Assembly (NCBI GenBank): GCA_037178675.1
Contig: JAYMGJ010000050.1
Span: 124,001-188,000 of the forward strand
Origin: Scleroderma bovista
Taxonomy: Eukaryota; Basidiomycota; Agaricomycetes; Boletales; Sclerodermataceae
DNA: 64,000 bases
Direction of reading: 5' to 3'
The notes under the pieces were generated by a model that had not been told where the DNA came from, made no database searches, and was given only the letters and a program-made list of their open reading frames with translations. Each line of letters opens with the position of its first letter. Positions within the stretch are counted from its first letter, which is position 1. The position numbers and the translations under genes were made by a program. Positions 1 to 64,000 of this stretch are shown piece by piece.

Positions 1-695
1 CAGCCAACCGCTGAGCATGCGACACCTGCGGTCAAACGATAAAGCCCGGTCTCGTTGTCCTGCTGCGTGATCAAGAAGTCTTCTGGGATATTGTCCATAA
101 GGAATGTGAGGGGATGTACGGTAGTGATATCAGTCTTGCTACCGAGAATTCCGTTTGTGAACATGCCAGTCCAATTGTCATACTGGAATAGGATTGGATA
201 CCTCTGACAGAGGTATTGAACAACCATTTGCATGCACTCCTTCGATGCTGCCTGACTTCCTGGTAGCTCGTCCATGACCAACTTGCCATGGTCAGCATGT
301 AACTTTTTCCGTTGAGATAAGCGTGCTCGGTATGTGCTTTCGAGTTCCAACCACCAATCTGGCTCGAGCTTCTTGAGGGCTGACAAGTGACTGAGAAGTT
401 AGAACGGTATGATAAGATGACTACAAGTGAGGGACGTACACATATTCTGATGGTACTCCCATCTGAACGGCCTGTATGGGCGCGGTTTGGCGCGGTTAAT
501 TTCGAAGTAGTACAATGGACGTGGAGCAGGGAATCCCGTCAGTTGTGCAAAGTCAGGAAGCCCATTCCTGCTTAACACACGGCCAAGCGATTGATAAAAA
601 CCAGAGAGAGACCACCGGGAGACCACCCCTCTCAACACAATTCCCACAGTTCCCAAAGCTAGGACCACCGTACTGACATAAGGCCAGGGCGCCAT
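1..695 (-). CDS. heme-dependent oxidative N-demethylase-like protein (DUF3445), copy A, cut by window edge
   Basis: Near-identical copy of the N-terminal part of the gene at 4624-5926. Only the first two exons are in the window. Exon 1 begins at ATG 695 (MAPWPYVSTVV) and gives a hydrophobic N-terminal anchor followed by a Pro/Arg-rich stretch. After an intron at about 385-450 the frame resumes with LKKLEPDWWLELES and stays open to base 1 through the DUF3445 core (YPILFQYDNW, ITQQDNETGLYRLTAGV). The farther-upstream ATG possible in copy B (6031) is AGG here, which favours the MAPW start in both. DUF3445/HDOD proteins are heme enzymes that demethylate amines in bacteria; the fungal substrate is unknown. 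The C-terminal part lies outside the window, so intactness cannot be judged. Confidence 0.75.
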
Positions 696-1131
696 GGGGG
701 GTGAGATCAAAGAACGGCTAGGGCCTGTGATGAAACAAGCTATTATAAGTACGCAGGCCAGGTAGTGATGAGATAAGTTTCGGGAATGAGCAATTCCCCT
801 GTTATTTTTAGTAGTATTGAACGAACCATAGTGAAACCCAGGTGCGAGGCTTTACTTCAAGGGATACCTTCCTGAGATTGAAGGCTGAAGCACTGTCCAG
901 GTCGTCGTATATCGAATGGGCGTCTGCTAGTATAAAGTCTCCAGGTCGCACAGTGAGAATTGGCAGGCAAATGGGGCTTGCATTATGTAATACGCCATCT
1001 CGCGGATGCGGGGTTTGGCGAATTAGTTTCATCATCGCACACTTAGTCATCTTATCGAGCGCTCGACGAGGTTCATCCCACTGCCATCTTGTAGTTGTCC
1101 GTCTCTCCAACCACCGTTGCTGTATTTGACA

Positions 1132-1320
1132 TGAGTAACTCACCGGACGACCCCCCCTATTTTCAGCGAGGAACAGCAGTGGCTTTTGCCCATCGTCGAC
1201 GCTGAACACGATAATACGGTGACATCGGACACCGCAACTGTGAGGCCCGGAGGTCGGAAGGGCGACGTTGTAGCCAAGTACGTCGTATTGGTAAGTTTTA
1301 TGTTCAGTTCAAAGTGGCAG
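1132..1320 (+). pseudogene. broken first exon of a cytochrome b561 gene (segmental duplicate)
   Basis: Matches the promoter and first exon of the intact b561 gene at 6434, starting with the same ATG and MSNSPDDPP. The run of C after the eighth codon has seven bases here against six in the intact copy, so the frame is lost at once. Similarity ends at about 1320, just inside the first intron, and no b561 membrane exons follow. It is a dead 5' fragment carried along with the duplicated DUF3445 gene. Confidence 0.7.
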
Positions 1321-1803
1321 CACGGAACGACACTAAGCGTTTACTCATGGACGATGATTGATTGAACGGTGTTCTCAAGATTGCTAGGCACACCAAACAA
1401 GACAGACTGTCTGTGGCGACCGCCCGTTCTCTCCATTATTTTTGCACTCAGGAAGGGCCCTAAAGATGACTCCGAATGAGTACCCTAACGTTTGAGCCTA
1501 CGCTCAACGGATTCGATACCTGATGAAACTCGCGCTGATAAGCGCTCATGATGCCCTGTTGACAGTTCGAGCTAAACAAATCGGAACTTCAGGCGAATCG
1601 GAAATGCCGAGCGAGTCCCTTTGCCAAAGATGACCTCGTATATATTTCTACCAAGATATTGCATAACTTCCCCAAGGATTCCTCGTTCAAGCTCGTGCCC
1701 AAGTTTATCGGGCCATCCTAGGAATAACTTTTGCCCAAATCTTCCATGACGCCATGTATGAATCACGGAGGATTTCGGCAATTATTCCTACGTATCAGGC
1801 ACA
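1321..1803. other. intergenic, no gene seen
   Basis: Sequence to the right of the duplicated block. It contains only short reading frames with no recognisable domain and no repeat that I can see. Confidence 0.5.
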
Positions 1804-2205
1804 ATGAGTACGATAAGGACGGAGGCGTCTGAACACGGCGAGATTATTGATGTATTGCTACTGGAGCAGGCCGCTCGCGCACAACGGGAGAAGAATGCCC
1901 GGGACCGCGCCATTCGCGAACGAAAAGAAAGGCGGAACATGAAGCGTGCACTCCTTGAAGAGCCCTTCCGGTCCCCTTCTCCCCGACCGAACTCCTACTC
2001 TCACCATGGTCCTCGCAGTCGCCGTCGCCCAGCCACGTCGGGCGCTGGTCGAGAGCGCTCTCCTATCCTTGCATGTGTTGGCACCTCTGTGGAAGGGGCC
2101 GTTCCTTATCTTCCCGCGGGCCGTTCCGTTCGCGCCACTGTTTTAACCCCAGCGCTCGGCGATTCCGCCTTGACGAAGCCCAGGCCGGGCCAAGCAGTAC
2201 CCTAG
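1804..2205 (+). CDS. hypothetical basic, Arg/Ser-rich open frame
   Basis: A 133-codon ATG frame. It starts MSTIRTEASEHGEIIDV, is followed by a charged, helix-prone Glu/Arg/Lys segment (QREKNARDRAIRERKERR) and then a Ser/Pro/Arg-rich tail (RSPSPRPNSYSHHGPRSRRR). No family is recognised. The composition resembles a linker or a fragment of a mobile-element gag. Other frames are also open across its second half, so it may be a decayed exon rather than a gene. Confidence 0.22.
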   Translation: MSTIRTEASEHGEIIDVLLLEQAARAQREKNARDRAIRERKERRNMKRALLEEPFRSPSPRPNSYSHHGPRSRRRPATSGAGRERSPILACVGTSVEGAVPYLPAGRSVRATVLTPALGDSALTKPRPGQAVP

Positions 2206-2997
2206 AGGAAGACGTAGGTATGGATGCCGAGGCAATGGTTGACTCTGTCAACTACCCTCCCTGATGAAGATTTGCTGGGAAATGCTGAGGTTTGAGAGGG
2301 ATGTCCTCAGCCCTCTAGAGGGGGATATGTGGCGACCACCTGAGTCCATCGTCAGTCTCTGTTTCATACCTATGATTGTATCTCCTGTGCTACAGGCTCG
2401 TTATTCTGGCAATAGTCTGTGTGCGAAGAGAGGTATCCCCAACCTATTTGTCGTGCCCGTGTCGCCACTCTCCTAAGATCGCAGTACACAGGGACAGGTA
2501 AAGGGGCGGATTAGGGCGTGCGGTTTCGAGCCTGCGAAAGCTCTCGTCAGGGGGCTTAACCACTACCCCGACCGCGCCCTTCCAGGGCTGTTTAGGTGAA
2601 CTACCATCTACACATACGAAAGCTGGCAGCGACCCAACGCAACTTGGGATAGTCTGAAAAACTGGGTGAAAGCGGGTGGGGACAAGAAGGCTTCTTTGTC
2701 AGCGATACCACTTTTTTTCGTCCTAGCTTGGTACTAGCCAGTGTGGATCCTCGCTGAGGATATCCGACGAGTGGCACAGATACTTAACTACACACTGTCG
2801 GTACTGTGCATCTAGACAGATTTCCACTCAAAGAATAGGTACCCTTGTATCTGGTGAACTCTACATGATGAGCTCGAAGTCTACCCCAAGACTAATCATT
2901 TTTGACATGGTCGCCGTTCCCTCTCGGGGAGTCTGTAATTATATCATTACGGCAAGCAATCCCATCTAAGCACTTGCACTCTCCATTCCACCCAACC
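2206..2997. other. intergenic; holds a tRNA-like sequence at 2514-2579
   Basis: About 0.8 kb between the hypothetical frame and the WD40 gene. Apart from the tRNA-like segment, listed separately, I see no coding signal. The final part should hold the promoter of the WD40 gene. Confidence 0.5.
2514..2579 (-). other. degenerate tRNA-like sequence (possible tRNA pseudogene)
   Basis: On the minus strand the segment starts GGGCGCG and ends CACGCCC, which pair as an acceptor stem with one mismatch. It has an A-box-like GGGGTAGTGGTTAAGCCCC (a D-arm with a GGGG/CCCC stem) and a B-box-like GGCTCGAAACC. The anticodon and T stems do not pair well and the whole is only 66 nt. It therefore looks like a decayed tRNA or a tRNA-derived element head, not a working tRNA. 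Confidence 0.3.
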
Positions 2998-4593
2998 ATG
3001 AACGACACTGTCCTTTTGAGAGCAGAAGCAGAACTTGTGATAACAGAGGTGGGTCCATACACTAGAGAAACCCACTACTTGTCTTTGAACCCCTGGATTT
3101 CTAGGCCCGTAGACAAAAGGCAGAAAAGACAAAATCGCTTGGTTCACCGATCGAGCTCGCGGGGAAGGCTATAGACATCGTCGTCGAAGGAAACTTTGCA
3201 TGGATAGCTGAGAATACACACGTGGCGAAGAAAATCGATTTGGAGGTGAGGATGCCCATCGGATGCAACACTAAAGCCCATACTGGTTCACGCGTATTCA
3301 ATAGACTGGCAATGTCTTGCAGATCTACAGGGGTCATACAGCGCCTGTTACTTGTCTAGCGTTTTATAAGGATGACAAGGACACGCGCGGTACGAAGATG
3401 CTCATTACTGGCTCCTGGGACCAGGCAAGAGACAATGAGCATACATACGCTGATCGATTCTCACCTGTTCCATCCAGACGATCAAAATATGGAATACCGA
3501 GGTCTGTTATGCCTTTCTAAATTTCCCGTTAAAATTGATTGCTCCTGAAGTCAAAGACATTGTTGTGCACGACCAATGCTCATGATGACTTTGTGAAATC
3601 AGTGCTAGTAATCTCTTCTGTTAAGCTTCTCGTGTCTAGTAGCTCCGACAAAACCATCAGATTCTGGTAAGTACAGAAGTCTCCACATTTTTTTTACATC
3701 CAGAATACATCCAGGCTCGAGGGACCTTGGGGATGTCGCCGAACGCAAGGCGATCACACCAATCGGATCACTTTCCGCACATACCCGGCCGGTGGAATGC
3801 TTAGCCAGCTATGTCGTTTCTCCGACAGAAGTTACCCTGTTTACCGGAGATACGATGGGGATCATCAAAGTATGGAAGCTTGAAAAGGAGTCCGGATCCC
3901 AACCCCGTTGGCGAAGTGTTCTCTTGGACACCTTGAACCTACATCGGACGAGAGTGACCGAGATGGTATACGGGGCGGGACAATTATGGACTGGTATGTG
4001 TCGCTCATGTTTAGCATGTACCTGCTAATGGAACTGGCAGCTTCTTCGGACGAAACTGTCCAAGTGACATACTATCCACCCCCCCCTTCCGTGACAAAAC
4101 CGGTACCTCCTCTAATACATCCTTTAGCAGTCCGGGCAGTTCTCCCTCTCGGATTGACACCCTTTGCAGAACCTTACGTGGTCACTGCATATGGAGATAT
4201 CATTCAGTTGTATGATGTCACAAACGTGTTTGAATCAGAGGTTGTGGGCGAAATCGATGCACATTGGCACGATGTAACCGCTATTCGACTATGGCTACGA
4301 ACAAGTCGCAACGAATCGGGGAACACCAGAATCGAACCATTCATTGTTAGTACGAGCCTCGACGGGACAATCCGAAAATGGTGCTTCAATGGTGCTTTCA
4401 CAATTATTCTTTTCATAATTTTTTGTAACCGTCTCTCGCAGAATTGGCTACGTCAACGCCCGAGAATCCAGCCAGCCCAACGCCACCTGCTGTGATTTCT
4501 TCAATCCCTGAGCCCGATGGTAATGCTAAAGCTGGTGGGCTGACTGAAGAGGAGGAGCGTGAACTGGCGGAATTAATGGAAGACGACATATGA
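2998..4593 (+). CDS. WD40-repeat protein
   Basis: Starts at ATG 2998 (MNDTVLLRAEAELVITE). A first intron of about 55 nt joins this to ARRQKAEKTKSLGSPIELAG. Several introns separate WD40 blades: YRGHTAPVTCLAF with LITGSWDQ and then TIKIWNTE, NAHDDFVKSVLV with LVSSSSDKTIRFW, ARPVECLASY-like followed by LFTGDTMGIIKVWKL, HRTRVTEMVYG with SSDETVQV, and finally DAHWHDVTAIRLW with FIVSTSLDGTIRKW. The tail is acidic (TEEEERELAELMEDDI) and ends at TGA 4591-4593. WD40 propellers are protein-interaction scaffolds; which complex this one serves is not evident. It converges on the DUF3445 gene with only about 30 bp between the stop codons. Confidence 0.82.
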
Positions 4594-4623
4594 ATTTGGA
4601 AAACTACTGTCATGTAACCAGGT

Positions 4624-5926
4624 TTAATCCTGCAACGAGTAATGGTCTTCCCATCCCGGATAGAACGGGTCCTCATCGAGCGTCCTTTCCTTCCAATATC
4701 TTGGTACCCAGCCCTTATCCTCTTGTTCCCTCGTCCATTCCCTAAGGGCGGGTATAACCTTGTGCTCGATGTGTCGGGTTCCCTTGTACTCCAAGAGGGA
4801 TTTCTTCCGTTCCAACAGTACTTTGAGGAGCACCTTAGGGATATACGGCTCCTGTCGGAAGGAAGCGAAAGGCGTAAAGATGGCTTTGAAGTTGAACACG
4901 ATGGCGCGCGACTGTGGCATGCGTCGTAAAGTCTGCCAATCTACGCGTAGATATATGTCCGACAATGAAAGGTTAGGGTCTTCCTGTGTATGAACCTTCC
5001 ACCCTGGTTCGTTAGTCTGGAGAAAGAGTGGTTGACCAACAACAATGTCCCATGATCCTCGCTGGATCGGTTTATCACATGGCATCTTGGAGAAGTATCT
5101 GAGTCGAGATCAGAGAAACACTCGGGCGACCTGTCCAAGTGATCATACCGGTCCATAGAGAACTCTAACTTCTCTTTATAGTCCGGAACTGGGGTATGGA
5201 TCTGGTTAAGTGGTTTGCCCATCTTTTCGCCAATGTTCCAGCCAACCGCTGAGCACGCGACACCTGCGGTCAAACGATAGAGCCCGGTCTCGTTGTCCTG
5301 CTGCGTGATCAAAAAGTCTTCTGGGATATTGTCCGTAAGGAATGTGAGGGGGTGTACGGTAGTGATATCAGTCTTGCTACCGAGAATTCCGTTTGTGAAC
5401 ATGCCAGTCCAATTGTCGTACTGGAATAGGATTGGATACCTCTGACAGAGGTATTGAATAACCATTTGCACGCACTCCTTTGAAGCTGCCTGACTTCCTG
5501 GTAGCTCGTCCATGACCAACTTGCCATGGTCAGCATGTAACTTTTTCCGTTGAGATAAGCGTGCTCGGTACGTGCTTTCGAGTTCCAACCACCAATCTGG
5601 TTCGAGCTTCTTGAGGGCTGACAAGTGGCTGAGAACGGTATGATAAGATGACTACAAGTGAGGGACGTACACATATTCTGATGGTACTCCCATCTGAACG
5701 GCCTGTATGGGCGGGGTTTGGCGCGGTTAATTTCGAAGTGGTACAATGGACGTGGAGCAGGGAATCCCGTCAGTTGTGCAAAGTCAGGAAGCCCATTCCT
5801 GCTTAACACACGGCCAAGCGATTGATATAAACCAGAGAGAGACCACCGGGAGACCACCCCTCTCAACACAATTCCCACAATTCCCAAAGCTAGGACCACC
5901 GTACTGACATAATGCCAGGGCGCCAT
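4624..5926 (-). CDS. heme-dependent oxidative N-demethylase-like protein (DUF3445), copy B
   Basis: Three exons on the minus strand. Exon 1 (ATG 5926, or an in-frame ATG at 6031) gives a membrane-anchor-like start. Intron 1 (donor near 5675) joins HQNMS to LKKLEPDWWLELES. Exon 2 carries the conserved core (YPILFQYDNW, LTDNIPEDFLITQQDNETG, AGVACSAVGWNIGEKMGKPL, HTPVPDYKEKLEFSMDR). Intron 2 joins DR to YFSKMPCDKPIQRGSWDI. Exon 3 has the family block LRRMPQSRAIVFNFKAIFTP and ends WEDHYSLQD. HDOD/DUF3445 enzymes use heme for oxidative N-demethylation; activity here is inferred only from family membership. The gene is divergent from the cytochrome b561 gene, and that pair was duplicated at 1-1320. 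Confidence 0.85.
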
Positions 5927-6433
5927 GGGGGGTGAGATCAAAGAACGGCTAGGGCCTGTGATGAAACAAGCTATTATAAGTACGTAGGCCAGGTAGCGAT
6001 GAGATAAGTTTCGGGAATGGGTAGTTCCCATGTTATTTTTATTGAACGAACCATAGTGAAACCAGTCAGAGATTGTCTTCCACCGAATCTTTGGTCTGCC
6101 TTGGGGAGACTAGTGAAACCCAGGTGTGAGGCCTGGAGGCTTTACTTCGATCCTGAGATTGAAGGCCAAAGCACTGTCCAGGTCGTCGTATATCTGCTAG
6201 TATAAAGTCTCCCAAAGGTCGGGCAATGAGGGTAATTGGCAATAAACAAGCCTGATGGGGTTTTCATTACGCCATCCGATTCCCGGATCGTGGTGCGGGT
6301 GGTTTTCTGAGCGAATTCGTCTCATCATCGCACACAGCTGCGCACTTAGTCACCTTATCGAGCGCTCGACGAGGTTCATCCCTCTGCCATCTTGTAGTTG
6401 TCCGTCTCTCCAACCACCGTTGCTGTATTTGAC

Positions 6434-7523
6434 ATGAGTAACTCACCGGACGACCCCCCTATTTTCAGCGAGGAACAGCAGCGGCTTTTGCCCAACGTCG
6501 ACACTGAACACGACAATACGATGTCATCGGACGCCACAAGAGTCGTGAGGCCCGAAGGTCGGAAGGGCGACGTTGTAGCCAAGTACGTCGTATTGGTAGG
6601 TCCTGTGTTTAGTTCAAAGTGGCAGTGATGTCTAATACGGTGAATTTAGATTGCAGCGTTGGTATGTTTCGTTTCACTTTCTACCGGGACCTGTTAGTTC
6701 ATTTGACGTGGCGCCATCACTAGGTTTTGGTCGTGACATCCTGGGGAATCGTCTTCACAAATGATCCTGCAGCTCTGGGATGGTTTAGTTTCCACCCAAT
6801 TTTTCAAAGCTCTGCCATTGCTTTTTTCACGTATGGTAGGTGGGGTAGACTACCAACCAGCGAGTTTACTCACAGAACAGCAAAGGCATCCTCACCCTTC
6901 AACCAACGTCTCACCCTGCGACCAAGGCTGCTGGCCTTCAGAGGCATCAGATCACAATGCTTGGGTTCGCTATCCCTTGTATCATACTCGGGACAAGCGC
7001 TATGATTTACAATAAATCACTACATTCGGCCCCTCATTTCACCTCGTGGCATGGCGTGAGCCCTCCAGCATGGGCCTGGTATTTCACTGAGTAGATTTTT
7101 AGACCTGTGGCATCATCACTTTCACTTGGCTTGTCATACAAGCCACATTCGGGGCGGCAAGTGTTTGGTATGGAGGCGCTGCTCTAGGCGGTGGTATGAA
7201 GGCGAAGGCTCTATGGAAGTACCACAGGTAGTCGTTAATGGTTAGAATCAGTCATCTCCAAATACTCATCGTGTCTTTCAGACTTTCCGGTTACCTCTTA
7301 CTTGCCCTCATGCTCTCCACGGCTTCCTTGGCAGGTAATGAAACGTATTGGGTCACTCACAACAGTCCTGCCCAGGCCCGGTTCGTGGGTTACACTCTGG
7401 CACCCCTCGTTATTTTAGTCGGTGTATATTCCCGTATACGGTGAGTTGATCATCTTCAAACTAGCAGCTTGATGCGTCATGGCTAAATAAATCGACAGAC
7501 CATCGAAAATGAGGCTCTTCTAG
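6434..7523 (+). CDS. cytochrome b561 domain membrane protein
   Basis: A small transmembrane di-heme electron carrier; eukaryotic family members reduce ascorbate radicals or ferric iron across endomembranes. Exon 1 encodes MSNSPDDPPIFSEEQQRLL to VVAKYVVL. A 12-nt microexon (6650-6661, IAAL) follows, then VLVVTSWGIVFTND. Heme-ligand candidates are the histidines in FSFHPIFQ, LQRHQITML, SWHG and KYHRLSGYLLL, in the order expected for b561. Further introns lie near 6835-6885, 7050-7100 and 7230-7280. The last junction, CG|A, gives IRPSKMRLF and TAG 7521-7523. About 260 residues, similar in layout to CYB561D-type proteins. It is head to head with the DUF3445 gene, so the two may share a promoter. 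Confidence 0.88.
6650..6661 (+). other. 12-nt microexon of the b561 gene
   Basis: The upstream exon ends GTATTG before gtaggt. The segment ATTGCAGCGTTG is bounded by ttag on the left and gtatgt on the right, and the next exon starts GTTTTG after cactag. Joining the three gives VVL-IAAL-VLVV, a continuous first transmembrane helix. Without the microexon the frame is kept but the helix is four residues shorter. Confidence 0.65.
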
Positions 7524-7583
7524 CTGCCGGTCCAAGTATTTGTGGTAGCGCAGATACATGTATTGATACTTTGTTCCGTTGTA

Positions 7584-10500
7584 CTACTCTGTTTCAGCTA
7601 TTGGGACCTGGGGTTCAACTACAGGTCCAGCTTCCGGTGTGGGAACCACTTCGGCCAGAAAGCCAGGTAAAAAGCGCTCCAGTCTCGCCTCCGTCGTAGT
7701 CCACAGTGTCCGCTGTTGCTCGTCACGGTCGTCTTCGGGTGAAGGCGGCACAAGAATCCCAGCGGCGTTCATCACCAAGACAACGTTTTTGAGTGATTCG
7801 GAGACCGCCTCGTACTGTACAAATCAAAATCAACGTCAATGATAACGGGATACGTGCATGTTTACTGACCAGCTGTTCGCTTCTTTCCGCACCGATGATC
7901 CTATCCAACAAGTCCAGAATTTCAATCCACAGCACTCTCACATCTGGTTTCCCGCGGTTATCGCCCACTTCAAAGTGTATGAACACTTTGCACAATAATG
8001 CAGATGCTCGCAGCCGCGTTTCTGACATGCCAGAAGGATCCAATTGGTACACGTGGGGCTTCAGGAGCTCGTCAACCAGTGGGAAGATGACGCTGTTGAA
8101 TATCTCTTCCACATGGCCGTGATCCGCCTCGTCGTAAACGAGCTGAGATCCCAGCAAAACGCGCTGTAGTTGATTAATGGCCACATTCCGAAGAAGTCTG
8201 GCGGGGTTGGTCGATTGCTTCCCTAAGGAAGCGAGTAAGGGCAAGCTATATTGGCGCCATGCTACAAAGCCAGATCAGCGGGCACTGAGAGTCATAGACA
8301 AGGGGCTTCACCTTTTTCCGGAGGCATTTGGGCGGCCTCCGAGAAAGGTGCGATGAACTTCTTGAGATCGAACAGAATGTCGATAGCCTTTCTACCGCGG
8401 TCGACCAGCGGCGACCTAGCATTATCATCAGAATGGTGAGAAGTATGGTAGGCAAGTCAGCAACTTACTCCGTTGAAGGCTGACGCTGTGTGCGTTTCGA
8501 TCTTTGTGGCTGAAGTGGTATCGACGCTCCAGCAATGCTGGCAAAGTCATCCAGAATGGCTATTAGGCATGTGAAGTTGTCCGATGTTACCCATTGCTCA
8601 TGCCCTTCTGATGCAATCTTCGCAACAAGGTCGAAGGTGGAGCGGGCAGCTTCGGGGTGAGAAATAGTAGTCCGGAGTGTTGCAGCAATCAGATTCCATT
8701 CGGTTTGTGTGCTTTACCATGTCATTAATTCTGAGTCCCGTAATAAAAGCAAATCCATACCTTACGATGGCCTTGTGCTGTAGTATGAGGCTCACCCCAG
8801 CCGTGACATGCTCCGCGACAGAATTGGCAACGGGTGGCGGTAAATTGGCAATCAGGTCAAGAGATAGGTATACTTGATCCCGAAGTGCGTCCTACACAAA
8901 TATATAAGAGTTGGCTCCGCACGTCTTATCATATCAACGCACTTTTTGGGCAAGGATCAAGCAGAGGCGAAGCAACGCAACAACGGCACGCTCTATAAGT
9001 AGGACGCTATAGTGCGTAGCGGCTGATAGCAGTGCTGAAAGATGTTCAAATATGACAGGCCTGCACCACCATCAGGAACAGTCGATCCACAGACAGGTTG
9101 GCGCACCAGAGATCCTCGATGTGTGATGGCGTCTGACGCGCTATGCTCGTCATTGTTTCCAGGAGGAAAACCGCAGCAGGGTCATAGGGTAACACGTATG
9201 GATCTTCGTTTACAAACGATGGTCCATACGGACTTGAAATGTCATCCATTTCCTGCTTGAGCTTGGATATTGTCCTTTCATGAGCAAGTGCCTCAAGTGC
9301 CCTGACAGCCGCGACAAGGGACTCGGCATCTAATTGCCTTCGCAGTGTCACGAAGGATAACTCCCATAGCCAGGTGATCTACTCACATGATCTGTGCATA
9401 GAATTCATCCAAGCGACAAGATTTAATACAGTCGATGGTGCAGAGCGCGCTCTCCACTTCTGAATCTGTCGCTTCTGGAACGAGGTTCTCCGAGCTAGAC
9501 CCGTACGGCGTCATGAGATACGAGGATAACGTAGATAGCAAACCACCGTCATTCCGCTGAGCTTGCCGCGAAGGACGGCTTCCTCGCAAGGGTATCATTG
9601 TAACCCCACCAAGAAAGTCTTCCATTTGTAGCATCCTCGTCGGTAGCAAAGTGTGCATGAACATATTTTGGAACATTTCGAAAATCTAACAAATGAATCT
9701 TCAAAACTTGAGTCGGGCGCTCGAGTGAGCTCAGACTTACTTGTGTCCAACCCTCACGTAAAGCGTTGCCATTGCCATTAACAGTATTGAACAAGACTAC
9801 AGCGGCAAGCTGGCCCTTGAAATTGGTCCCGAATCGCACAGATAATGAAGAGACGGTCACGGACTGTCCTTCAACATCCACTACGGGGTAATTAGGTACA
9901 TGGGCAGGGAGATTGTCTGTTAGCAGCCCAGTTGCCTGTGAAAGCGATACAACAATGAAATCAAATACATCCGGAAGGTTGAAATGTCCTGCCAGGGTAG
10001 CACACTGGCGGAAACCAGATATCGCTCGCTGGATAATATACTCATCGTCGAAGGTGATGAAAGCATGAGCGATAGCGGATATCACAGATTTCCACATCGT
10101 CTTGAACATGTCGTAGTCAAATAAAGACGAATTGCACATCATGAGCGATCCTATCAGGATATTTCAATGTTGCATGGTCGCTCTGCAAGCAATTGTAATC
10201 ACCTGATTGTCGCGATCGGGCCATAAGTTCTTTCCATGCATACTCGAAACCTAGTTGGCCAGTATGTTCCTCAGGCATAACAATTTCGCGTTTTCGGATG
10301 GAGTCATAAATGTTTTGCTGCATAGAGACCGGAAAGAAAGTCAACGAAGGGAGGCCCAATATGTCGAAGCTTACCAAGAACTCTGACGAAAAGTTGTCTC
10401 CGCCGTTCACACCACGCAAATTACGCTGATAATCCTCTATTGTCATCCGTTTCTGCCTGCATCTCAGCCACATATTCTTGACCATGACAGTGTAACCCTC

Positions 10501-13147
10501 CTACCCGTATTTGAGGATTGTGGAGATCAGTGTTGAGCATGATGACAGAATATGCCAACACATAAACCGCATCTTCACTCTTGATCTCAGCTAGTATGAC
10601 GTCCGTTAACAATCAGGGATTAAATAAAAATTTCCTCACCAGGCCCCGAAGCAAAGTATATGGATGCAAATGTCTCCGTAATTCGTGCTATCTGCTGCGA
10701 TTCCCCAGGAAGCCTGAATGTCGCTAGCATGTCACGCATCGCATCAGCTATGGGTTTCTATGCAAAGTATAGAAGTTGAGAACGAAGGAAGTCAGAAAGC
10801 TATACACGACTCACATCCTTGAAGTCGAACAAGCCAATGAACTCTTTCAGGAGGTCCACGTTATCCGGCTTCGAAACGTAATCACCCAATAAACGTTTAT
10901 CCAAGCTAGTGCAGCTTTTGAGGAATTTCGCCAAACTTTGGGTTCGGGGTTCCGAATGTTTGGAGTATATGAGCCCATTCTCTTCAAGGAAGGAAATAGC
11001 AAGCTTTGGTTTGGAGTTGAACTTCGCCGCTCCTGTCAGAACAAGCTTCTTCCGGGACTTGCTCTGCATCAGGTCTTCAGGTGAGATGAAGTTCTGATAA
11101 TCCTACGTTCAGCAGCATATTGAATGCATTTAAATTCAATCTTACTGGGTCCCATGGTTCGCTGCTCTAAAATTTACGTCAATCCAAACCATAGACAACC
11201 AAATAAAAGGACTGCATACCCCTTCAGCCCGTGTAGCCATCTCTTTGACAAAAGCCAGAAGTATGTCCAAGCATAAAAACTGAGAGTGAAGTTGCTGTGC
11301 CTCTGACACCGAAGAATTTTGTAAAGGATACACGCCCTGCGTCTGAAATTAGCAGGTAGCGGCTAAGATGTGTAGCTAACCCACCTTGGTCAAAAACTCA
11401 ACTAAGCGTTCGAAGAGATTGTCGCAGTTTATATCACAGTCATAGTTAGTGTAAAGATCAACCATAAACCCCGGATGCCTAGATACTTGGCTCAGAGTTT
11501 CCAACATCAAGTCGCGAGTTTCCCCACGAGCCGGTTGGACAAGGGGCCGGGGTGGAGACGGGCTTCCCTTCTCCAATTCTGGGTCTGTATTGACTGGTCC
11601 AAGGACGGGCGTCGAAGGTGTACCAGGTCGAGGGGAGTTGGTCTGTGTTTTTTTCACATTGTTTGGCTTAGGGAGCGATGGTATTGCCAAACGGTCGATA
11701 GTAAAAGTTAAGAACAACTCCTGCTGTAATTTTAGATGCGGTCGCATCGTCTCGAACAACGTGACAATGGTACGCAAAGATGCTTGTAATACAGCAAGAT
11801 TGTCGGAACGCGCAAGCTGAAACAGATATTTGCTGCCATGATCTACGATCAGGGCTAAGAGCGAAGGATAGTCGCCGAGGACTGTTCCGCAGGTTTCTAT
11901 CGTGGCATTCAAGATGCTAAGAGCAGTCAGACGAGTGGAATCCGTGTGAACATGGTCATTGGGATCCAGGATATTGACAAGTACACGGAATAGTTCCAAC
12001 AGGGCCGGGAGACCATCTAGCCCGGCAGATAAGGACAACTGAACGATAAGGCATTGCACAACCTACATGGCTTTGGAGGGACAGCCGATGGAGGGCCCTC
12101 TCCAGCGGCAACGGTGCCCAGAGCGACAGGTGTGGGCCGAGCAGCGGCATTCTCAGTTATAGCACTTGACGCCTCGACCTGTAAGACAGATACAGAAGTG
12201 CTGGTGTCCACAGGCGTATCCAAGCCTGTAGGAGCAGCATCACCGGAGACGTCGGCTGAGACAGACATGCTGATGTCACCGTGTTGAGACTCTTCCTCGT
12301 TCAAACGAAGCTTGGCTTCTTCAGCAGCAGGGTCTACGTCATATAGGCGACGAAATATCGTTCGGACAATGGATATCATGGTTGCTTCGGCCGACCGACG
12401 AAGGATCTCTTATGCTAGAATTAGTGTCACGAAGACTCGCGAAGAACAAGACCAACCGCTTAGCCTCATTTGGCAGCACGTTGTCAGTACAGTCTCAAGC
12501 ATCTCACAGATCTCGACATCTCCCAGGAGTGGCCCCACACTGCTGCCGCAGATGCAATCGTGGATCACCATCATAATCTTGAGGAGGACGACTTCATCTC
12601 CGGAGGAGTCGCTGGCTTCGAACTTACAATGCGAAACGGCGCTACTTAACTCAGAAAGTGCGCTGTCTAGACCTAGGGAGTCGGCTGATATCAAACCGGA
12701 AGTGAAGAAATTGTGAAGGGCTGAAAGTGCATTGGACGTGATGGGTCCAGTAGACAGTGGTGAACGGATGAGAGCAAAGAAAGGGCCCAGGAGCACAGGA
12801 AGAGGTAATATCCGGACGTCTAGGGAGAGGGCTGTCAGTGTAGAAAGCAAGCAACGCGCCACGTACTGCCTACCTTCCACGTCTCGGATAGTTCGTTTGA
12901 GGTCTTGGAATCCACCCATGAGATCAGCCTCCTGCGACAGTCTTTCAGGGCGCTGGATGCCAATCGCCGGGCTCCCCCTACGAAGACCCAAGTCCTTGGC
13001 TAACGCGGAATCTCGAGCAACCAGAGTGTGGGCTGCTGCGGCCCACCTTGAGTTCTTGCGCATCGTCGACGTGACGGCAAGTATTTCTGATAGTAAGACA
13101 TGCTTCCATCCTATCTGTGGGCTTGAATTTGGGGACTCAGGATGCAT
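7584..13147 (-). CDS. GEA2: Golgi Sec7-domain Arf guanine-nucleotide exchange factor (GEA/GBF1 family)
   Basis: A large multi-exon gene that activates Arf GTPases at the Golgi and drives COPI vesicle budding. The N-terminus (ATG 13147) has the GBF1/Gea signature GWKHVLLSEILAVTSTMRKN at about residue 14, opening the DCB domain. HUS-like segments lie at 11376-12060. The Sec7 domain spans about 10450-11069: LDKRLLGDYVSKPDNVDLLK, then the catalytic-glutamate loop FRLPGES (near 10710), then AYSVIMLNTDLHNPQI (near 10520). Homology-downstream repeats follow (ASFRQCATLAGHF-type helices at 9549-10142, and 9046-9351). The end is GILVPPSPEDDRDEQQ to VPIAETE at 7584. An upstream non-ATG extension is open to about 13215, so an extra 5' exon cannot be excluded. 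Estimated 1,550-1,650 residues. It lies tandem and downstream of PRE6. Confidence 0.9.
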
Positions 13148-13396
13148 GGCCGAGATGTCCTCGAATTGAGCCGTAGACGCGTAATATGTTCGATCGCTAG
13201 TGGACGTGTCTTGGACCTAAACGATGACCCAAATATGGTCGTAACTTAAGACATAGATCACTACGCAACTCGTTAGTCTACATACTTCGATGCTGGAGGT
13301 AATCACAGAGCAAGAATCTTATGATAACGTAGAACCTCGTCACTGGAGCTCGCTAGCTCGCTATAAAAGACAACAAATTGATACGAGTCTACATTA

Positions 13397-14619
13397 CTAC
13401 CCTGACGGTTGGTCTGCGTCTGCCCGAGATGCCATGGCAGCCTGACCAGCTGCAGTCGCTGCCAGGCGTGAACGCTTCCTCTCCGCATCTGTGGCTTGGA
13501 TATCAGTGATGTCCACAACAGTATCACTCTTAACCCACCAGCCTCTTTCTCTCGTTCAATTTCAGCCACAATAGCTTCTATTTCGGATAAATCCAAATTC
13601 TTTCGAGATCGAGAGTTTTTAAGTTGCTAGAGCCCGTTAGAAATAGACTTACTGTGACTTTGTTGTAACCCTCCATCACGCTGATCTCGATGTTCTTGGC
13701 ACCTGTCTGCACCACTTCAAGGAGGCTCTTGACAGTTAGTTTAATGCTTTCTTCACGTGCCATATCCTCCTTATAATTCTTTTCCAGAAATTCACGGACT
13801 GTTTTAGATGACCGTCCAATAGCATTTGCCTGGAAAAGCATGTTAATACATTGATCATCGTAAGAGAACGCGGTGTACCAGCCTTCCATGCACTATATAT
13901 ACCACTTGGCTCTGTCTGGTACAGTCTTGGTCGAGTGTCATGGGGATCAAAACCCACGATAAGCGTTGATATACCAAATGGGCGGACACCACCCGATTGG
14001 GTGTATTTCTAGAGGTTAAGCCGTCAAATAGAAGTTGTATGAGCGAGAGGGAGTCCAACCTGCTGGACACCAGCAATGTGTCTCGTTATGTATTCAACCG
14101 TCACTGGGTCCTCTACTGTCAGGCGATGATTCTGGCATTCAAATCGAGCCTTGTCAATTAGAACACGGCCATCAGCAGTAAGACCTTCGGGAGGGGTTAA
14201 TCGCAAAAGCTAGGCGAGTCAACGCGACGGCCATACCGGCAAATGCTAAGCAGACATGGTCGTCAAGCATCACAACCTTGCGCACGGTACGTGGGTCTTG
14301 CAACTGCAGCACAGATTTCTTCTCGACACCGAGCACAACAACGTCCTTGCCTCGCACTCCGACCTGTGTGGAGTTTGATGATCAGCTAAGATATAAAGGG
14401 CCAAAGTACATACCGCACATGTCCCCTTTCGAACTGCTTCCAAGGCATATTCAACCTGTAAAGGTGGTATGAGATTAACATGAATATGACGCGTCTTTGG
14501 AGGTGACCTGAAACAAGTGACCATCCGGGGAGAAGACGGTCAAGGCTACAAGAACAAGGATCAGTGGGTAATAGCAAACATAATTCTGGATATTTACCGC
14601 GATCATAAGACCTGGACAT
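13397..14619 (-). CDS. PRE6: 20S proteasome subunit alpha type 7 / alpha4 (PRE6, PSMA7)
   Basis: An alpha-ring subunit of the 20S proteasome core. ATG 14619 gives [20 protein letters not shown], the universal alpha-subunit N-terminus that gates the pore, followed by [36 protein letters not shown] and [14 protein letters not shown]. Next come [17 protein letters not shown] and [16 protein letters not shown], then [20 protein letters not shown], the start of the second half, and [18 protein letters not shown] last intron joins EREKEA to [18 protein letters not shown], ending PSG and TAG at 13397. Introns are about 50-60 nt. It is divergent from the deubiquitinase ZUP1 with 107 bp between start codons. 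Confidence 0.95.
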
Positions 14620-14726
14620 GGTTCAGTGGATATCGTATGAAGTTGGTTAGGACGCGCGTCGATTGAAGGATGCAGCTGCTGATTACATAAGACTCGAAGA
14701 CCTCTTCTGATCCACCAGTGACCACC
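14620..14726. promoter_or_regulatory. putative bidirectional promoter, PRE6 / ZUP1
   Basis: 107 bp separate the two start codons. It holds a 10-bp palindrome (GACGCGCGTC, about 14672-14681). I see no match to the yeast Rpn4/PACE element GGTGGCAAA. Both genes act in the ubiquitin-proteasome pathway, so joint control is plausible but not shown. Confidence 0.4.
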
Positions 14727-16595
14727 ATGGACGACGAGGTCGTGTGTATCGGCGAAGGCAGAAGGCCTGTGTAAGTTACTGTAGCATCGCATTCTGTGAT
14801 AACGATAGTACTGAAATCCCACTGGTCTGTGGTGTCAGCGACGGAAATAACGACATCTGTCAACTTTGCCCTTATAACCTCAAGGCTCTTGGCAAGCGAG
14901 AACGAGAAGCACACTACGAAGGACATCGGGCACCTATGAAGAGTATTCTATGCCACCGTTCATTGTGACCACCCACTCAGACAGGCATCCATGTGACAGA
15001 GCCATTATCTACCGGTAAACGCAAACCACCATCCAGAGCCACTGCATCCAATTCGCCTAGCAAGTCTCGCTCACTGTGTCAAAGGAGGAGCAAAGAAGAT
15101 CAGTTTTGGCATCCATCTTGTTCAGATCCCCCACCAGCGAATTATACCCCTGGTAAGTGTTGCACAAATGTCCTAAAAATTAGCCCCTAACTGAGATTGG
15201 AACTTGCCAGGTATACTGTCGATCCTCAAAGCTGCACTGAAGAAATCCCATACTGAAAATAACACAACACGGGCTGTACTATGTCATGAGCGAACTCCAC
15301 ACATATCCCGTGAACTATTTGACAGTGGGTGGGGTTGTGGGTATGTCCATTGTCAGCTAGTCATGGTTCAAATATAGACCTTGCTGATTGCCTTCACTCA
15401 GGTACCGCAATTTTCTCATGGCGTGTGCTGCACTCATGGACCAACAAATCCAACCATTATACTTCTGCAATCTTGATCATCCTCTGGCTCCTGGAGTCAG
15501 AAACCTCCAGCAATGGATAGAGGATGCCTGGAAACAAGGTTTACCAGTGCCCATTCTCTGGTTATTGTATCCACTTATTTGGCTTGTAGGTTATGATGCT
15601 ATTGGTGCCAAGGACCTTGATAATAAGCTTGTAGGGACCAAGAAATTCATTGGTACTGCAGGTAACACAATGGATTGATTGCACGTTCCATTTCACACAC
15701 ATTATGACAGACATTTATATTGCATTTAGTTCACGTGGAATACCGTAAGCGCGATCGCTTCTTTGATGGCCGATTCTCTAATTCCCCTCAGCTGCACCCT
15801 AGTAGATTTCAACCTAAAGCGGTCTGAAACTGGTGTGTTTTACATCCATCCCCTTGCTTGTCATGCATCCAATAAACTCGTTCAGGCCTTGGCGCCTTGA
15901 CCGACTGGGTCGTGAAATATTTTTCGGATCCCGCCAAGAAGCAAGGGACAGTCACCGATGTGCTCCGCGGTGCCTCACCAGTCATCGCTACTGACAAGAT
16001 GCCAGTGATTCTGCAGTTCCGCGGCCATTCAGTTACTATTGTTGGATTCGAGGTTTCGAAGCATGGAGAAATCAACTTCCTTGTCTTTGATCCATCGCAG
16101 TAAGCCCCCCCAAAGTTGCTTGAAATGCGATCGTTTAATCGGACGGTATAGTGTATTCGATAAGAAGACTCGAAGAGCTGCGTTGGCTGGCCCACGAAAT
16201 GTGACCTTCACATCTTCGAAGATGTCAAGAATGCTGCATACAGGACAGCAAAAGTCTCGTAGTCGATCGAAGTCTCCTGCATCAAGGAAGCGCACCCGTC
16301 TTAGCCCCAATTTGGAAGATACTATCGTCATTTCCTCCTCTGAGGATGACGAAGAAGCTGATGATTGTGCCACTCATTTCACGCTTTGCACAGCGGATAT
16401 CATCAAGGTATTCCGATGGAAGATGTCAAAATTAAAGTGGGTACTTTGTCTACTGTAGCATGGAATTTCTTACGGTTGCTACTTGGCGTCAGGGAACATA
16501 AGGAAATACAGCTTCTCTACTTCTCGATGGACAGTCCCCTGACTCCAGAGGAATGCAAAGCACGCCGAGTCATTTCCAGTATTGTGGGATGCTAA
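14727..16595 (+). CDS. ZUP1: ZUP1/ZUFSP-type deubiquitinase (C78 cysteine peptidase) with N-terminal zinc finger
   Basis: ZUP1 cleaves K63-linked ubiquitin chains and acts in genome maintenance in animals. ATG 14727 (MDDEVVCIGEGRRP) is joined by a short 38-nt intron to VTEIPLVCGVSD. A C2H2 finger follows (CQLCPYNL, then H and H in HYEGH). The catalytic Cys is in DSGWGCG|YRNFLMACAAL, split by an intron at 15340-15400. GYDAIGAKDLDNKLVGTKKF and SSRGIPCTLVDFNL are family blocks. The catalytic His is in FRGHSVTIVGFE and the Asp in FLVFDPS. A low-complexity Ser/Arg and acidic insert (16250-16360) precedes the last block, VFRWKMSKLK joined to EIQLLYFSMDSPLTPEECKA. The catalytic triad is present. About 420 residues. 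Confidence 0.88.
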
Positions 16596-16686
16596 CTACC
16601 CGAGAGCATGTGAAGACAGATCTACCATTCATGAACATCACTCAGCATCATCTCACTGTATTCCGCCATGTGATAGCGTCTTAGTA

Positions 16687-18066
16687 TTATCTAATACCGG
16701 ATAGTATAGGTTTTTCAGACTGAAGCAAGGGCGTGCCCGGTTGTGAGTTCCAAAGCCCAGAAAGTGGTGGTAGGAATAGTGCAGTAACCGCTGACCTCAA
16801 CGCTCTCTCCCATGCTTCTTCTACTTTGTACCCTCCAGCTCTCATAATCCCCTCGCGGTCTTGTCGAACAGCTTCGCTGTACATGTCGTCGTATCGGTCC
16901 AACCTGGTGTACATATCGTCGTATGCGTACCAGTCGTCTTGCAAAGGCACATGCGGTACATCCGGGATGGTATTGCTTTGTGCAGCACGCGATCGAAGTA
17001 GTTGAGCGCTGCTCTTGATTGTGGTGGCAGCGGCAGCACGAGAAGCAACGCGTTTGTGGGCCTGTGCACGCGATTTTGCGATGACTTTGGCAGCGTCTTT
17101 ACTACTGGTCTCCAATTTATCGATGATTTCTCGTCGGCTTTTCTCCTTTTCCTCACGTTCCAATTCTTCTTCTCTGCGGGCCTCCTGGGCACGTTGTTCC
17201 CTTTCCATTCGGTCCTGTTCCTCCTGTTCCCGCAATTCCTGAGCGTACTGCTCGTCTCGTCGCACATTTAGTTCGATGAGGGCTGCATTTTCTTTTCGAT
17301 ATGCATCGATCCTTGCCTCAGTCTCAGGGATGTTGATCTCGTTGATGAGGTTGAATGCTGGCGATGCAAAGAAGCTCAGTTCCGCACCCAACACTGCATG
17401 CATCTTTACTTACTGATATCCTCTGCTTCCTCTAGATAATCATTGTAAGAGCGAAGGTCAACAAAGTCTTCACGGCGCTTGTTGAATCTGCTAGCAGATG
17501 AGAAACGAAGTGGTAATGCACATACTAGTGTACTGACTCCTTGGCTATTCGCCTCCGCACTGCTACCTCCTTCTCTACGGTAAGGTCTTCAAAGGTTTGG
17601 GGTGTAAACGCCAACTTCCTGAGCACCTTCTGGCATATTGGACACGGGGCGGGGCCTAACGTGAACAAGCGATCGATGCATGACTCGCACCTGCATGCAA
17701 AAGGAGTACTTAGTTATTGACAGAACATACGATCTACGTCGGTGCTTACATTTTGTGATAACACGAGCTTACGAGTAATCGGAGCTTTGGGTTGAGGTAC
17801 CTGTCCGATTTGCATACGGGACACTGGTCATCCATGGACTACGATGCAAGTCAGCACTCCAGAATCATGAATCCGGTCTGTACACTTACATAGTACTCGG
17901 TGGTCCTTCCCGAGGCATCTTTCACGCCGCCGCCAAAGAGTGTGGAAGAGGTGCTCTGGACTTGAGGTGTATTTGACCGAGTGTTCTGTGCCGTGGACGA
18001 TGCGACGCCGCCCTTCCGCACAGTCTTACCCTTGAGCCATCCGCCGACATTTGTACGATTCGACAT
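16687..18066 (-). CDS. TFB3: CDK-activating kinase assembly factor MAT1 / TFIIH subunit TFB3
   Basis: Holds together the CDK7-cyclin H kinase and anchors it to TFIIH. ATG 18066 gives MSNRTNVGGWLKGKTVRKGG. The RING finger follows across introns: DDQCPVCKSDRYLNPKLRLL, then SSCYHKM, CESCIDRLFTLGPAPCPICQ, then LRKLAFTPQTFEDLTVEKEV, the MAT1 hallmark. Next are FNKRREDFVDLRSYNDYLEE and an acidic/basic coiled coil (RRDEQYAQELREQEEQDRME). The C-terminal region ends SEKPILSGIR at 16687. The RING cysteines and histidine are intact. Compared with animal MAT1 the N-terminus has a Thr/Ser/Gly-rich extension before the RING. It is divergent from the PKA gene. Confidence 0.93.
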
Positions 18067-18613
18067 GTTCCAAGTCAAAGGTGCGCGAGGCTCATGGAAA
18101 TGTAACAGTATTATGTAACCCGCTCGACTCTCATTCCGTAGTGACAAACCATTGCTCTCTAATGTGGTGAGTGTATATATAGTAGTCTTGGAATCTGGTG
18201 GACGAGCCAATCTAGTGGAAGTTGTCTTGGTGGGAAGCCTAGTTTTCCCTTGGCGATGAAATGAACCAGTAAAGCCGACTACGTAGTATGACAAATCAAA
18301 AGCAAACTACGTGCAAGATATGATACACCAGAAACCTTAGCCTTGAACCACCAGCACTTGGGAGCAAGAAACCCGCAAGCCTCAAGGTCATTTGTTTCGC
18401 ATCAAAGAGCCTGTCGTCGACGTATATTTTTGAAAAACAGGTGCCTTACGTAACCATCAACGGAGACTTATTATATCTGATATTCGCCCAACTTCACCCC
18501 GTTACAGGTATACCTGCCTACCACTCATTGGATACCCGCCCAATCGTTGAGCCCTCTGCCACCTCAGCTGTGTTCTAATCGTAGTTCGATTTCGTCCTCG
18601 GTGATCTCTTAAC
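18067..18613. promoter_or_regulatory. intergenic promoter region, TFB3 / PKA catalytic subunit
   Basis: About 550 bp between two divergent start codons. Pyrimidine-rich stretches lie before the PKA start and no open frame is convincing. It should contain both promoters; no specific factor site is identified. Confidence 0.45.
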
Positions 18614-20081
18614 ATGAATATGGACAAACTATTGGCACCTGCACCTCAACCCGCCTTTTCCCCGGCGCCGGTAGATGTTCATGGCCAATCCTTTCGCCGG
18701 CAGTCTGTCCCAGTTATTTATGAAGGGCCCATGACCCCACCGGTCTCCCCCGGGCACAGCGAGGATTGCAGCCAAGATGCTAAGCTTCCTGACCACGAGA
18801 TGCCGCCAAGTCAACCAGACGGTGGACTGGCCTCTTCGGACGGTTTGACTCAGACAGGCCATCCAATTTGCTTACTGGGAGCACCCACACCTCAAGAGCA
18901 GCACCTATTGACGCCCCCCGGTAGACCAGCCCGTCTACTGGAAGACGAACCCGTTCATGTTGCACAATCAGGTGTCTTGAAACTGAGCGATTTCGAAGTA
19001 CGCGGTGCTTTGGGTAAATAGATTTTCCTTTTGTTCTTTTGTCTTGGACTTATTATGTGCAAACCAGGTACGGGTACATTTGGGCGCGTACTGTTGGTCA
19101 GCCTGAAAACTGCCACCCCTGGGTCCCAGAACATCTTCGCAATGAAAGTGTTGCGCAAGTCAGAGATAGTCCGCCTCCGCCAAGTGGAGCATGTGAATGC
19201 TGAGCGATACATCCTCTCGCGCGTACGGCATGCATTTATTGTCGACCTCTTCGCTACATTCCAGGATAGCCTCAATGTCTACATGCTAATGTCCTACATT
19301 CCTGGAGGGGAACTTTTTACACACCTGCGAAGAGCACAGAGATTCACACCCGACGTCAGTCGGTTCTATTTGGCCAACATCATCCTCGCCTTGAAATATC
19401 TTCATTCCTTCAACATCATCTATCGCGACTTGAAGCCAGAAAACCTTCTACTGGACTCCTGCGGTTACCTTCGTTTAACGGATTTTGGTTTTTCCAAAGT
19501 CGTGGACGATCGCACGTGGACACTTTGTGGCACCCCCGAATATCTCGCTCCAGAGATTATCCAGTCCGAAGGCCACGGCAAAGCCGCCGACTGGTGGGCC
19601 TGTGGAATTCTTTGCTATGAGATGCTCGTGGGGTACCCCCCATTTTTTGATGAGACTGCCTATGGAATCTATGATAAAATCCTGAAAGGAAACATTCATT
19701 GGCCACGGAACATGGATAGGCTCTCCAGGGAGCTCATCAAGGCCTTTTTGCACCCAGATCGTAGCAAACGCCTTGGAAACATGATCGGAGGGCCACAAGA
19801 CGTTCTCGATCACCCGTGGTTCCGTGGGGTAGACTGGGATGCCCTCGAACGCCGCGAGATTAAGGTTAGGACACGTTTCACATTGCATTCCATGGCTGGT
19901 TTATCGACACTTTCACACATAGGCTCCACTTATTCCTCACACCTCGTCGTTCGATGATACTAGGCATTTCCTCCACCATCCTTTCCCTTCATTGCATGAC
20001 ATGCCAGGTCTTCGCATGGAGGAGCCCCCACTACTCCACCATATATCGGAACCCATTACATCACCGTTCCACGAATTTTAA
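18614..20081 (+). CDS. cAMP-dependent protein kinase catalytic subunit (PKA-C)
   Basis: An AGC serine/threonine kinase of the cAMP pathway. ATG 18614 starts a fungal-type, Pro-rich N-terminal extension of about 125 residues (PAPQPAFSPAPVDVHG). Kinase domain: LSDFEVRGALG|TGTFGRV (glycine loop, split by an intron at 19014), AMKVLRK (catalytic Lys), YRDLKPENLLLD (catalytic loop), LTDFGFSK (Mg-binding Asp), WTLCGTPEYLAPEI (activation-loop Thr) and DWWACGILCYEM. After the intron at about 19865-19922 the C-tail reads APLIPHTSSFDDTRHF and ends exactly in FHEF at TAA 20079-20081. That is the free C-terminal FxxF motif that docks on the PKA N-lobe. About 450 residues, structurally complete. Confidence 0.95.
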
Positions 20082-20429
20082 TCGCACCTCCTGCACCGTT
20101 TTATCCTGTGCTTAATCCTAACTATAGCGTATTTGTTCACTCTCTCCTTCTGTGTCTGATTTCTTGACCCTGTCTAAACCCTTGGAATACCCCACTGGCC
20201 GTCGGTCCTCTCTACCGTTCTTTTTATTCACAATCACTTGACCCTGTAGCTTGATCTTCCATATGCTGTATCGTTTGTCTCCTCGTTCCGCGACTTGGTA
20301 GCTTCCACCGCGCTTTTTACGACTATTAGTCGACCGTGTAGATTATCCCTACTTGCCTTTATTTATCGTTGTTGATTCTTAATACTAAAGCTACACATTG
20401 CGATCGCATTCGTCAATTGTGCATAGCAG
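20082..20429. other. intergenic: PKA 3' flank and SSF1 promoter
   Basis: About 350 bp of T/C-rich sequence between two genes in the same direction. No open frame or repeat of note. Confidence 0.4.
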
Positions 20430-21903
20430 ATGGCTCGAAGACGGAAAAACAGGACCCATGTCAAGGCAACAAATGGAACTGGAACCGGCGGTGAAGATGT
20501 TCCAAAATCGTTTATTATCAAACATGGACCTGTGGGCACGTCATTGACCCAGCTAGTTCGCGACTTGCGAAAAGTTATGGAGCCTAACACCGCAACTCGC
20601 CTCAGGGTGTGTGAGTCTTCTTTTTGCGTGATGACGATCCAAAGAAATTTGTTTGACTATAGGAGCGAAAGCGAAATAAACTGAAGGACTTCCTGACGAT
20701 GGCCCCAGCACTCAAAGTAACGCACCTGCTCGCGTTGACACTCACCGAGTTGGCACCCTCACTACGCATAGTTCGCCTACCGGTTGGTCCTACGTTCAGC
20801 TTCCGAATCGAGAGATACAGTGTCATGAAAGACGTGCGGAAGACGTCCAAGTCTGTTCTCAGTCAAGGCCTGGAGTATCTAACAGCTCCTTTGGTACATC
20901 GCCCATTTTCCGTAGCCAAAACGTCATCTGACCCATCTTCCAGCTTGTTCTCGCATCTTTCCCTCCACCAGGGCCTAATACGCCACCTCACCTACCTCTT
21001 CTCATGAAGGCGTTCCAGTCGATGTTCCCCTCTCTTTCGCCAAACTCCATGTCCCTCTCCGGCGCTCGTCGCATTGTCCTCATAGCATACAACGCCGAAA
21101 GAGGGACGGTAGACTTCCGACACTACGTCATTACGGTGAAACCATACGGTGTCTCAAAACGCGTCCGGCGCGTACTTGAAGGCACATCTAAAAAGCCCTC
21201 TGGGACATCGATGACCGGATTACTCGATCTCGGAAATGAAAAAGATGTTGCAGACTTTCTACTTAGGAAAAAGGGTGAACCGGGACCCGATAGCGAGGCG
21301 GGCTACGAGTCTGCTGTGTCATCCGCGTCGAGCGCTGCTGGGGACGATGGAGATGCTGTTTCGTTAGCGGATGACTATGTGGGGAGGAATAACAAAAGGG
21401 GGCAAAAGAAAGCTGTCAAGTTAAACGAGGTCGGCCCGAGGATGGAACTGAGGCTCGTTAAAATAACGGAGGGGGTTCCTGGCAAAGAAGGAGAAGTGAT
21501 GTATCATGAATTTGGTACGTGTATTTGTACTGAACGACAGAGCTTTGGTTTTACTAATATCACTATAGTCAAAAAGACCAGGGCGGAGGCCGCTGCGCTG
21601 AGAGCGTCGCATGCCGAACGGAACAAGTTGAGAGAAGAGCGAAGAAAGGAGCAGGAAGAAAACGTCAGGCGTAAAAAAGAGGCGAAGGGGGCAGACAAAC
21701 AAAAGGGTTCCGGATCGATACACGACTCTGCCGATGAGAGTGACGAGGAACAGGTGGACGATGATTGGGACGAAGAAGAAGAAGTGAGTGATGGCGAGCA
21801 CACTGGGAGTGAAAATATTTCAGAATCAGAAAGTGATATTGAAGAGTCAGAGGAAGTCGACCAGCCGCCACGGAAAAAGTCGAAAATGCGAATAAAGCGG
21901 TGA
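20430..21903 (+). CDS. SSF1: Brix-domain ribosome biogenesis factor SSF1 / Peter Pan
   Basis: A nucleolar protein needed for 27S pre-rRNA processing and 60S assembly. ATG 20430 gives MARRRKNRTHVK, then the Brix domain: PKSFIIKHGPVGTSLTQLVR and MEPNTATRLR, joined across an intron to ERKRNKLKDFL, then GPTFSFRIERYSVMKDV. A second intron (donor after GCTCCTTTG) restores LLVLASFPPPGPNTPPHLPL, leading to MKAFQSMFPSLS, VDFRHYVITVKPYGVSKRVR and GPRMELRLVKITEGV. The C-terminus is a Lys/Arg coiled coil followed by a very acidic segment (DDDWDEEEEVSDGEHTGSE) and a basic end (KKSKMRIKR), as usual for SSF1. About 435 residues. Converges with holocytochrome c synthase, 65 bp between stops. Confidence 0.93.
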
Positions 21904-21968
21904 TACAATGATGGGATTCATCCTCTAGGTAATTATGTTGGGTATACATACACTTCGAATTCAGGAAT

Positions 21969-22678
21969 TCAGGATTGTGGGCTTCGATGTGGGGAACTCC
22001 CGTTCTCCGTGCGTCCAAAAAAGTTCCCGATAACATTTTCGAATCTCATTTTGACACCCTCCCAGTTGTCCAGTGCCGGGCGCACGTCCAAGTAGAAGGA
22101 CGGATTATTCGAAGCTGCTCCAGCTCCCCGGCCAGTGTAAAAATCGATAACATAACGTATGCGTGTCCCGCAACGCTCGACCACCCAGTCATGCCGGTCG
22201 AAGGGTGCAGAATACCTGCTGGAAATGAGCTCGACATGCACGTAGAAAAGAGTTTAACTGACCCAAGCAGAGTCATGACCCTAGCCTTGGGGCTCATATC
22301 ATTCGGTCGACCTCTGAAATTGACAAGTTTCACCCCACCGCAAACCTCACCACCCCTGCCCGCCTCCCACTTCATGAGCTCAGCCCAGGCACGTTCATTT
22401 ACGGCATTATGGATGGGAACGATGGTTTTCATGTCGGGTGCGTGGGGGTTGTGGTTCTTGCGCGCCATTGCGGCGAAGAACTGAGCCTCCGATGGGTACA
22501 CCCAGTTCTCATCGCTTGTTTTCGGGATGGACGAGATTTCGCGATCTGTGGATAAAGATGGCGGGTCAGCTGGCTTCCCGCCCTTTCCAAATAGTGTGCC
22601 CCATGTTGAGCGAGCGCTCTGGTCTACGGGGCAGCTATCACCGAGTTGCTTTCCGTGGTCAACTGGACACTTGGACAT
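21969..22678 (-). CDS. CYC3: holocytochrome c synthase (cytochrome c heme lyase)
   Basis: Attaches heme covalently to cytochrome c (or c1) in the mitochondrial intermembrane space. ATG 22678 begins MSKCPVDHGKQLGDSCPVDQ, with two Cys-Pro-Val heme regulatory motifs, followed by WVYPSEAQFFAAMARKNHNP and then PIHNAVNERAWAELMKWE with the essential heme-ligand His. One intron lies at about 22208-22257. Exon 2 resumes YSAPFDRHDWVVERCGTRIR and YVIDFYTGRG, then SFYLDVRPALDNWEG. The end is SSPHRSPQS at 21969. About 218 residues and complete. Whether it serves cytochrome c, c1 or both cannot be told from the sequence. Confidence 0.95.
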
Positions 22679-22968
22679 AGCTGATTAGTCATCAAGTGAG
22701 AGTTCAATCACTGCATCCGGAGTCCAATCCGACGGAAAACAAGTGGGATAACCTTGCTCTTCTACCTTTATTTAGGGCTCTCCAAAGTGTTTGGTTCGTC
22801 ATGCATCGACCTGTAAGTACACCTCAGTCATCGTCTCTGGGACTGAGGTAAGACCTTATTATCGAGTACTATGTATTGCCACCGTGAATCGATAAGCTTC
22901 TTGCAGTGCTCTTCATATAAGACGACTCTTGTGCTACCTTTCTTTACTCCCTCCACTACATTAGCACT

Positions 22969-24511
22969 ATGCCGTCTTCCGAGCCCGTGTTTTCCACCCC
23001 GTTGACGAAGCTATTCAGGATCACTCACCCCGTGATGCTCGCAGGTGACGAATTGACGCTTGATCCACCAATTGAGCGAGTACTCAGGCGCACTCACAGG
23101 CATGAACGTTGCAGCCGGGCCGAAGCTTGCTGCAGCAGTAACCAACGCTGGCGGCATCGGAACTATCGGAGGTGTCCGTCAGAGTCCAAAGGTACTTCAA
23201 CAAAACATCAACGAGTTGAAGTCTTTCTTGGAGGACAAAAACGCCCCCTTTGGTGTCGACCTTCTCTTGCCCCAGGTTGGCGGGAACGCAAGAAGAACGA
23301 ATGTAAGTTGACAATGGAGTATTTCAAGTGTACAGACCCCGCCGCGAAGTTACTCAGTTCCCTACTAGTATGATTATACGAATGGACAGCTCGACGAGCT
23401 TCTTGACGTTATCATCGAAAACAAAGCTGCCCTATTTGTGTGTGCGGTCGGCGTGCCCCCGAAGGAAGCCGTGGACAAACTCCACGCAGCGGGCATCCCT
23501 GTCATGAAGTATGGTATTGCCGACGCAAAATGAACTTGTACGCTAACGCCGCTAATCTCGTAGCATGATCGGACACCCCAAGGTTTGTATTCCCCATTTC
23601 AGATTGGCAGCGGACCTCACCTCCTATCTAGCATGTCAGCAAAGCCTTGGCCCAAGGTATGAATTCCGAACCAATCAGTTTAGCGGTAGCATTGACGTGT
23701 TTCTTGACAGGTGTTGACATCATATGTGCGCAGGGAGGCGAAGGTGGCGGTCACACGGGCGAAACTCCCTTCTCCGTTCTTATTCCCGCCGTTGTTGATC
23801 TATGCAAAGATGCAATAAGCCCACTAACAGGCGAACGGGTCATAGTTGTAGGTGCCGGGGGGATAGCTGATGGTCGTGGCCTTGCTGCAGCCCTCTCGTG
23901 AGTTATCCACGCCAGCTAAGATGCTTTTACACCGTCGTACTGCAGGTATGGTGCCTCGGGGGTATGGGTAGGGACACGCTTTGTTGCCAGCGCAGAGGCT
24001 GGTGCGCCTCCGAGACACAAGGAGCTTGTGCTTTCAGCAGGATATGATGACACGATTAGGACCGTTGTTTATAGTGGTCGTCCCATGAACGTTCGCAAGA
24101 CACCTTACGTGGCTGAGTGGGAACTTGAGCGGCAGAAAGAGATGTCGGACCTAGTGTCGCAGGGAAAAATACCCCATGATGTTGAGCTGGAGAAACACCC
24201 AGAGAAGAGACTCGAGGGGAGAAAGTGTAAGAACGCTCGGATATCTGTGTGCAAACTTGACTTCAAGTTCCGATAGGGCTAATGGGCAAGGTCGCTGGTT
24301 CAATTAATGTTCGTTTCTCTTTCTCTTTCTGTTGGGTCATCCCTAATATTTCCTTGTAAAGGACATCAAGGCTGCTAAAGACATGTACGTAGTACTTGTG
24401 AATTTGCGTGTCCATTCAATGACGAGTGTTAGAATTGACGAAATGGTACATCTCGCAGCTGCAAGTTTGAAGGATGCAACGAGCTTGTTGGTGCAAAAGG
24501 CTAAATTGTGA
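22969..24511 (+). CDS. nitronate monooxygenase (2-nitropropane dioxygenase family, FMN)
   Basis: A flavin enzyme that oxidises toxic alkyl nitronates. ATG 22969 (MPSSEPVFSTPLTKLFRITH). The first intron (23046-23099) joins PVMLA to GMNVAAGPKLAAAVTNAGGI, with the GGIGTIGG phosphate loop. Next are FGVDLLLPQVGG, the exon LDELLDVIIENKAALFVCAV, then DIICAQGGEGGGHTGETPF with the conserved active-site His, and VIVVGAGGIADGRGLAAALS. An intron then leads to YGASGVWVGTRFVASAEAGA, covering FMN binding. The C-terminal helix is ...HLAAASLKDATSLLVQKAKL with TGA 24509-24511. About eight short introns. It matches class I nitronate monooxygenases; the native substrate is not determined. Confidence 0.9.
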
Positions 24512-24835
24512 ACACAGAACAACAATTAAAGTTCTTTGATATCCCTTTGCCTATTACTTCGACCTTGATCTGCAATTCCGGAAACCACCTTGGATGACCT
24601 GTGCGCAAGTTTCGTGGCATGTGAGCCTTTCCTGCAACCACACCGGTGGGGAGCCGGAAGAGTGGTTCATTATTTGGCGAACTACACACAATGTAAATTA
24701 AGTATCGCGGGGGTAAACAGACATGCGGGAAAATGTAGTAGACGAGATAATAGCTGCAGTGAAGAAAATAAGACCAATTAGCACCTACATGCATACAACC
24801 AAGTAGATGAATGACTGGAGCCGGTGTGATCATTA
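24512..24835. other. intergenic, no gene seen
   Basis: About 320 bp between the 3' ends of two convergent genes. AT-moderate, no recognisable element. Confidence 0.4.
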
Positions 24836-26632
24836 TCATGCGTTATGAAATACTGGCCATGACCCTTCCGCCTTCCACTTATCAACAACCTCCTTGATGG
24901 TTTCTTGACAAAATTGTGGACGTTTCAAGCGGTAACCAACAACGCGCTTGATCTTGTTATTGCTATACCCAAGTCTGTGCCTTAATAGTGCGTACTTGTC
25001 CATATAAGCGTTCAATGGCGTGTGCGTGACCGGGACAGTCGAAAGCTGAAGCATTTCTGTCCAGGTGCCGACGTGATGCTCATTTATTTCTTCTTCAAGA
25101 TCTTCGAGTTTGAACTAGAATGAAGTATATCAACACAAAAGAGGGACACACGACGAAAATGCTAGCCCACCTTAGCCAAGGTAATTTCCAAGCTCGAATA
25201 AAATTCGAAAGTTGTGCCGAAGAATCCAGCTATCATTGAACCACCTTTCGCTAACGTTGTCGCCGAGTCATCAACCTGGCCAAAGTTATCGACCAGATCA
25301 ACGGAATAAGAGATGGACGAACCAAGTTGAAAAGGGGGGCCACAGGCTGAGCGTGAGGTGGACATGTCCCATTTACTTCCTTAACCTTGTCCTTGTCGTT
25401 GTGGAAACGTATCCTTTCTCCTGCGAGTGCATCGGCCTGTTTCCGACCGAGAGGTGTCATCCACTGTGCACACGCCCACATGGCACCTGCCACGTCTTCA
25501 ACGTGAACGCTATGTACAGGATCCTTGCCTGGTCCCCATCTGCAAATAGCATTAGTCAACGAGAATGAACATGAATTGGTAGCTCTAACATTGTTTTCAT
25601 GGGCTTCTTCATGTAACCATATATCGAGGCCACGGTAGTTACTAGAGCATCTAAAGAACGGCATATCAGATTATGCACGGATAGGCTCGGAAGAAAAGAT
25701 TTTACAGAGACCAAACTCGATGTATGGTCCATATACGAAACCAATTCGAAGGATGACCAAGTTCAAACTAGGATGTACGCTCAATGCAGAATGCATAGAA
25801 AAATGGACATGACTCACTTTTCAATAGAAGCTAGCATCCGTAATGTTTCATGCCACCAAATGTCGACAGCACGAACAGGAATTACATCCTCTTTCTCATC
25901 GACAGCTCCGTTATCGGAGGTATCATATACAGGTTGTTGTAGTCGCACGTAGGCTTTGACGTTGCGCTTTGCGGCCTCGAGAGCAATATTACGAGCCACT
26001 GTGAAGGTTGTCTCGATGGCAATCTGTTATAGAATATGGTGAGATGTAGCGGGAGATCAGAGAAGTACGGAACGCACTACTTCTCCACGGTCCTGATTTA
26101 CTTCACCCGTGAGATCGAAGACGTAGTCATATGATGACTGCCCTGCTGGTGGCTCGAAAGCGGATGCAACGGCAGCTAAAAATGTCCAGGATTGGGGAGG
26201 GAAACCTGGCATCCAATGACTTACAAGATACGATGAGATTAAGTTGACGGTATTCTACTTCGGGTCGGGACAGAACCTTTGGGAACTCCGCTCCCAGGTA
26301 GCTAGGTGCAGACAAACATCAGACTTGGTGATGGATAACGCAAATGGAGTTGTGTACGCACGTCGTCGGCGGAGAGACAGAGAATTTATCCACAATTCGT
26401 AGGTGCTATCATGCATGGAAGGAGAGTTGGGATCGATGAAGCGACGAGCCACAACAATCATACATACAGAAACGAGGGCCTCTCCCTCTGGAGGGACAAG
26501 GAAAGCAGCGAGTGGGCGAGAGCAAGTGTTCAGACCACCTGAAGATACGGGTATTTTTACATCGCTCGAACGTAAGGAAGTAAAGCACCAACCGAAAATA
26601 ATCGCGGAGGGTTTCTGCGCACTGGGCGACAT
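24836..26632 (-). CDS. NAD(P)-binding epimerase/dehydratase-like protein
   Basis: An extended-SDR-type protein of unknown substrate, in a lineage found widely in basidiomycetes. ATG 26632 gives MSPSAQKPSAIIFG. An intron splits the dinucleotide-binding start, continuing GGLNTCSRPLAAFLVPPEGE, then HLRIVDKFSVSPPTTY and YLGAEFPKVLSRPEVEYRQL. NIALEAAKRNVKAYVRLQQP and WWHETLRMLASIEK cover the catalytic region. Further on are VASIYGYMKKPMKTM and WGPGKDPVHSVHVEDVAGAM. The last exon (25054-24836) has NAYMDKYALLRHRLGYSNNK and RPQFCQETIKEVVDKWKAEG. Many introns, about 400 residues. The usual YxxxK is not obvious, so the reaction may differ from classical epimerases. An in-frame non-ATG stretch extends upstream to 26668. 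Confidence 0.72.
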
Positions 26633-26874
26633 GGTTGAGAAGGTCTGGGGAGGAGAGGAGACGCGCAACGACGCGGGGCGAGCTGGTGGTTGACTTGCAA
26701 GTGCGCAGATCTCAATGGCTCAATCGCTTGCGGAGCTTTCGGTTAAGTTGGCGGCATCTCGGCAAATGCACACGGCAAGCCGCGGATGCGACGACTTTTT
26801 GTCTCCGCATCAAAGCGGGAGCAAAGCAGGAAAACAAGACATGCTAATAGCCGAGACACAATTATTATGCCTAT

Positions 26875-28044
26875 TCAGAGCCCCTCCAGGTACCGGTACA
26901 CAGACGAAAAATCTTTCTTTGCCAGCTCGGGGTGCGTCCTCGTCACCTCCGCGTACAAGTCCCGCGCAGCCTCTCCAAGCGGAAGCGGGCTGCTGTGCGT
27001 GCCAGCAGCATCAGTGGCAAGACGCATGTCCTGGGAAGAGATCAGTAAACCATCCACCGAGCACAAATGGAGCTTACCTTCAGCATAAGAGATGTGGCGA
27101 AACCTCCCTCATAGTCCTTTTCACAGGGGGGTGACTTGTCTGGCAAGGAGGACGGAACTGGGTTGTTGACGGACGATGCCCAGCAGGCACCCGTAGAACA
27201 GTTGATGACATTAGCCAGCACCGCTGGGTCCAAACCCAACCTCTGCCCGAGAAGCATGGCCTCGGAAACAACAATCTGTTGCACGCCGAGCACTAGATTG
27301 TTGCAAATCTTGGCACCAAGACCTGCGCCGGACGACCCACAATGAATGACCCGTTTGCCCATGTGGGTCAAGACAGGCAACACTTTCTGGAAAGATGCAC
27401 TAGTTCCACCAACCAGGAAGGAGAGGGTGCCCGCCTTTGCACCAGCAACACCTATGCATCATATCGTCAGGGGCACGGCTCATGGCCACGGAGGAGGGCT
27501 AACCTCCCGACACTGGCGCATCTACCATGTGTGCCCCCAAGTGAGCCACGTCGCTAGAAACTCGCCGGGAAACATCCACATCGAGTGTAGTAGAATCAAT
27601 AAGCAATGTCTGCTCCCGTTCATTCCCCGTAAAAGACCGCAGGGCGGACATAATTCCATTAGATTCGGTATACACTATCTTGACTTCTGGAGAAGAAGGT
27701 AACATCGTCACAATCGTTTCTGCAGCTCGGGCTGCCCTGCGGAAACGATATCATGAGCCACTGCGAAAGATGTAAAGGGCTTTGGAGACCCACTCTTCGG
27801 GAGTCTGAGCAACATCAACAGGAGCCCCAGAGAACTGAGACCGGAAATGGCGACAGAAAGAAACCGCGCTTTCGGGAACCGCATCACACACGACAAATGA
27901 CGAGTCAGGTCTTTCTGTCAACGTCTTAGAGAAGAGGTTGTATGCCATCTCAGAGCCCATGCGGCCAAGGCCTATGAAGGCAGTCGTGCGTGCACGTGCT
28001 GAACGGCGATCAAGGACTTGAAAAACGCGAAACGTAGGCTTCAT
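26875..28044 (-). CDS. HIBADH: 3-hydroxyisobutyrate dehydrogenase (mitochondrial)
   Basis: Oxidises 3-hydroxyisobutyrate to methylmalonate semialdehyde in valine breakdown. ATG 28044 starts an Arg-rich, presequence-like N-terminus (MKPTFRVFQVLDRRSARART), then the NAD-binding TAFIGLGRMGSEMAYNLF. Next are AAETIVTMLPSSPEVK, DAPVSGGVAGAKAGTLSFL (substrate motif, across an intron) and HCGSSGAGLGAKICNNLVLG with the catalytic Lys, then SEAMLLGQRLGLDPAVLANV. The last exon has MRLATDAAGTHSSPLPLGEA and ends VYRYLEGL at 26875. About 335 residues, the normal length. It starts 213 bp from the divergent SCYL2 gene. Confidence 0.94.
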
Positions 28045-28257
28045 TTCAGAGAAGGATGGTATCGACGTCGAGAATATGTACTACCCCGCAGCCGAGTAAC
28101 CAGCACAGATCTAACAAGAGGGTAAATCACGTGCATCAGTTGGATGCTACTACGTATTACTATTACGTCAGCATAAGTTAATCCAGCAGCCTCCGAACGG
28201 ATTCGCGCATTGCGATTGCCCGCGGAAACGTCGAGCCAACAACGGTACACGCACACA

Positions 28258-31200
28258 ATGTTGGCAGCGGCGACGTCGTTTTTCTCCCGGACAGCAATCT
28301 CACAGTCCTACAACATTGGGGCGACCAATATCAGCAGGTCCGGGACACCAACTCCTTCGGGTTCTTCAACTCCTGTTTCTCCATCCCCGCCAGTAAGAGT
28401 TGGCTTATGGAAGGTGCAGGGAGCAACTCACAAGGTTACGAACAAACGGGTATCTGTCTGGACGTTTGACAAGCGCGTCGAGATGGAAGGCTTTGGCCAA
28501 TTGTCCAAGGAGCGCACCTTAGAAGTCTTAAAGGCGGAGGTACATCATACCGTTTCTGGTGTAGATATTCATGCTTGACGCACTGTATGTAGGCGGCTGC
28601 CCTCAGCAGACTTCGCCATCCTTCTATCCTTGGTATGACGGATTTCTACTCAATGGCTATAATATACTTATAACTTGCGCTCTCGAAGAGATGGTTGAAC
28701 CTCTTGAAGAAACGAGAAACGAGCTCATATTCGCAACTGAACCTGTCCTATCGTCACTTCATACGTCAATACCCCCGAATTCTCATCATACACCGATCGT
28801 GGAACTTGATGAAATCGAAGTGCGTAACTTGTGAATCTTGTCCTTCACAGAGACCACTCACTCACAGCTGGTTAGATTCAAAAGGGAATTCTTCAATTAT
28901 GCAAGGGACTATCGTTTCTGCACTCGTCAGCACGCTTGATACACTCCAATCTGAAACCTGAGGTCATTGTTATCAATGACGCTGTAAGTACCACAACTGG
29001 TCAGACCTGCTTTACCTTATGACATGATGGTGGACACTACAGGGAGACTGGAAGATCTCTGGACTTGGATTGACCATCCCCTTGATGAACGCTGATGGGA
29101 CACCCACTCGTTGGGAGCCGCCTGGATGTGATGGACGTTTGCCAACCTACGTGCAGCGCTCCTTCGACTACATTGGTACCTCCATGTCGTCGCGATTTTG
29201 TTCAGGGATGCTGATGCATAGAATTAGCTCCCGAATATGCTTTGGATGAGACCCTCGTCACCTCGTCGGATATGTATTCGCTCGGTGCTTTGATATATGC
29301 GGTGCACTGCAAAGGCAAACCACCTTTTCTCAATTATGGGAGCCTTGCTAGTCTACGCGACAATGCGGGCCGTCCAGTGCCAGAAATCAGTAAACTGGAC
29401 ACAGATCTGCAAGGTCATACGCTCTGGTATTCTTAAGGTTGATTCTTTGACGCAGACTTATAGGTCTTTTACGGTCACTCTTGACACGCTCCCCTGCAAA
29501 TCGTCCGACGCCATCAACTCTCCCTTCCCTTTCCTTCTTCTCGTCACTACCTATATCCACCCTCAACTTCCTTGATCGTTCCAATTTCACGACGAAGACG
29601 CGCGAAGAGAAAATTTCGTTCATGAAAGGGTTGACTGGCATGTTAAACAAATTTTCTGAAGGTCTGAGGGTGCGAAAAATACTGCCTTCGCTCCTTGAAG
29701 AGGTCTGTTCTTATTCATATTATGATCACCGTGTCGAGCTGAAACGCGTGGTACAGATGAAAGATACAAATCTTCTTCCTTATATCCTTCCCAATGTCTT
29801 CGCTATTTCAAACATCCTGTCACCGACACAATTTGCTCAGTTAATTTTGCCTAGTCTCAAACCCTTGTTCACCATCAAGGATCCGCCACAGAACATGCTA
29901 ACCCTCTTGGATAACATTGAACTGCTACAGGAAAAAACTGAAAAAATTGTCTTCCGGGAACGTAAGTGCAAAGGCCAAAACTCTTCACTTTGATTGCTTA
30001 GTGTGATCTTAAACAGAAGTTCTGCCGCTTGTGTATAACGCGCTAGAGGCCGAACATGCTGTAGTAAGTCAGACTAAAGTTTCAATGATTACATCTTGAT
30101 TTTGTGAAGGTGCAAGAACGAGCTTTGGGAGTCGTGCCTAATCTATGCGAAACCATCGACTACGCTGAGGTTTCCAGCGTTTTATTCCCTCGTGTCGCGG
30201 TAGGTTTTAGGGGGCTTGCTGGTAGTCAATACTAAAATTCTCTTCAGTTGGTCTTTACTAAGACCAGGATACTTTCGGTGAAGGTAGCTACGCTGGCGAC
30301 TTTTCTTAGTATGGTGAAGGTATTAGACCAAGTATGTCCATTGTTATTGTCAGCTTTAACTTGCAGATCGTTCTGATGCAACTTAAGTCCAATCTCACTC
30401 AAAAACTCTGTCCGTTGTTATCCAAAATTCGCACCAAAGAACCAGCTGTTATGGTGAACCAATTCATTCCTTCGCGTCTGCATCAAACCTTGAACAAGAA
30501 CCGTAGATGGCCACGTTGTCTGTCCAGGAAGCAATGGGCTCCAAGATAGACAGAGATGCCGTGGCAACTCTCGTTCTTCCTCAACTTTGGGCTATGTCTA
30601 TGGGTCCTTGTGTGTTGCAATCTCGTTCTGAACACCGCTTATATGGGTCTAACGCGTCAAAGTGCTTAACATTGAACAGTTCCAACGGTTCATGGCTGTC
30701 ATCCGTAAGCTTGGTGATCGAGTCGAAAAAGAGCACAATCAGTTCCTCCGTGACTCTCAACGACTGGAAGATCGATCAGCAACCGCTAATGGCGTTACTC
30801 CGTCAACTCTCGATTCTAGCATAAATTTTGAGAGCTTGGTTGGACGTGCCACTACGTCCACGGTGAAGACCACTGTCTATCAAAATGGCTGGGATGACGA
30901 CGTATGGGGTGCCATACTGAACGATGGACCTGAAGTTCGTCTAGTGATGATTTTGAATCCTGCTTATGTGTTGACAAACTTGCCAGGTATCGAACCCCCA
31001 GGTTCCCACAACAATATCGACGCCACAAACGGTCAGCACCCCAGTGCAACCTTTATCATCATCTACACGGTCACAACTACAGTCGTTGCCATCTTCCCCC
31101 AGAACCTCGAATATTGCTCCTTTACCTCGACCCCCACGGCTTGGGTCAAGGCCCACGCCTGCTTCCTCATTCGATAAATCAACATTTTCTATTGGTGCCA

Positions 31201-31529
31201 CGCTAGGGGTTGGATCACCATTAGGACAGCAACTAAGGGTGTCCAGTCCCCCTCTGCAACCTCAGCGTGCTTCTGTTGACCCCAATCCATCCTCTAATGC
31301 AACACCCAAACCGAATTACAACATATCCCTGTCAGATGTCATGTCCACCCCCGTCACATCCCCCCTACCCGGTAATCTGACATCCAACCATAGCCCATAT
31401 ATGCCCCCTGCTATGGCACCTCCTCTCATTGGCTCTTCGATGATGACACCTTTGCAGCCAACTAAATCAGTCACATTGAGTAAACCCGTTACGAAGGATG
31501 ACTGGGGCGATTTCGACCCGCTCAAGTAA
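28258..31529 (+). CDS. SCYL2: SCY1-like pseudokinase 2 (SCYL2/Scy1 family)
   Basis: A clathrin/Golgi trafficking protein with a dead kinase fold followed by HEAT repeats. ATG 28258 (MLAAATSFFSRTAISQSYNI), then a Ser/Pro-rich insert and VGLWKVQGATHKVTNKRVSV. Pseudokinase signs: the HRD loop reads LIHSNLKPEVIVIND and the DFG site reads WKISGLGL, so the catalytic Asp residues are missing. APEYALDETLVTSSDMYSLG follows. HEAT repeats run from KISFMKGLTGMLNKFSEGLR through LLPYILPNVFAISN, AVVQERALGVVPNLCETIDY and VLFPRVALVFTKTR to KSNLTQKLCPLLSKIRTKE. The C-terminal tail is Ser/Pro/Thr-rich and ends KDDWGDFDPLK, an adaptor-binding WxxF-like end typical of the family. At least twelve short introns, about 900 residues. 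Confidence 0.9.
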
Positions 31530-31616
31530 TCTCTACGACGTATTTACGCCTCTAGATATTCTATATAGGCCTTGTTTGCACACACAATGCTATGACCAAG
31601 TACTCCTGCGAGAATG

Positions 31617-34600
31617 TCACGCAACCTCGACTTGGACACCGTCAATTGGGCGAACATAACTCGCTTTAACAATTGTATCAAAGCCGCCTTCCTCATTTGT
31701 CTGAGTTGGAACACTGTTGGCATTAACCTCGAGGTTGAGCAACCCTTGGAGGATTATCAAAGCTCCTATCTTGGATGATACCGTGTTGTTCTCTTTGCAG
31801 CGTGGACTTAGGATACCTAATGGGCAGTCAGTAAAGAACCTCGTCCCTTTATTTGGACCTACAGTTTATGCAGCCGTTCGTGCATGGACAAGCTTCCACG
31901 GCAAGTTGAGCTCTCTTTAGGACCTCCGAGGCTTGTGCGATTGTGGGTACTAATACGAGGCTGTAAACGAAAGTGTCGCTTACCGTGATCAAATGCTTGT
32001 GCGGTGACCCCACTCTTTCCCGAAGGTTCGAAGAAGATCAACCTGACCACAGTCATGAGAAACAATCCAGGAACTGAGTGGATCTTCGTGCTCGTACCTT
32101 GCTGGTCGTTTTCGCTGCGATTGAGTAGCTTTGAATTCCTTCTCGGGAGCCTTGCACTCAGTTCTGAGGTCGATAGCGAGAGCGAAGTGATTCATCCACG
32201 CGTGACATGCCGAGTGGATAGCTGCAGCGGGCATAATACCTTTGCTCCGAATCAAATCCAAGATATTTTCCGGGACATCAAACCAAAACCCGGTTCCGTG
32301 TCTCTCCAAAGGCGGGGTATTGACATTGACAGTGTCGAGGATTTTTTTTTCCCTGATACTATTTTAGTGTTTCAGCAATAGATCAGCATCGGGCATCGAA
32401 CATTGAATAACGGACAGTATTCGATAGAATCCTAAAAAGAACGATCAGTGCGTTCAGAGGAATGCACCAACTACTTACCGAACACCACTGTCATCACGTC
32501 CACTCCTAATGTTCCTGTCAGTGGAAACCTCTCGATCTTATAAGATGATATCTTACTTCCGAAAAACACCCTGTGGGAAGAATTGGGGATCTCCTTGATA
32601 CGATACGTCTGTTTGGCATCTACGTCTCTGTCACAGAACTGCTCTGAGGTTGTTTCACAACTCTAGTTAAAGGTCACGCACGTGAAATCCCTGCAAAGAG
32701 CTTTCAAAACACTACATAAAGGCTTAACAACAACACACATACCGTGGTGATGTAATCCAATTTACGTCCATCCTTTTAAGCTTCGCAATCTTCGAATCAT
32801 GGCTGACTTCTGTAACCTATACCTTTATGTTAGTGGCGCATGGTATCAACTATGAGGTCAAACAGACAATAAACGTTTTTCCTTGATGTAAGAACTTGGG
32901 GAGTGTCAGCCCTCGAAATCGAGGAGAACGTAGTAAGCATACCACTCCGCCCTCGTAAACCTCGAAGAGTGCTCGCGAAACTTCAAGCTCTTCCAAGATC
33001 CTATCACCCTCTCCGAATTTTCCGACTTCCACCACAACATACTTCTCTTCATCGATGCCCCGTATAGATACGTGCTTTGCAGGGTAAGGTAAGTACTTTG
33101 GGTGAGTGAGATACCTGTGACATAATCAACGATAGTAATATCTCCAATTGCAGCATGCTCACCAGCCATCACCATCCTTGGTCAGCTTGTTGTCGCATAT
33201 CTCGGGCAGCAACGGGCCAAAGAAAGCGGTGTCACTTTTGGAAAGTGGAAGCTCGTGCGCCGCACATTGCAGATGAGCTTCGATGATTTCCTTGCTATCT
33301 AAATCAATAACTAGCTCGTCCAGTGATTTGTTATAAAGATCTTCCGGATGGTCCACATAGTGCTGATCCAGGGGAGGCGTATCCGCAACGAAGACAGCCA
33401 AGGAATCGCGGGATCGCCGTCCTGCCCGCCCCGCTTGTTGGCGCTGAAATCAGGATGTCAAACTTCCACTGCACTCAGAGCAGGTAGATAAACGTACGAA
33501 ATTCGCCAGACCGAGAGGAAACCCAAGCATGATCACGGCATCTAGGACGCCAATGTCTATACCCAATTCCAGCGCATTAGTAGCGACTATTCCAAGCAAG
33601 TTCCCGGAGAATGCCTCATGCTCGATGCGCCTGCGGTCCTAGAGGTATGGAATAAGTTACGCTACATCAAAAAGAGAGAAGACCGAAACCTGCTGAGAAT
33701 AGCCTGTTACAACGTAAGTTGGATTGTTTGAGAGTTATAATGCCTCTTCACTCGCCTCCACGATATGACATGACTTTATCAAGTATGTCTAATCGACCTT
33801 CGGAACTCAATGCTGTACGAAGGGTTTTCATTGCCTTCAAACTGGTCACGAAGGTCCTCCATTGCACACGTTTCTATGACACTCACCAACTCACAAGCTT
33901 TGCGGATCTGGATTCACGACCATAAATGATTGGCGTCTTAGACCATAGCAATGGGCGACATACCTTACAGAACATAATGACTCTCACGCCACGCTTCATC
34001 AGATACTTCATCAAGGATGTGGCATCAGACATTGCGCTGCAGCCTTTGCGTGGCTTCCAAACAAGGTAGTCCTTACGTCCCGAAGGAGCTCCGTCCTCAG
34101 TGATTGCCTCGACTTCCTATATTTCGACTACACATCAACAATAGGGCGGACACATTGGAAACGCAGACCTCGATTCCAAACAGCCGCCTCATGTGTTGAG
34201 CAGGCTTGGAAATTGTTGCACTGCAAGACACGAAGAGAACTTCATGGTCTGCATATCATGTCAGCACAACAATATTGCACTTATGACCGACTACTAACTT
34301 CCAACTGCTTCACAAATGCGACGGAGCCGCCTGATCACCTGTGCGACATGGCTACTCGGAACGCGTCACTGCCAGCGGCATTCGGGTGGATGCAAATTCA
34401 CCTGCCCATAAGATCGGAATAGTAGTGGAGTTCATCGACAGCCACAAGCTTAAGGTTTCGAAAGAAGCTGCACTGTGTCAGATACAGATCTCAGATGGAA
34501 AGTCGCGGTACCAACCCCCTCCATAACTCTTCGTGAGGAAGAATTGACATGTGAATAGTATCCTACATCAAGGTATGAACAGAGAAGAATTCAACCTTGT

Positions 34601-36398
34601 TGTCCATGAACTTACGAAATTGGTGAAGATGATGGAAGCATCCTTCCGAATTGCTGTTCTCTGCATTACAGCCTCGGTGGGCACCATTAAGCAGACTGCT
34701 TACCTGCCCTGCGTTCTTGTGGGGTGTCACCATCATAAGTTGCTACACTAACATGTCGAAGCGTGGGACACGACCACAACAACTGTTGCAATGCATTTAT
34801 CTGATCTTGAGCCAGTGCCTTGGAGGACATTATTGTCACCAGCGCCAACAGAAACGAACACAAACTTTGGTTGGATATACAAACAGGCCGGTGGCACTCT
34901 GATCTCCTTCCAGGAATCGCAGGATTGGAACCTGTAATAATAATATTATTTGGAGTGTAACGAAGAAAAATCGCTCTTGCCTGATAGATAACACTCTTGC
35001 CCGAGGCTGTACTCGTCGACACTATTACGTGCTTTTTGTGCGATATAGCGTTGATGGCTGCAGCTTGGTGTGTGTAAAATGATTCAATCTTCCTCGAATC
35101 ACGAAGTGCTTGTCGTATTTCGTCAGATAATGGCTCATCAAGAAAGCCTGCCTTCAGCATTGAGGATTTCTTTGGTATGGATATGGTGGAGTTTACACGT
35201 GCCTTCTCTTGCTTCTCTAGCGGTGAATGTCCTGCGGTCTACAATTTGATTTCCGTATTCCTCTTGTTTTTGTATTTCCGTGATTACTTCATCCACTGAA
35301 GGACGGTTTTCTGGACTAGGAACATCCATTCTCTCATGATGGGAAGAATTTGCCTTTGGGTTGACAGGAACGTGAGCCCCTGCCGCGGCCTGTAATAGCT
35401 CCACGGGATCTTCGCCCGCTGGTGTCGCAGAGAGTAACCTGGAGAGACATCAAGGGAGTGACTAAGGATGAATCTTCGCCTACTCATTCACAGCACATTG
35501 GAACATTTCGTCACGTTCCTTGATCATCTTCTTAACTGTGGCAGGCGACATACTAGCTGGTGGAAGTGACAACGAAGATCTGAATGTTCTTGGGAGGTAT
35601 AATATCCATAGATAGAGAGGGACATTACATACCCCGTGCGTTCTTTCTTCCTATACGAGGTCTCCCAAAACTCAAGCACAAGAACGTGTTCGTCTTCCTG
35701 AATCCCCGGTAATTGAGAACTCGACGATCCTTGGGATTGAAGTGAGAAATCTGGATTGTTTCCACCACTCTTCTGTTCATGCCACAGTGTTGTTGCATGT
35801 ATTTCGCTGCGAGGTATATAGGCGAATGCAATACGATTTGGAAGTAGAGCCCTGAGGGGCGTGTCGTGTGAAATAATGCGGAGGGGATGTGCTGTATAAC
35901 TTACTTAAGTTCTGCGACTTTTGCTAATTCAAGCGGTCTGAATGGATGAATTAACAGTGAACAAGAGTGGACACAAGTCGGCACGTACCTCTTCAAAAGA
36001 CCTTCCACAGAGGAGCGGATTGCAGGAAACGTGGTAGCTAGATTGTTTCGCGAGGAAACAAATGCAAGAACAGTGTTAACTGCCTGGAAAGCGACTATGT
36101 CAACTAGACGGTGGTGAAGAACGTGCGACACAGTTACTTGCCTTGAACACCTGTAAAATAACACAAGGTCAACGTCAGCTCGAGGCTGAATGGAAAGACG
36201 TGCCTTGAAGAGCTAAGACAGCGACAATTAAAATACGAATAGTATTTGTGAGGCTGGTATATGTACATCACGGAAATATTCTGGCCAGCCTTCTACCGGG
36301 TCATCTTGTTTCTGCTGTCCTTGCGCTTTCGACGTCCTCGGTTTCTTCGCTCCTTTCTTTTTCGAATTCGATGGAATGTCTTCGGCTCTTCGTTTCAT
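31617..36398 (-). CDS. HRQ1: ATP-dependent 3'-5' DNA helicase HRQ1 (RecQ4-like)
   Basis: A DNA repair helicase acting on interstrand crosslinks and telomeres. ATG 36398 ([20 protein letters not shown]). The N-terminal block [20 protein letters not shown] needs two 9-nt microexons (36204-36212 and 36142-36150), then [20 protein letters not shown]. Further blocks are [14 protein letters not shown] and [15 protein letters not shown]. Helicase core: [20 protein letters not shown] and [11 protein letters not shown] (Walker A), then [14 protein letters not shown] (motif II, DELH) and the Arg-rich [21 protein letters not shown]-terminal MZB/DUF1998 domain: [30 protein letters not shown] and [20 protein letters not shown], with Cys clusters near 31870, ending [12 protein letters not shown] at TGA 31617. 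About 18 introns. Confidence 0.92.
36142..36212 (-). other. two 9-nt microexons of HRQ1 separated by GC-AG introns
   Basis: On the minus strand CTCTTCAAG (36212-36204) is preceded by a 54-nt GT-AG intron and followed by a 53-nt intron beginning gcacgt and ending acag. GTGTTCAAG (36150-36142) is followed by a 58-nt intron beginning gcaagt and ending ccag. Joined, they read LFK-VFK between PEYFRD and AVNTVLAF, in frame and fitting the conserved N-terminal motif of HRQ1. Skipping the first microexon is also in frame. Confidence 0.65.
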
Positions 36399-36641
36399 GC
36401 TTCCTTGCGTACTAGTATCATGGACGAGAGTACAATTGTAGCCTGAAGATTATAGGAGAAGTGTGACTCGACGAGACGCGATTGTCACGCATTACAATAT
36501 TCGTGACACTGCTATTTTGAATTGTGACAATTCTCAGTTTAGTAGTCTTGACAGCTGGTACATACGTCGCTCTGACCAGGTAGGCTCTTATCATGCGTTT
36601 GCATAGGTTGCCTTCAACCATGGTCTCAGTTCAGGATCGTT

Positions 36642-36896
36642 ATGCGGACGTTCGTCACCCGCTTTGTTCCGAAGGCTGCGCTCCCTCGGTCCAATGTCGT
36701 GCCTCCACCTCTTACCAAGAAGCAGGAAAAAGCCATGAAAGAACCACTCATCAGTATAATGCAAAAGCGCCAGGAAGAGGCAGGGAAATCATGGCCACAT
36801 AATCTGCGCATCGAACCCACATTATCGAGGAGAGTAACCGGAAACTTCCCAAAACCTCTCAGATCAAAGATGAAGAAGTTGCTGACAGAGCGATGA
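36642..36896 (+). CDS. small basic protein, possibly mitochondrial
   Basis: An 84-codon ATG frame (MRTFVTRFVPKAALPRSNVV). The first 20 residues are rich in Arg, Ala and Phe and lack acidic residues, as in mitochondrial presequences. The body PPPLTKKQEKAMKEPLISIM, EAGKSWPHNLRIEPTLSRRV and TGNFPKPLRSKMKK looks like a real protein, not a shadow frame. I do not recognise the family; a small mitochondrial ribosomal or respiratory assembly protein is possible. It is divergent from HRQ1 (244 bp). No intron is needed. Confidence 0.45.
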   Translation: MRTFVTRFVPKAALPRSNVVPPPLTKKQEKAMKEPLISIMQKRQEEAGKSWPHNLRIEPTLSRRVTGNFPKPLRSKMKKLLTER

Positions 36897-37019
36897 ATCT
36901 GATTAGCATAACACCAGCACATTGGTTGAGAAAGGTGAGCTGTTCATTCATTCTTCCCATGGTTACTGCACGTCTCGCATAGGATTTTTGAGCTGGTGTC
37001 TAACTTCACCTTACCCTCT

Positions 37020-37860
37020 GTCCTACGTCTTGAAACAAATACATTTTACGTAGTGATAGAATTGAGGCGACCCGTGTCTTTTCGTGGAGATTGGACGGTA
37101 TCGCAGGATTTCTCTGCAATTTCACTACCTTCCTTGATGACCTCTCCAATAAGGTATTGGTCCATATTGCCCTCCGCCGGGCTACGCAAGTCCTGTGCTT
37201 CGAAACGGTGGAATTAAGGAAGAGATTTCCCGGAGGGTCGACTAACATATCCGTGTCGCCGGTAAGAATAAGTACCTTGGATATCAACGCAGATATTCTG
37301 CGCAATCTTTCTGGGCTGACGTCGCATGGAAGAGCTGCCATCATCTGGGAAAGTATGCCCACGATCGATGGTCGATAAATCATAAGCTACGGAAGCAGCG
37401 AGCATTTGGTGAGCACAAACGCCTGTTTGAATTTTTCTGTTGGTTCTGCCTTCGGCATCGTCTTCTGTTTTCTTGCCTAACGGCTCAGCTCTGAAGAGTG
37501 TGTCGAGTATAATGCTGATTCTGTTTTCGATATCATTAGCAAGAACAAGCCCTAAACAAGTGAAATCTCAGCATGGAAGCTATTACCTGCCCAGTAAGAA
37601 TGCACCTTTCAACTATGCTCTTCGGTATACATGTGATTCTAGGGGGAAAAAAAGAAATTACCGGAAGTGAGTTAACCCACAGTTGTCTACCTAATCTAGT
37701 GGCCAACAGACTCAGGGATACAGGTACCGGTATGTATGCGACACGCAACTTCCATGGAATAAAAATCAGCCAACGATATGCAGATCGTTGATTAGACCGC
37801 TACCTTGTGCAATCATCCCTCCTAACGACATGCCATCTAACTTTGCTTGATGCAGTCACC
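37020..37860 (-). pseudogene. alpha/beta-hydrolase relic
   Basis: Minus-strand pieces of an alpha/beta-hydrolase in order. DGMSLGGMIAQ (near 37850-37815) holds the nucleophile elbow GMSLGG. After a gap come RAEPLGKKTEDDAEGRTNRK (near 37505-37450) and then, in a different frame, SIVGILSQMMAALPCDVSPE with SKVLILTGDTDMLVDPPGN (37383-37240), the usual Asp region. The frame changes between the second and third pieces with no good intron to explain it, and the part before the elbow (37861-38100) has no readable hydrolase sequence. A loss-of-function relic is the simplest reading. A gene with unusual introns is the alternative. Confidence 0.5.
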
Positions 37861-38485
37861 ACGTGAAGTAAGATGCTTCCAAGTCACAATGGCTGTCTCA
37901 AACTTGCATTTACGGTGCTACTTTCCACGTCACAAGGGCTACGTGCTTGGAACCCACATTGAAATGCAATCAAAGATTGCCGATGACAAAGTGGCAAGTT
38001 CAGTGCTACTACCGCGTCGAAGTCATCACCCCTACCACGTACGGTGCGTGTCGCCTAGTCACCACCAGTTGTGTGCAATGATGCTCTCCCGCCATACAAC
38101 ACGCTAGTTCTTTGTCTCAGATGTCCTAGTATTATCCTCCAGTTTTCCATGCATAAGTAGCCTTATGTTACTGTGGTTATTCTACCTCAGCTTCTTGGTA
38201 GCAATAGTGATCTGGTATTTTTTTACTGGTCTCAGAGACCAACCATCCGCACCGGCTTTTCCCGACCTGCGATTGGTAATTCTGCCTTGATGGATGTTCC
38301 GCCGTGTTAAGTACTGAAAAGAAGTACGTACTTAGCCGATCAGTGACAAGGCTGAGATGTAAAGTCGTACGACATCGCTCCCAGAACCGAGCAAGGCTCA
38401 GTACATAGCGCTACGTAGCGCTTTGTTCGGGATCTCTTCCTTGCACACAGTCAGTGGTGACTAGTGACCCGCACCATAACTGTCA
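37861..38485. other. intergenic with a dispersed-repeat segment
   Basis: No gene seen. Near 38196-38255 it contains the pair of motifs GGTAGCAATAG and AGACCAACCATCCGC that recur near 49164-49235. Further right is an inverted repeat around AGCGCTACGTAGCGCT (38410-38425). Confidence 0.4.
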
Positions 38486-39602
38486 ATGGCATTCCAATCG
38501 ATAACCCGTACGTCTCCTCACATAGTACTAGCGTGCTTTACAGGTTTACACCACTTCGTTTCAACTTTCAGGTCGCCTTTTACCCTCTGCAATTTTTCTT
38601 GCATGCGCTGCTGTAGCGATCCAATTCCTCTTCATTCGCGGTCTAATTCAAAGTCGCATAAGAAACAAATTGGATGTCATCTGTGATGAACCTCTCGAGG
38701 TTTCATCTAACCCGCTTCGTATGGCGTATACTGGCAATTTGGAAGTCGATAAGGTACTCTGCGGCATGGGAGTATTTTATCACACTGCCATGACCCCCTT
38801 CTACATTCCATTCTTCCTGGAATTTATGGGCGTGGTCACAGCTACATTCTTAATCCCGTTTGCTGAAGCATCCCGAGATAACCGCTCCTTTTTCCTCGGC
38901 AATGGTGTACCAGGCACAGTCGGGATGCTTGCACAACTTTTGAGCATGGGACTGGTAATGCCCCTCTATTATCTGCTCTTCGTCACAACTGGAGCGGCGG
39001 ACAGGAAGCCTGGCCCTGCCGGAGGAGCCAAAATTAACCAAGGGAATGCAGAAGCACTTCTTTTCGGCCTCATTATGGGGTGCATCATACCCACTGCTTG
39101 CATGGTTTTGTTCCAAGACCCAACCGTCACCGCTATCTGGCAGATATTCCCAATCATAATGGAGATAGCACAATTCTGCCATCGTATCATACGACCTCCC
39201 TCACGGCTTACCGAATCTGGTTACCATACCGTTCAGGCCACATACGCAACTGTTTTGGTTGCTTCAGCGGCTATTCATATCCATTACGTCTGGCCACTTC
39301 TCAATGACACCGACACCCTGAAGCAGCTGTTCTTACCGTTGTTTGGATCAAACGATTTTGGCGCAGCTCCTTTGCTCGATGGAATCATCTATTTCTTCAA
39401 ATGGGATTCCACCCTCAGCATGGTATCAGCATTCTTCTTACCCCTTTGGTTTACCGACAACTTGCTTTCATGTATCGTGGTCATTGTCTGGTGCATTGCG
39501 ACAACCATTGTACTTGGTCCCGGTGCTGCCATCGCTAGCTTACTGATGTGGAGGGAGGAAAAGCTGAACAGACCTGTAAAAATGGCCGAGAAGCAGAATT
39601 AA
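38486..39602 (+). CDS. fungal polytopic membrane protein, function unknown
   Basis: ATG 38486 starts a 22-nt exon (MAFQSIT). A 64-nt intron (38508-38571) joins through an Arg codon to RLLPSAIFLACAAVAIQFLF, the first membrane segment. Further hydrophobic segments include FLEFMGVVTATFLIPFAEA, MLAQLLSMGLVMPLYYLLFV, LLFGLIMGCIIPTACMVLF, YATVLVASAAIHIHYVWPLL, SMVSAFFLPLWFTDNLLSCI and VVIVWCIATTIVLGPGAAIA, so about seven to eight helices in about 350 residues. Ends VKMAEKQN. It resembles multispanning proteins of unknown role common in ascomycete and basidiomycete secondary-metabolite loci. No motif reveals a substrate, and no biosynthetic genes are next to it. Confidence 0.8.
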
Positions 39603-39759
39603 ACTCCCGCATTCATTTTCGTACACGTAGTGTGTATTTTGGTCTGAGTAGCAGTACATGGAGAATAACGCTATGATCAATATCGATGGGTTATGCAAGC
39701 AGATATACAGTAAGTAGGAAAAAGTTAAACGCGGGATCCGACATTAAAGCTTTGTAACT

Positions 39760-42700
39760 TCACCGTTTGCCCTTGCCCTTCCCATTGGCCTTGGCTTTAG
39801 CAGTAGGTTTCTTTTTCGGTCTATCGTCATCTGATTCGTCCGAGCCTCCACGAACCTTCGTCTCGGTAGCTCGTTTGGAATCCGCTGAACGGGGTGTCAA
39901 TCAGTACGTTCCAATCGGAGGAATAGAAAGCGGTTACATTTAGCTGCCTTTCTCTCTAATTCATCCCAGTCGTCCCCATCCTCACTTTCATCGTCGTAGG
40001 AAGCACTTCCGGACTCATCGCTAGCATCTGAGCCATCATAACCACTACCCTCGTTGCTGCTCTCCTCGGTTGCGAAGTCGTCCGGGTCGGCCTCGAACTC
40101 AGATTCACTCTGAGATTCTTCTTCCAGATCACTCTGCAACAAGCTCAGTATCTGGCCTGGAATGGACGGGATAATAACTTACTTCTGCACCACCGCCACC
40201 GAGGAAGCTCCATCCACCTTGCTGGAAGAAGTCGTATGGACTTTCATTGATTGTCTTCATGATAGGGCCCCAGTTCAAGTTAACAGGCCCCTCGCTCATG
40301 GGAATATCGACGGAACTAAGAAAACATGAGAAACTTAGAAATGCTGTCAGAGGGCGAGAGCGACTCACTCAAGCCAATTTTTCACATCATCCAGCTGCGA
40401 GCTTGGTATCGAGTTGATGTGGAGCGGCGGTTTCGTAAAATCTTTGAACACGAATACAACATCAAACTGCTTAAGGGTGAATTGGACACGCTCCAATGAA
40501 GCAATTTCAATTTCGTTGAGAGTAACAACGAGGAAGGGTGGTTCAACGAGGTGAACAAGACACTCGGTGGTCGGTTGCAAGCGGACATTGGTGCGGAAAG
40601 GAACACCGTCGAACGACAATTCGCGGAATGGAATGTCGATCTCCAAGGTCTCTCCGGTCTAGACATGACCGTCAGTGGGGAAGAGCACACCGAAAAAAGT
40701 TACTCACAGAAGTCGAAACCGCCTCTGCCACCCGTTCTGCGAAGAGCTTGAATTCCTTATTGAGCATCTGCCTCCGCTTCCGTTCTTGCTGCTCCATCTC
40801 GATCTCATCTTCATCACCATAGCGATGCTTTCGCTTCCGATTGCCAGTCTCATCAAATTGTACGTCAGAAGCTTCACGGAAGAATTGAATGTCCTAACCG
40901 TGGCGAGAATTAATGAAAGTTGCGTGATGCGAACTGAAGTAACGGCTTACATGTGCCTTTCTCTTTCCTATCATAATAGGGGCCTTCAGATGAATGTGAA
41001 CGATCACAAGTAATTCTTTGTCACAGGGCTGGAAGAAGAGATGCTTGATATTGCTGAACAAGACATCTGAAATCCGAGGTCAATGTTAGATGGAGGCGTT
41101 CATAAACCAATCCTACCAATTTTCTGCGAACCCATGGGAGACTGGTATCGAAGACCATTTTGGTGTATCTCGACCTCTCCAGGCAATCGCCTTCCGTCTA
41201 ATGCGGGTCGGACGAAGGCTTCGGGGAGCTTGTGAGGTCTCCTGCCCTTGATTTCCACCAAAACGTCTTGTTCGATAACGTCCGCCATCTCCTTCTTCTG
41301 CTGTTCCCTCTTGTTCACTTCTTTCTTCAGGTCAGTGATTTGCTTCGAGACCGTGTCGAAATGATGACCGTCAGCAGAACGGAAGGTCACGGATCGAATG
41401 AATGTCGCATCGGGATCTTCAAAAGGCTGCGAAGGGTCAGTTACTCAACGTTCGCCGGATAAACGAGGCTAGCATACAGTGTCGTCCTTCTTCCCTGCAA
41501 GCTGACCGGGCGTTTGGAAATTGATGCGAAGATAAGTGAATTCGCCTTCATCATTTTTGCTGACATTTTTGATGGTATTGATGTGGAAAGGTACCGAGAA
41601 GCCGTGGACTGGAAGGATGATGGTTTGGGCTTTGCGATCGACGAAAATCTAATCGCAGCTTGCCTCAGCACCAATCGAAACAAACCATAGCATAACATAC
41701 TCGCAGACTTTCCGCTTCCTTGGGAAGTGCACCCTCGCCCTTGTAACTCAGGAAACGCTTCCAACCTTTTCCCTCCTTCTCCCCATGTTTAACGCCGTCT
41801 TCGGAATACTTCGCAAGCCCTTCGCGCTGAAGCGCGCCGTGCAATTCTGACTGATGCTCCCTTATTTTTGCGGTCGTCGTCTGCAGGACCTCTTCTTGAG
41901 CGGCGCTGCGCGTCTTGTTTCGCAGAATTTTACCACCTGCCGTCTTATGCTTGACGGGAGAGCCATTTTGCGGGGGCTTGGCGGGTGGGTTCTTCGCAGA
42001 CTTGGCAGTAGGACCATCGTCTTGGTCCTCTGCAGAATTCAAGTAGAAAAGAGTGTCTGTGGGGGATTTGACACCATCTGTGAGGAAGGTGGCCTTGTCA
42101 GGACCAACACGAACGGTGTCAATAAGATGTAATGCATATCTAGTGAACATATTCGGTGAACGTTGCAGGGATCCTGTTGTAGTACTTACTTTTTGCCTGT
42201 CTCGTCCGAAAGATCGGAAAATCCCAAAGACAGATTAAAGACCATGTTCGCCTTAAGACGACGTGCATTCTTAGACGAAAGGACGTAAGCAGAGTCTCGG
42301 AATTCAATACCGATCTACTTCAAATGAGTATAAAGCGAAGCACGATGTGTAACCATACGTACTGCAGACCCGACGTTCTTGACAAAATGTTTTTCTAGCT
42401 CGGGTTTCTTTTCTTTAATGTATTCCAACGCCCGGTGGTATACTTCGCGGGCCGTGACACCGTCCTTCATCTCTCGGACAAGCTCGGACTGCAAAGACAC
42501 CAAAATGTTGTATACCTCCTCTTGTTCCTGCGAGTGATCAAGTGAGACGAGCAGACAAGCTTCAGGTAAATGCTACCTTGGAAGGATCAACGATGACGCT
42601 GCGTCCGAGGTTGGCACAGTAACTCTTGTACCGCATACCAACGGCAATGAGAATGACACCTTTGTGAGCGATGGGGTCGGAAGACGAGACTGAGGTGGAC

Positions 42701-43801
42701 CTCAAGTCATACCCGGTGTTGGTGGATCGCGACTGGATGATCGGAGTGTAACAGAACTCCGTCGATCCCCAGTCCACCTGAATGCGGTGTATGAGCCAAT
42801 CGCAAGTCCAAAAGTGAGGAAAAACGCACATCTTGAAGTCCACGACCTTTACTCCAGACCCTCATATCAGGACCCTTGGCATCGTCGCCATCTCCTGTTC
42901 CTATTCGTAATTCGATTTGACCAGCAAATTGTTCGTGTGTGATCTTAGCTTCTTTGTCCAGAATTGTCTCCAGTTTGACTATGATGTGATGCATGAGCAA
43001 AGTCGACGTCAGATTCGACGCTGTACGAATGATTTTCTACAGGTAATGGTCAATGCGCGTGAGTAGATATCCTGACGTTACGTACCAGCTCCTCTTCGTC
43101 TTTGACCGCCATATACGCGGACACCGCAGGGGCGATGTCCACTTGTTCTGGCTTTTCAGCAGCCCCGGAGATGGCCTGTTCCCAGTCCGATATTAATTTC
43201 CCCGAGTACATCTCCTTCACGAGAGTGGCGACGCGTTTGTGTGCTGTGTACGCCTGTACGAATTTGGGAAGCGCATCTGTCGGTGGTTCCTTTGCTTTGG
43301 CCAGAATGAACAGCTCTATAGGCACGGGAGGGTTTCCATCTCTGATTTGCTGTAGAAATTTTGCTTCCGGAACAGGTTGGAGTGCTGCCCGACATTACAC
43401 AGCTGGTAAGTCAATACATACCTTTGTTAGCAGAACAGAGTATGAGGACCTTGTCTTTTTCAAATAATGTGAACGTTGAAGGGAACTCGTAACCCAGTAG
43501 CCATGTCTTGGAGTAGAACAGTGAGTCATGCCAAGGGGTATGGGTTGCAAGGAGGACTTACTTGAAATGCAGTGCCCTTGCGGATGGGCTCGTCCTCGCC
43601 TGCTGGGTCACCCGAGAGCAGTAGGAGTGCATCTGAGTCCGCTATTGAGCCGAATTCGTCGTTTTGAGTTGCATTCTATGAATCCGAGTTTGCATTAGGG
43701 TCAGGAATGTGTTGGGTACGTGGGTTGCTACACACGTTCCAGCCGTCGTAGACATTCTTGAGGCGGGAGTTTATAAGGGTTTTGTTGAGCTGGACTGCCA
43801 T
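39760..43801 (-). CDS. SPT16: FACT complex subunit SPT16 (histone chaperone)
   Basis: The large subunit of FACT, which disassembles and rebuilds nucleosomes ahead of polymerases. ATG 43801 gives [20 protein letters not shown], then [20 protein letters not shown] and [20 protein letters not shown]. The catalytically inactive peptidase-M24-like domain has [55 protein letters not shown] and [18 protein letters not shown]. The middle (PH-like) domain has [19 protein letters not shown] and [14 protein letters not shown], then [20 protein letters not shown]. The tail is highly acidic (SDEVPSS-type, then [20 protein letters not shown]) and ends in a basic GKGKGKR (TGA 39760). About 1,050-1,100 residues over more than ten introns. 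It shares a 135-bp divergent promoter with YJU2. Confidence 0.95.
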
Positions 43802-43936
43802 GTGAGCTGGACTGGCTCGTTGCTGGACTGCGCTGGCTTCAGGACACACGCCGTGCGGTAAACAGTAGAGCGCGCTGGTGGCGGGAAATTTATCAAACGC
43901 GTCCATTATGTAAGCAACCACACTTGTCTCTCCACC
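43802..43936. promoter_or_regulatory. putative bidirectional promoter, SPT16 / YJU2
   Basis: 135 bp between two divergent ATG codons. Both genes work on RNA polymerase II transcripts (chromatin passage and splicing). No TATA box is obvious, as is usual for housekeeping genes. Confidence 0.4.
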
Positions 43937-44975
43937 ATGTCTGAGCGCAAAGGTAGGGCACCGCAATATACCACAGAGAGCGGGCACTGACACCCTTGTC
44001 GACAGTTTTGAACAAGTACTTCCCCCCCGACTTTGACCCGTCGCTTATCCCGCGAAGAAAGGGTCCAAGAAACTCCCAGCAGGTTGTCCGTCTCATGGCA
44101 CCATTCTCCATGTGAGTCACTGTCATACTTGCCCTCGATCGGTGTCTCACTACCACCACCACAGGAGATGCAATACCTGCGGAGAGTACATTTACAAGGG
44201 AAAGAAATTCAATGCTCGCAAGGAAACAGTCGATGGAGAGGATTACTATGGCATCAAGATATTCCGTTTCTACATCAAATGGTGTGTGGTGTGTGGTTGT
44301 ATCCATATCTACTGCTAATCATCACAAAGTACACTATGTTCAGCCGAAATCACCTTCAAGACTGATCCGAAGAACACGGATTATGCAGCAGAGCATGGGG
44401 CATCTCGCAATTTCGAGCCGTGGAGGGAGGAACAGGCGGTTGAAGAAGAGGATCGTCTGGCACGATTGGAGGAAGAAGAAAACAATCCGATGAAAGCCCT
44501 AGAGAACCGCACTACAGATGCAAAACGGGAAATGGACATTCTAGACGCGCTCCAAGACATTAAAGCAAGAAATGCTCGGAACGATCGCGTAGGACAAGGA
44601 GTTGATTTGGAGGCCCGGATTACAGCGGAGGAGGTCGAGAGTGAAGAAGACAGACAGCGCAAGTTGGAAGAGGAAGAGGACGAGATGTTGGTGCGACAGG
44701 TCTTCTCCAAGGTCTCCATGCCTGCACCACCGGGACTATCGTCAGTAGCCAGTGGTTCCGGTGATATATCCAACGGGGAATCGTCATCACGCACTGTCGT
44801 TGTGAAGCGAAAAGCCGATGACATTGAACCTGATATCCGCACCCTACTCTCAGATTCTACTCGAAATTCGGTGGGCACCAAGCCTACAAGTACACCCGCC
44901 ACAAAGAAACCTAAATCAGACCTCAAAAACAAGTTGGGAATCAAGATTGCAAAGAAGGATAAGGTGGCTGTATAG
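43937..44975 (+). CDS. YJU2: splicing factor YJU2 (CWC16/CCDC94)
   Basis: A spliceosome component that promotes the first catalytic step after Prp2. ATG 43937 (MSERK). The first intron joins to [20 protein letters not shown], then [12 protein letters not shown], a second intron, and [20 protein letters not shown] with the first zinc-binding Cxx[20 protein letters not shown] follows. The third intron (44285-44332) restores [20 protein letters not shown] with the second CxxC, then [12 protein letters not shown], a coiled coil and a low-complexity C-terminus ending [10 protein letters not shown]. The N-terminal segment that reaches the catalytic centre in the family is present. About 290 residues. 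Confidence 0.94.
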
Positions 44976-45027
44976 AAAAGCGGATATACTACTAAATTAT
45001 GATGCTCACTGTGCCATTACGGGTCTG

Positions 45028-46082
45028 CTAATCGTGGAGATCTACCACGACGACTCTGCCACAACTGTGCGGCAGTGCTGCGTTGACTGAGACGCGATGG
45101 GTGTCCCTGCCTTTGTGATCTCCGACCTGGAACCCTGCACTCTCATGGATATGTCCGAAGACGTGGAGTCGACACTGCTTCAACCCCTTCAACCTCGATG
45201 AAAGGATATGACAGCCAGCATCCTTTCCCCGTTTTGTTCTATCCAATGTTCGATAAGGAGGAGTGTGGGTCATTAATATTTCGGTATCGTCTGGTATCTT
45301 CTCGTATATCGCTTCCAGAGGGAATATCACTCGGATTGTCTGTACGTAGTTGTAAGAGACATACCTTGTGCTTCTGTAGAAGAGGTATACTGAAAGGAGC
45401 CTTCAACATACATGGGGGCCGCCTTGATCAGATTAGATTCTGAATGTAGTGCAGATGTCCAATACGTCACTCACTGGGGATCCATAGATCTTCCACACTT
45501 TTCCTGATGGTGAAGTAAAATGCAAGGACTCGTGTTCGAGGTAATAGAGGCCCTGAGATGCCAAGCTGCGCACCATGGCTCTCGCACGCTGAACTAACTG
45601 ATTGTGATTGGCATGTGAGTCGGGTCAGCTGTTCAATTGCGCAGTAATCCGACTCGACTCACCTCTGGTTGGGGGCCATAGTATTCCAAGCACATCTTCT
45701 CGTCCAAGCAATGCTGCATACAAAGCATCGGATGGTTTTCTCAAGATGCCTGGATACACTTACATCGTGGTTACCTGCTATCATGCTGTGTGTATTGAAT
45801 TCGACTGGATAACATTAATCACTCGTGCTCTCACATTTTGACGGGATGTTCCAAAGACCTTAGCCAGTCAGTGGTATGGGTGAGTTGGGAGAGACTCCCA
45901 AAGCTGCTCAGATCTCCTGCATGAATTAAGACATCGCCGGGGGGGACACGGAATGTGCTCGAATGGGTGTCTGAAATGCAAACGAAGCGTGTCCAGCCTG
46001 GGCCAGGATGGGGAGGCGCTGCTTTCTCTTGGGAATCCAAGTGGATCAAGACTCGTTTGTTGTCGTTGGAACTCGTGGTCAT
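45028..46082 (-). CDS. calcineurin-like metallophosphoesterase (MPPED1/2-like)
   Basis: ATG 46082 (MTTSSNDNKRVLIHLDSQEK). Metal-binding motifs appear in order: FVCISDTHSS (DxH), GDVLIHAGDLSSFG (GDxxxxxGD), AGNHD (near 45775, before an intron), ILMTHTPPYRTLD (the H block) and VFGHIHESAG (GHxH). The structural block WKIYGSP lies in the middle exon, and the C-terminus ends VVVVDLHD at 45028. Fungal relatives are predicted phosphodiesterases with unknown substrates. About 290 residues in five exons with short introns; all metal ligands are present. Confidence 0.88.
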
Positions 46083-46332
46083 ATGGAATGAATGCAAGTG
46101 TGAGCGTCTCTCAGTAGGCTCTCGTCCCTGTCATAATGATAGTAGCACAGAGTCCGAACACACTGGATCTTGCTCGACCTTTGCACAGTGCATACCAATC
46201 CCAGTGACCAGTCCTCAACTTGCCATCGAGCGCAGACAAAGTGCAGACACGGTCTGGATTGCCACTCACTATAGTTTGATCCGGCTGACATATTTGATCG
46301 GTTGAAACCAAAGACAGGACAATGACTTGAAC

Positions 46333-48202
46333 ATGCCATCCAACCAAATCCTCGAGTTCTGGTCCCACGAACTCAAAGGCCGTCGCAAAGTCGGAAATAT
46401 TCCCTGCATCGACGGCGACTCTGCCAGATACAATCTACCCCCAGATGTGTCCATTTTCCCAAAGACATTTCGATGCACTCTCCAGGACATTCCCAGTGAC
46501 TGCCCAACCGGTTATTTTGACCCTCTGCAGCAAGGGCCTGTAAGCGATTTTGCCTTTATTCCCTACGTCGAGATACACGGTCCTCACATAGAGGAACTCG
46601 CCGTCGAGATGGGCAATCCAGGAGATGTGTACATTGCCTCACCCCCCCTAACTGCATGGACAAAAACTGGACATGAGAAGTGGTGCACTTTGATACCCGG
46701 TGTATTGGCCAAGCATCCATATTTGAGGTCCATTGCGGCAATCTTCAGGGAAGGCACTGTCGTCTGGGAGTCATTTCACTCTCCACGGTGCCCTTTGAAT
46801 GCAGCTGCCCCCAAGCGCATACGACCCCCTCCGTTTCCCGCTAAACCACCTGGCGCCAAGCGGCAACGCACCGGAAATTCGATTCGCCCATCCACCCCTT
46901 CATGCCCTGTCGCTAGTCCCAAACAAGATACATTTCAAGCGTCATACCCTGCTCCGCGTGCTCAATCACCATAGTCGCTATCTCAGTGCCTCCAGTCATT
47001 AATGTCAATGGTCCCGCTTTAGGTGTCAATGGTACATCACGACAACGGCTTGACGACAATGGTTCGGCACTCCTGGAAAACCGCATCGGGGCTCTTATTG
47101 CATCGAATGACAATGCACAACTCGCCCAAGAAAAGCTTAAAACCGAATTGAAGGAGATGAGGGAAAAGGAGGCTTGTCGAGACGGTGAGCTTGCCAAGTT
47201 ACGTGAAGATCTCGAGGCGGCGACATCCAGAGCGCTCACTTTGTCCGAGGAGATCATGGCCACCCGCCTGGCCCTTGTAACTGCCGAGTCAAAGCGCGAA
47301 GAAGCGGAGAATGCGGAAGTATCGAGTCAAGCAGTGATCGATGGCCTCCGTCAGACTTTGCTTCGTGAACAGACGCAACTCCTGAAATTAAAGAGGGATC
47401 ACGAAGAAGCTTGTCGTGTCCATGGACAACATGCCGCTGAAATGCAAGACATTGTTCGCAATGCTAAAGTAGAATTGGAACAGTCCGTCGCCGCTGAAGA
47501 AACCCTTCACAGAGAGAAAGGGAAACTGCACGAACAATTATCCATAGCAAACGCTCTGAAGGTGGCATTGGAACGTGACCTTGCACATGAGCGTGAAATG
47601 CGTTTCGACCTCTGTGACCGGATATCGCAATTGAAAGCGGAAGTAAAGAAATTGCCCTCTGAATCAAGAAGCACGGACAATGTGGATGAACCTGTCCCAG
47701 TACGGCCAACTAATCTGGGGCAACAGCTAGAATCCTTACCCGTCGAAGTCAAAAACTCATTGATGCCATTGATTAAGGCAGGTATGGAGACAATGTTTTA
47801 ATTCCATGGATATCCCATTTATCTGTGACTTTAGTCGCCACGAGCTTTTCAGACGCACATAAGAAGATCGAGATTGAACGGGAAAGAGCCGAGTCAGGTA
47901 TGCAATCACCATGGTTTTCCAAGTTTGCTTACGATCGCCTGTGCACTCTAGCACATAACATGTACCTTTCCGAGAAGCACGCCCATGCTGTGGCCGTCAG
48001 GAATGTGGATGAAAGAATGTGTCAAGGTTAGTGCCTAGTCAATCAATAGTGATATCCGTTGCTCAGGGGTGATTCAGTTACTCAAGAACGAGATGCTGCT
48101 CTACAAAAAAGCGAATCCTCACAGCGTAGCCTTCTGACTCTTCGGAAACATCTAGCCCATCTCTCAATGGCTGATGTTACCCCTCTTCATGTACAGGAAT
48201 AG
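46333..48202 (+). CDS. coiled-coil protein of unknown function (basidiomycete type)
   Basis: ATG 46333 (MPSNQILEFWSHELKGRRKV). The N-terminal 150 residues look folded (FDPLQQGPVSDFAFIPYVEI, GHEKWCTLIPGVLAKHPYLR). A Pro/Arg-rich linker follows, then a frame change at 46950-46990 that a 38-nt intron (gtgctc to ctccag) can explain. After it, INVNGPALGVNG leads into about 240 residues of coiled coil (EKLKTELKEMREKEACRDGE and on to LHEQLSIANALKVALERDLA). Three further introns (about 47781, 47898 and 48027) extend the coiled coil, giving TQERDAALQKSESSQRSLLT and ending VTPLHVQE at TAG 48200-48202. No family is recognised; the layout suggests a structural or DNA-interacting adaptor. Confidence 0.68.
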
Positions 48203-49266
48203 CTGACTCTCATGTCGATCCACATACATATGTACATCGATGTACTACGTTATTATTTGTTGTAGCTTACGTTCTGCGCCCCCTATCGAGGGTGTTATTG
48301 GTTGAGGCAAAGCAGCGTCCAAGCTGGATTATGGTCCGTTTTTCTAGACATCTCTTGACTGTATCACGCAGTCAGACGACGCCACCAACGAATGTTCTTG
48401 TTTGACATTATCACCACTTTTGCTACATATCTGAAGAACACCTTTTGGAATGGTTTATGGTGGAATAGCGTGGCTGGAACGTACCTGGTTCTCGTCCATC
48501 TTTTCGACAGCGGCCAAAGAAATCTCACCACGCCCTTCATCGTGCGTGTAAGATTCTAACGATCGTCTACGTAGTTGCCGATTGATGATGTCGAAGTCAA
48601 CGTAGACTACGTCGTCAGTAAGAGATACCAATGACCAGTAGTGGTAGTAGGCTTGCAGTCAATAAATAGTCCCTCAGGCTTCAGTAGCGAGTGGTTTGGG
48701 AACTAAAGACCGGACAAAGAGGCCTCTTTGTCAGGAATGTGAACCCCAATCGAAGCAGTAGACCTAGGATATCATGTGCTCCATGTTATTAGAATGCCCC
48801 CAAGTCTGAATCGACGAAGTATCTGAGTACCTGCTCAAGCCTCTGAAAGCGGTTTTTGCTTAAGTTACCTTGCCCTGTGTCAATGAACCATTAATTGAGA
48901 CTTTCACCCTGCTTCTACAGAAAACCCAACAATTCTACAGTTTCTAGTCCATCGATAATCACCTGGGACTTCAACACTCCTTCTTGGTTTCATCCCTGTT
49001 CACGAATTTCATAACTGCCTGATGAGTGGACACAGGTGGAGTGATACAACTGGAGTCTGGAGGTGACTCCGAGAGCACAAAATCAGCCGTGTCTGAATCT
49101 GGCTGTTCCATGGCTAGTGGTTCATAGGAGGCTTCCTGCATGAAGCCACCTCAGGCACTAGTTCTCGGTAGCAATAGGCATCATTTAGATAGGGTTCTTT
49201 TGCCGTGCCCGTTCTGCAGACCAACCATCCGCGCCGGCAACTCCTGTATCATTTCTAAAGATAGCC
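48203..49266. other. intergenic, transition to transposon-rich DNA
   Basis: About 1 kb without a convincing gene. Near 49164-49235 it holds the motif pair GGTAGCAATAG and AGACCAACCATCCGC, also found near 38196-38255. Confidence 0.4.
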
Positions 49267-49283
49267 TCGCACTAGGGCTGTCC

Positions 49284-49346
49284 AGAATATTGAATATCTT
49301 TGAATATATTCTGAATATATTCAAATATTTGGAATATAATACAGCT
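49284..49346. repeat. AT-rich interrupted palindrome
   Basis: A run of overlapping GAATAT/ATATTC units (GAATATTGAATATCTTTG, then GAATATATTCTGAATATATT). It can fold on itself, for example GAATATATTC against itself. Just left of it is a TAGGGCTGTCCAGAAT segment resembling a DNA-transposon end. Confidence 0.5.
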
Positions 49347-49385
49347 AGCTCGTATTCACCCATGACCAGTCATCAGCAAATCGTC

Positions 49386-49592
49386 GTATGTCTGAATGAC
49401 CTGGGTGTCTGACCATGCCTGGGAAATGTCTGGGATCAGGACACACTCTGGAGCCAGGCTTGTCAGACAGAATTCATACTCATGTTCCAGGCATAATGTC
49501 AGACATAATTACAGATAGATTCAGGTCATGACCAGAGCCCATCAGTCCATTCAGACAATGAGCACAATGGGTCCAGACAATCCCAGACTGCA
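49386..49592. repeat. cluster of TGTCTGA/TCAGACA short repeats, likely subterminal repeats of Plavaka A
   Basis: At least seven copies of TGTCTG(A) or its complement (T)CAGACA in about 200 bp, in both orientations, starting just beyond the stop codon of the Plavaka A fragment at 49626. Subterminal arrays of short motifs are binding sites for transposases in CACTA-like elements. The assignment to this element is by position. Confidence 0.45.
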
Positions 49593-49625
49593 AGTGCACA
49601 CCTGTACAACACAAGTTACTATTAA

Positions 49626-50060
49626 CTAAAATACAAGCATATTTGCCTGGTGGTCAATGTACTTATTTACATAGTAAGCCTTAAAGGCATCTAAAGACTT
49701 GGAGAAGTGGAGGTCAACAGGAATAAATTCACTGCCATAAACTCCTATAAGGTGCGCACCCTGGACCACTGAATCCAGAGAGACGACAGATTGGACATGC
49801 CGTCCATTGTTATCCACTTCCGGCGCCACGATCCACATGCCCGTCAACTTGTCAGGCTCGTCAGCAATTGGGATAAACCAGTTGAGTAATGCACATGAGT
49901 AGCGGTGTCCTGCATATTCGCAAGAAAAAAATAGGTGCACCCTTCCCACCAGTAGACTATGAAAACCTTCCGTATCCACACCTCCCTTTGCCACATATAC
50001 ACAGTCATAGCGTGGAGGGCCCCCCTGCCAAGAGGGTGTTGCACGGATTATTTCACGGTG
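49626..50060 (-). pseudogene. Plavaka transposase relic A, C-terminal piece
   Basis: Minus-strand frame HREIIRATPSWQGGPPRYDC, then SCEYAGHRYSCALLNWFIPI, DEPDKLTGMWIVAPEVDNNG and VVQGAHLIGVYGSEFIPVDL, ending DAFKAYYVNKYIDHQANMLV plus one residue at 49626. This is the conserved C-terminal region of Plavaka transposases. It starts exactly at the left border of the 50063-57308 element. The codons before the break (GVGGM) lie at 57311-57325, so the protein was cut by that insertion. Confidence 0.8.
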
Positions 50061-50062
50061 CA
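50061..50062. repeat. target-site duplication CA (left)
   Basis: CA here and CA at 57309-57310 flank the 12-bp inverted repeats. Removing the element plus one copy gives ATG CAC CGT on the minus strand and restores GGM-HRE in Plavaka A. Confidence 0.65.
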
Positions 50063-50074
50063 CATCAGGAAAAA
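50063..50074 (+). repeat. terminal inverted repeat, left
   Basis: CATCAGGAAAAA, the exact inverse complement of 57297-57308. It is followed by an imperfect palindrome, GCTATGTAGCATAGCC (50081-50096). Confidence 0.8.
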
Positions 50075-50358
50075 CCTTTTGCTATGTAGCATAGCCACCC
50101 AGGTACCAAGTCACCCAGAGACTCGATCGTAATATGGCGCATCAGGCACGTGCTCTGTTGCACTATCCAGCTGTCACCGCGTGACACGTAGCACATGGTT
50201 GCTGCTATCGCTGACAGCACAGTCTGGCCAGCTCTCCATAGTCATTGTAGCCCCATATTCACACTACACATCCTCAAGAGTCCCAGTAGCCTATGTTGTT
50301 CTTACATTACCAACTTGGCAAGACCAAAGTGCAGATTAAAATTGTAGCCACAGGTATA

Positions 50359-53300
50359 CTAATCAGCCAGGGCAACGAAAGTATCTAAGTCGATGTACGA
50401 GTTAACATGAAACACGCTTGCTATTTCAAGCACATTGTCAGACGTCCAATCCAAACTGTTGTTCCTTCCACACTGGGCTTGAAGATGGCAAGGGTGGGCG
50501 AAGTGATCAGCGCTGATCACCGACACGTTACGCTGATGGTTGTGCGTTGAATGGGTGACGACAAACTGGCCGGAAACGGGATCGCGACGACGGAGCGAGG
50601 TGAACCATTCGACGTACGCGAGTGGATGCAGGTAATGGCCAACATGCTTTGGAAGCTTGAATATGACATGGACTTGAGCGATACGGACCGCTGAAATGCT
50701 TGTTAGCACACCCTCGTTGCGTCGATGAGGCTGGGTACATACCATCGAACCTAAAAAGATCCCTCGGTTGATGTCCTTCATCCCACACAAACGCTGTATC
50801 AAATCTTGCGGGGGACTCAGCCTTGCATCCACTAGCGGCGACCTTCGGCCTGGCACGAATCTTCTGCCAGCTACTGCCATGTCCGGTAACCACGCTAGGT
50901 CCATTCGCAACATATAGCTGGTTAAATACTTCGAATTGATCTGATTCCATGGGGAACACCACTTTGTCTCGAGTTGCGCGGGAATTGAGGAAATGCTTGA
51001 GCGCCACCAGAAACTCGGGCGCTTTGTAGTCACTTTGTAATTGCTGAACGGACACGCGCCTGGCAGGGGATTTGGCCACTTTATAGGCCGCTTTCGCTAG
51101 CACAACCACCTCGGTCAATAACTACCACAGGAGCAGCAAATGCTACATACCTGACGGCTTTTGTGCAGCAAGATGATCCGCTTCGTCACCACCACCCTCA
51201 CCCAGATGGTCACCCACGTCTGAATCGGCTTCTGATCCGTCATCCCCTCCGCCCGAGCTTCTGTCAATGGCGTCCGTGCTTGCAGACTTCTTAAGCACCC
51301 TCCAGGCGTGGTAGGCGCTCTTGTGATGGATCGCCTCTTGGCGTTGAAGCCACAAGGCCATCTGTTCGACATAATCGTGTTTGTTGCTCGCGTGGTAGGC
51401 GTCCTTAGCATAGTCGATGTGTAACCGTTCAGGGTATTCTGAGTTGTATCCATCAGCACTGCCAAGGGCTCGGATGGAAGAGACGTAGTGGACAAGGGAA
51501 TGAATCTTGGGAACATTGAAATGTTCGTGTATTCCAAGCTCCACAAGGACGTCTTTATGCGTGTGGAAGAGGCGAAGGCTGTCCTGCATAGCCGTGAGTG
51601 TCTTGTCTGTGTGTTGCTGGAACTGTGCATAGTAGATGAAATCGAGAAGTGAGCAGGCCATTACGAGGACAGTTTCTTCGGCTGCACCGGACAGGAGACC
51701 TATAAAAACCCTCTCCATCTCCTTGTGCTCTCTGCCTGTCCATTGGGAGACTGCGGAAATCCCTTTCTTGAAGTGGCGAAGGCCAGGGTATCGAGTTACG
51801 GCCTGAAAGCAGGTATCCATCTCCTTTTCGCCGAGCACGCTTAGGCACCACTGCACGAGATGGTCGTGGAATATGCCCTTATGGAGCTGATGGAGGATAT
51901 CGGGAGTGATGCAGGTGAAGATGTCGGTGAAGGGAAGGTCCTTCCAAAAGGGTTCGAAGACTTCGTGCAAACCTTCCTTATCAAACTTACTTGATCGTTT
52001 GTTTCTTCGCATCCGCCTCAAGGTCTTCAACATGTCAACTGTACTGCGGCATGCGCATTCGTCAAGGTCTCCACGATTTTTCGTTTTCACCAGACAGCGA
52101 GGGCAACGGCTCTCCTTGTTGCAGCCCACAAGACACTGCTCAGGAAAGTTGGCAACATATGCAGCCAGAATCGGATGAATTCGTCGCACAAATCCGTCAG
52201 CGCAAACCATAGCCCTTCCTTTCCAACCAGCATCGACCAGTGGACACAACAGCAAAGACATCGCATAATGGAATAGATGATATCCTGCGATGGAGCGTGT
52301 TTTCTTATGGAAACACTGCAGTTTGGACACAGGTAAGTAGCCGATAAGAATCGTTGCGTGCGCTGACACTTGTCTTTTGACATCCTTCGAGATATTCCCA
52401 ATGGTTAGGTATACAGGCCATGCCTTTTTGTCCCCACTGAACACAGACAGCGCTGTCTTATTGGACGACAAGATCACCGGCGCCACCACTGCACCCTCTG
52501 GCAACTTTCCCTGTACATCACCGTCGCGTTAGTCGCATTCGCATCTTTCGGAATCGATGGTAAGTACTTACTTGGGTCTCCCACCACCAGTCACCGGTCC
52601 ACATCTCATCATAGATCCGACTCTCTCCCTTCGCATCCATATACGCACGCTCTGGGACATACACCATCATATCTCGCAAGGCAGGGTTCCCAATAAGCTC
52701 CTCCACGCATTCAACCAGATCCCTTCACCATAGTTCTACCGTCTCCTGCTTCATGACCCCATCCTCGCCCACCAAGTCTCCCTCAACATCAATCATCTCA
52801 CATGTCCAAGCTGGGCTGGTATATAAAGAATCGACACGCTTGAGGAAGGAGTGGGCGTTATCGAATGAAAGGCCACTCTTCCGCATCTACAAGTCGGTCG
52901 CATTCAGCGTTGAGTCAGTGAGTCAATCTTTATTTGCTTACGTGCGATAGCTTTAGAAGCTCATTGATCTTCGTTTTCCCAAGGTTTTTCATCAAATATT
53001 GTGCAAGTTCCCATTCATCTTCATCGCGGAAAGGCACCCATTCGCTCCTGCCCTTTTCAAGGTCTTTGGCTTCCATAGACTTGAAGACCGTCTTCTCCTT
53101 CCCCAGTATTGTAGCGGCGACTCCTGGGTATTGTTCGGTGAAGCGTCCAGAGGCTGGCCAACGGGGTAGGTCTCCATTGTCCTCCTCCATTCGTGCACAC
53201 TTGGATGGCGGCTCACTGAGATCAGGTGGCCCAGGATCAACATCAACATGAGACAGGTGAACCAGGTGCCCATCTGGAACATCGAGAGCATCGTCTGGAC

Positions 53301-53526
53301 CATCCATAGCATCAAATTCATTCATCAACTCGTATGGATCACCTGGTGCATCGTCGTTCATGTGCTCGGGAAGCTGATCATCTTCGTCCTTCGATACCGT
53401 CAATTCCATCCGTTCAAGGAGCTTTGTCCGTTGATCGTGACATGCAGGCGACTGCGCTATATGCCGCTTGATCCCAGCCTCTGTGGCTATAGGTTTCAAG
53501 CAATAGTTGCAGCGGTGGGGGGCCAT
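50359..53526 (-). CDS. Plavaka transposase B with N-terminal zinc finger
   Basis: ATG 53526 starts MAPHRCNYCLKPIATEAGIK, a C2HC finger (CNYC, then H and C in RHIAQSPAC), then an acidic segment and WVPFRDEDEWELAQYLMKNL. Exon 52706-52560 has VPERAYMDAKGESRIYDEMW and WWWETQ. The long exon from 52504 has LSSNKTALSVFSGDKKAWPV (Plavaka core), RCLVKTKNRGDLDEC, TDIFTCITPDILHQLHKGIF (family signature) and NSEYPERLHIDYAKDAYHAS. Later exons have KAPEFLVALKHFLNSRATRD and HPLAYVEWFTSLRRRDPVSG, ending VFHVNSYIDLDTFVALAD at 50359. About 900-950 residues. The junction near 51130-51155 has no fully clean in-frame splice (the obvious donor gtatgt is phase 1), so it may carry one lesion; otherwise it looks complete and young. 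Confidence 0.85.
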
Positions 53527-53860
53527 GGTATGGTAGGTCAGTCATTCAGTCGTCTCCCAATATCACACTGATTGATCTCTTTGACAATTTGCAATATACC
53601 AGACCATCAGACACAGTCTGCGGACCGATAGGTGGGGCTTCATGTCAACGCAATGTTGACAAATATCCGTTTTTTATTTTTCAGATTATCCCATGACCAC
53701 GTCGCAATACGCGTTCGTGTCGTGAACATTTGTTGATATCTACAAACAAGCCATGTGCAAACAGCAGCTATAAGTAAGTTGTGTTCTGCCATTCATCGTC
53801 CCAACCCAACCCAACCCAACCCAAACTTTGTTCCAGCCGCACACTCCCAGCTCTAATCAC
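53527..53860. promoter_or_regulatory. divergent promoter of the transposase B / DUF6532 pair
   Basis: 334 bp between the two ATG codons. It contains a (CCCAA)5 tract at about 53800-53824 and a T-rich stretch (about 53670-53683). It is the only intergenic space inside the element besides its ends, so both passenger and transposase promoters should lie here. Confidence 0.45.
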
Positions 53861-56800
53861 ATGCAGGCCTCAAGCAGTGGTCTCTATCGCAACGCAGACA
53901 AAGAAAACTATAGAGGTTAGTCTGGCCAAACAACAATGCAGATCGCGACTGACAATGTTCAAAAAAAAAAGTGCCTGGTGGTCGGGTGTGCCGACCATCG
54001 GAACAAGTGAGGCAGGCTGTGGATGAACGAGAAGAGACGGTCCAACGCTGTGATGCCAAGGCCCAGAAGGACCGTGAACGTCGCCGCCGCCGCCGCTTAA
54101 TGGAGGAAGGGAGTGAGAACGAAGATGAAGAAGACAGTGATGAACTCAAAGAAGATGACCTCAAAGATGAAGAAGGCACTCATGTAGGTCATCCCATCAT
54201 TTTTGTTGGGTGCCACACTGACAAAATATCATGTTCAGTTTAGTAGCCATCCCGTTCCTACTAGGCTTAGTGAGGTGCCTAGGCAACACCCCCTCATGTA
54301 CAGCAAGAGCAAAGTTCCCAAGGTGGTGGGCGGAAACATTCCCGACCCCAGCTATGAAGTAAGTACTATGGAGTATTGTAGTCAAAAAGTATTCTCATCA
54401 GGACAAGGAAACTTCTTTGGCTCGGACGGTGAAGACGCAGGACCGACCGTGCACGAACCTTTGTCGGAACGACAAACCGTCCAACACAAGAAAAACCGCC
54501 GTGTTGAACATGCGAGCTCCAAAGGTACTGTGACAGACACCATGAACCGGTGAGACCATCAATCCATTGTGCAAACAAGTTCTTCATTGAGCATACTAGC
54601 AGTGATGTTCATGCTAAGAGGCGACGGGAACCCATCGAAGAGGACAGTCCAGAGACAACCGTCGTCAAGGCGCAAAAGCTCACTGAGCATGAAGGTCGTC
54701 TGCGCGCCAGGGACTACGATGACGTTACCCAAGAGTTTGTCAACACAGCCATTGGAGACTATTGGGCATGCCTGTGTGCCGAGAGTCCGATGCCTGACCA
54801 TACACAGGAGACGGCTCTTCTGAACACATCTTGGGCCAAGGCACTTCAGACTACAGGAGTTAACCTTGTGCGGACACCCCAGCTCGCCAAACTCATAAGT
54901 GCCATACCAGTCGTCTCAGTATTATACTATTATGATTTGATATAGATCACCAACCGTGGCTCGCAAGTTTGCGGCGAGCTCAAGGCCAAGGTTCGCCCTC
55001 TAGTCGAAGTCATGTTCAATTTCCACAGCAGCCAAACTAAATCGGCGATCAAGAAGAATCGCGCCCTAGTGGAAGAACTTAAAGAGGGTGCAAGCTTCAC
55101 ATTCAAGGTTTGGTGTCCTGCTGTCAAGACCGGTTCTCCTCGACGATCTTACTAGGAGGTCCAGAGGTGCAGGGAACTAATGAGGAGGTAAGTCCAGACA
55201 CTAGTAGGTGCTAGTTAGTGCGGAGAGTCAAGTCTGGGTCAAACGAACGAAGTCCGGGCACTAGAGAAGCACAGGGAGTAAGTCCGGACCGTGGGAAAGT
55301 GGTCCGGAGTTGAGCGCAGCTTGTCCGGAGCGAAGGACATCCCAGAGGTGGGATAAGTCCTGAGAGGTCTAGCGTCGAGTCTGGGACAGAGGTGGCTTTT
55401 GCCCTCGTGCAAGTAGGAGACTTGCTAGGATCGGACATAGGACCAAGGGGACGAGATAGGACAGAGGCCGGAGTTGGCCGGAGTTCAGGAGAACAAGATG
55501 GGATTAGGAGAGCATGGTGGGTAGTACAGAGTGGGGAGTATCTTAGTCGAGATTTGATCTAAGGACTACTAGGCCGGAGTATGGTAGTTTATATAGTAAT
55601 GAAACTAAGGTGAGTATATACGGTGACAAGTAAACACCTTAATGTCGAGACAAGGGATGGAGCAGAAGTAGACAGGAAAATAAAGCAGGTACAAGAAAAT
55701 AAAGCAGGGACAGGAAAATAAACCGGAGCAGAAGCAGACACGGGGAACTAGAGTTACAGGGACGACAGAGGAAAAGCAGGGACAAGGGAACTAGGTCGGA
55801 AGAGGACAGGTAAGGGTCAGAGGTGGACTTAACTAATGTTAAGTCCGGAGCGATGTCCAGGACCGGAGGAAGCGGGACCGGAGGAAGTGCAAGAGCGGAG
55901 GGAGTGCACAGGTGGAGGAAGGGCGGAGTAGCCAGAGGAAGGTCCGGAGTTGGACATGGAAATGTCCAAGGCCATTGGTGGACCTATCAGAGGGAGTGGA
56001 GCGGAACAGGAGCAGACCTGAGCCGGAGTTGCATGTACCAGCCGGAGTTGGGCTAGGTCGCAGACCAGACAAAGGGAGTGGCCGGACTGAAACCGGAGTA
56101 GTGACTAATGGTAGGTACAGGTCCGACATGGAGGAGTTAGACCGTGGATCTGTCTAGAGGAAGACAGGGGTTAGTCCTGAGGTGGAGATGGACATAGTGA
56201 CTGGAGTTGAGCTGGAGTGCAGCTATGGGGCTGGAGATGGCCAGACTAGATCCGGAGTTGCATCTATGCCTAAGGAGAGGTCAGGTGGGCCAGGGTTAGA
56301 CCAGAGTTGCAACTGGGAAAAGTATGGATATGACACCTGCATGGCATGCTGGTTGTAACGACTGATATTTTGTGGACAGCATAGGGCGCTCCTGCAAGAC
56401 GAGTGTCGCGGCTTTCTCGAGGCACCAATCATACAGAACATCATCAATACCATGTGGTTCACGAATAAGAATGACAAAGGCATCAAGCACCATACATGGT
56501 TCAAACCATTCCCTCTGCCCGCTCTTGCATTGGTGCTGACAGCAGTAAGTGTTATTTGCAATGTTTGTTGCTGGGTTGTTTGTTGCTGATGTCATGGCAT
56601 AGATCAAGTGCTGCATAGACGAGTGGGTAACAGGCACGCGTGCGGACACTGCTTTTACAGTCCACGACTACCGTACTGCATATGAGTCCCACCTGAAGTG
56701 TCTGCAGGACTTTGACGAGGCCACGAAGGAGTATGGCGTGCTCAAGGGAATTTGTGCAAGAATTTATGAGGACGGGCGGTGAGTATGTAGTCTGCATTAA

Positions 56801-56946
56801 TTACAGATACTGACTGTCTAGCTAGTGTGCATTCAGGAGTGCCTGCACTCACCACGGCGCCTCAGAATGTGGTGTCGGTGCAAATTATTGCAGCCACGAT
56901 CAAGGAACACCAGGAGGGATCGACGACAGAGGACAAGTCGGATTGA
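53861..56946 (+). CDS. DUF6532-domain protein carried by the transposon
   Basis: ATG 53861 (MQASSSGLYRNADKENYR). An intron (53919 to about 53972) joins to VPGGRVCRPSEQVRQAVDER and a basic/acidic coiled segment (KDRERRRRRRLMEEGSENED). The third exon has DPSYEVSTMEYC and EGDAG-like acidic sequence ending VTDTMNR. The fourth has DVHAKRRREPIEEDSPETTV and VTQEFVNTAIGDYWACLC. The DUF6532 core runs ITNRGSQVCGELKAKVRPLV, FNFHSSQTKSAIKKNRALVE and LKEGASFTFK, then an LTR-enlarged intron, then HRALLQDECRGFLEAPIIQN, IINTMWFTNKNDKGIKHHTW, KPFPLPALALVLTA and KCCIDEWVTGTRADTAFTVH, with TGA 56944-56946. DUF6532 proteins are numerous in mushrooms and have no known function. All junctions can be read in frame, so it may be intact. 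Confidence 0.78.
55117..55121. repeat. target-site duplication CCTGC (left) of the solo LTR
   Basis: CCTGC is repeated exactly at 56336-56340, directly next to the TG...CA ends. Confidence 0.8.
55122..56335 (+). mobile_element. solo LTR (Gypsy-like), 1,214 bp
   Basis: Begins TGTCAAGACCGG and ends GGATATGACA, with inverted termini TGTCA/TGACA. It is flanked by 5-bp direct repeats CCTGC at 55117-55121 and 56336-56340. No internal coding region is present, so it is a solo LTR left by recombination. The interior is purine-rich with many GTCCGGAGT/CCGGAGTTG repeats and a short tandem (AGGAAAATAAAGCAGG) at 55672-55725. It lies within an intron of the DUF6532 gene. Orientation is not certain. Confidence 0.82.
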
Positions 56947-57308
56947 TTAATGTAGCTAGCTTTGTGTTGAGCATGAAATGAATTATATTGCATTTTGTAC
57001 TGCATATTGCCTGATTAAGAAATAGAAACTATGTTGTGCTATACTGATGTGATAGCAAATGACAATGGAAGTATTCCAATGGCATGATAGAAGCTGAGGG
57101 TTCTATATCACAGTATATAGTCTTGGTAGCCTCCATAGCAGCCTTCCTACAGTGGATATATATTTACATGTCAGACTATGGCCACTATGGAGTACTATAG
57201 ATTTCATGCACAGTGCTATATTGCCTTTATATTGGGGACTTGTCGATGGAGCTTTGAGTGCTATAGAGGCTATATAGTACTATATTGCCAAGTATTTTTT
57301 TCCTGATG
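56947..57308. repeat. right terminal region of the two-gene transposon with CTATA-rich subterminal repeats
   Basis: No gene. Many copies of CTATA/TATAG within palindromes (GAGTACTATAG, GTGCTATATTGCC, GGCTATATAGTACTATATTG). Similar GCTAT/ATAGCC motifs sit next to the left end. Probably transposase-binding subterminal repeats. The last 12 bp are the terminal inverted repeat. Confidence 0.5.
57297..57308 (-). repeat. terminal inverted repeat, right
   Basis: TTTTTCCTGATG, the inverse complement of 50063-50074. It is followed by the CA duplication (57309-57310). Confidence 0.8.
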
Positions 57309-57310
57309 CA

Positions 57311-58203
57311 TCCCCCCTACACCTGACTGATCACTTGGCGTGCAGAATGTTGCTGTAGTGGAGTAAAAAATGCATACTTTGCCTTGAAAAAGAGGGCAGA
57401 CGCGAAGGTCTGTGCGATCCCCTGGTATCTCAGCATCAGGGTAGAGCTGGTCATAAAGGAAGCGTTGAATTGCCTCTTGCAGACCCTGGAGAGAACTTGT
57501 TGGAGCGCCGCCAAGGTTCCTTCACGGCTCTGATGTGCTTCGACTCCGTAATTGATGAGCACAATCCATTCGGCACACCAAATAATTTGATGAGTTCACG
57601 ATAATGCACCATGGCATGTTGGTGTGGGAGGGATAAATGGGCACGCATGCCAGTTGTAATAAAAACAGCATGTTCTTGATGGAAGCATTCCACAGCAACG
57701 TCGATTGCATCAAGAGTTTCTTCGTTAAGGATCAAACGCTGGACCAAATAACAGAAATCCAGAAATGCGCTCAGTGCACGCACCATGCCAGGGGGAACAT
57801 GTTCAGCTATGGCCGGTAAGTATACTTCATCAACACATACATAAGTGACATACTTGGATAAAATTCGTGACTTACTTACTTTCATTAGCACCTTGGAATC
57901 ATCACCAGTCCATTGTTTGAACCCTTGCCCTTCTGGAAACCGCCGCAGCACAGGAAAGGATGGCACGGCTGCAATCCTAGTAAGAAAAAACACGTCTCAG
58001 TAGGGTGGCAGTGGCCACTGGTTTGCAATGACTTACCTGCGGTCAATATCAGCGATAATCTCACCAGCACGCTGCTTCCCATGCTCAAACTCTAGATACT
58101 CATTAATCCAGGTGACAAGGTGGTCCTTGAATGTGCCCTTGATCAACTGGTGAAGGAGGTCCGGGGTGATAAGTTCGTGAATGTCCGCGCGGGGAAAGTC
58201 TGA
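57311..58203 (-). pseudogene. Plavaka transposase relic A, central piece
   Basis: Minus strand: PFTSDFPRADIHELITPDLL and IKGTFKDHLVTWINEYL (signature region), then VPSFPVLRRFPEGQGFKQWT, KYVTYVCVDEVYLPAIAEHV and LCSSITESKHIRAVKEPWRR. After a frame change near 57490 come FLYDQLYPDAEIPGDRTDLR and PSDQSGVGGM, which stops at the insertion border 57310. About 100 residues usually found between the WRR block and FLYDQ are missing and frames shift, so the copy was already decayed or has decayed since. It belongs to a different Plavaka subfamily from copy B. Upstream exons are not seen; the copia element begins at 58361. Confidence 0.8.
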
Positions 58204-58360
58204 AGTGAAAGGCTATTAGATGCTACTAAGCTCTGCTGTAAGTAGAATGACAGACGGATGTTGAAGTCACACGTGCACCCGGCATAAACCGTCAATGAAG
58301 TGCGCACAAGACTGCAACCCATATTAGTGTAGACTTAGTAATAGTCCTCTTTAGAGTAGA

Positions 58361-58534
58361 TGTTACATGTCACAGTCACATGTCACACTATTTGTTGTAT
58401 ATAAACAGCGTCCACCGCTTATATAAGAACAACAGCTCTTGACCAGCTACTGCTACCATCTCAGGTTGTGCACTCCACCCAAACAGGTGAGTTGGAGTAG
58501 CAGTTCCTTTACATACATAGGTATTGCTTCAACA
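58361..58534 (+). repeat. 5' LTR of the copia element
   Basis: 174 bp starting TGTTACATGTCAC and ending TGCTTCAACA, directly before the primer-binding site. It contains TATATAAA at 58398-58405 and a second TATATAAG near 58421. No second LTR is available in the window for comparison, so the left border rests on the TG start and expected size. Confidence 0.6.
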
Positions 58535-58548
58535 GGTTATGAGCCCTG
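58535..58548 (+). promoter_or_regulatory. primer-binding site for half initiator tRNA-Met
   Basis: GGTTATGAGCCCTG immediately after the LTR is complementary to the anticodon arm of initiator tRNA-Met (CAGGGCUCAUAACC in yeast), not to the tRNA 3' end. Drosophila copia primes in this way with a tRNA fragment cut in the anticodon loop. Confidence 0.75.
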
Positions 58549-58917
58549 TGAGTGCACTGTGTGCAGCAATGCACCAGGCAGCGCTCCAGCTCCCTGAGTG
58601 TCACTTTAACTAGCTTGATGCTGTGGACCACAGTGAGCTCCTAGCTGAGCCCCTGCACAGCCACAAGGTGAAGTTGGTCGACGACTTGCACCAGACAGTG
58701 AGCTCCTAGTTGAGCACCTGTATTGCCACAGGCGAAGTTCGTCGATGACTTGCGCCAACCATGGCGAACATCGTCGACGACTTGCACTGGCATGACCTAG
58801 TCATGAGTTAGCTGTTGACAGAAGTGCTTTCACTAGCACTCAGGTGTTTCTTCTTTTCTTGCTTGTCCGTTGTCACATTCACTTGCTGACTCCATTGACT
58901 CCCAACAGAACATCACC

Positions 58918-61900
58918 ATGTCCAGTGCTCTCGACAAAATGGTTCCCCTTTTCACTGGCTCCAATTGGCAGCAGTGGCATACCTCCATGCAGGCCTACCT
59001 TTGGGCACAAGGCCAATGGTATGTCTATTCGACGACTCAACCCACTGATGGCCATGACGACCGAAAGGACTGGGACGACAACACCGAGAGAGCGCTCGGT
59101 AATATCACCTTGCGCCTTGCCCCCTCGATCCAGGTCGCTGTCTCAACTCTCGACAGCGTTAAGGATGTCTGGGACTACCTGAAAAAGAACTTTGGCGCCC
59201 CAAGCATTGGTTCCGCCTACGCTGAGCTTAGCAAGCTCCTGGCCACCAACATCCCCGCTGGCTCCCATCCCGCTCCCACAATTATGAAGTTGCTTAGCCA
59301 CTTCACCTACCTGAAGGACGCTGGCTTCGAGTTCCCTGCCCCCGTGCAGGCAATGATTATCCTTTGCAAGCTCCCTCCCACCATGGAGGTTGTAGCTCAA
59401 ATCCTCAGCCAGACGGCGCCGGATGAGATCAAGAACCTCAAGCCTGATGGGATTGTCAAGGCTGCCACGCTCTCTTTCGAGCAGAAAGGCGCCTCTTCCC
59501 GTGGCGGTGGTAAGGGCCCCCAGGCCAACAAGCTTAGCGCTGTAAAGCGCAAGCCAGCTGACCCAAAGTTCACCCAGCAGCAGCAGCAGCCTCAGAGGCA
59601 GCAGCAGCAGCAAGGTGGGTCCAACGGCGGTACGAGCAGAAATGCTCCTGTCCAAGGACAGGGAGGCCGCACTCGACACAGCGGCAAGAAGGCTCGCGCT
59701 CGCCGCGAGAACGCCCAACAGGCAGCCTTTGCTACATATGTCCACTACAATGGACCAGAGCCCACCATTGACCCTCGTGCCTTGGCCCACACTCCCGGTA
59801 CTGCCCACTACGGCCCCCCCGCATTCACAAATACTATTAAGGCCTTCGACTTGGCACACCGCTTGAGGGTAGAGCCCTCCTGCCAAACCATCCGCACCCT
59901 CGATCAAGTTGTGTCGTTGACGAGCGCGAACCTGGACCAGCCCGAGGCCGGTCCCTCCTCGCTGAAGTGCCCTCGTCTTAAGGAGTGCATCACCATGTAT
60001 GAGGAGGATGCCATCTCCCTTGGGGATGAAGAGCCCTTCGCTCACGAGCCCTTCGCTGATGACGAGTTCGATGAGATCGATGCGATGGTCCTCGACCGCT
60101 ACAACGCGACATCGATGGCGATGGGCGCGGAGGCCAGCCTCTTCAGGCAAGTACCTTCTGCACGCGTGCTGACCGACACTGACACACTCCCTTTACATGT
60201 GCGCTTTACGCCATCACTGTATATAGCGAGTAGTAACTACAATTTGTCATGTCGTGTCTCCTCGAGTAATGCATATATCTGTTCGTGTTCGAATGATGTG
60301 CGCTGTGCTGGCTGTAAGGGAAAAATGGTTGACGATAGCGAACTATCTGGTGCTTTCTGGCTCCTAGACTCTGGTGCATCACGCCATTTTACCGGTGACA
60401 TAGGCGATTTCGCCTCCTATAATGCGCTAAAGCGAGCACACTACGCCAAAACGGCTAATGGTGTAGCACTGATTGCTGGCATTGGCACGGTATTACTCCG
60501 GTGTCTAGACCACAACACTGGGGATGAGAAAGTTATCACACTCACCCAAGTGCTCCATATGCGAGGCGCTACTGCACACCTCATTTTTATGGGCGAAATG
60601 CTCCAGCGTAACTACAAAGTCACTGGAGATAAGAGAGGCATTAGCCTCACTCATAAAGCTGAACGCCTATGGTTTGGGCCAGACGCAGAAGACAATCGTA
60701 ATGTCATTTTTGGGATTAGATCTATCCCGATAATTAGATCTAACTATATTGCCTCCGTGAGCAAAGTCAATTATGACATTATGCACTGGAGATTCGGGCA
60801 CCCCTCAAAGGAAGTACTCCGATGCGCGCAAAAACATACGCAGCGCTTCCTGGAGATCCACTTTCCAACTGAGGATTGTGTTTGCCCTGGATGTGCTCTT
60901 GGCAAGATGCCCAATCGAGCTTTCCCAGAGAACGAAAGACGTGCTTCCAAGCCCTTTGAGCTGGTGCACTCTGATCTCAAATCCTTCCCGGTTATGTCAT
61001 ACCAGAAGTTTAAATACATTATCACATTCTACGACAATTATACCTCTCACGCCTGGACTATGCCTCTTCGCTCCAAAGCTGCAGCGATTACGGCTGCCAA
61101 AGATTTCCTCGAAATGGTGCGTGTCCAACATGATATGCACGTCGTTGGATGGATGTCCGATGCCGGCAGAGAATATAAATCCGATCTGTTTGATCGAGCA
61201 CTCCTTGAGAAAGGAATTAAAATATATCAAAGTGCTCCGAGAACCCCCATGCAGAATGGCCACGCCGAGCATTTAGGGCGCACTCTCATGGATAAAGCTG
61301 AGTCTATGCGGCATCAAGCCTGCATTCCTGACTCCTGGTGGGAATTTGCGTTCGCTCACGCAACCCACATTTACAACCGTACTCCAGTAGCTCGCCTGCG
61401 ATGGTGCACCCCCCATGAAATGCTTAAGGGGGAGATGCCTAACATCAACCACCTACGTGTGTTTGGCTGTGGAGCATTTGTATACCTCCCAGCAACGGCT
61501 AGAGCAAATAAGATGGCTCCCAAGTCGGAGCTTATGACTTATATCGGTGTTGCCCCTGGCAATGAGCGCAATTTCTTGTTTATGCGCTCCACCAATGCAG
61601 TGTTCACCGTGTCAGAATATATGGCCGCTACGTGGCAAACTCACAAGACTATGATTTATAGTTATTAGTTTTGATATATTAACTGCTCTACCTACAAGAT
61701 AAATAGCTCGTAGTTGTACCCTGTATACTCATCGCGTTTGGACCTGGTTCGCACCCATCCACCCATCGTGGTCACCCCGATCGACTCAGCGTGCGAATTC
61801 TAACACACCGCTGCCCACGCCGTCTTTGACAAGCGTCATTTCCCTCGCTGCCCCAAAAACAGGCGCGAACCTCTCGAGAACCCTTTCGGAAGGGCAAATC

Positions 61901-63207
61901 CAAAACCAGCCACTGATCGACCAGGGAATCCCCCTGATGATACTGACAGTGATGATGATGTGGAACAGGACCATGGCTACCCACATCCCCAAGTGCAGGA
62001 TGATGATCCAAAGTGCGAGGAACCTGAGGCTCCTGAGGAAGAGCCTAATCAAATAAATCCTCCCCATACGCCATCTCCAGTGCCTCCACCGGCACCAAGA
62101 ACGCCTTCACCGGCGAGAAATCCGCCACCTCCAGCACTGCAGCGCCCTGGCCGAGCTGAACGCCACCAGAATGCTCCGCGACCCCCTGCAGTTAATATAC
62201 CTGCCCGCCCCCAACGTGAACGTAGAGCGCCATTGCACCCTGGTAACGTGTATGGTGAGCGGCAACATCCCGTTGAGCAACTCCGGGATATCGAAAGTGC
62301 CTCTCGATGGCGAGAAACAGTGGGTGAGGCCCCTCGGCCCCCACAACCGGACACACCAGACCATATCCCTGGTGGTTTCCCCGACACCTCTGCAATGCCC
62401 AGTGAGGAAGATGTGCAAAAGATGTGTGAGGAAGGGGGAGCAAACCTAGTCCAATACCTGATGGGCAAAGCCCTCGAAACCCACAACCCTCAATACGAGA
62501 GTGTCCGCAACTGGTCCTATAAGGACATTGCTCGCTTACCCCAAGCTGAGCAGAAACTCTGGCAACTTGCTTGCCAAGAAGAGCTCGATGTGCTGCGAAA
62601 GCGCAAAGTCTTTGAGCTAGTTGACTGTCCCCGAGACCGGAAGGTCATAAAGAATCGATGGGTCTTCAATGTAAAATCGGATGGCCGCAAGAAAGCCCGC
62701 TTAGTAGCAAAAGGCTTCTCCCAGGTCGAGGGATTAGATTTTGACCAGGTCTTCTCACCAGTCGTGTGCTTTGAAACAGTGCACCTCATGCTTGCGCTTG
62801 CCGCACTTGAGAACTGGTACATTACTGGACTTGACGTCCGGAGTGCCTACTTGTATGGCAAGCTCAACGAAGAGATCTACATGGAACAACCCGAAGGGTT
62901 TGCAGTTCCCGGGCAAGAGCGCAAAGTGCTCCACCTCTGGCGTGCCCTCTATGGCCTCAAACAGGCTGGCCTAGCTTGGTGGCGCACACTCAATGAGTCT
63001 TTCAAAGAGCTCGGGTTTGAGCGCCTTAAATCTGAAGCAGGCATCTTCTTCTACAAGAAGAAAGGCACCAACATCGTCATTGGTATTATCTACATTGACG
63101 ACGCATTATTCTGCGGCCCTAACAAGGCTGTTGTTGATGCCATCAAAGTGCAATTCATGCACAAATGGGAGTGCAGAGACCTTGGAGAACCTAAAGAGTT
63201 CCTCTGA
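58918..63207 (+). pseudogene. copia gag-pol polyprotein, interrupted
   Basis: ATG 58918 (MSSALDKMVPLFTGSNWQQW), gag of the UBN2 type, with a Gln-rich segment (59575-59612). Protease: FWLLDSGASRHFTGD. Pre-integrase: MHWRFGHPSKEVL with CPGCALGKMPNR (zinc site). Integrase: ELVHSDLKSF, WMSDAGREYKSD and PMQNGHAEHLGRTL hold the D,D,E residues. The frame runs into the inserted solo LTR and stops at 61668. It resumes after 61810 in the same frame: AAHAVFDKRHFPRCPK, a Pro-rich linker, then reverse transcriptase NRWVFNVKSDGRKKARLVAK, TGLDVRSAYLYGKLNEEIYM, YGLKQAGLAWWRTL and IIYIDDALFCG (the YxDD-like site reads YIDD). A TGA at 63205-63207 replaces the usual Gly of FLGMRI. Without the LTR and its duplication (201 nt) the frame would be continuous from 58918 to that TGA. 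Confidence 0.88.
61610..61805 (+). mobile_element. solo LTR inside the copia polyprotein, 196 bp
   Basis: Begins TGTCAGAATAT and ends GAATTCTAACA (inverted ends with one mismatch). It is flanked by 5-bp direct repeats CACCG at 61605-61609 and 61806-61810. It has an ATAAATAG box near 61701. Its size fits a small copia LTR of a family different from the host element. Confidence 0.85.
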
Positions 63208-63254
63208 ATGCGAATCACTCGCAAAGGTCGCGCTATCCACCTGGATCAATGCAC

Positions 63255-64000
63255 TGTGAGTCAAAGTGTGGATTTGGGTCGGAGTAATAACCCAAACACA
63301 ACACCAACAAAGGACTACAAAAATGTGCGAGTGGTGGTTTACCTCCGTGGTGTCCAGAGAGGATATGCTGAGGAGGGGGAAAGGGGATCTACACCAACAG
63401 GGTGATGCAGACAGTGATGCAGGATACTCCTGGGGTACAGGAGTAATAGAAGACGAAGGGGATAGGGGTGTGGACTCTTCCTAAAGCCTAGGAAGTGTCA
63501 AAGCAGGGATTGGGTTGACTGAGGTTGAAACAGCAATACTACACCTAGAGATTGGTGCAGCAAGGGGACAAGGGGGCTCCTGACGTCCAGAAGCAATGAG
63601 AGATGAAGGATTGACTGGCTAGACTCCGCTTGAGCCTAGAGAAATACTTGGATTTGAATGGATTGAATAAACTTGAGATATTAGAGCCTTTAGACCTTCA
63701 CTGAAGCCTACAAGACTCAAAGAGCTGAGGGGATACTGACTGAGAGAGTCTGAGAGAGGGATAATTTCGTGCAATTTGGTCTTTTCACTGGGCTGAGCCC
63801 AGGGGTTTAAATACATGGGGGGGCACAGCATTAAAGTACAAAAAGAGAAGGGAGTAAGCAGAATTTGTCAAGGATTGGTAAGGGATTGGTAAGAGCTTTG
63901 TAAGGGGTTTGTAAGCGATCAGTAAGCAAGGGATAAGCAGGAATGAGTAAGCATAGGAAGCATGAATAAGCTGCTGAGTAAAGGAATGAGTAAGCTGCAT
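63255..64000 (-). mobile_element. LTR-like sequence truncating the copia element (continues past the window)
   Basis: Homology to copia ends at TGCAC (63250-63254) and a new sequence starts TGTGAGTCAAAG. On the minus strand it holds TATTTAAACCCC (near 63806-63817) followed by a pyrimidine-rich CTCTCTCAGACTCTCTC tract, which looks like an LTR promoter reading leftwards with its CA end at 63255. The right part (63860-63960) repeats GGTAAG/GTAAGC motifs. The other border and target duplication are outside the window, so this is tentative. Confidence 0.4.

Follow-up and report, generated by a model that had tools for sequence, protein, structure and literature searches.

In the genome of the basidiomycete Scleroderma bovista, a lineage of Plavaka DNA transposons regularly encodes two divergent genes inside its terminal inverted repeats (TIRs), one for a transposase and one for a protein of the DUF6532 family. 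The copy described here lies in a 64,000-nucleotide stretch of contig JAYMGJ010000050.1 (assembly GCA_037178675.1, positions 124,001 to 188,000), which we call the window. It is a 7,246-bp insertion (50063-57308) with exact 12-bp inverted ends, sits inside another Plavaka transposase gene and represents a DNA transposon of PlavakaB type, complete in structure, that landed in an older Plavaka and duplicated 2 bp of the target.

CATCAGGAAAAA is matched exactly at just two places in the window, one per strand, which are the two ends of the insertion (Table 1), and each is flanked by CA; the preliminary description had placed the ends and the CA/CA flanks in the same way. It had also held that the interrupted outer gene rejoins in frame as GGM-HRE. 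Once one CA is dropped, the flanks do read on the minus strand as a single open frame (...SGVGGM-HREIIRATPSW...), and the joined outer C-terminus aligns unbroken, from residue 9-11 to 215 of 215, with 17 other places in the genome at 72-92% identity, paralogues that display the uninterrupted site. Some of these places contain an internal stop codon; the best are on C115, C267 and C499. The outer Plavaka is likewise CATCA-ended.

Table 1. Features of the nested Plavaka region, in window coordinates
Feature	Position	Strand	Basis or detail
Outer Plavaka: coding sequence for the C-terminus (frame 49626-50062), 3' terminus CATCAGCAAATCG at 49371	49371..50062	-	
Left target-site duplication CA	50061..50062	.	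flanking bases read
Left TIR CATCAGGAAAAA	50063..50074	+	exact
Left subterminal region	50063..50382	.	6 CTAT/ATAG motifs; shuffle mean 3.1, 19/200 reach 6
Plavaka transposase gene, several exons, approximate limits	50359..53526	-	ORFs; tblastn to 8 other copies
Transposase C-terminal part	about 50359-51121	-	ORFs, tblastn
Transposase core exon with PF18759	51143-52528	-	E 7e-91, 305.3 bits against a cut-off of 26.3
SSDKT-motif codon of the presumed first catalytic Asp, here Asn	52460..52462	-	copy and homologue comparison
Transposase N-terminal exon, zinc-finger-like Cys/His motif	52930-53541	-	finger read from sequence
DUF6532 gene, spliced, approximate	53953..56946	+	PF20149 matches, ORFs, comparison with P0001
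DUF6532 basic N-terminus, in frame	53953-54243	+	
DUF6532 domain exons	about 54748-54909, 54946-55107, 56380-56544, 56603-56778	+	splice sites inferred from sequence
1,214-bp insertion, TGTCA..TGACA ends, in DUF6532 intron	55122..56335	.	
DUF6532 acidic C-terminal tail, stop	near 56946	+	
Right subterminal region	56989..57308	.	18 CTAT/ATAG motifs; shuffle mean 7.7, 0/200 reach 18
Right TIR	57297..57308	-	exact
Right target-site duplication CA	57309..57310	.	flanking bases read
Outer Plavaka upstream of interruption (frames 57270-57521, 57451-57996), stretch covered	57309..58230	-	

The transposase models as a RAG1-like fold and is predicted to be of the RAG1/Transib-like DDE type. Of 118-120 homologues, 115-118 share each of the residues C142, C145, H343, H347, E364 and E367, and 110 of 119 share D111; the zinc-finger-like motif matches Pfam DUF7501 at E 0.0071, under that family's own cut-off. 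The core reading frame is open in the window copy. At the SSDKT position, which is Asp in all eight other copies and in 103 of 107 homologues, it has Asn, as it does at another site where 115 of 119 homologues have Asp, and the context of both altered codons fits a CpG-to-CpA change. Because of these two replacements the window copy is probably a decayed member of its family, inactive or not autonomous; the word 'complete' in the preliminary description therefore suits its structure, not its likely activity. On the opposite strand, head to head with the transposase gene, PF20149 (DUF6532) matches at 54748-55119 and 56404-56713. A Pfam scan of ten other reading frames of the element matched no family, and no TET/JBP dioxygenase family was found in the 15 element frames scanned. 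For the DUF6532 protein itself, Pfam scans gave no TNPA family and PDB gave no sequence match at E 10 or below.

As 12 bases may match by chance in one window, the whole genome was searched. Exact copies of CATCAGGAAAAA number 73 forward and 78 reverse (151), against 0 forward and 1 reverse for the pattern read backwards; the ends are a genuine repeat family. The 151 places form 34 facing pairs with exact ends no more than 16 kb apart, many of them about 3.4 kb or 5.9-6.1 kb long. Among the matches listed, 17 of the 34 contain a Plavaka transposase and every one of these 17 also contains DUF6532, in divergent orientation, the head-to-head pairing first reported for one copy. The other 17 contain neither gene by the same matches, and no pair among the 34 has transposase alone, the arrangement that would speak against a fixed pairing, or DUF6532 alone. 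Gene content was counted first with a smaller selection of listed places, and the fuller lists gave the same result. Nine of the two-gene pairs were read as DNA (the window copy and eight more) and share the same arrangement; so were 12 of the 17 gene-less pairs, none of which has a tblastn match to either protein, the other five (C340, C472, C489, C539 and C546) being classed by the matches listed only. Identical 2-bp flanks, the duplication proposed from the window copy, occur in 17 of the 21 pairs read, the window included, and in all nine with a transposase. One flank is common to four of the 17, which could stem from a single insertion; counting these once gives 14 of 18. An identical 3-bp flank was found in none of the 21, and the flanking bases at insertions show a loose preference only.

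Linkage was counted in this one genome from 150 of 168 DUF6532 entries and 123 of 148 Plavaka entries (the other 25 being further fragments of the same loci); the family searches score best candidates only, and locus totals refer to the matches listed. After merging, 52 of 122 listed Plavaka loci have DUF6532 within 10 kb and 42 have it within 6 kb, 40 of these 42 divergent. For KDZ transposons, used as a control, the figures are 2 of 150 and 1 of 150, where chance would give about 3.3% and 2%. It is extremely improbable, in our judgement, that the pairing is a chance adjacency produced by nested insertions or a mis-drawn border. The region is indeed nested, with an outer Plavaka, the element, a solo-LTR-like insert and Copia, and three two-gene pairs (C267, C345 and C487) span 12.7-14.6 kb, probably with further insertions inside. 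Yet both genes lie inside exact ends in all 17 listed cases, the nine pairs read carry 2-bp duplications, the orientation is divergent at 35 of 35 listed loci of at least 41% identity with DUF6532 within 10 kb, and the KDZ control shows nothing comparable. On the TIR pairs, orientation and control, we set chance adjacency aside for this genome.

The linkage was also split by relatedness to the transposase of the window copy, for 78 of 96 transposase entries (18 were dropped as second fragments or as spans shorter than 200 residues) compared with a thinned DUF6532 list. At 73% identity or above, 24 of 31 loci have DUF6532 no more than 10 kb away, and at 41-55% identity 11 of 16 do, all divergent among the matches listed; at 29-38% identity the count is 12 of 31, eight of them on the same strand. 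Seven loci of at least 73% identity lack a listed DUF6532 match in that range. The upstream DNA of six was read: five (C113, C7, C139, C826 and C579) keep the start of a DUF6532 gene divergent from the transposase, and for C714 no such start was seen in the 2.5 kb read. The C34 exception has a match about 13 kb off. Of 26 Plavaka loci with an outer-type C-terminus, two have DUF6532 within 10 kb by the matches listed, and both of these, the window and C278, themselves carry a B-type transposase; over 98 listed outer-type C-terminus loci it occurs at seven within 10 kb and at three within 6 kb (one of the three divergent), near chance. DUF6532 is thus tied to particular lineages rather than to Plavaka or repeat-rich DNA in general, and the link is clade-specific within Plavaka.

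Both genes have been preserved by selection, as judged from pairwise NG86 estimates over nine copies with stop codons skipped. For divergent pairs, dN/dS is 0.12-0.19 in the transposase core, 0.21-0.43 in its N-terminal exon and 0.10-0.24 in DUF6532; these values show purifying selection on both coding sequences. DUF6532 is about as constrained as the transposase core between copies separated by a dS of about 0.5-1.1, and the protein has therefore been maintained across transpositions to a similar degree. Near-identical pairs mostly give higher ratios from few changes, as expected of decaying insertions. Distance matrices for the two proteins correlate strongly over the nine copies, and unconvincingly over the six that are non-redundant.

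These results bear on whether DUF6532 is a captured rider gene, neutral to transposition and perhaps of use to the fungus. Some Plavaka lineages have no DUF6532 nearby, and one set (C126 and C146, 32-33% identity) seems to hold it elsewhere, on the same strand as the transposase and about 7-8 kb away. A rider should, however, have left TIR pairs with a transposase and no DUF6532, which were not found among the 34, and neither its presence in all 17 listed transposase-bearing pairs nor its low dN/dS over such distances is expected of a neutral gene; we regard this explanation as quite improbable. The preliminary description called DUF6532 a 'passenger': it is carried inside the element, but its behaviour is that of a conserved part and not of something picked up now and then. 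Similarity between C126 and C146 ends at a CATCAGCAAA end past DUF6532. Target duplications do not match in this arrangement, so its borders are tentative; if it is right, DUF6532 either was there from an early stage and later moved, or was gained more than once.

How new is the element? The group was described by Iyer et al. 2014 according to PMC8290104, and a recent survey (PMC12730594, Kojima 2025) defines PlavakaB by 5'-CATCA..TGATG-3' termini and a 2- or 3-bp target duplication; in the CMCT clade, C(2)C and H(3-4)H follow the second Asp and precede the last Glu. On sequence grounds the window element is a member of this published lineage: it has the PF18759 domain, termini (CATCAGGAAAAA..TTTTTCCTGATG) that fit CATCA..TGATG, 2-bp duplications, with none of 3 bp in the 21 pairs read, and, in its family, a C(2)C and an H(3)H motif in the stretch from the second Asp to the Glu. 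It differs in its additional gene. The extra gene of some PlavakaB elements described in PMC12730594 is TET/JBP, which likely aids escape from methylation silencing, whereas here it is DUF6532 in every transposase-bearing pair among the matches listed. Searching the main text of that paper turned up no DUF6532, the lone 'duf' being an apparent author name in the reference list. In the literature searched, DUF6532 is named in one paper, whose list of domains extra in two Ganoderma species has it beside Plavaka, with no link drawn in the passage concerned. A systematic DUF6532 partner of PlavakaB is therefore new as far as the main texts of the open literature searched show. The preliminary description knew of no account of Plavaka elements with DUF6532 and inferred that they were new; that novelty belongs to the partner, as the element type was already published.

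What might the second protein do? The ends offer one clue. CTAT/ATAG motifs were counted in 320 bp at each end against 200 dinucleotide shuffles. At the right end, eight of nine full copies have 16-19 motifs (shuffle means 6.2-8.0) and L026 has 8 (3.7); at the left end the excess is milder (6-11 against 3.1-5.6). Two gene-less copies tested retain the arrays, and five gene-less 3.4-kb copies have about 240-316 bp of subterminal sequence in common with the window copy. In plant CACTA elements, TNPA, which differs from one element to another, binds repeats in the subterminal regions and is needed together with TNPD (PMC2613891). By analogy, we give even chances to DUF6532 being an accessory transposition factor that acts at the CTAT-rich ends, TNPA-like in role. 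The protein would be nuclear and mostly helical, with a basic N-terminus; it would act at the subterminal arrays and help to assemble or regulate the transposase, and gene-less derivatives with the same ends could be moved in trans. Alternatively, DUF6532 might be an anti-silencing or regulatory factor that counters methylation or drives its own promoter and is dispensable for cut-and-paste. An element-encoded, selected and clade-restricted protein would suit such a role, as would the TET/JBP genes of other PlavakaB families, likely directed against methylation silencing (PMC12730594), and the precedent of VANC in Arabidopsis VANDAL elements. Methylation pressure is plausible because copies vary in CpG loss (observed/expected 0.37 to 0.97) and both altered Asp codons of the window copy have CpG-to-CpA contexts. 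Nevertheless, the five homologues scanned hold a DUF6532 domain only, with no catalytic domain, and retention of the end arrays by gene-less copies is more directly explained by a trans-acting mobility factor; we consider the anti-silencing role unlikely, if worth keeping in view.

The two-protein arrangement suggests comparison with other transposons. Like En/Spm (CACTA), the present family combines a transposase with a second element-encoded protein, has asymmetric subterminal repeat arrays and leaves defective copies that retain the ends. In En/Spm, TNPA and TNPD are products of one gene by splicing, whereas here there are two divergent genes; the ends are CATCA rather than CACTA, and DNA binding by DUF6532 is putative. 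RAG2, the partner of RAG1, is a beta-propeller, and the partner here, unlike that of RAG1/Transib/RAG-like systems, is predicted to be a mostly helical DUF6532 protein. VANDAL21 belongs to the MULE superfamily, and its proteins are not known to be related to those here. Like the present family it is a DNA transposon with another protein besides the transposase, VANC, described as anti-silencing; such a role for DUF6532 is hypothetical. More tentatively, and at somewhat less than even chances, we propose that DUF6532 is a dedicated partner subunit of a mushroom RAG1-fold transposase lineage. It would have been gained on one or a few occasions and kept by selection, and would parallel RAG2 or TNPA independently.

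Our findings give the orphan mushroom family DUF6532 a likely biological home: a listed Plavaka lies no more than 10 kb from 51 of its 86 listed loci (none does for the other 35), and in 17 TIR pairs, among the matches listed, it lies inside the transposon. This suggests that the family is part of transposon machinery rather than an ordinary fungal gene. Should the same hold elsewhere, gene counts and claims of lifestyle-linked expansion for DUF6532 need correcting, and if the partner-subunit proposal is true, much of the DUF6532 family now annotated as host genes of fungi belongs to transposons. The family also offers a testable two-protein system within a RAG1-fold transposase lineage. Why some such transposases gain a partner can be addressed in one genome, which has lineages with DUF6532, without it nearby and possibly with it rearranged.

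Finally, the preliminary description saw only two genes in the window element, and the transposase and DUF6532 genes are the head-to-head pair it named; the element additionally holds the 1,214-bp insertion in the DUF6532 intron. This insert is flanked by a 5-bp duplication, CCTGC (55117-55121 and 56336-56340), and from its ends and duplication looks like a solo LTR. It is missing from the C271 copy (L020), otherwise 96-97% identical to the window copy, and a 90% identical stretch occurs in a gene-less element on C204 (L018:930-2161). The region is thus a nest of outer Plavaka, 7,246-bp element and solo-LTR-like insert, with a Copia element adjoining.

The DUF6532 gene seems to accompany Plavaka in more than one arrangement in this genome. 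Two candidate longer Plavaka elements (the L070, L071 pair, on contigs C126 and C146; see table) carry the two genes on the same strand, an arrangement that, judged by coordinates, recurs at six further loci. DUF6532 matches also lie in stop-free frames on C225, C143 and C195 (L059-L061); those on C143 and C195 have a divergent Plavaka 3.4 and 5.9 kb away, respectively, and that on C225 has no Plavaka within 10 kb among the matches listed.

Features of the window and candidate longer Plavaka elements on other contigs
Feature	Coordinates	Setting	Hallmarks
Candidate longer Plavaka element	C126:5274-15459	DUF6532 and transposase on same strand	CATCAGCAAA terminus
Candidate longer Plavaka element	C146:13977-26441	DUF6532 and transposase on same strand	CATCAGCAAA terminus
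Protein kinase gene	window 19022-19957	ordinary fungal gene	PF00069
Brix-domain protein gene	window 20932-21903	ordinary fungal gene	PF04427
Solo-LTR-like insertion, 1,214 bp	window 55122-56335	in DUF6532 intron	TGTCA..TGACA ends; 5-bp duplication CCTGC
Copia-type retrotransposon	window 58837-63207	adjoins upstream side of outer Plavaka	gag, integrase, reverse transcriptase domains

The ends of the window element also bound elements that contain neither gene. Four of these, at two places on C1 and on C181 and C193 (L009, L010, L015, L016), are each exactly 3,410 bp long, and because their flanking bases are identical in the DNA of all four, they are probably a single insertion multiplied within a larger repeat. 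A TIR pair on C489 has the same length, taken from listed TIR positions. A second gene-less set (L012, L014, L018, L019, L022) shares the 12-bp ends and differs in the adjoining bases (mostly CTGGTAATGCCATA). Within this set, L014 (C151) contains, on reading its DNA, a candidate Gypsy-like polyprotein frame, and positions 930-2161 of L018, a CATCAGGAAAAA element on C204, are 90% identical to the insertion in the window's DUF6532 intron. The TIR pair of L023 (C315:16869-20256) is flanked by TTCTCCAA and TTGGAGAA, which are inverted repeats of each other, with no direct duplication at these flanks; it is perhaps a larger palindromic element.

Two LTRs of the Copia-type retrotransposon were not seen at window 57500-64000, as no direct repeats of at least 60 bp were found in this interval. 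Finally, the window transposase has Asn codons at two positions where Asp is near-invariant (52460-52462 and 52148-52150), and the contexts of both are compatible with a CpG-to-CpA change.
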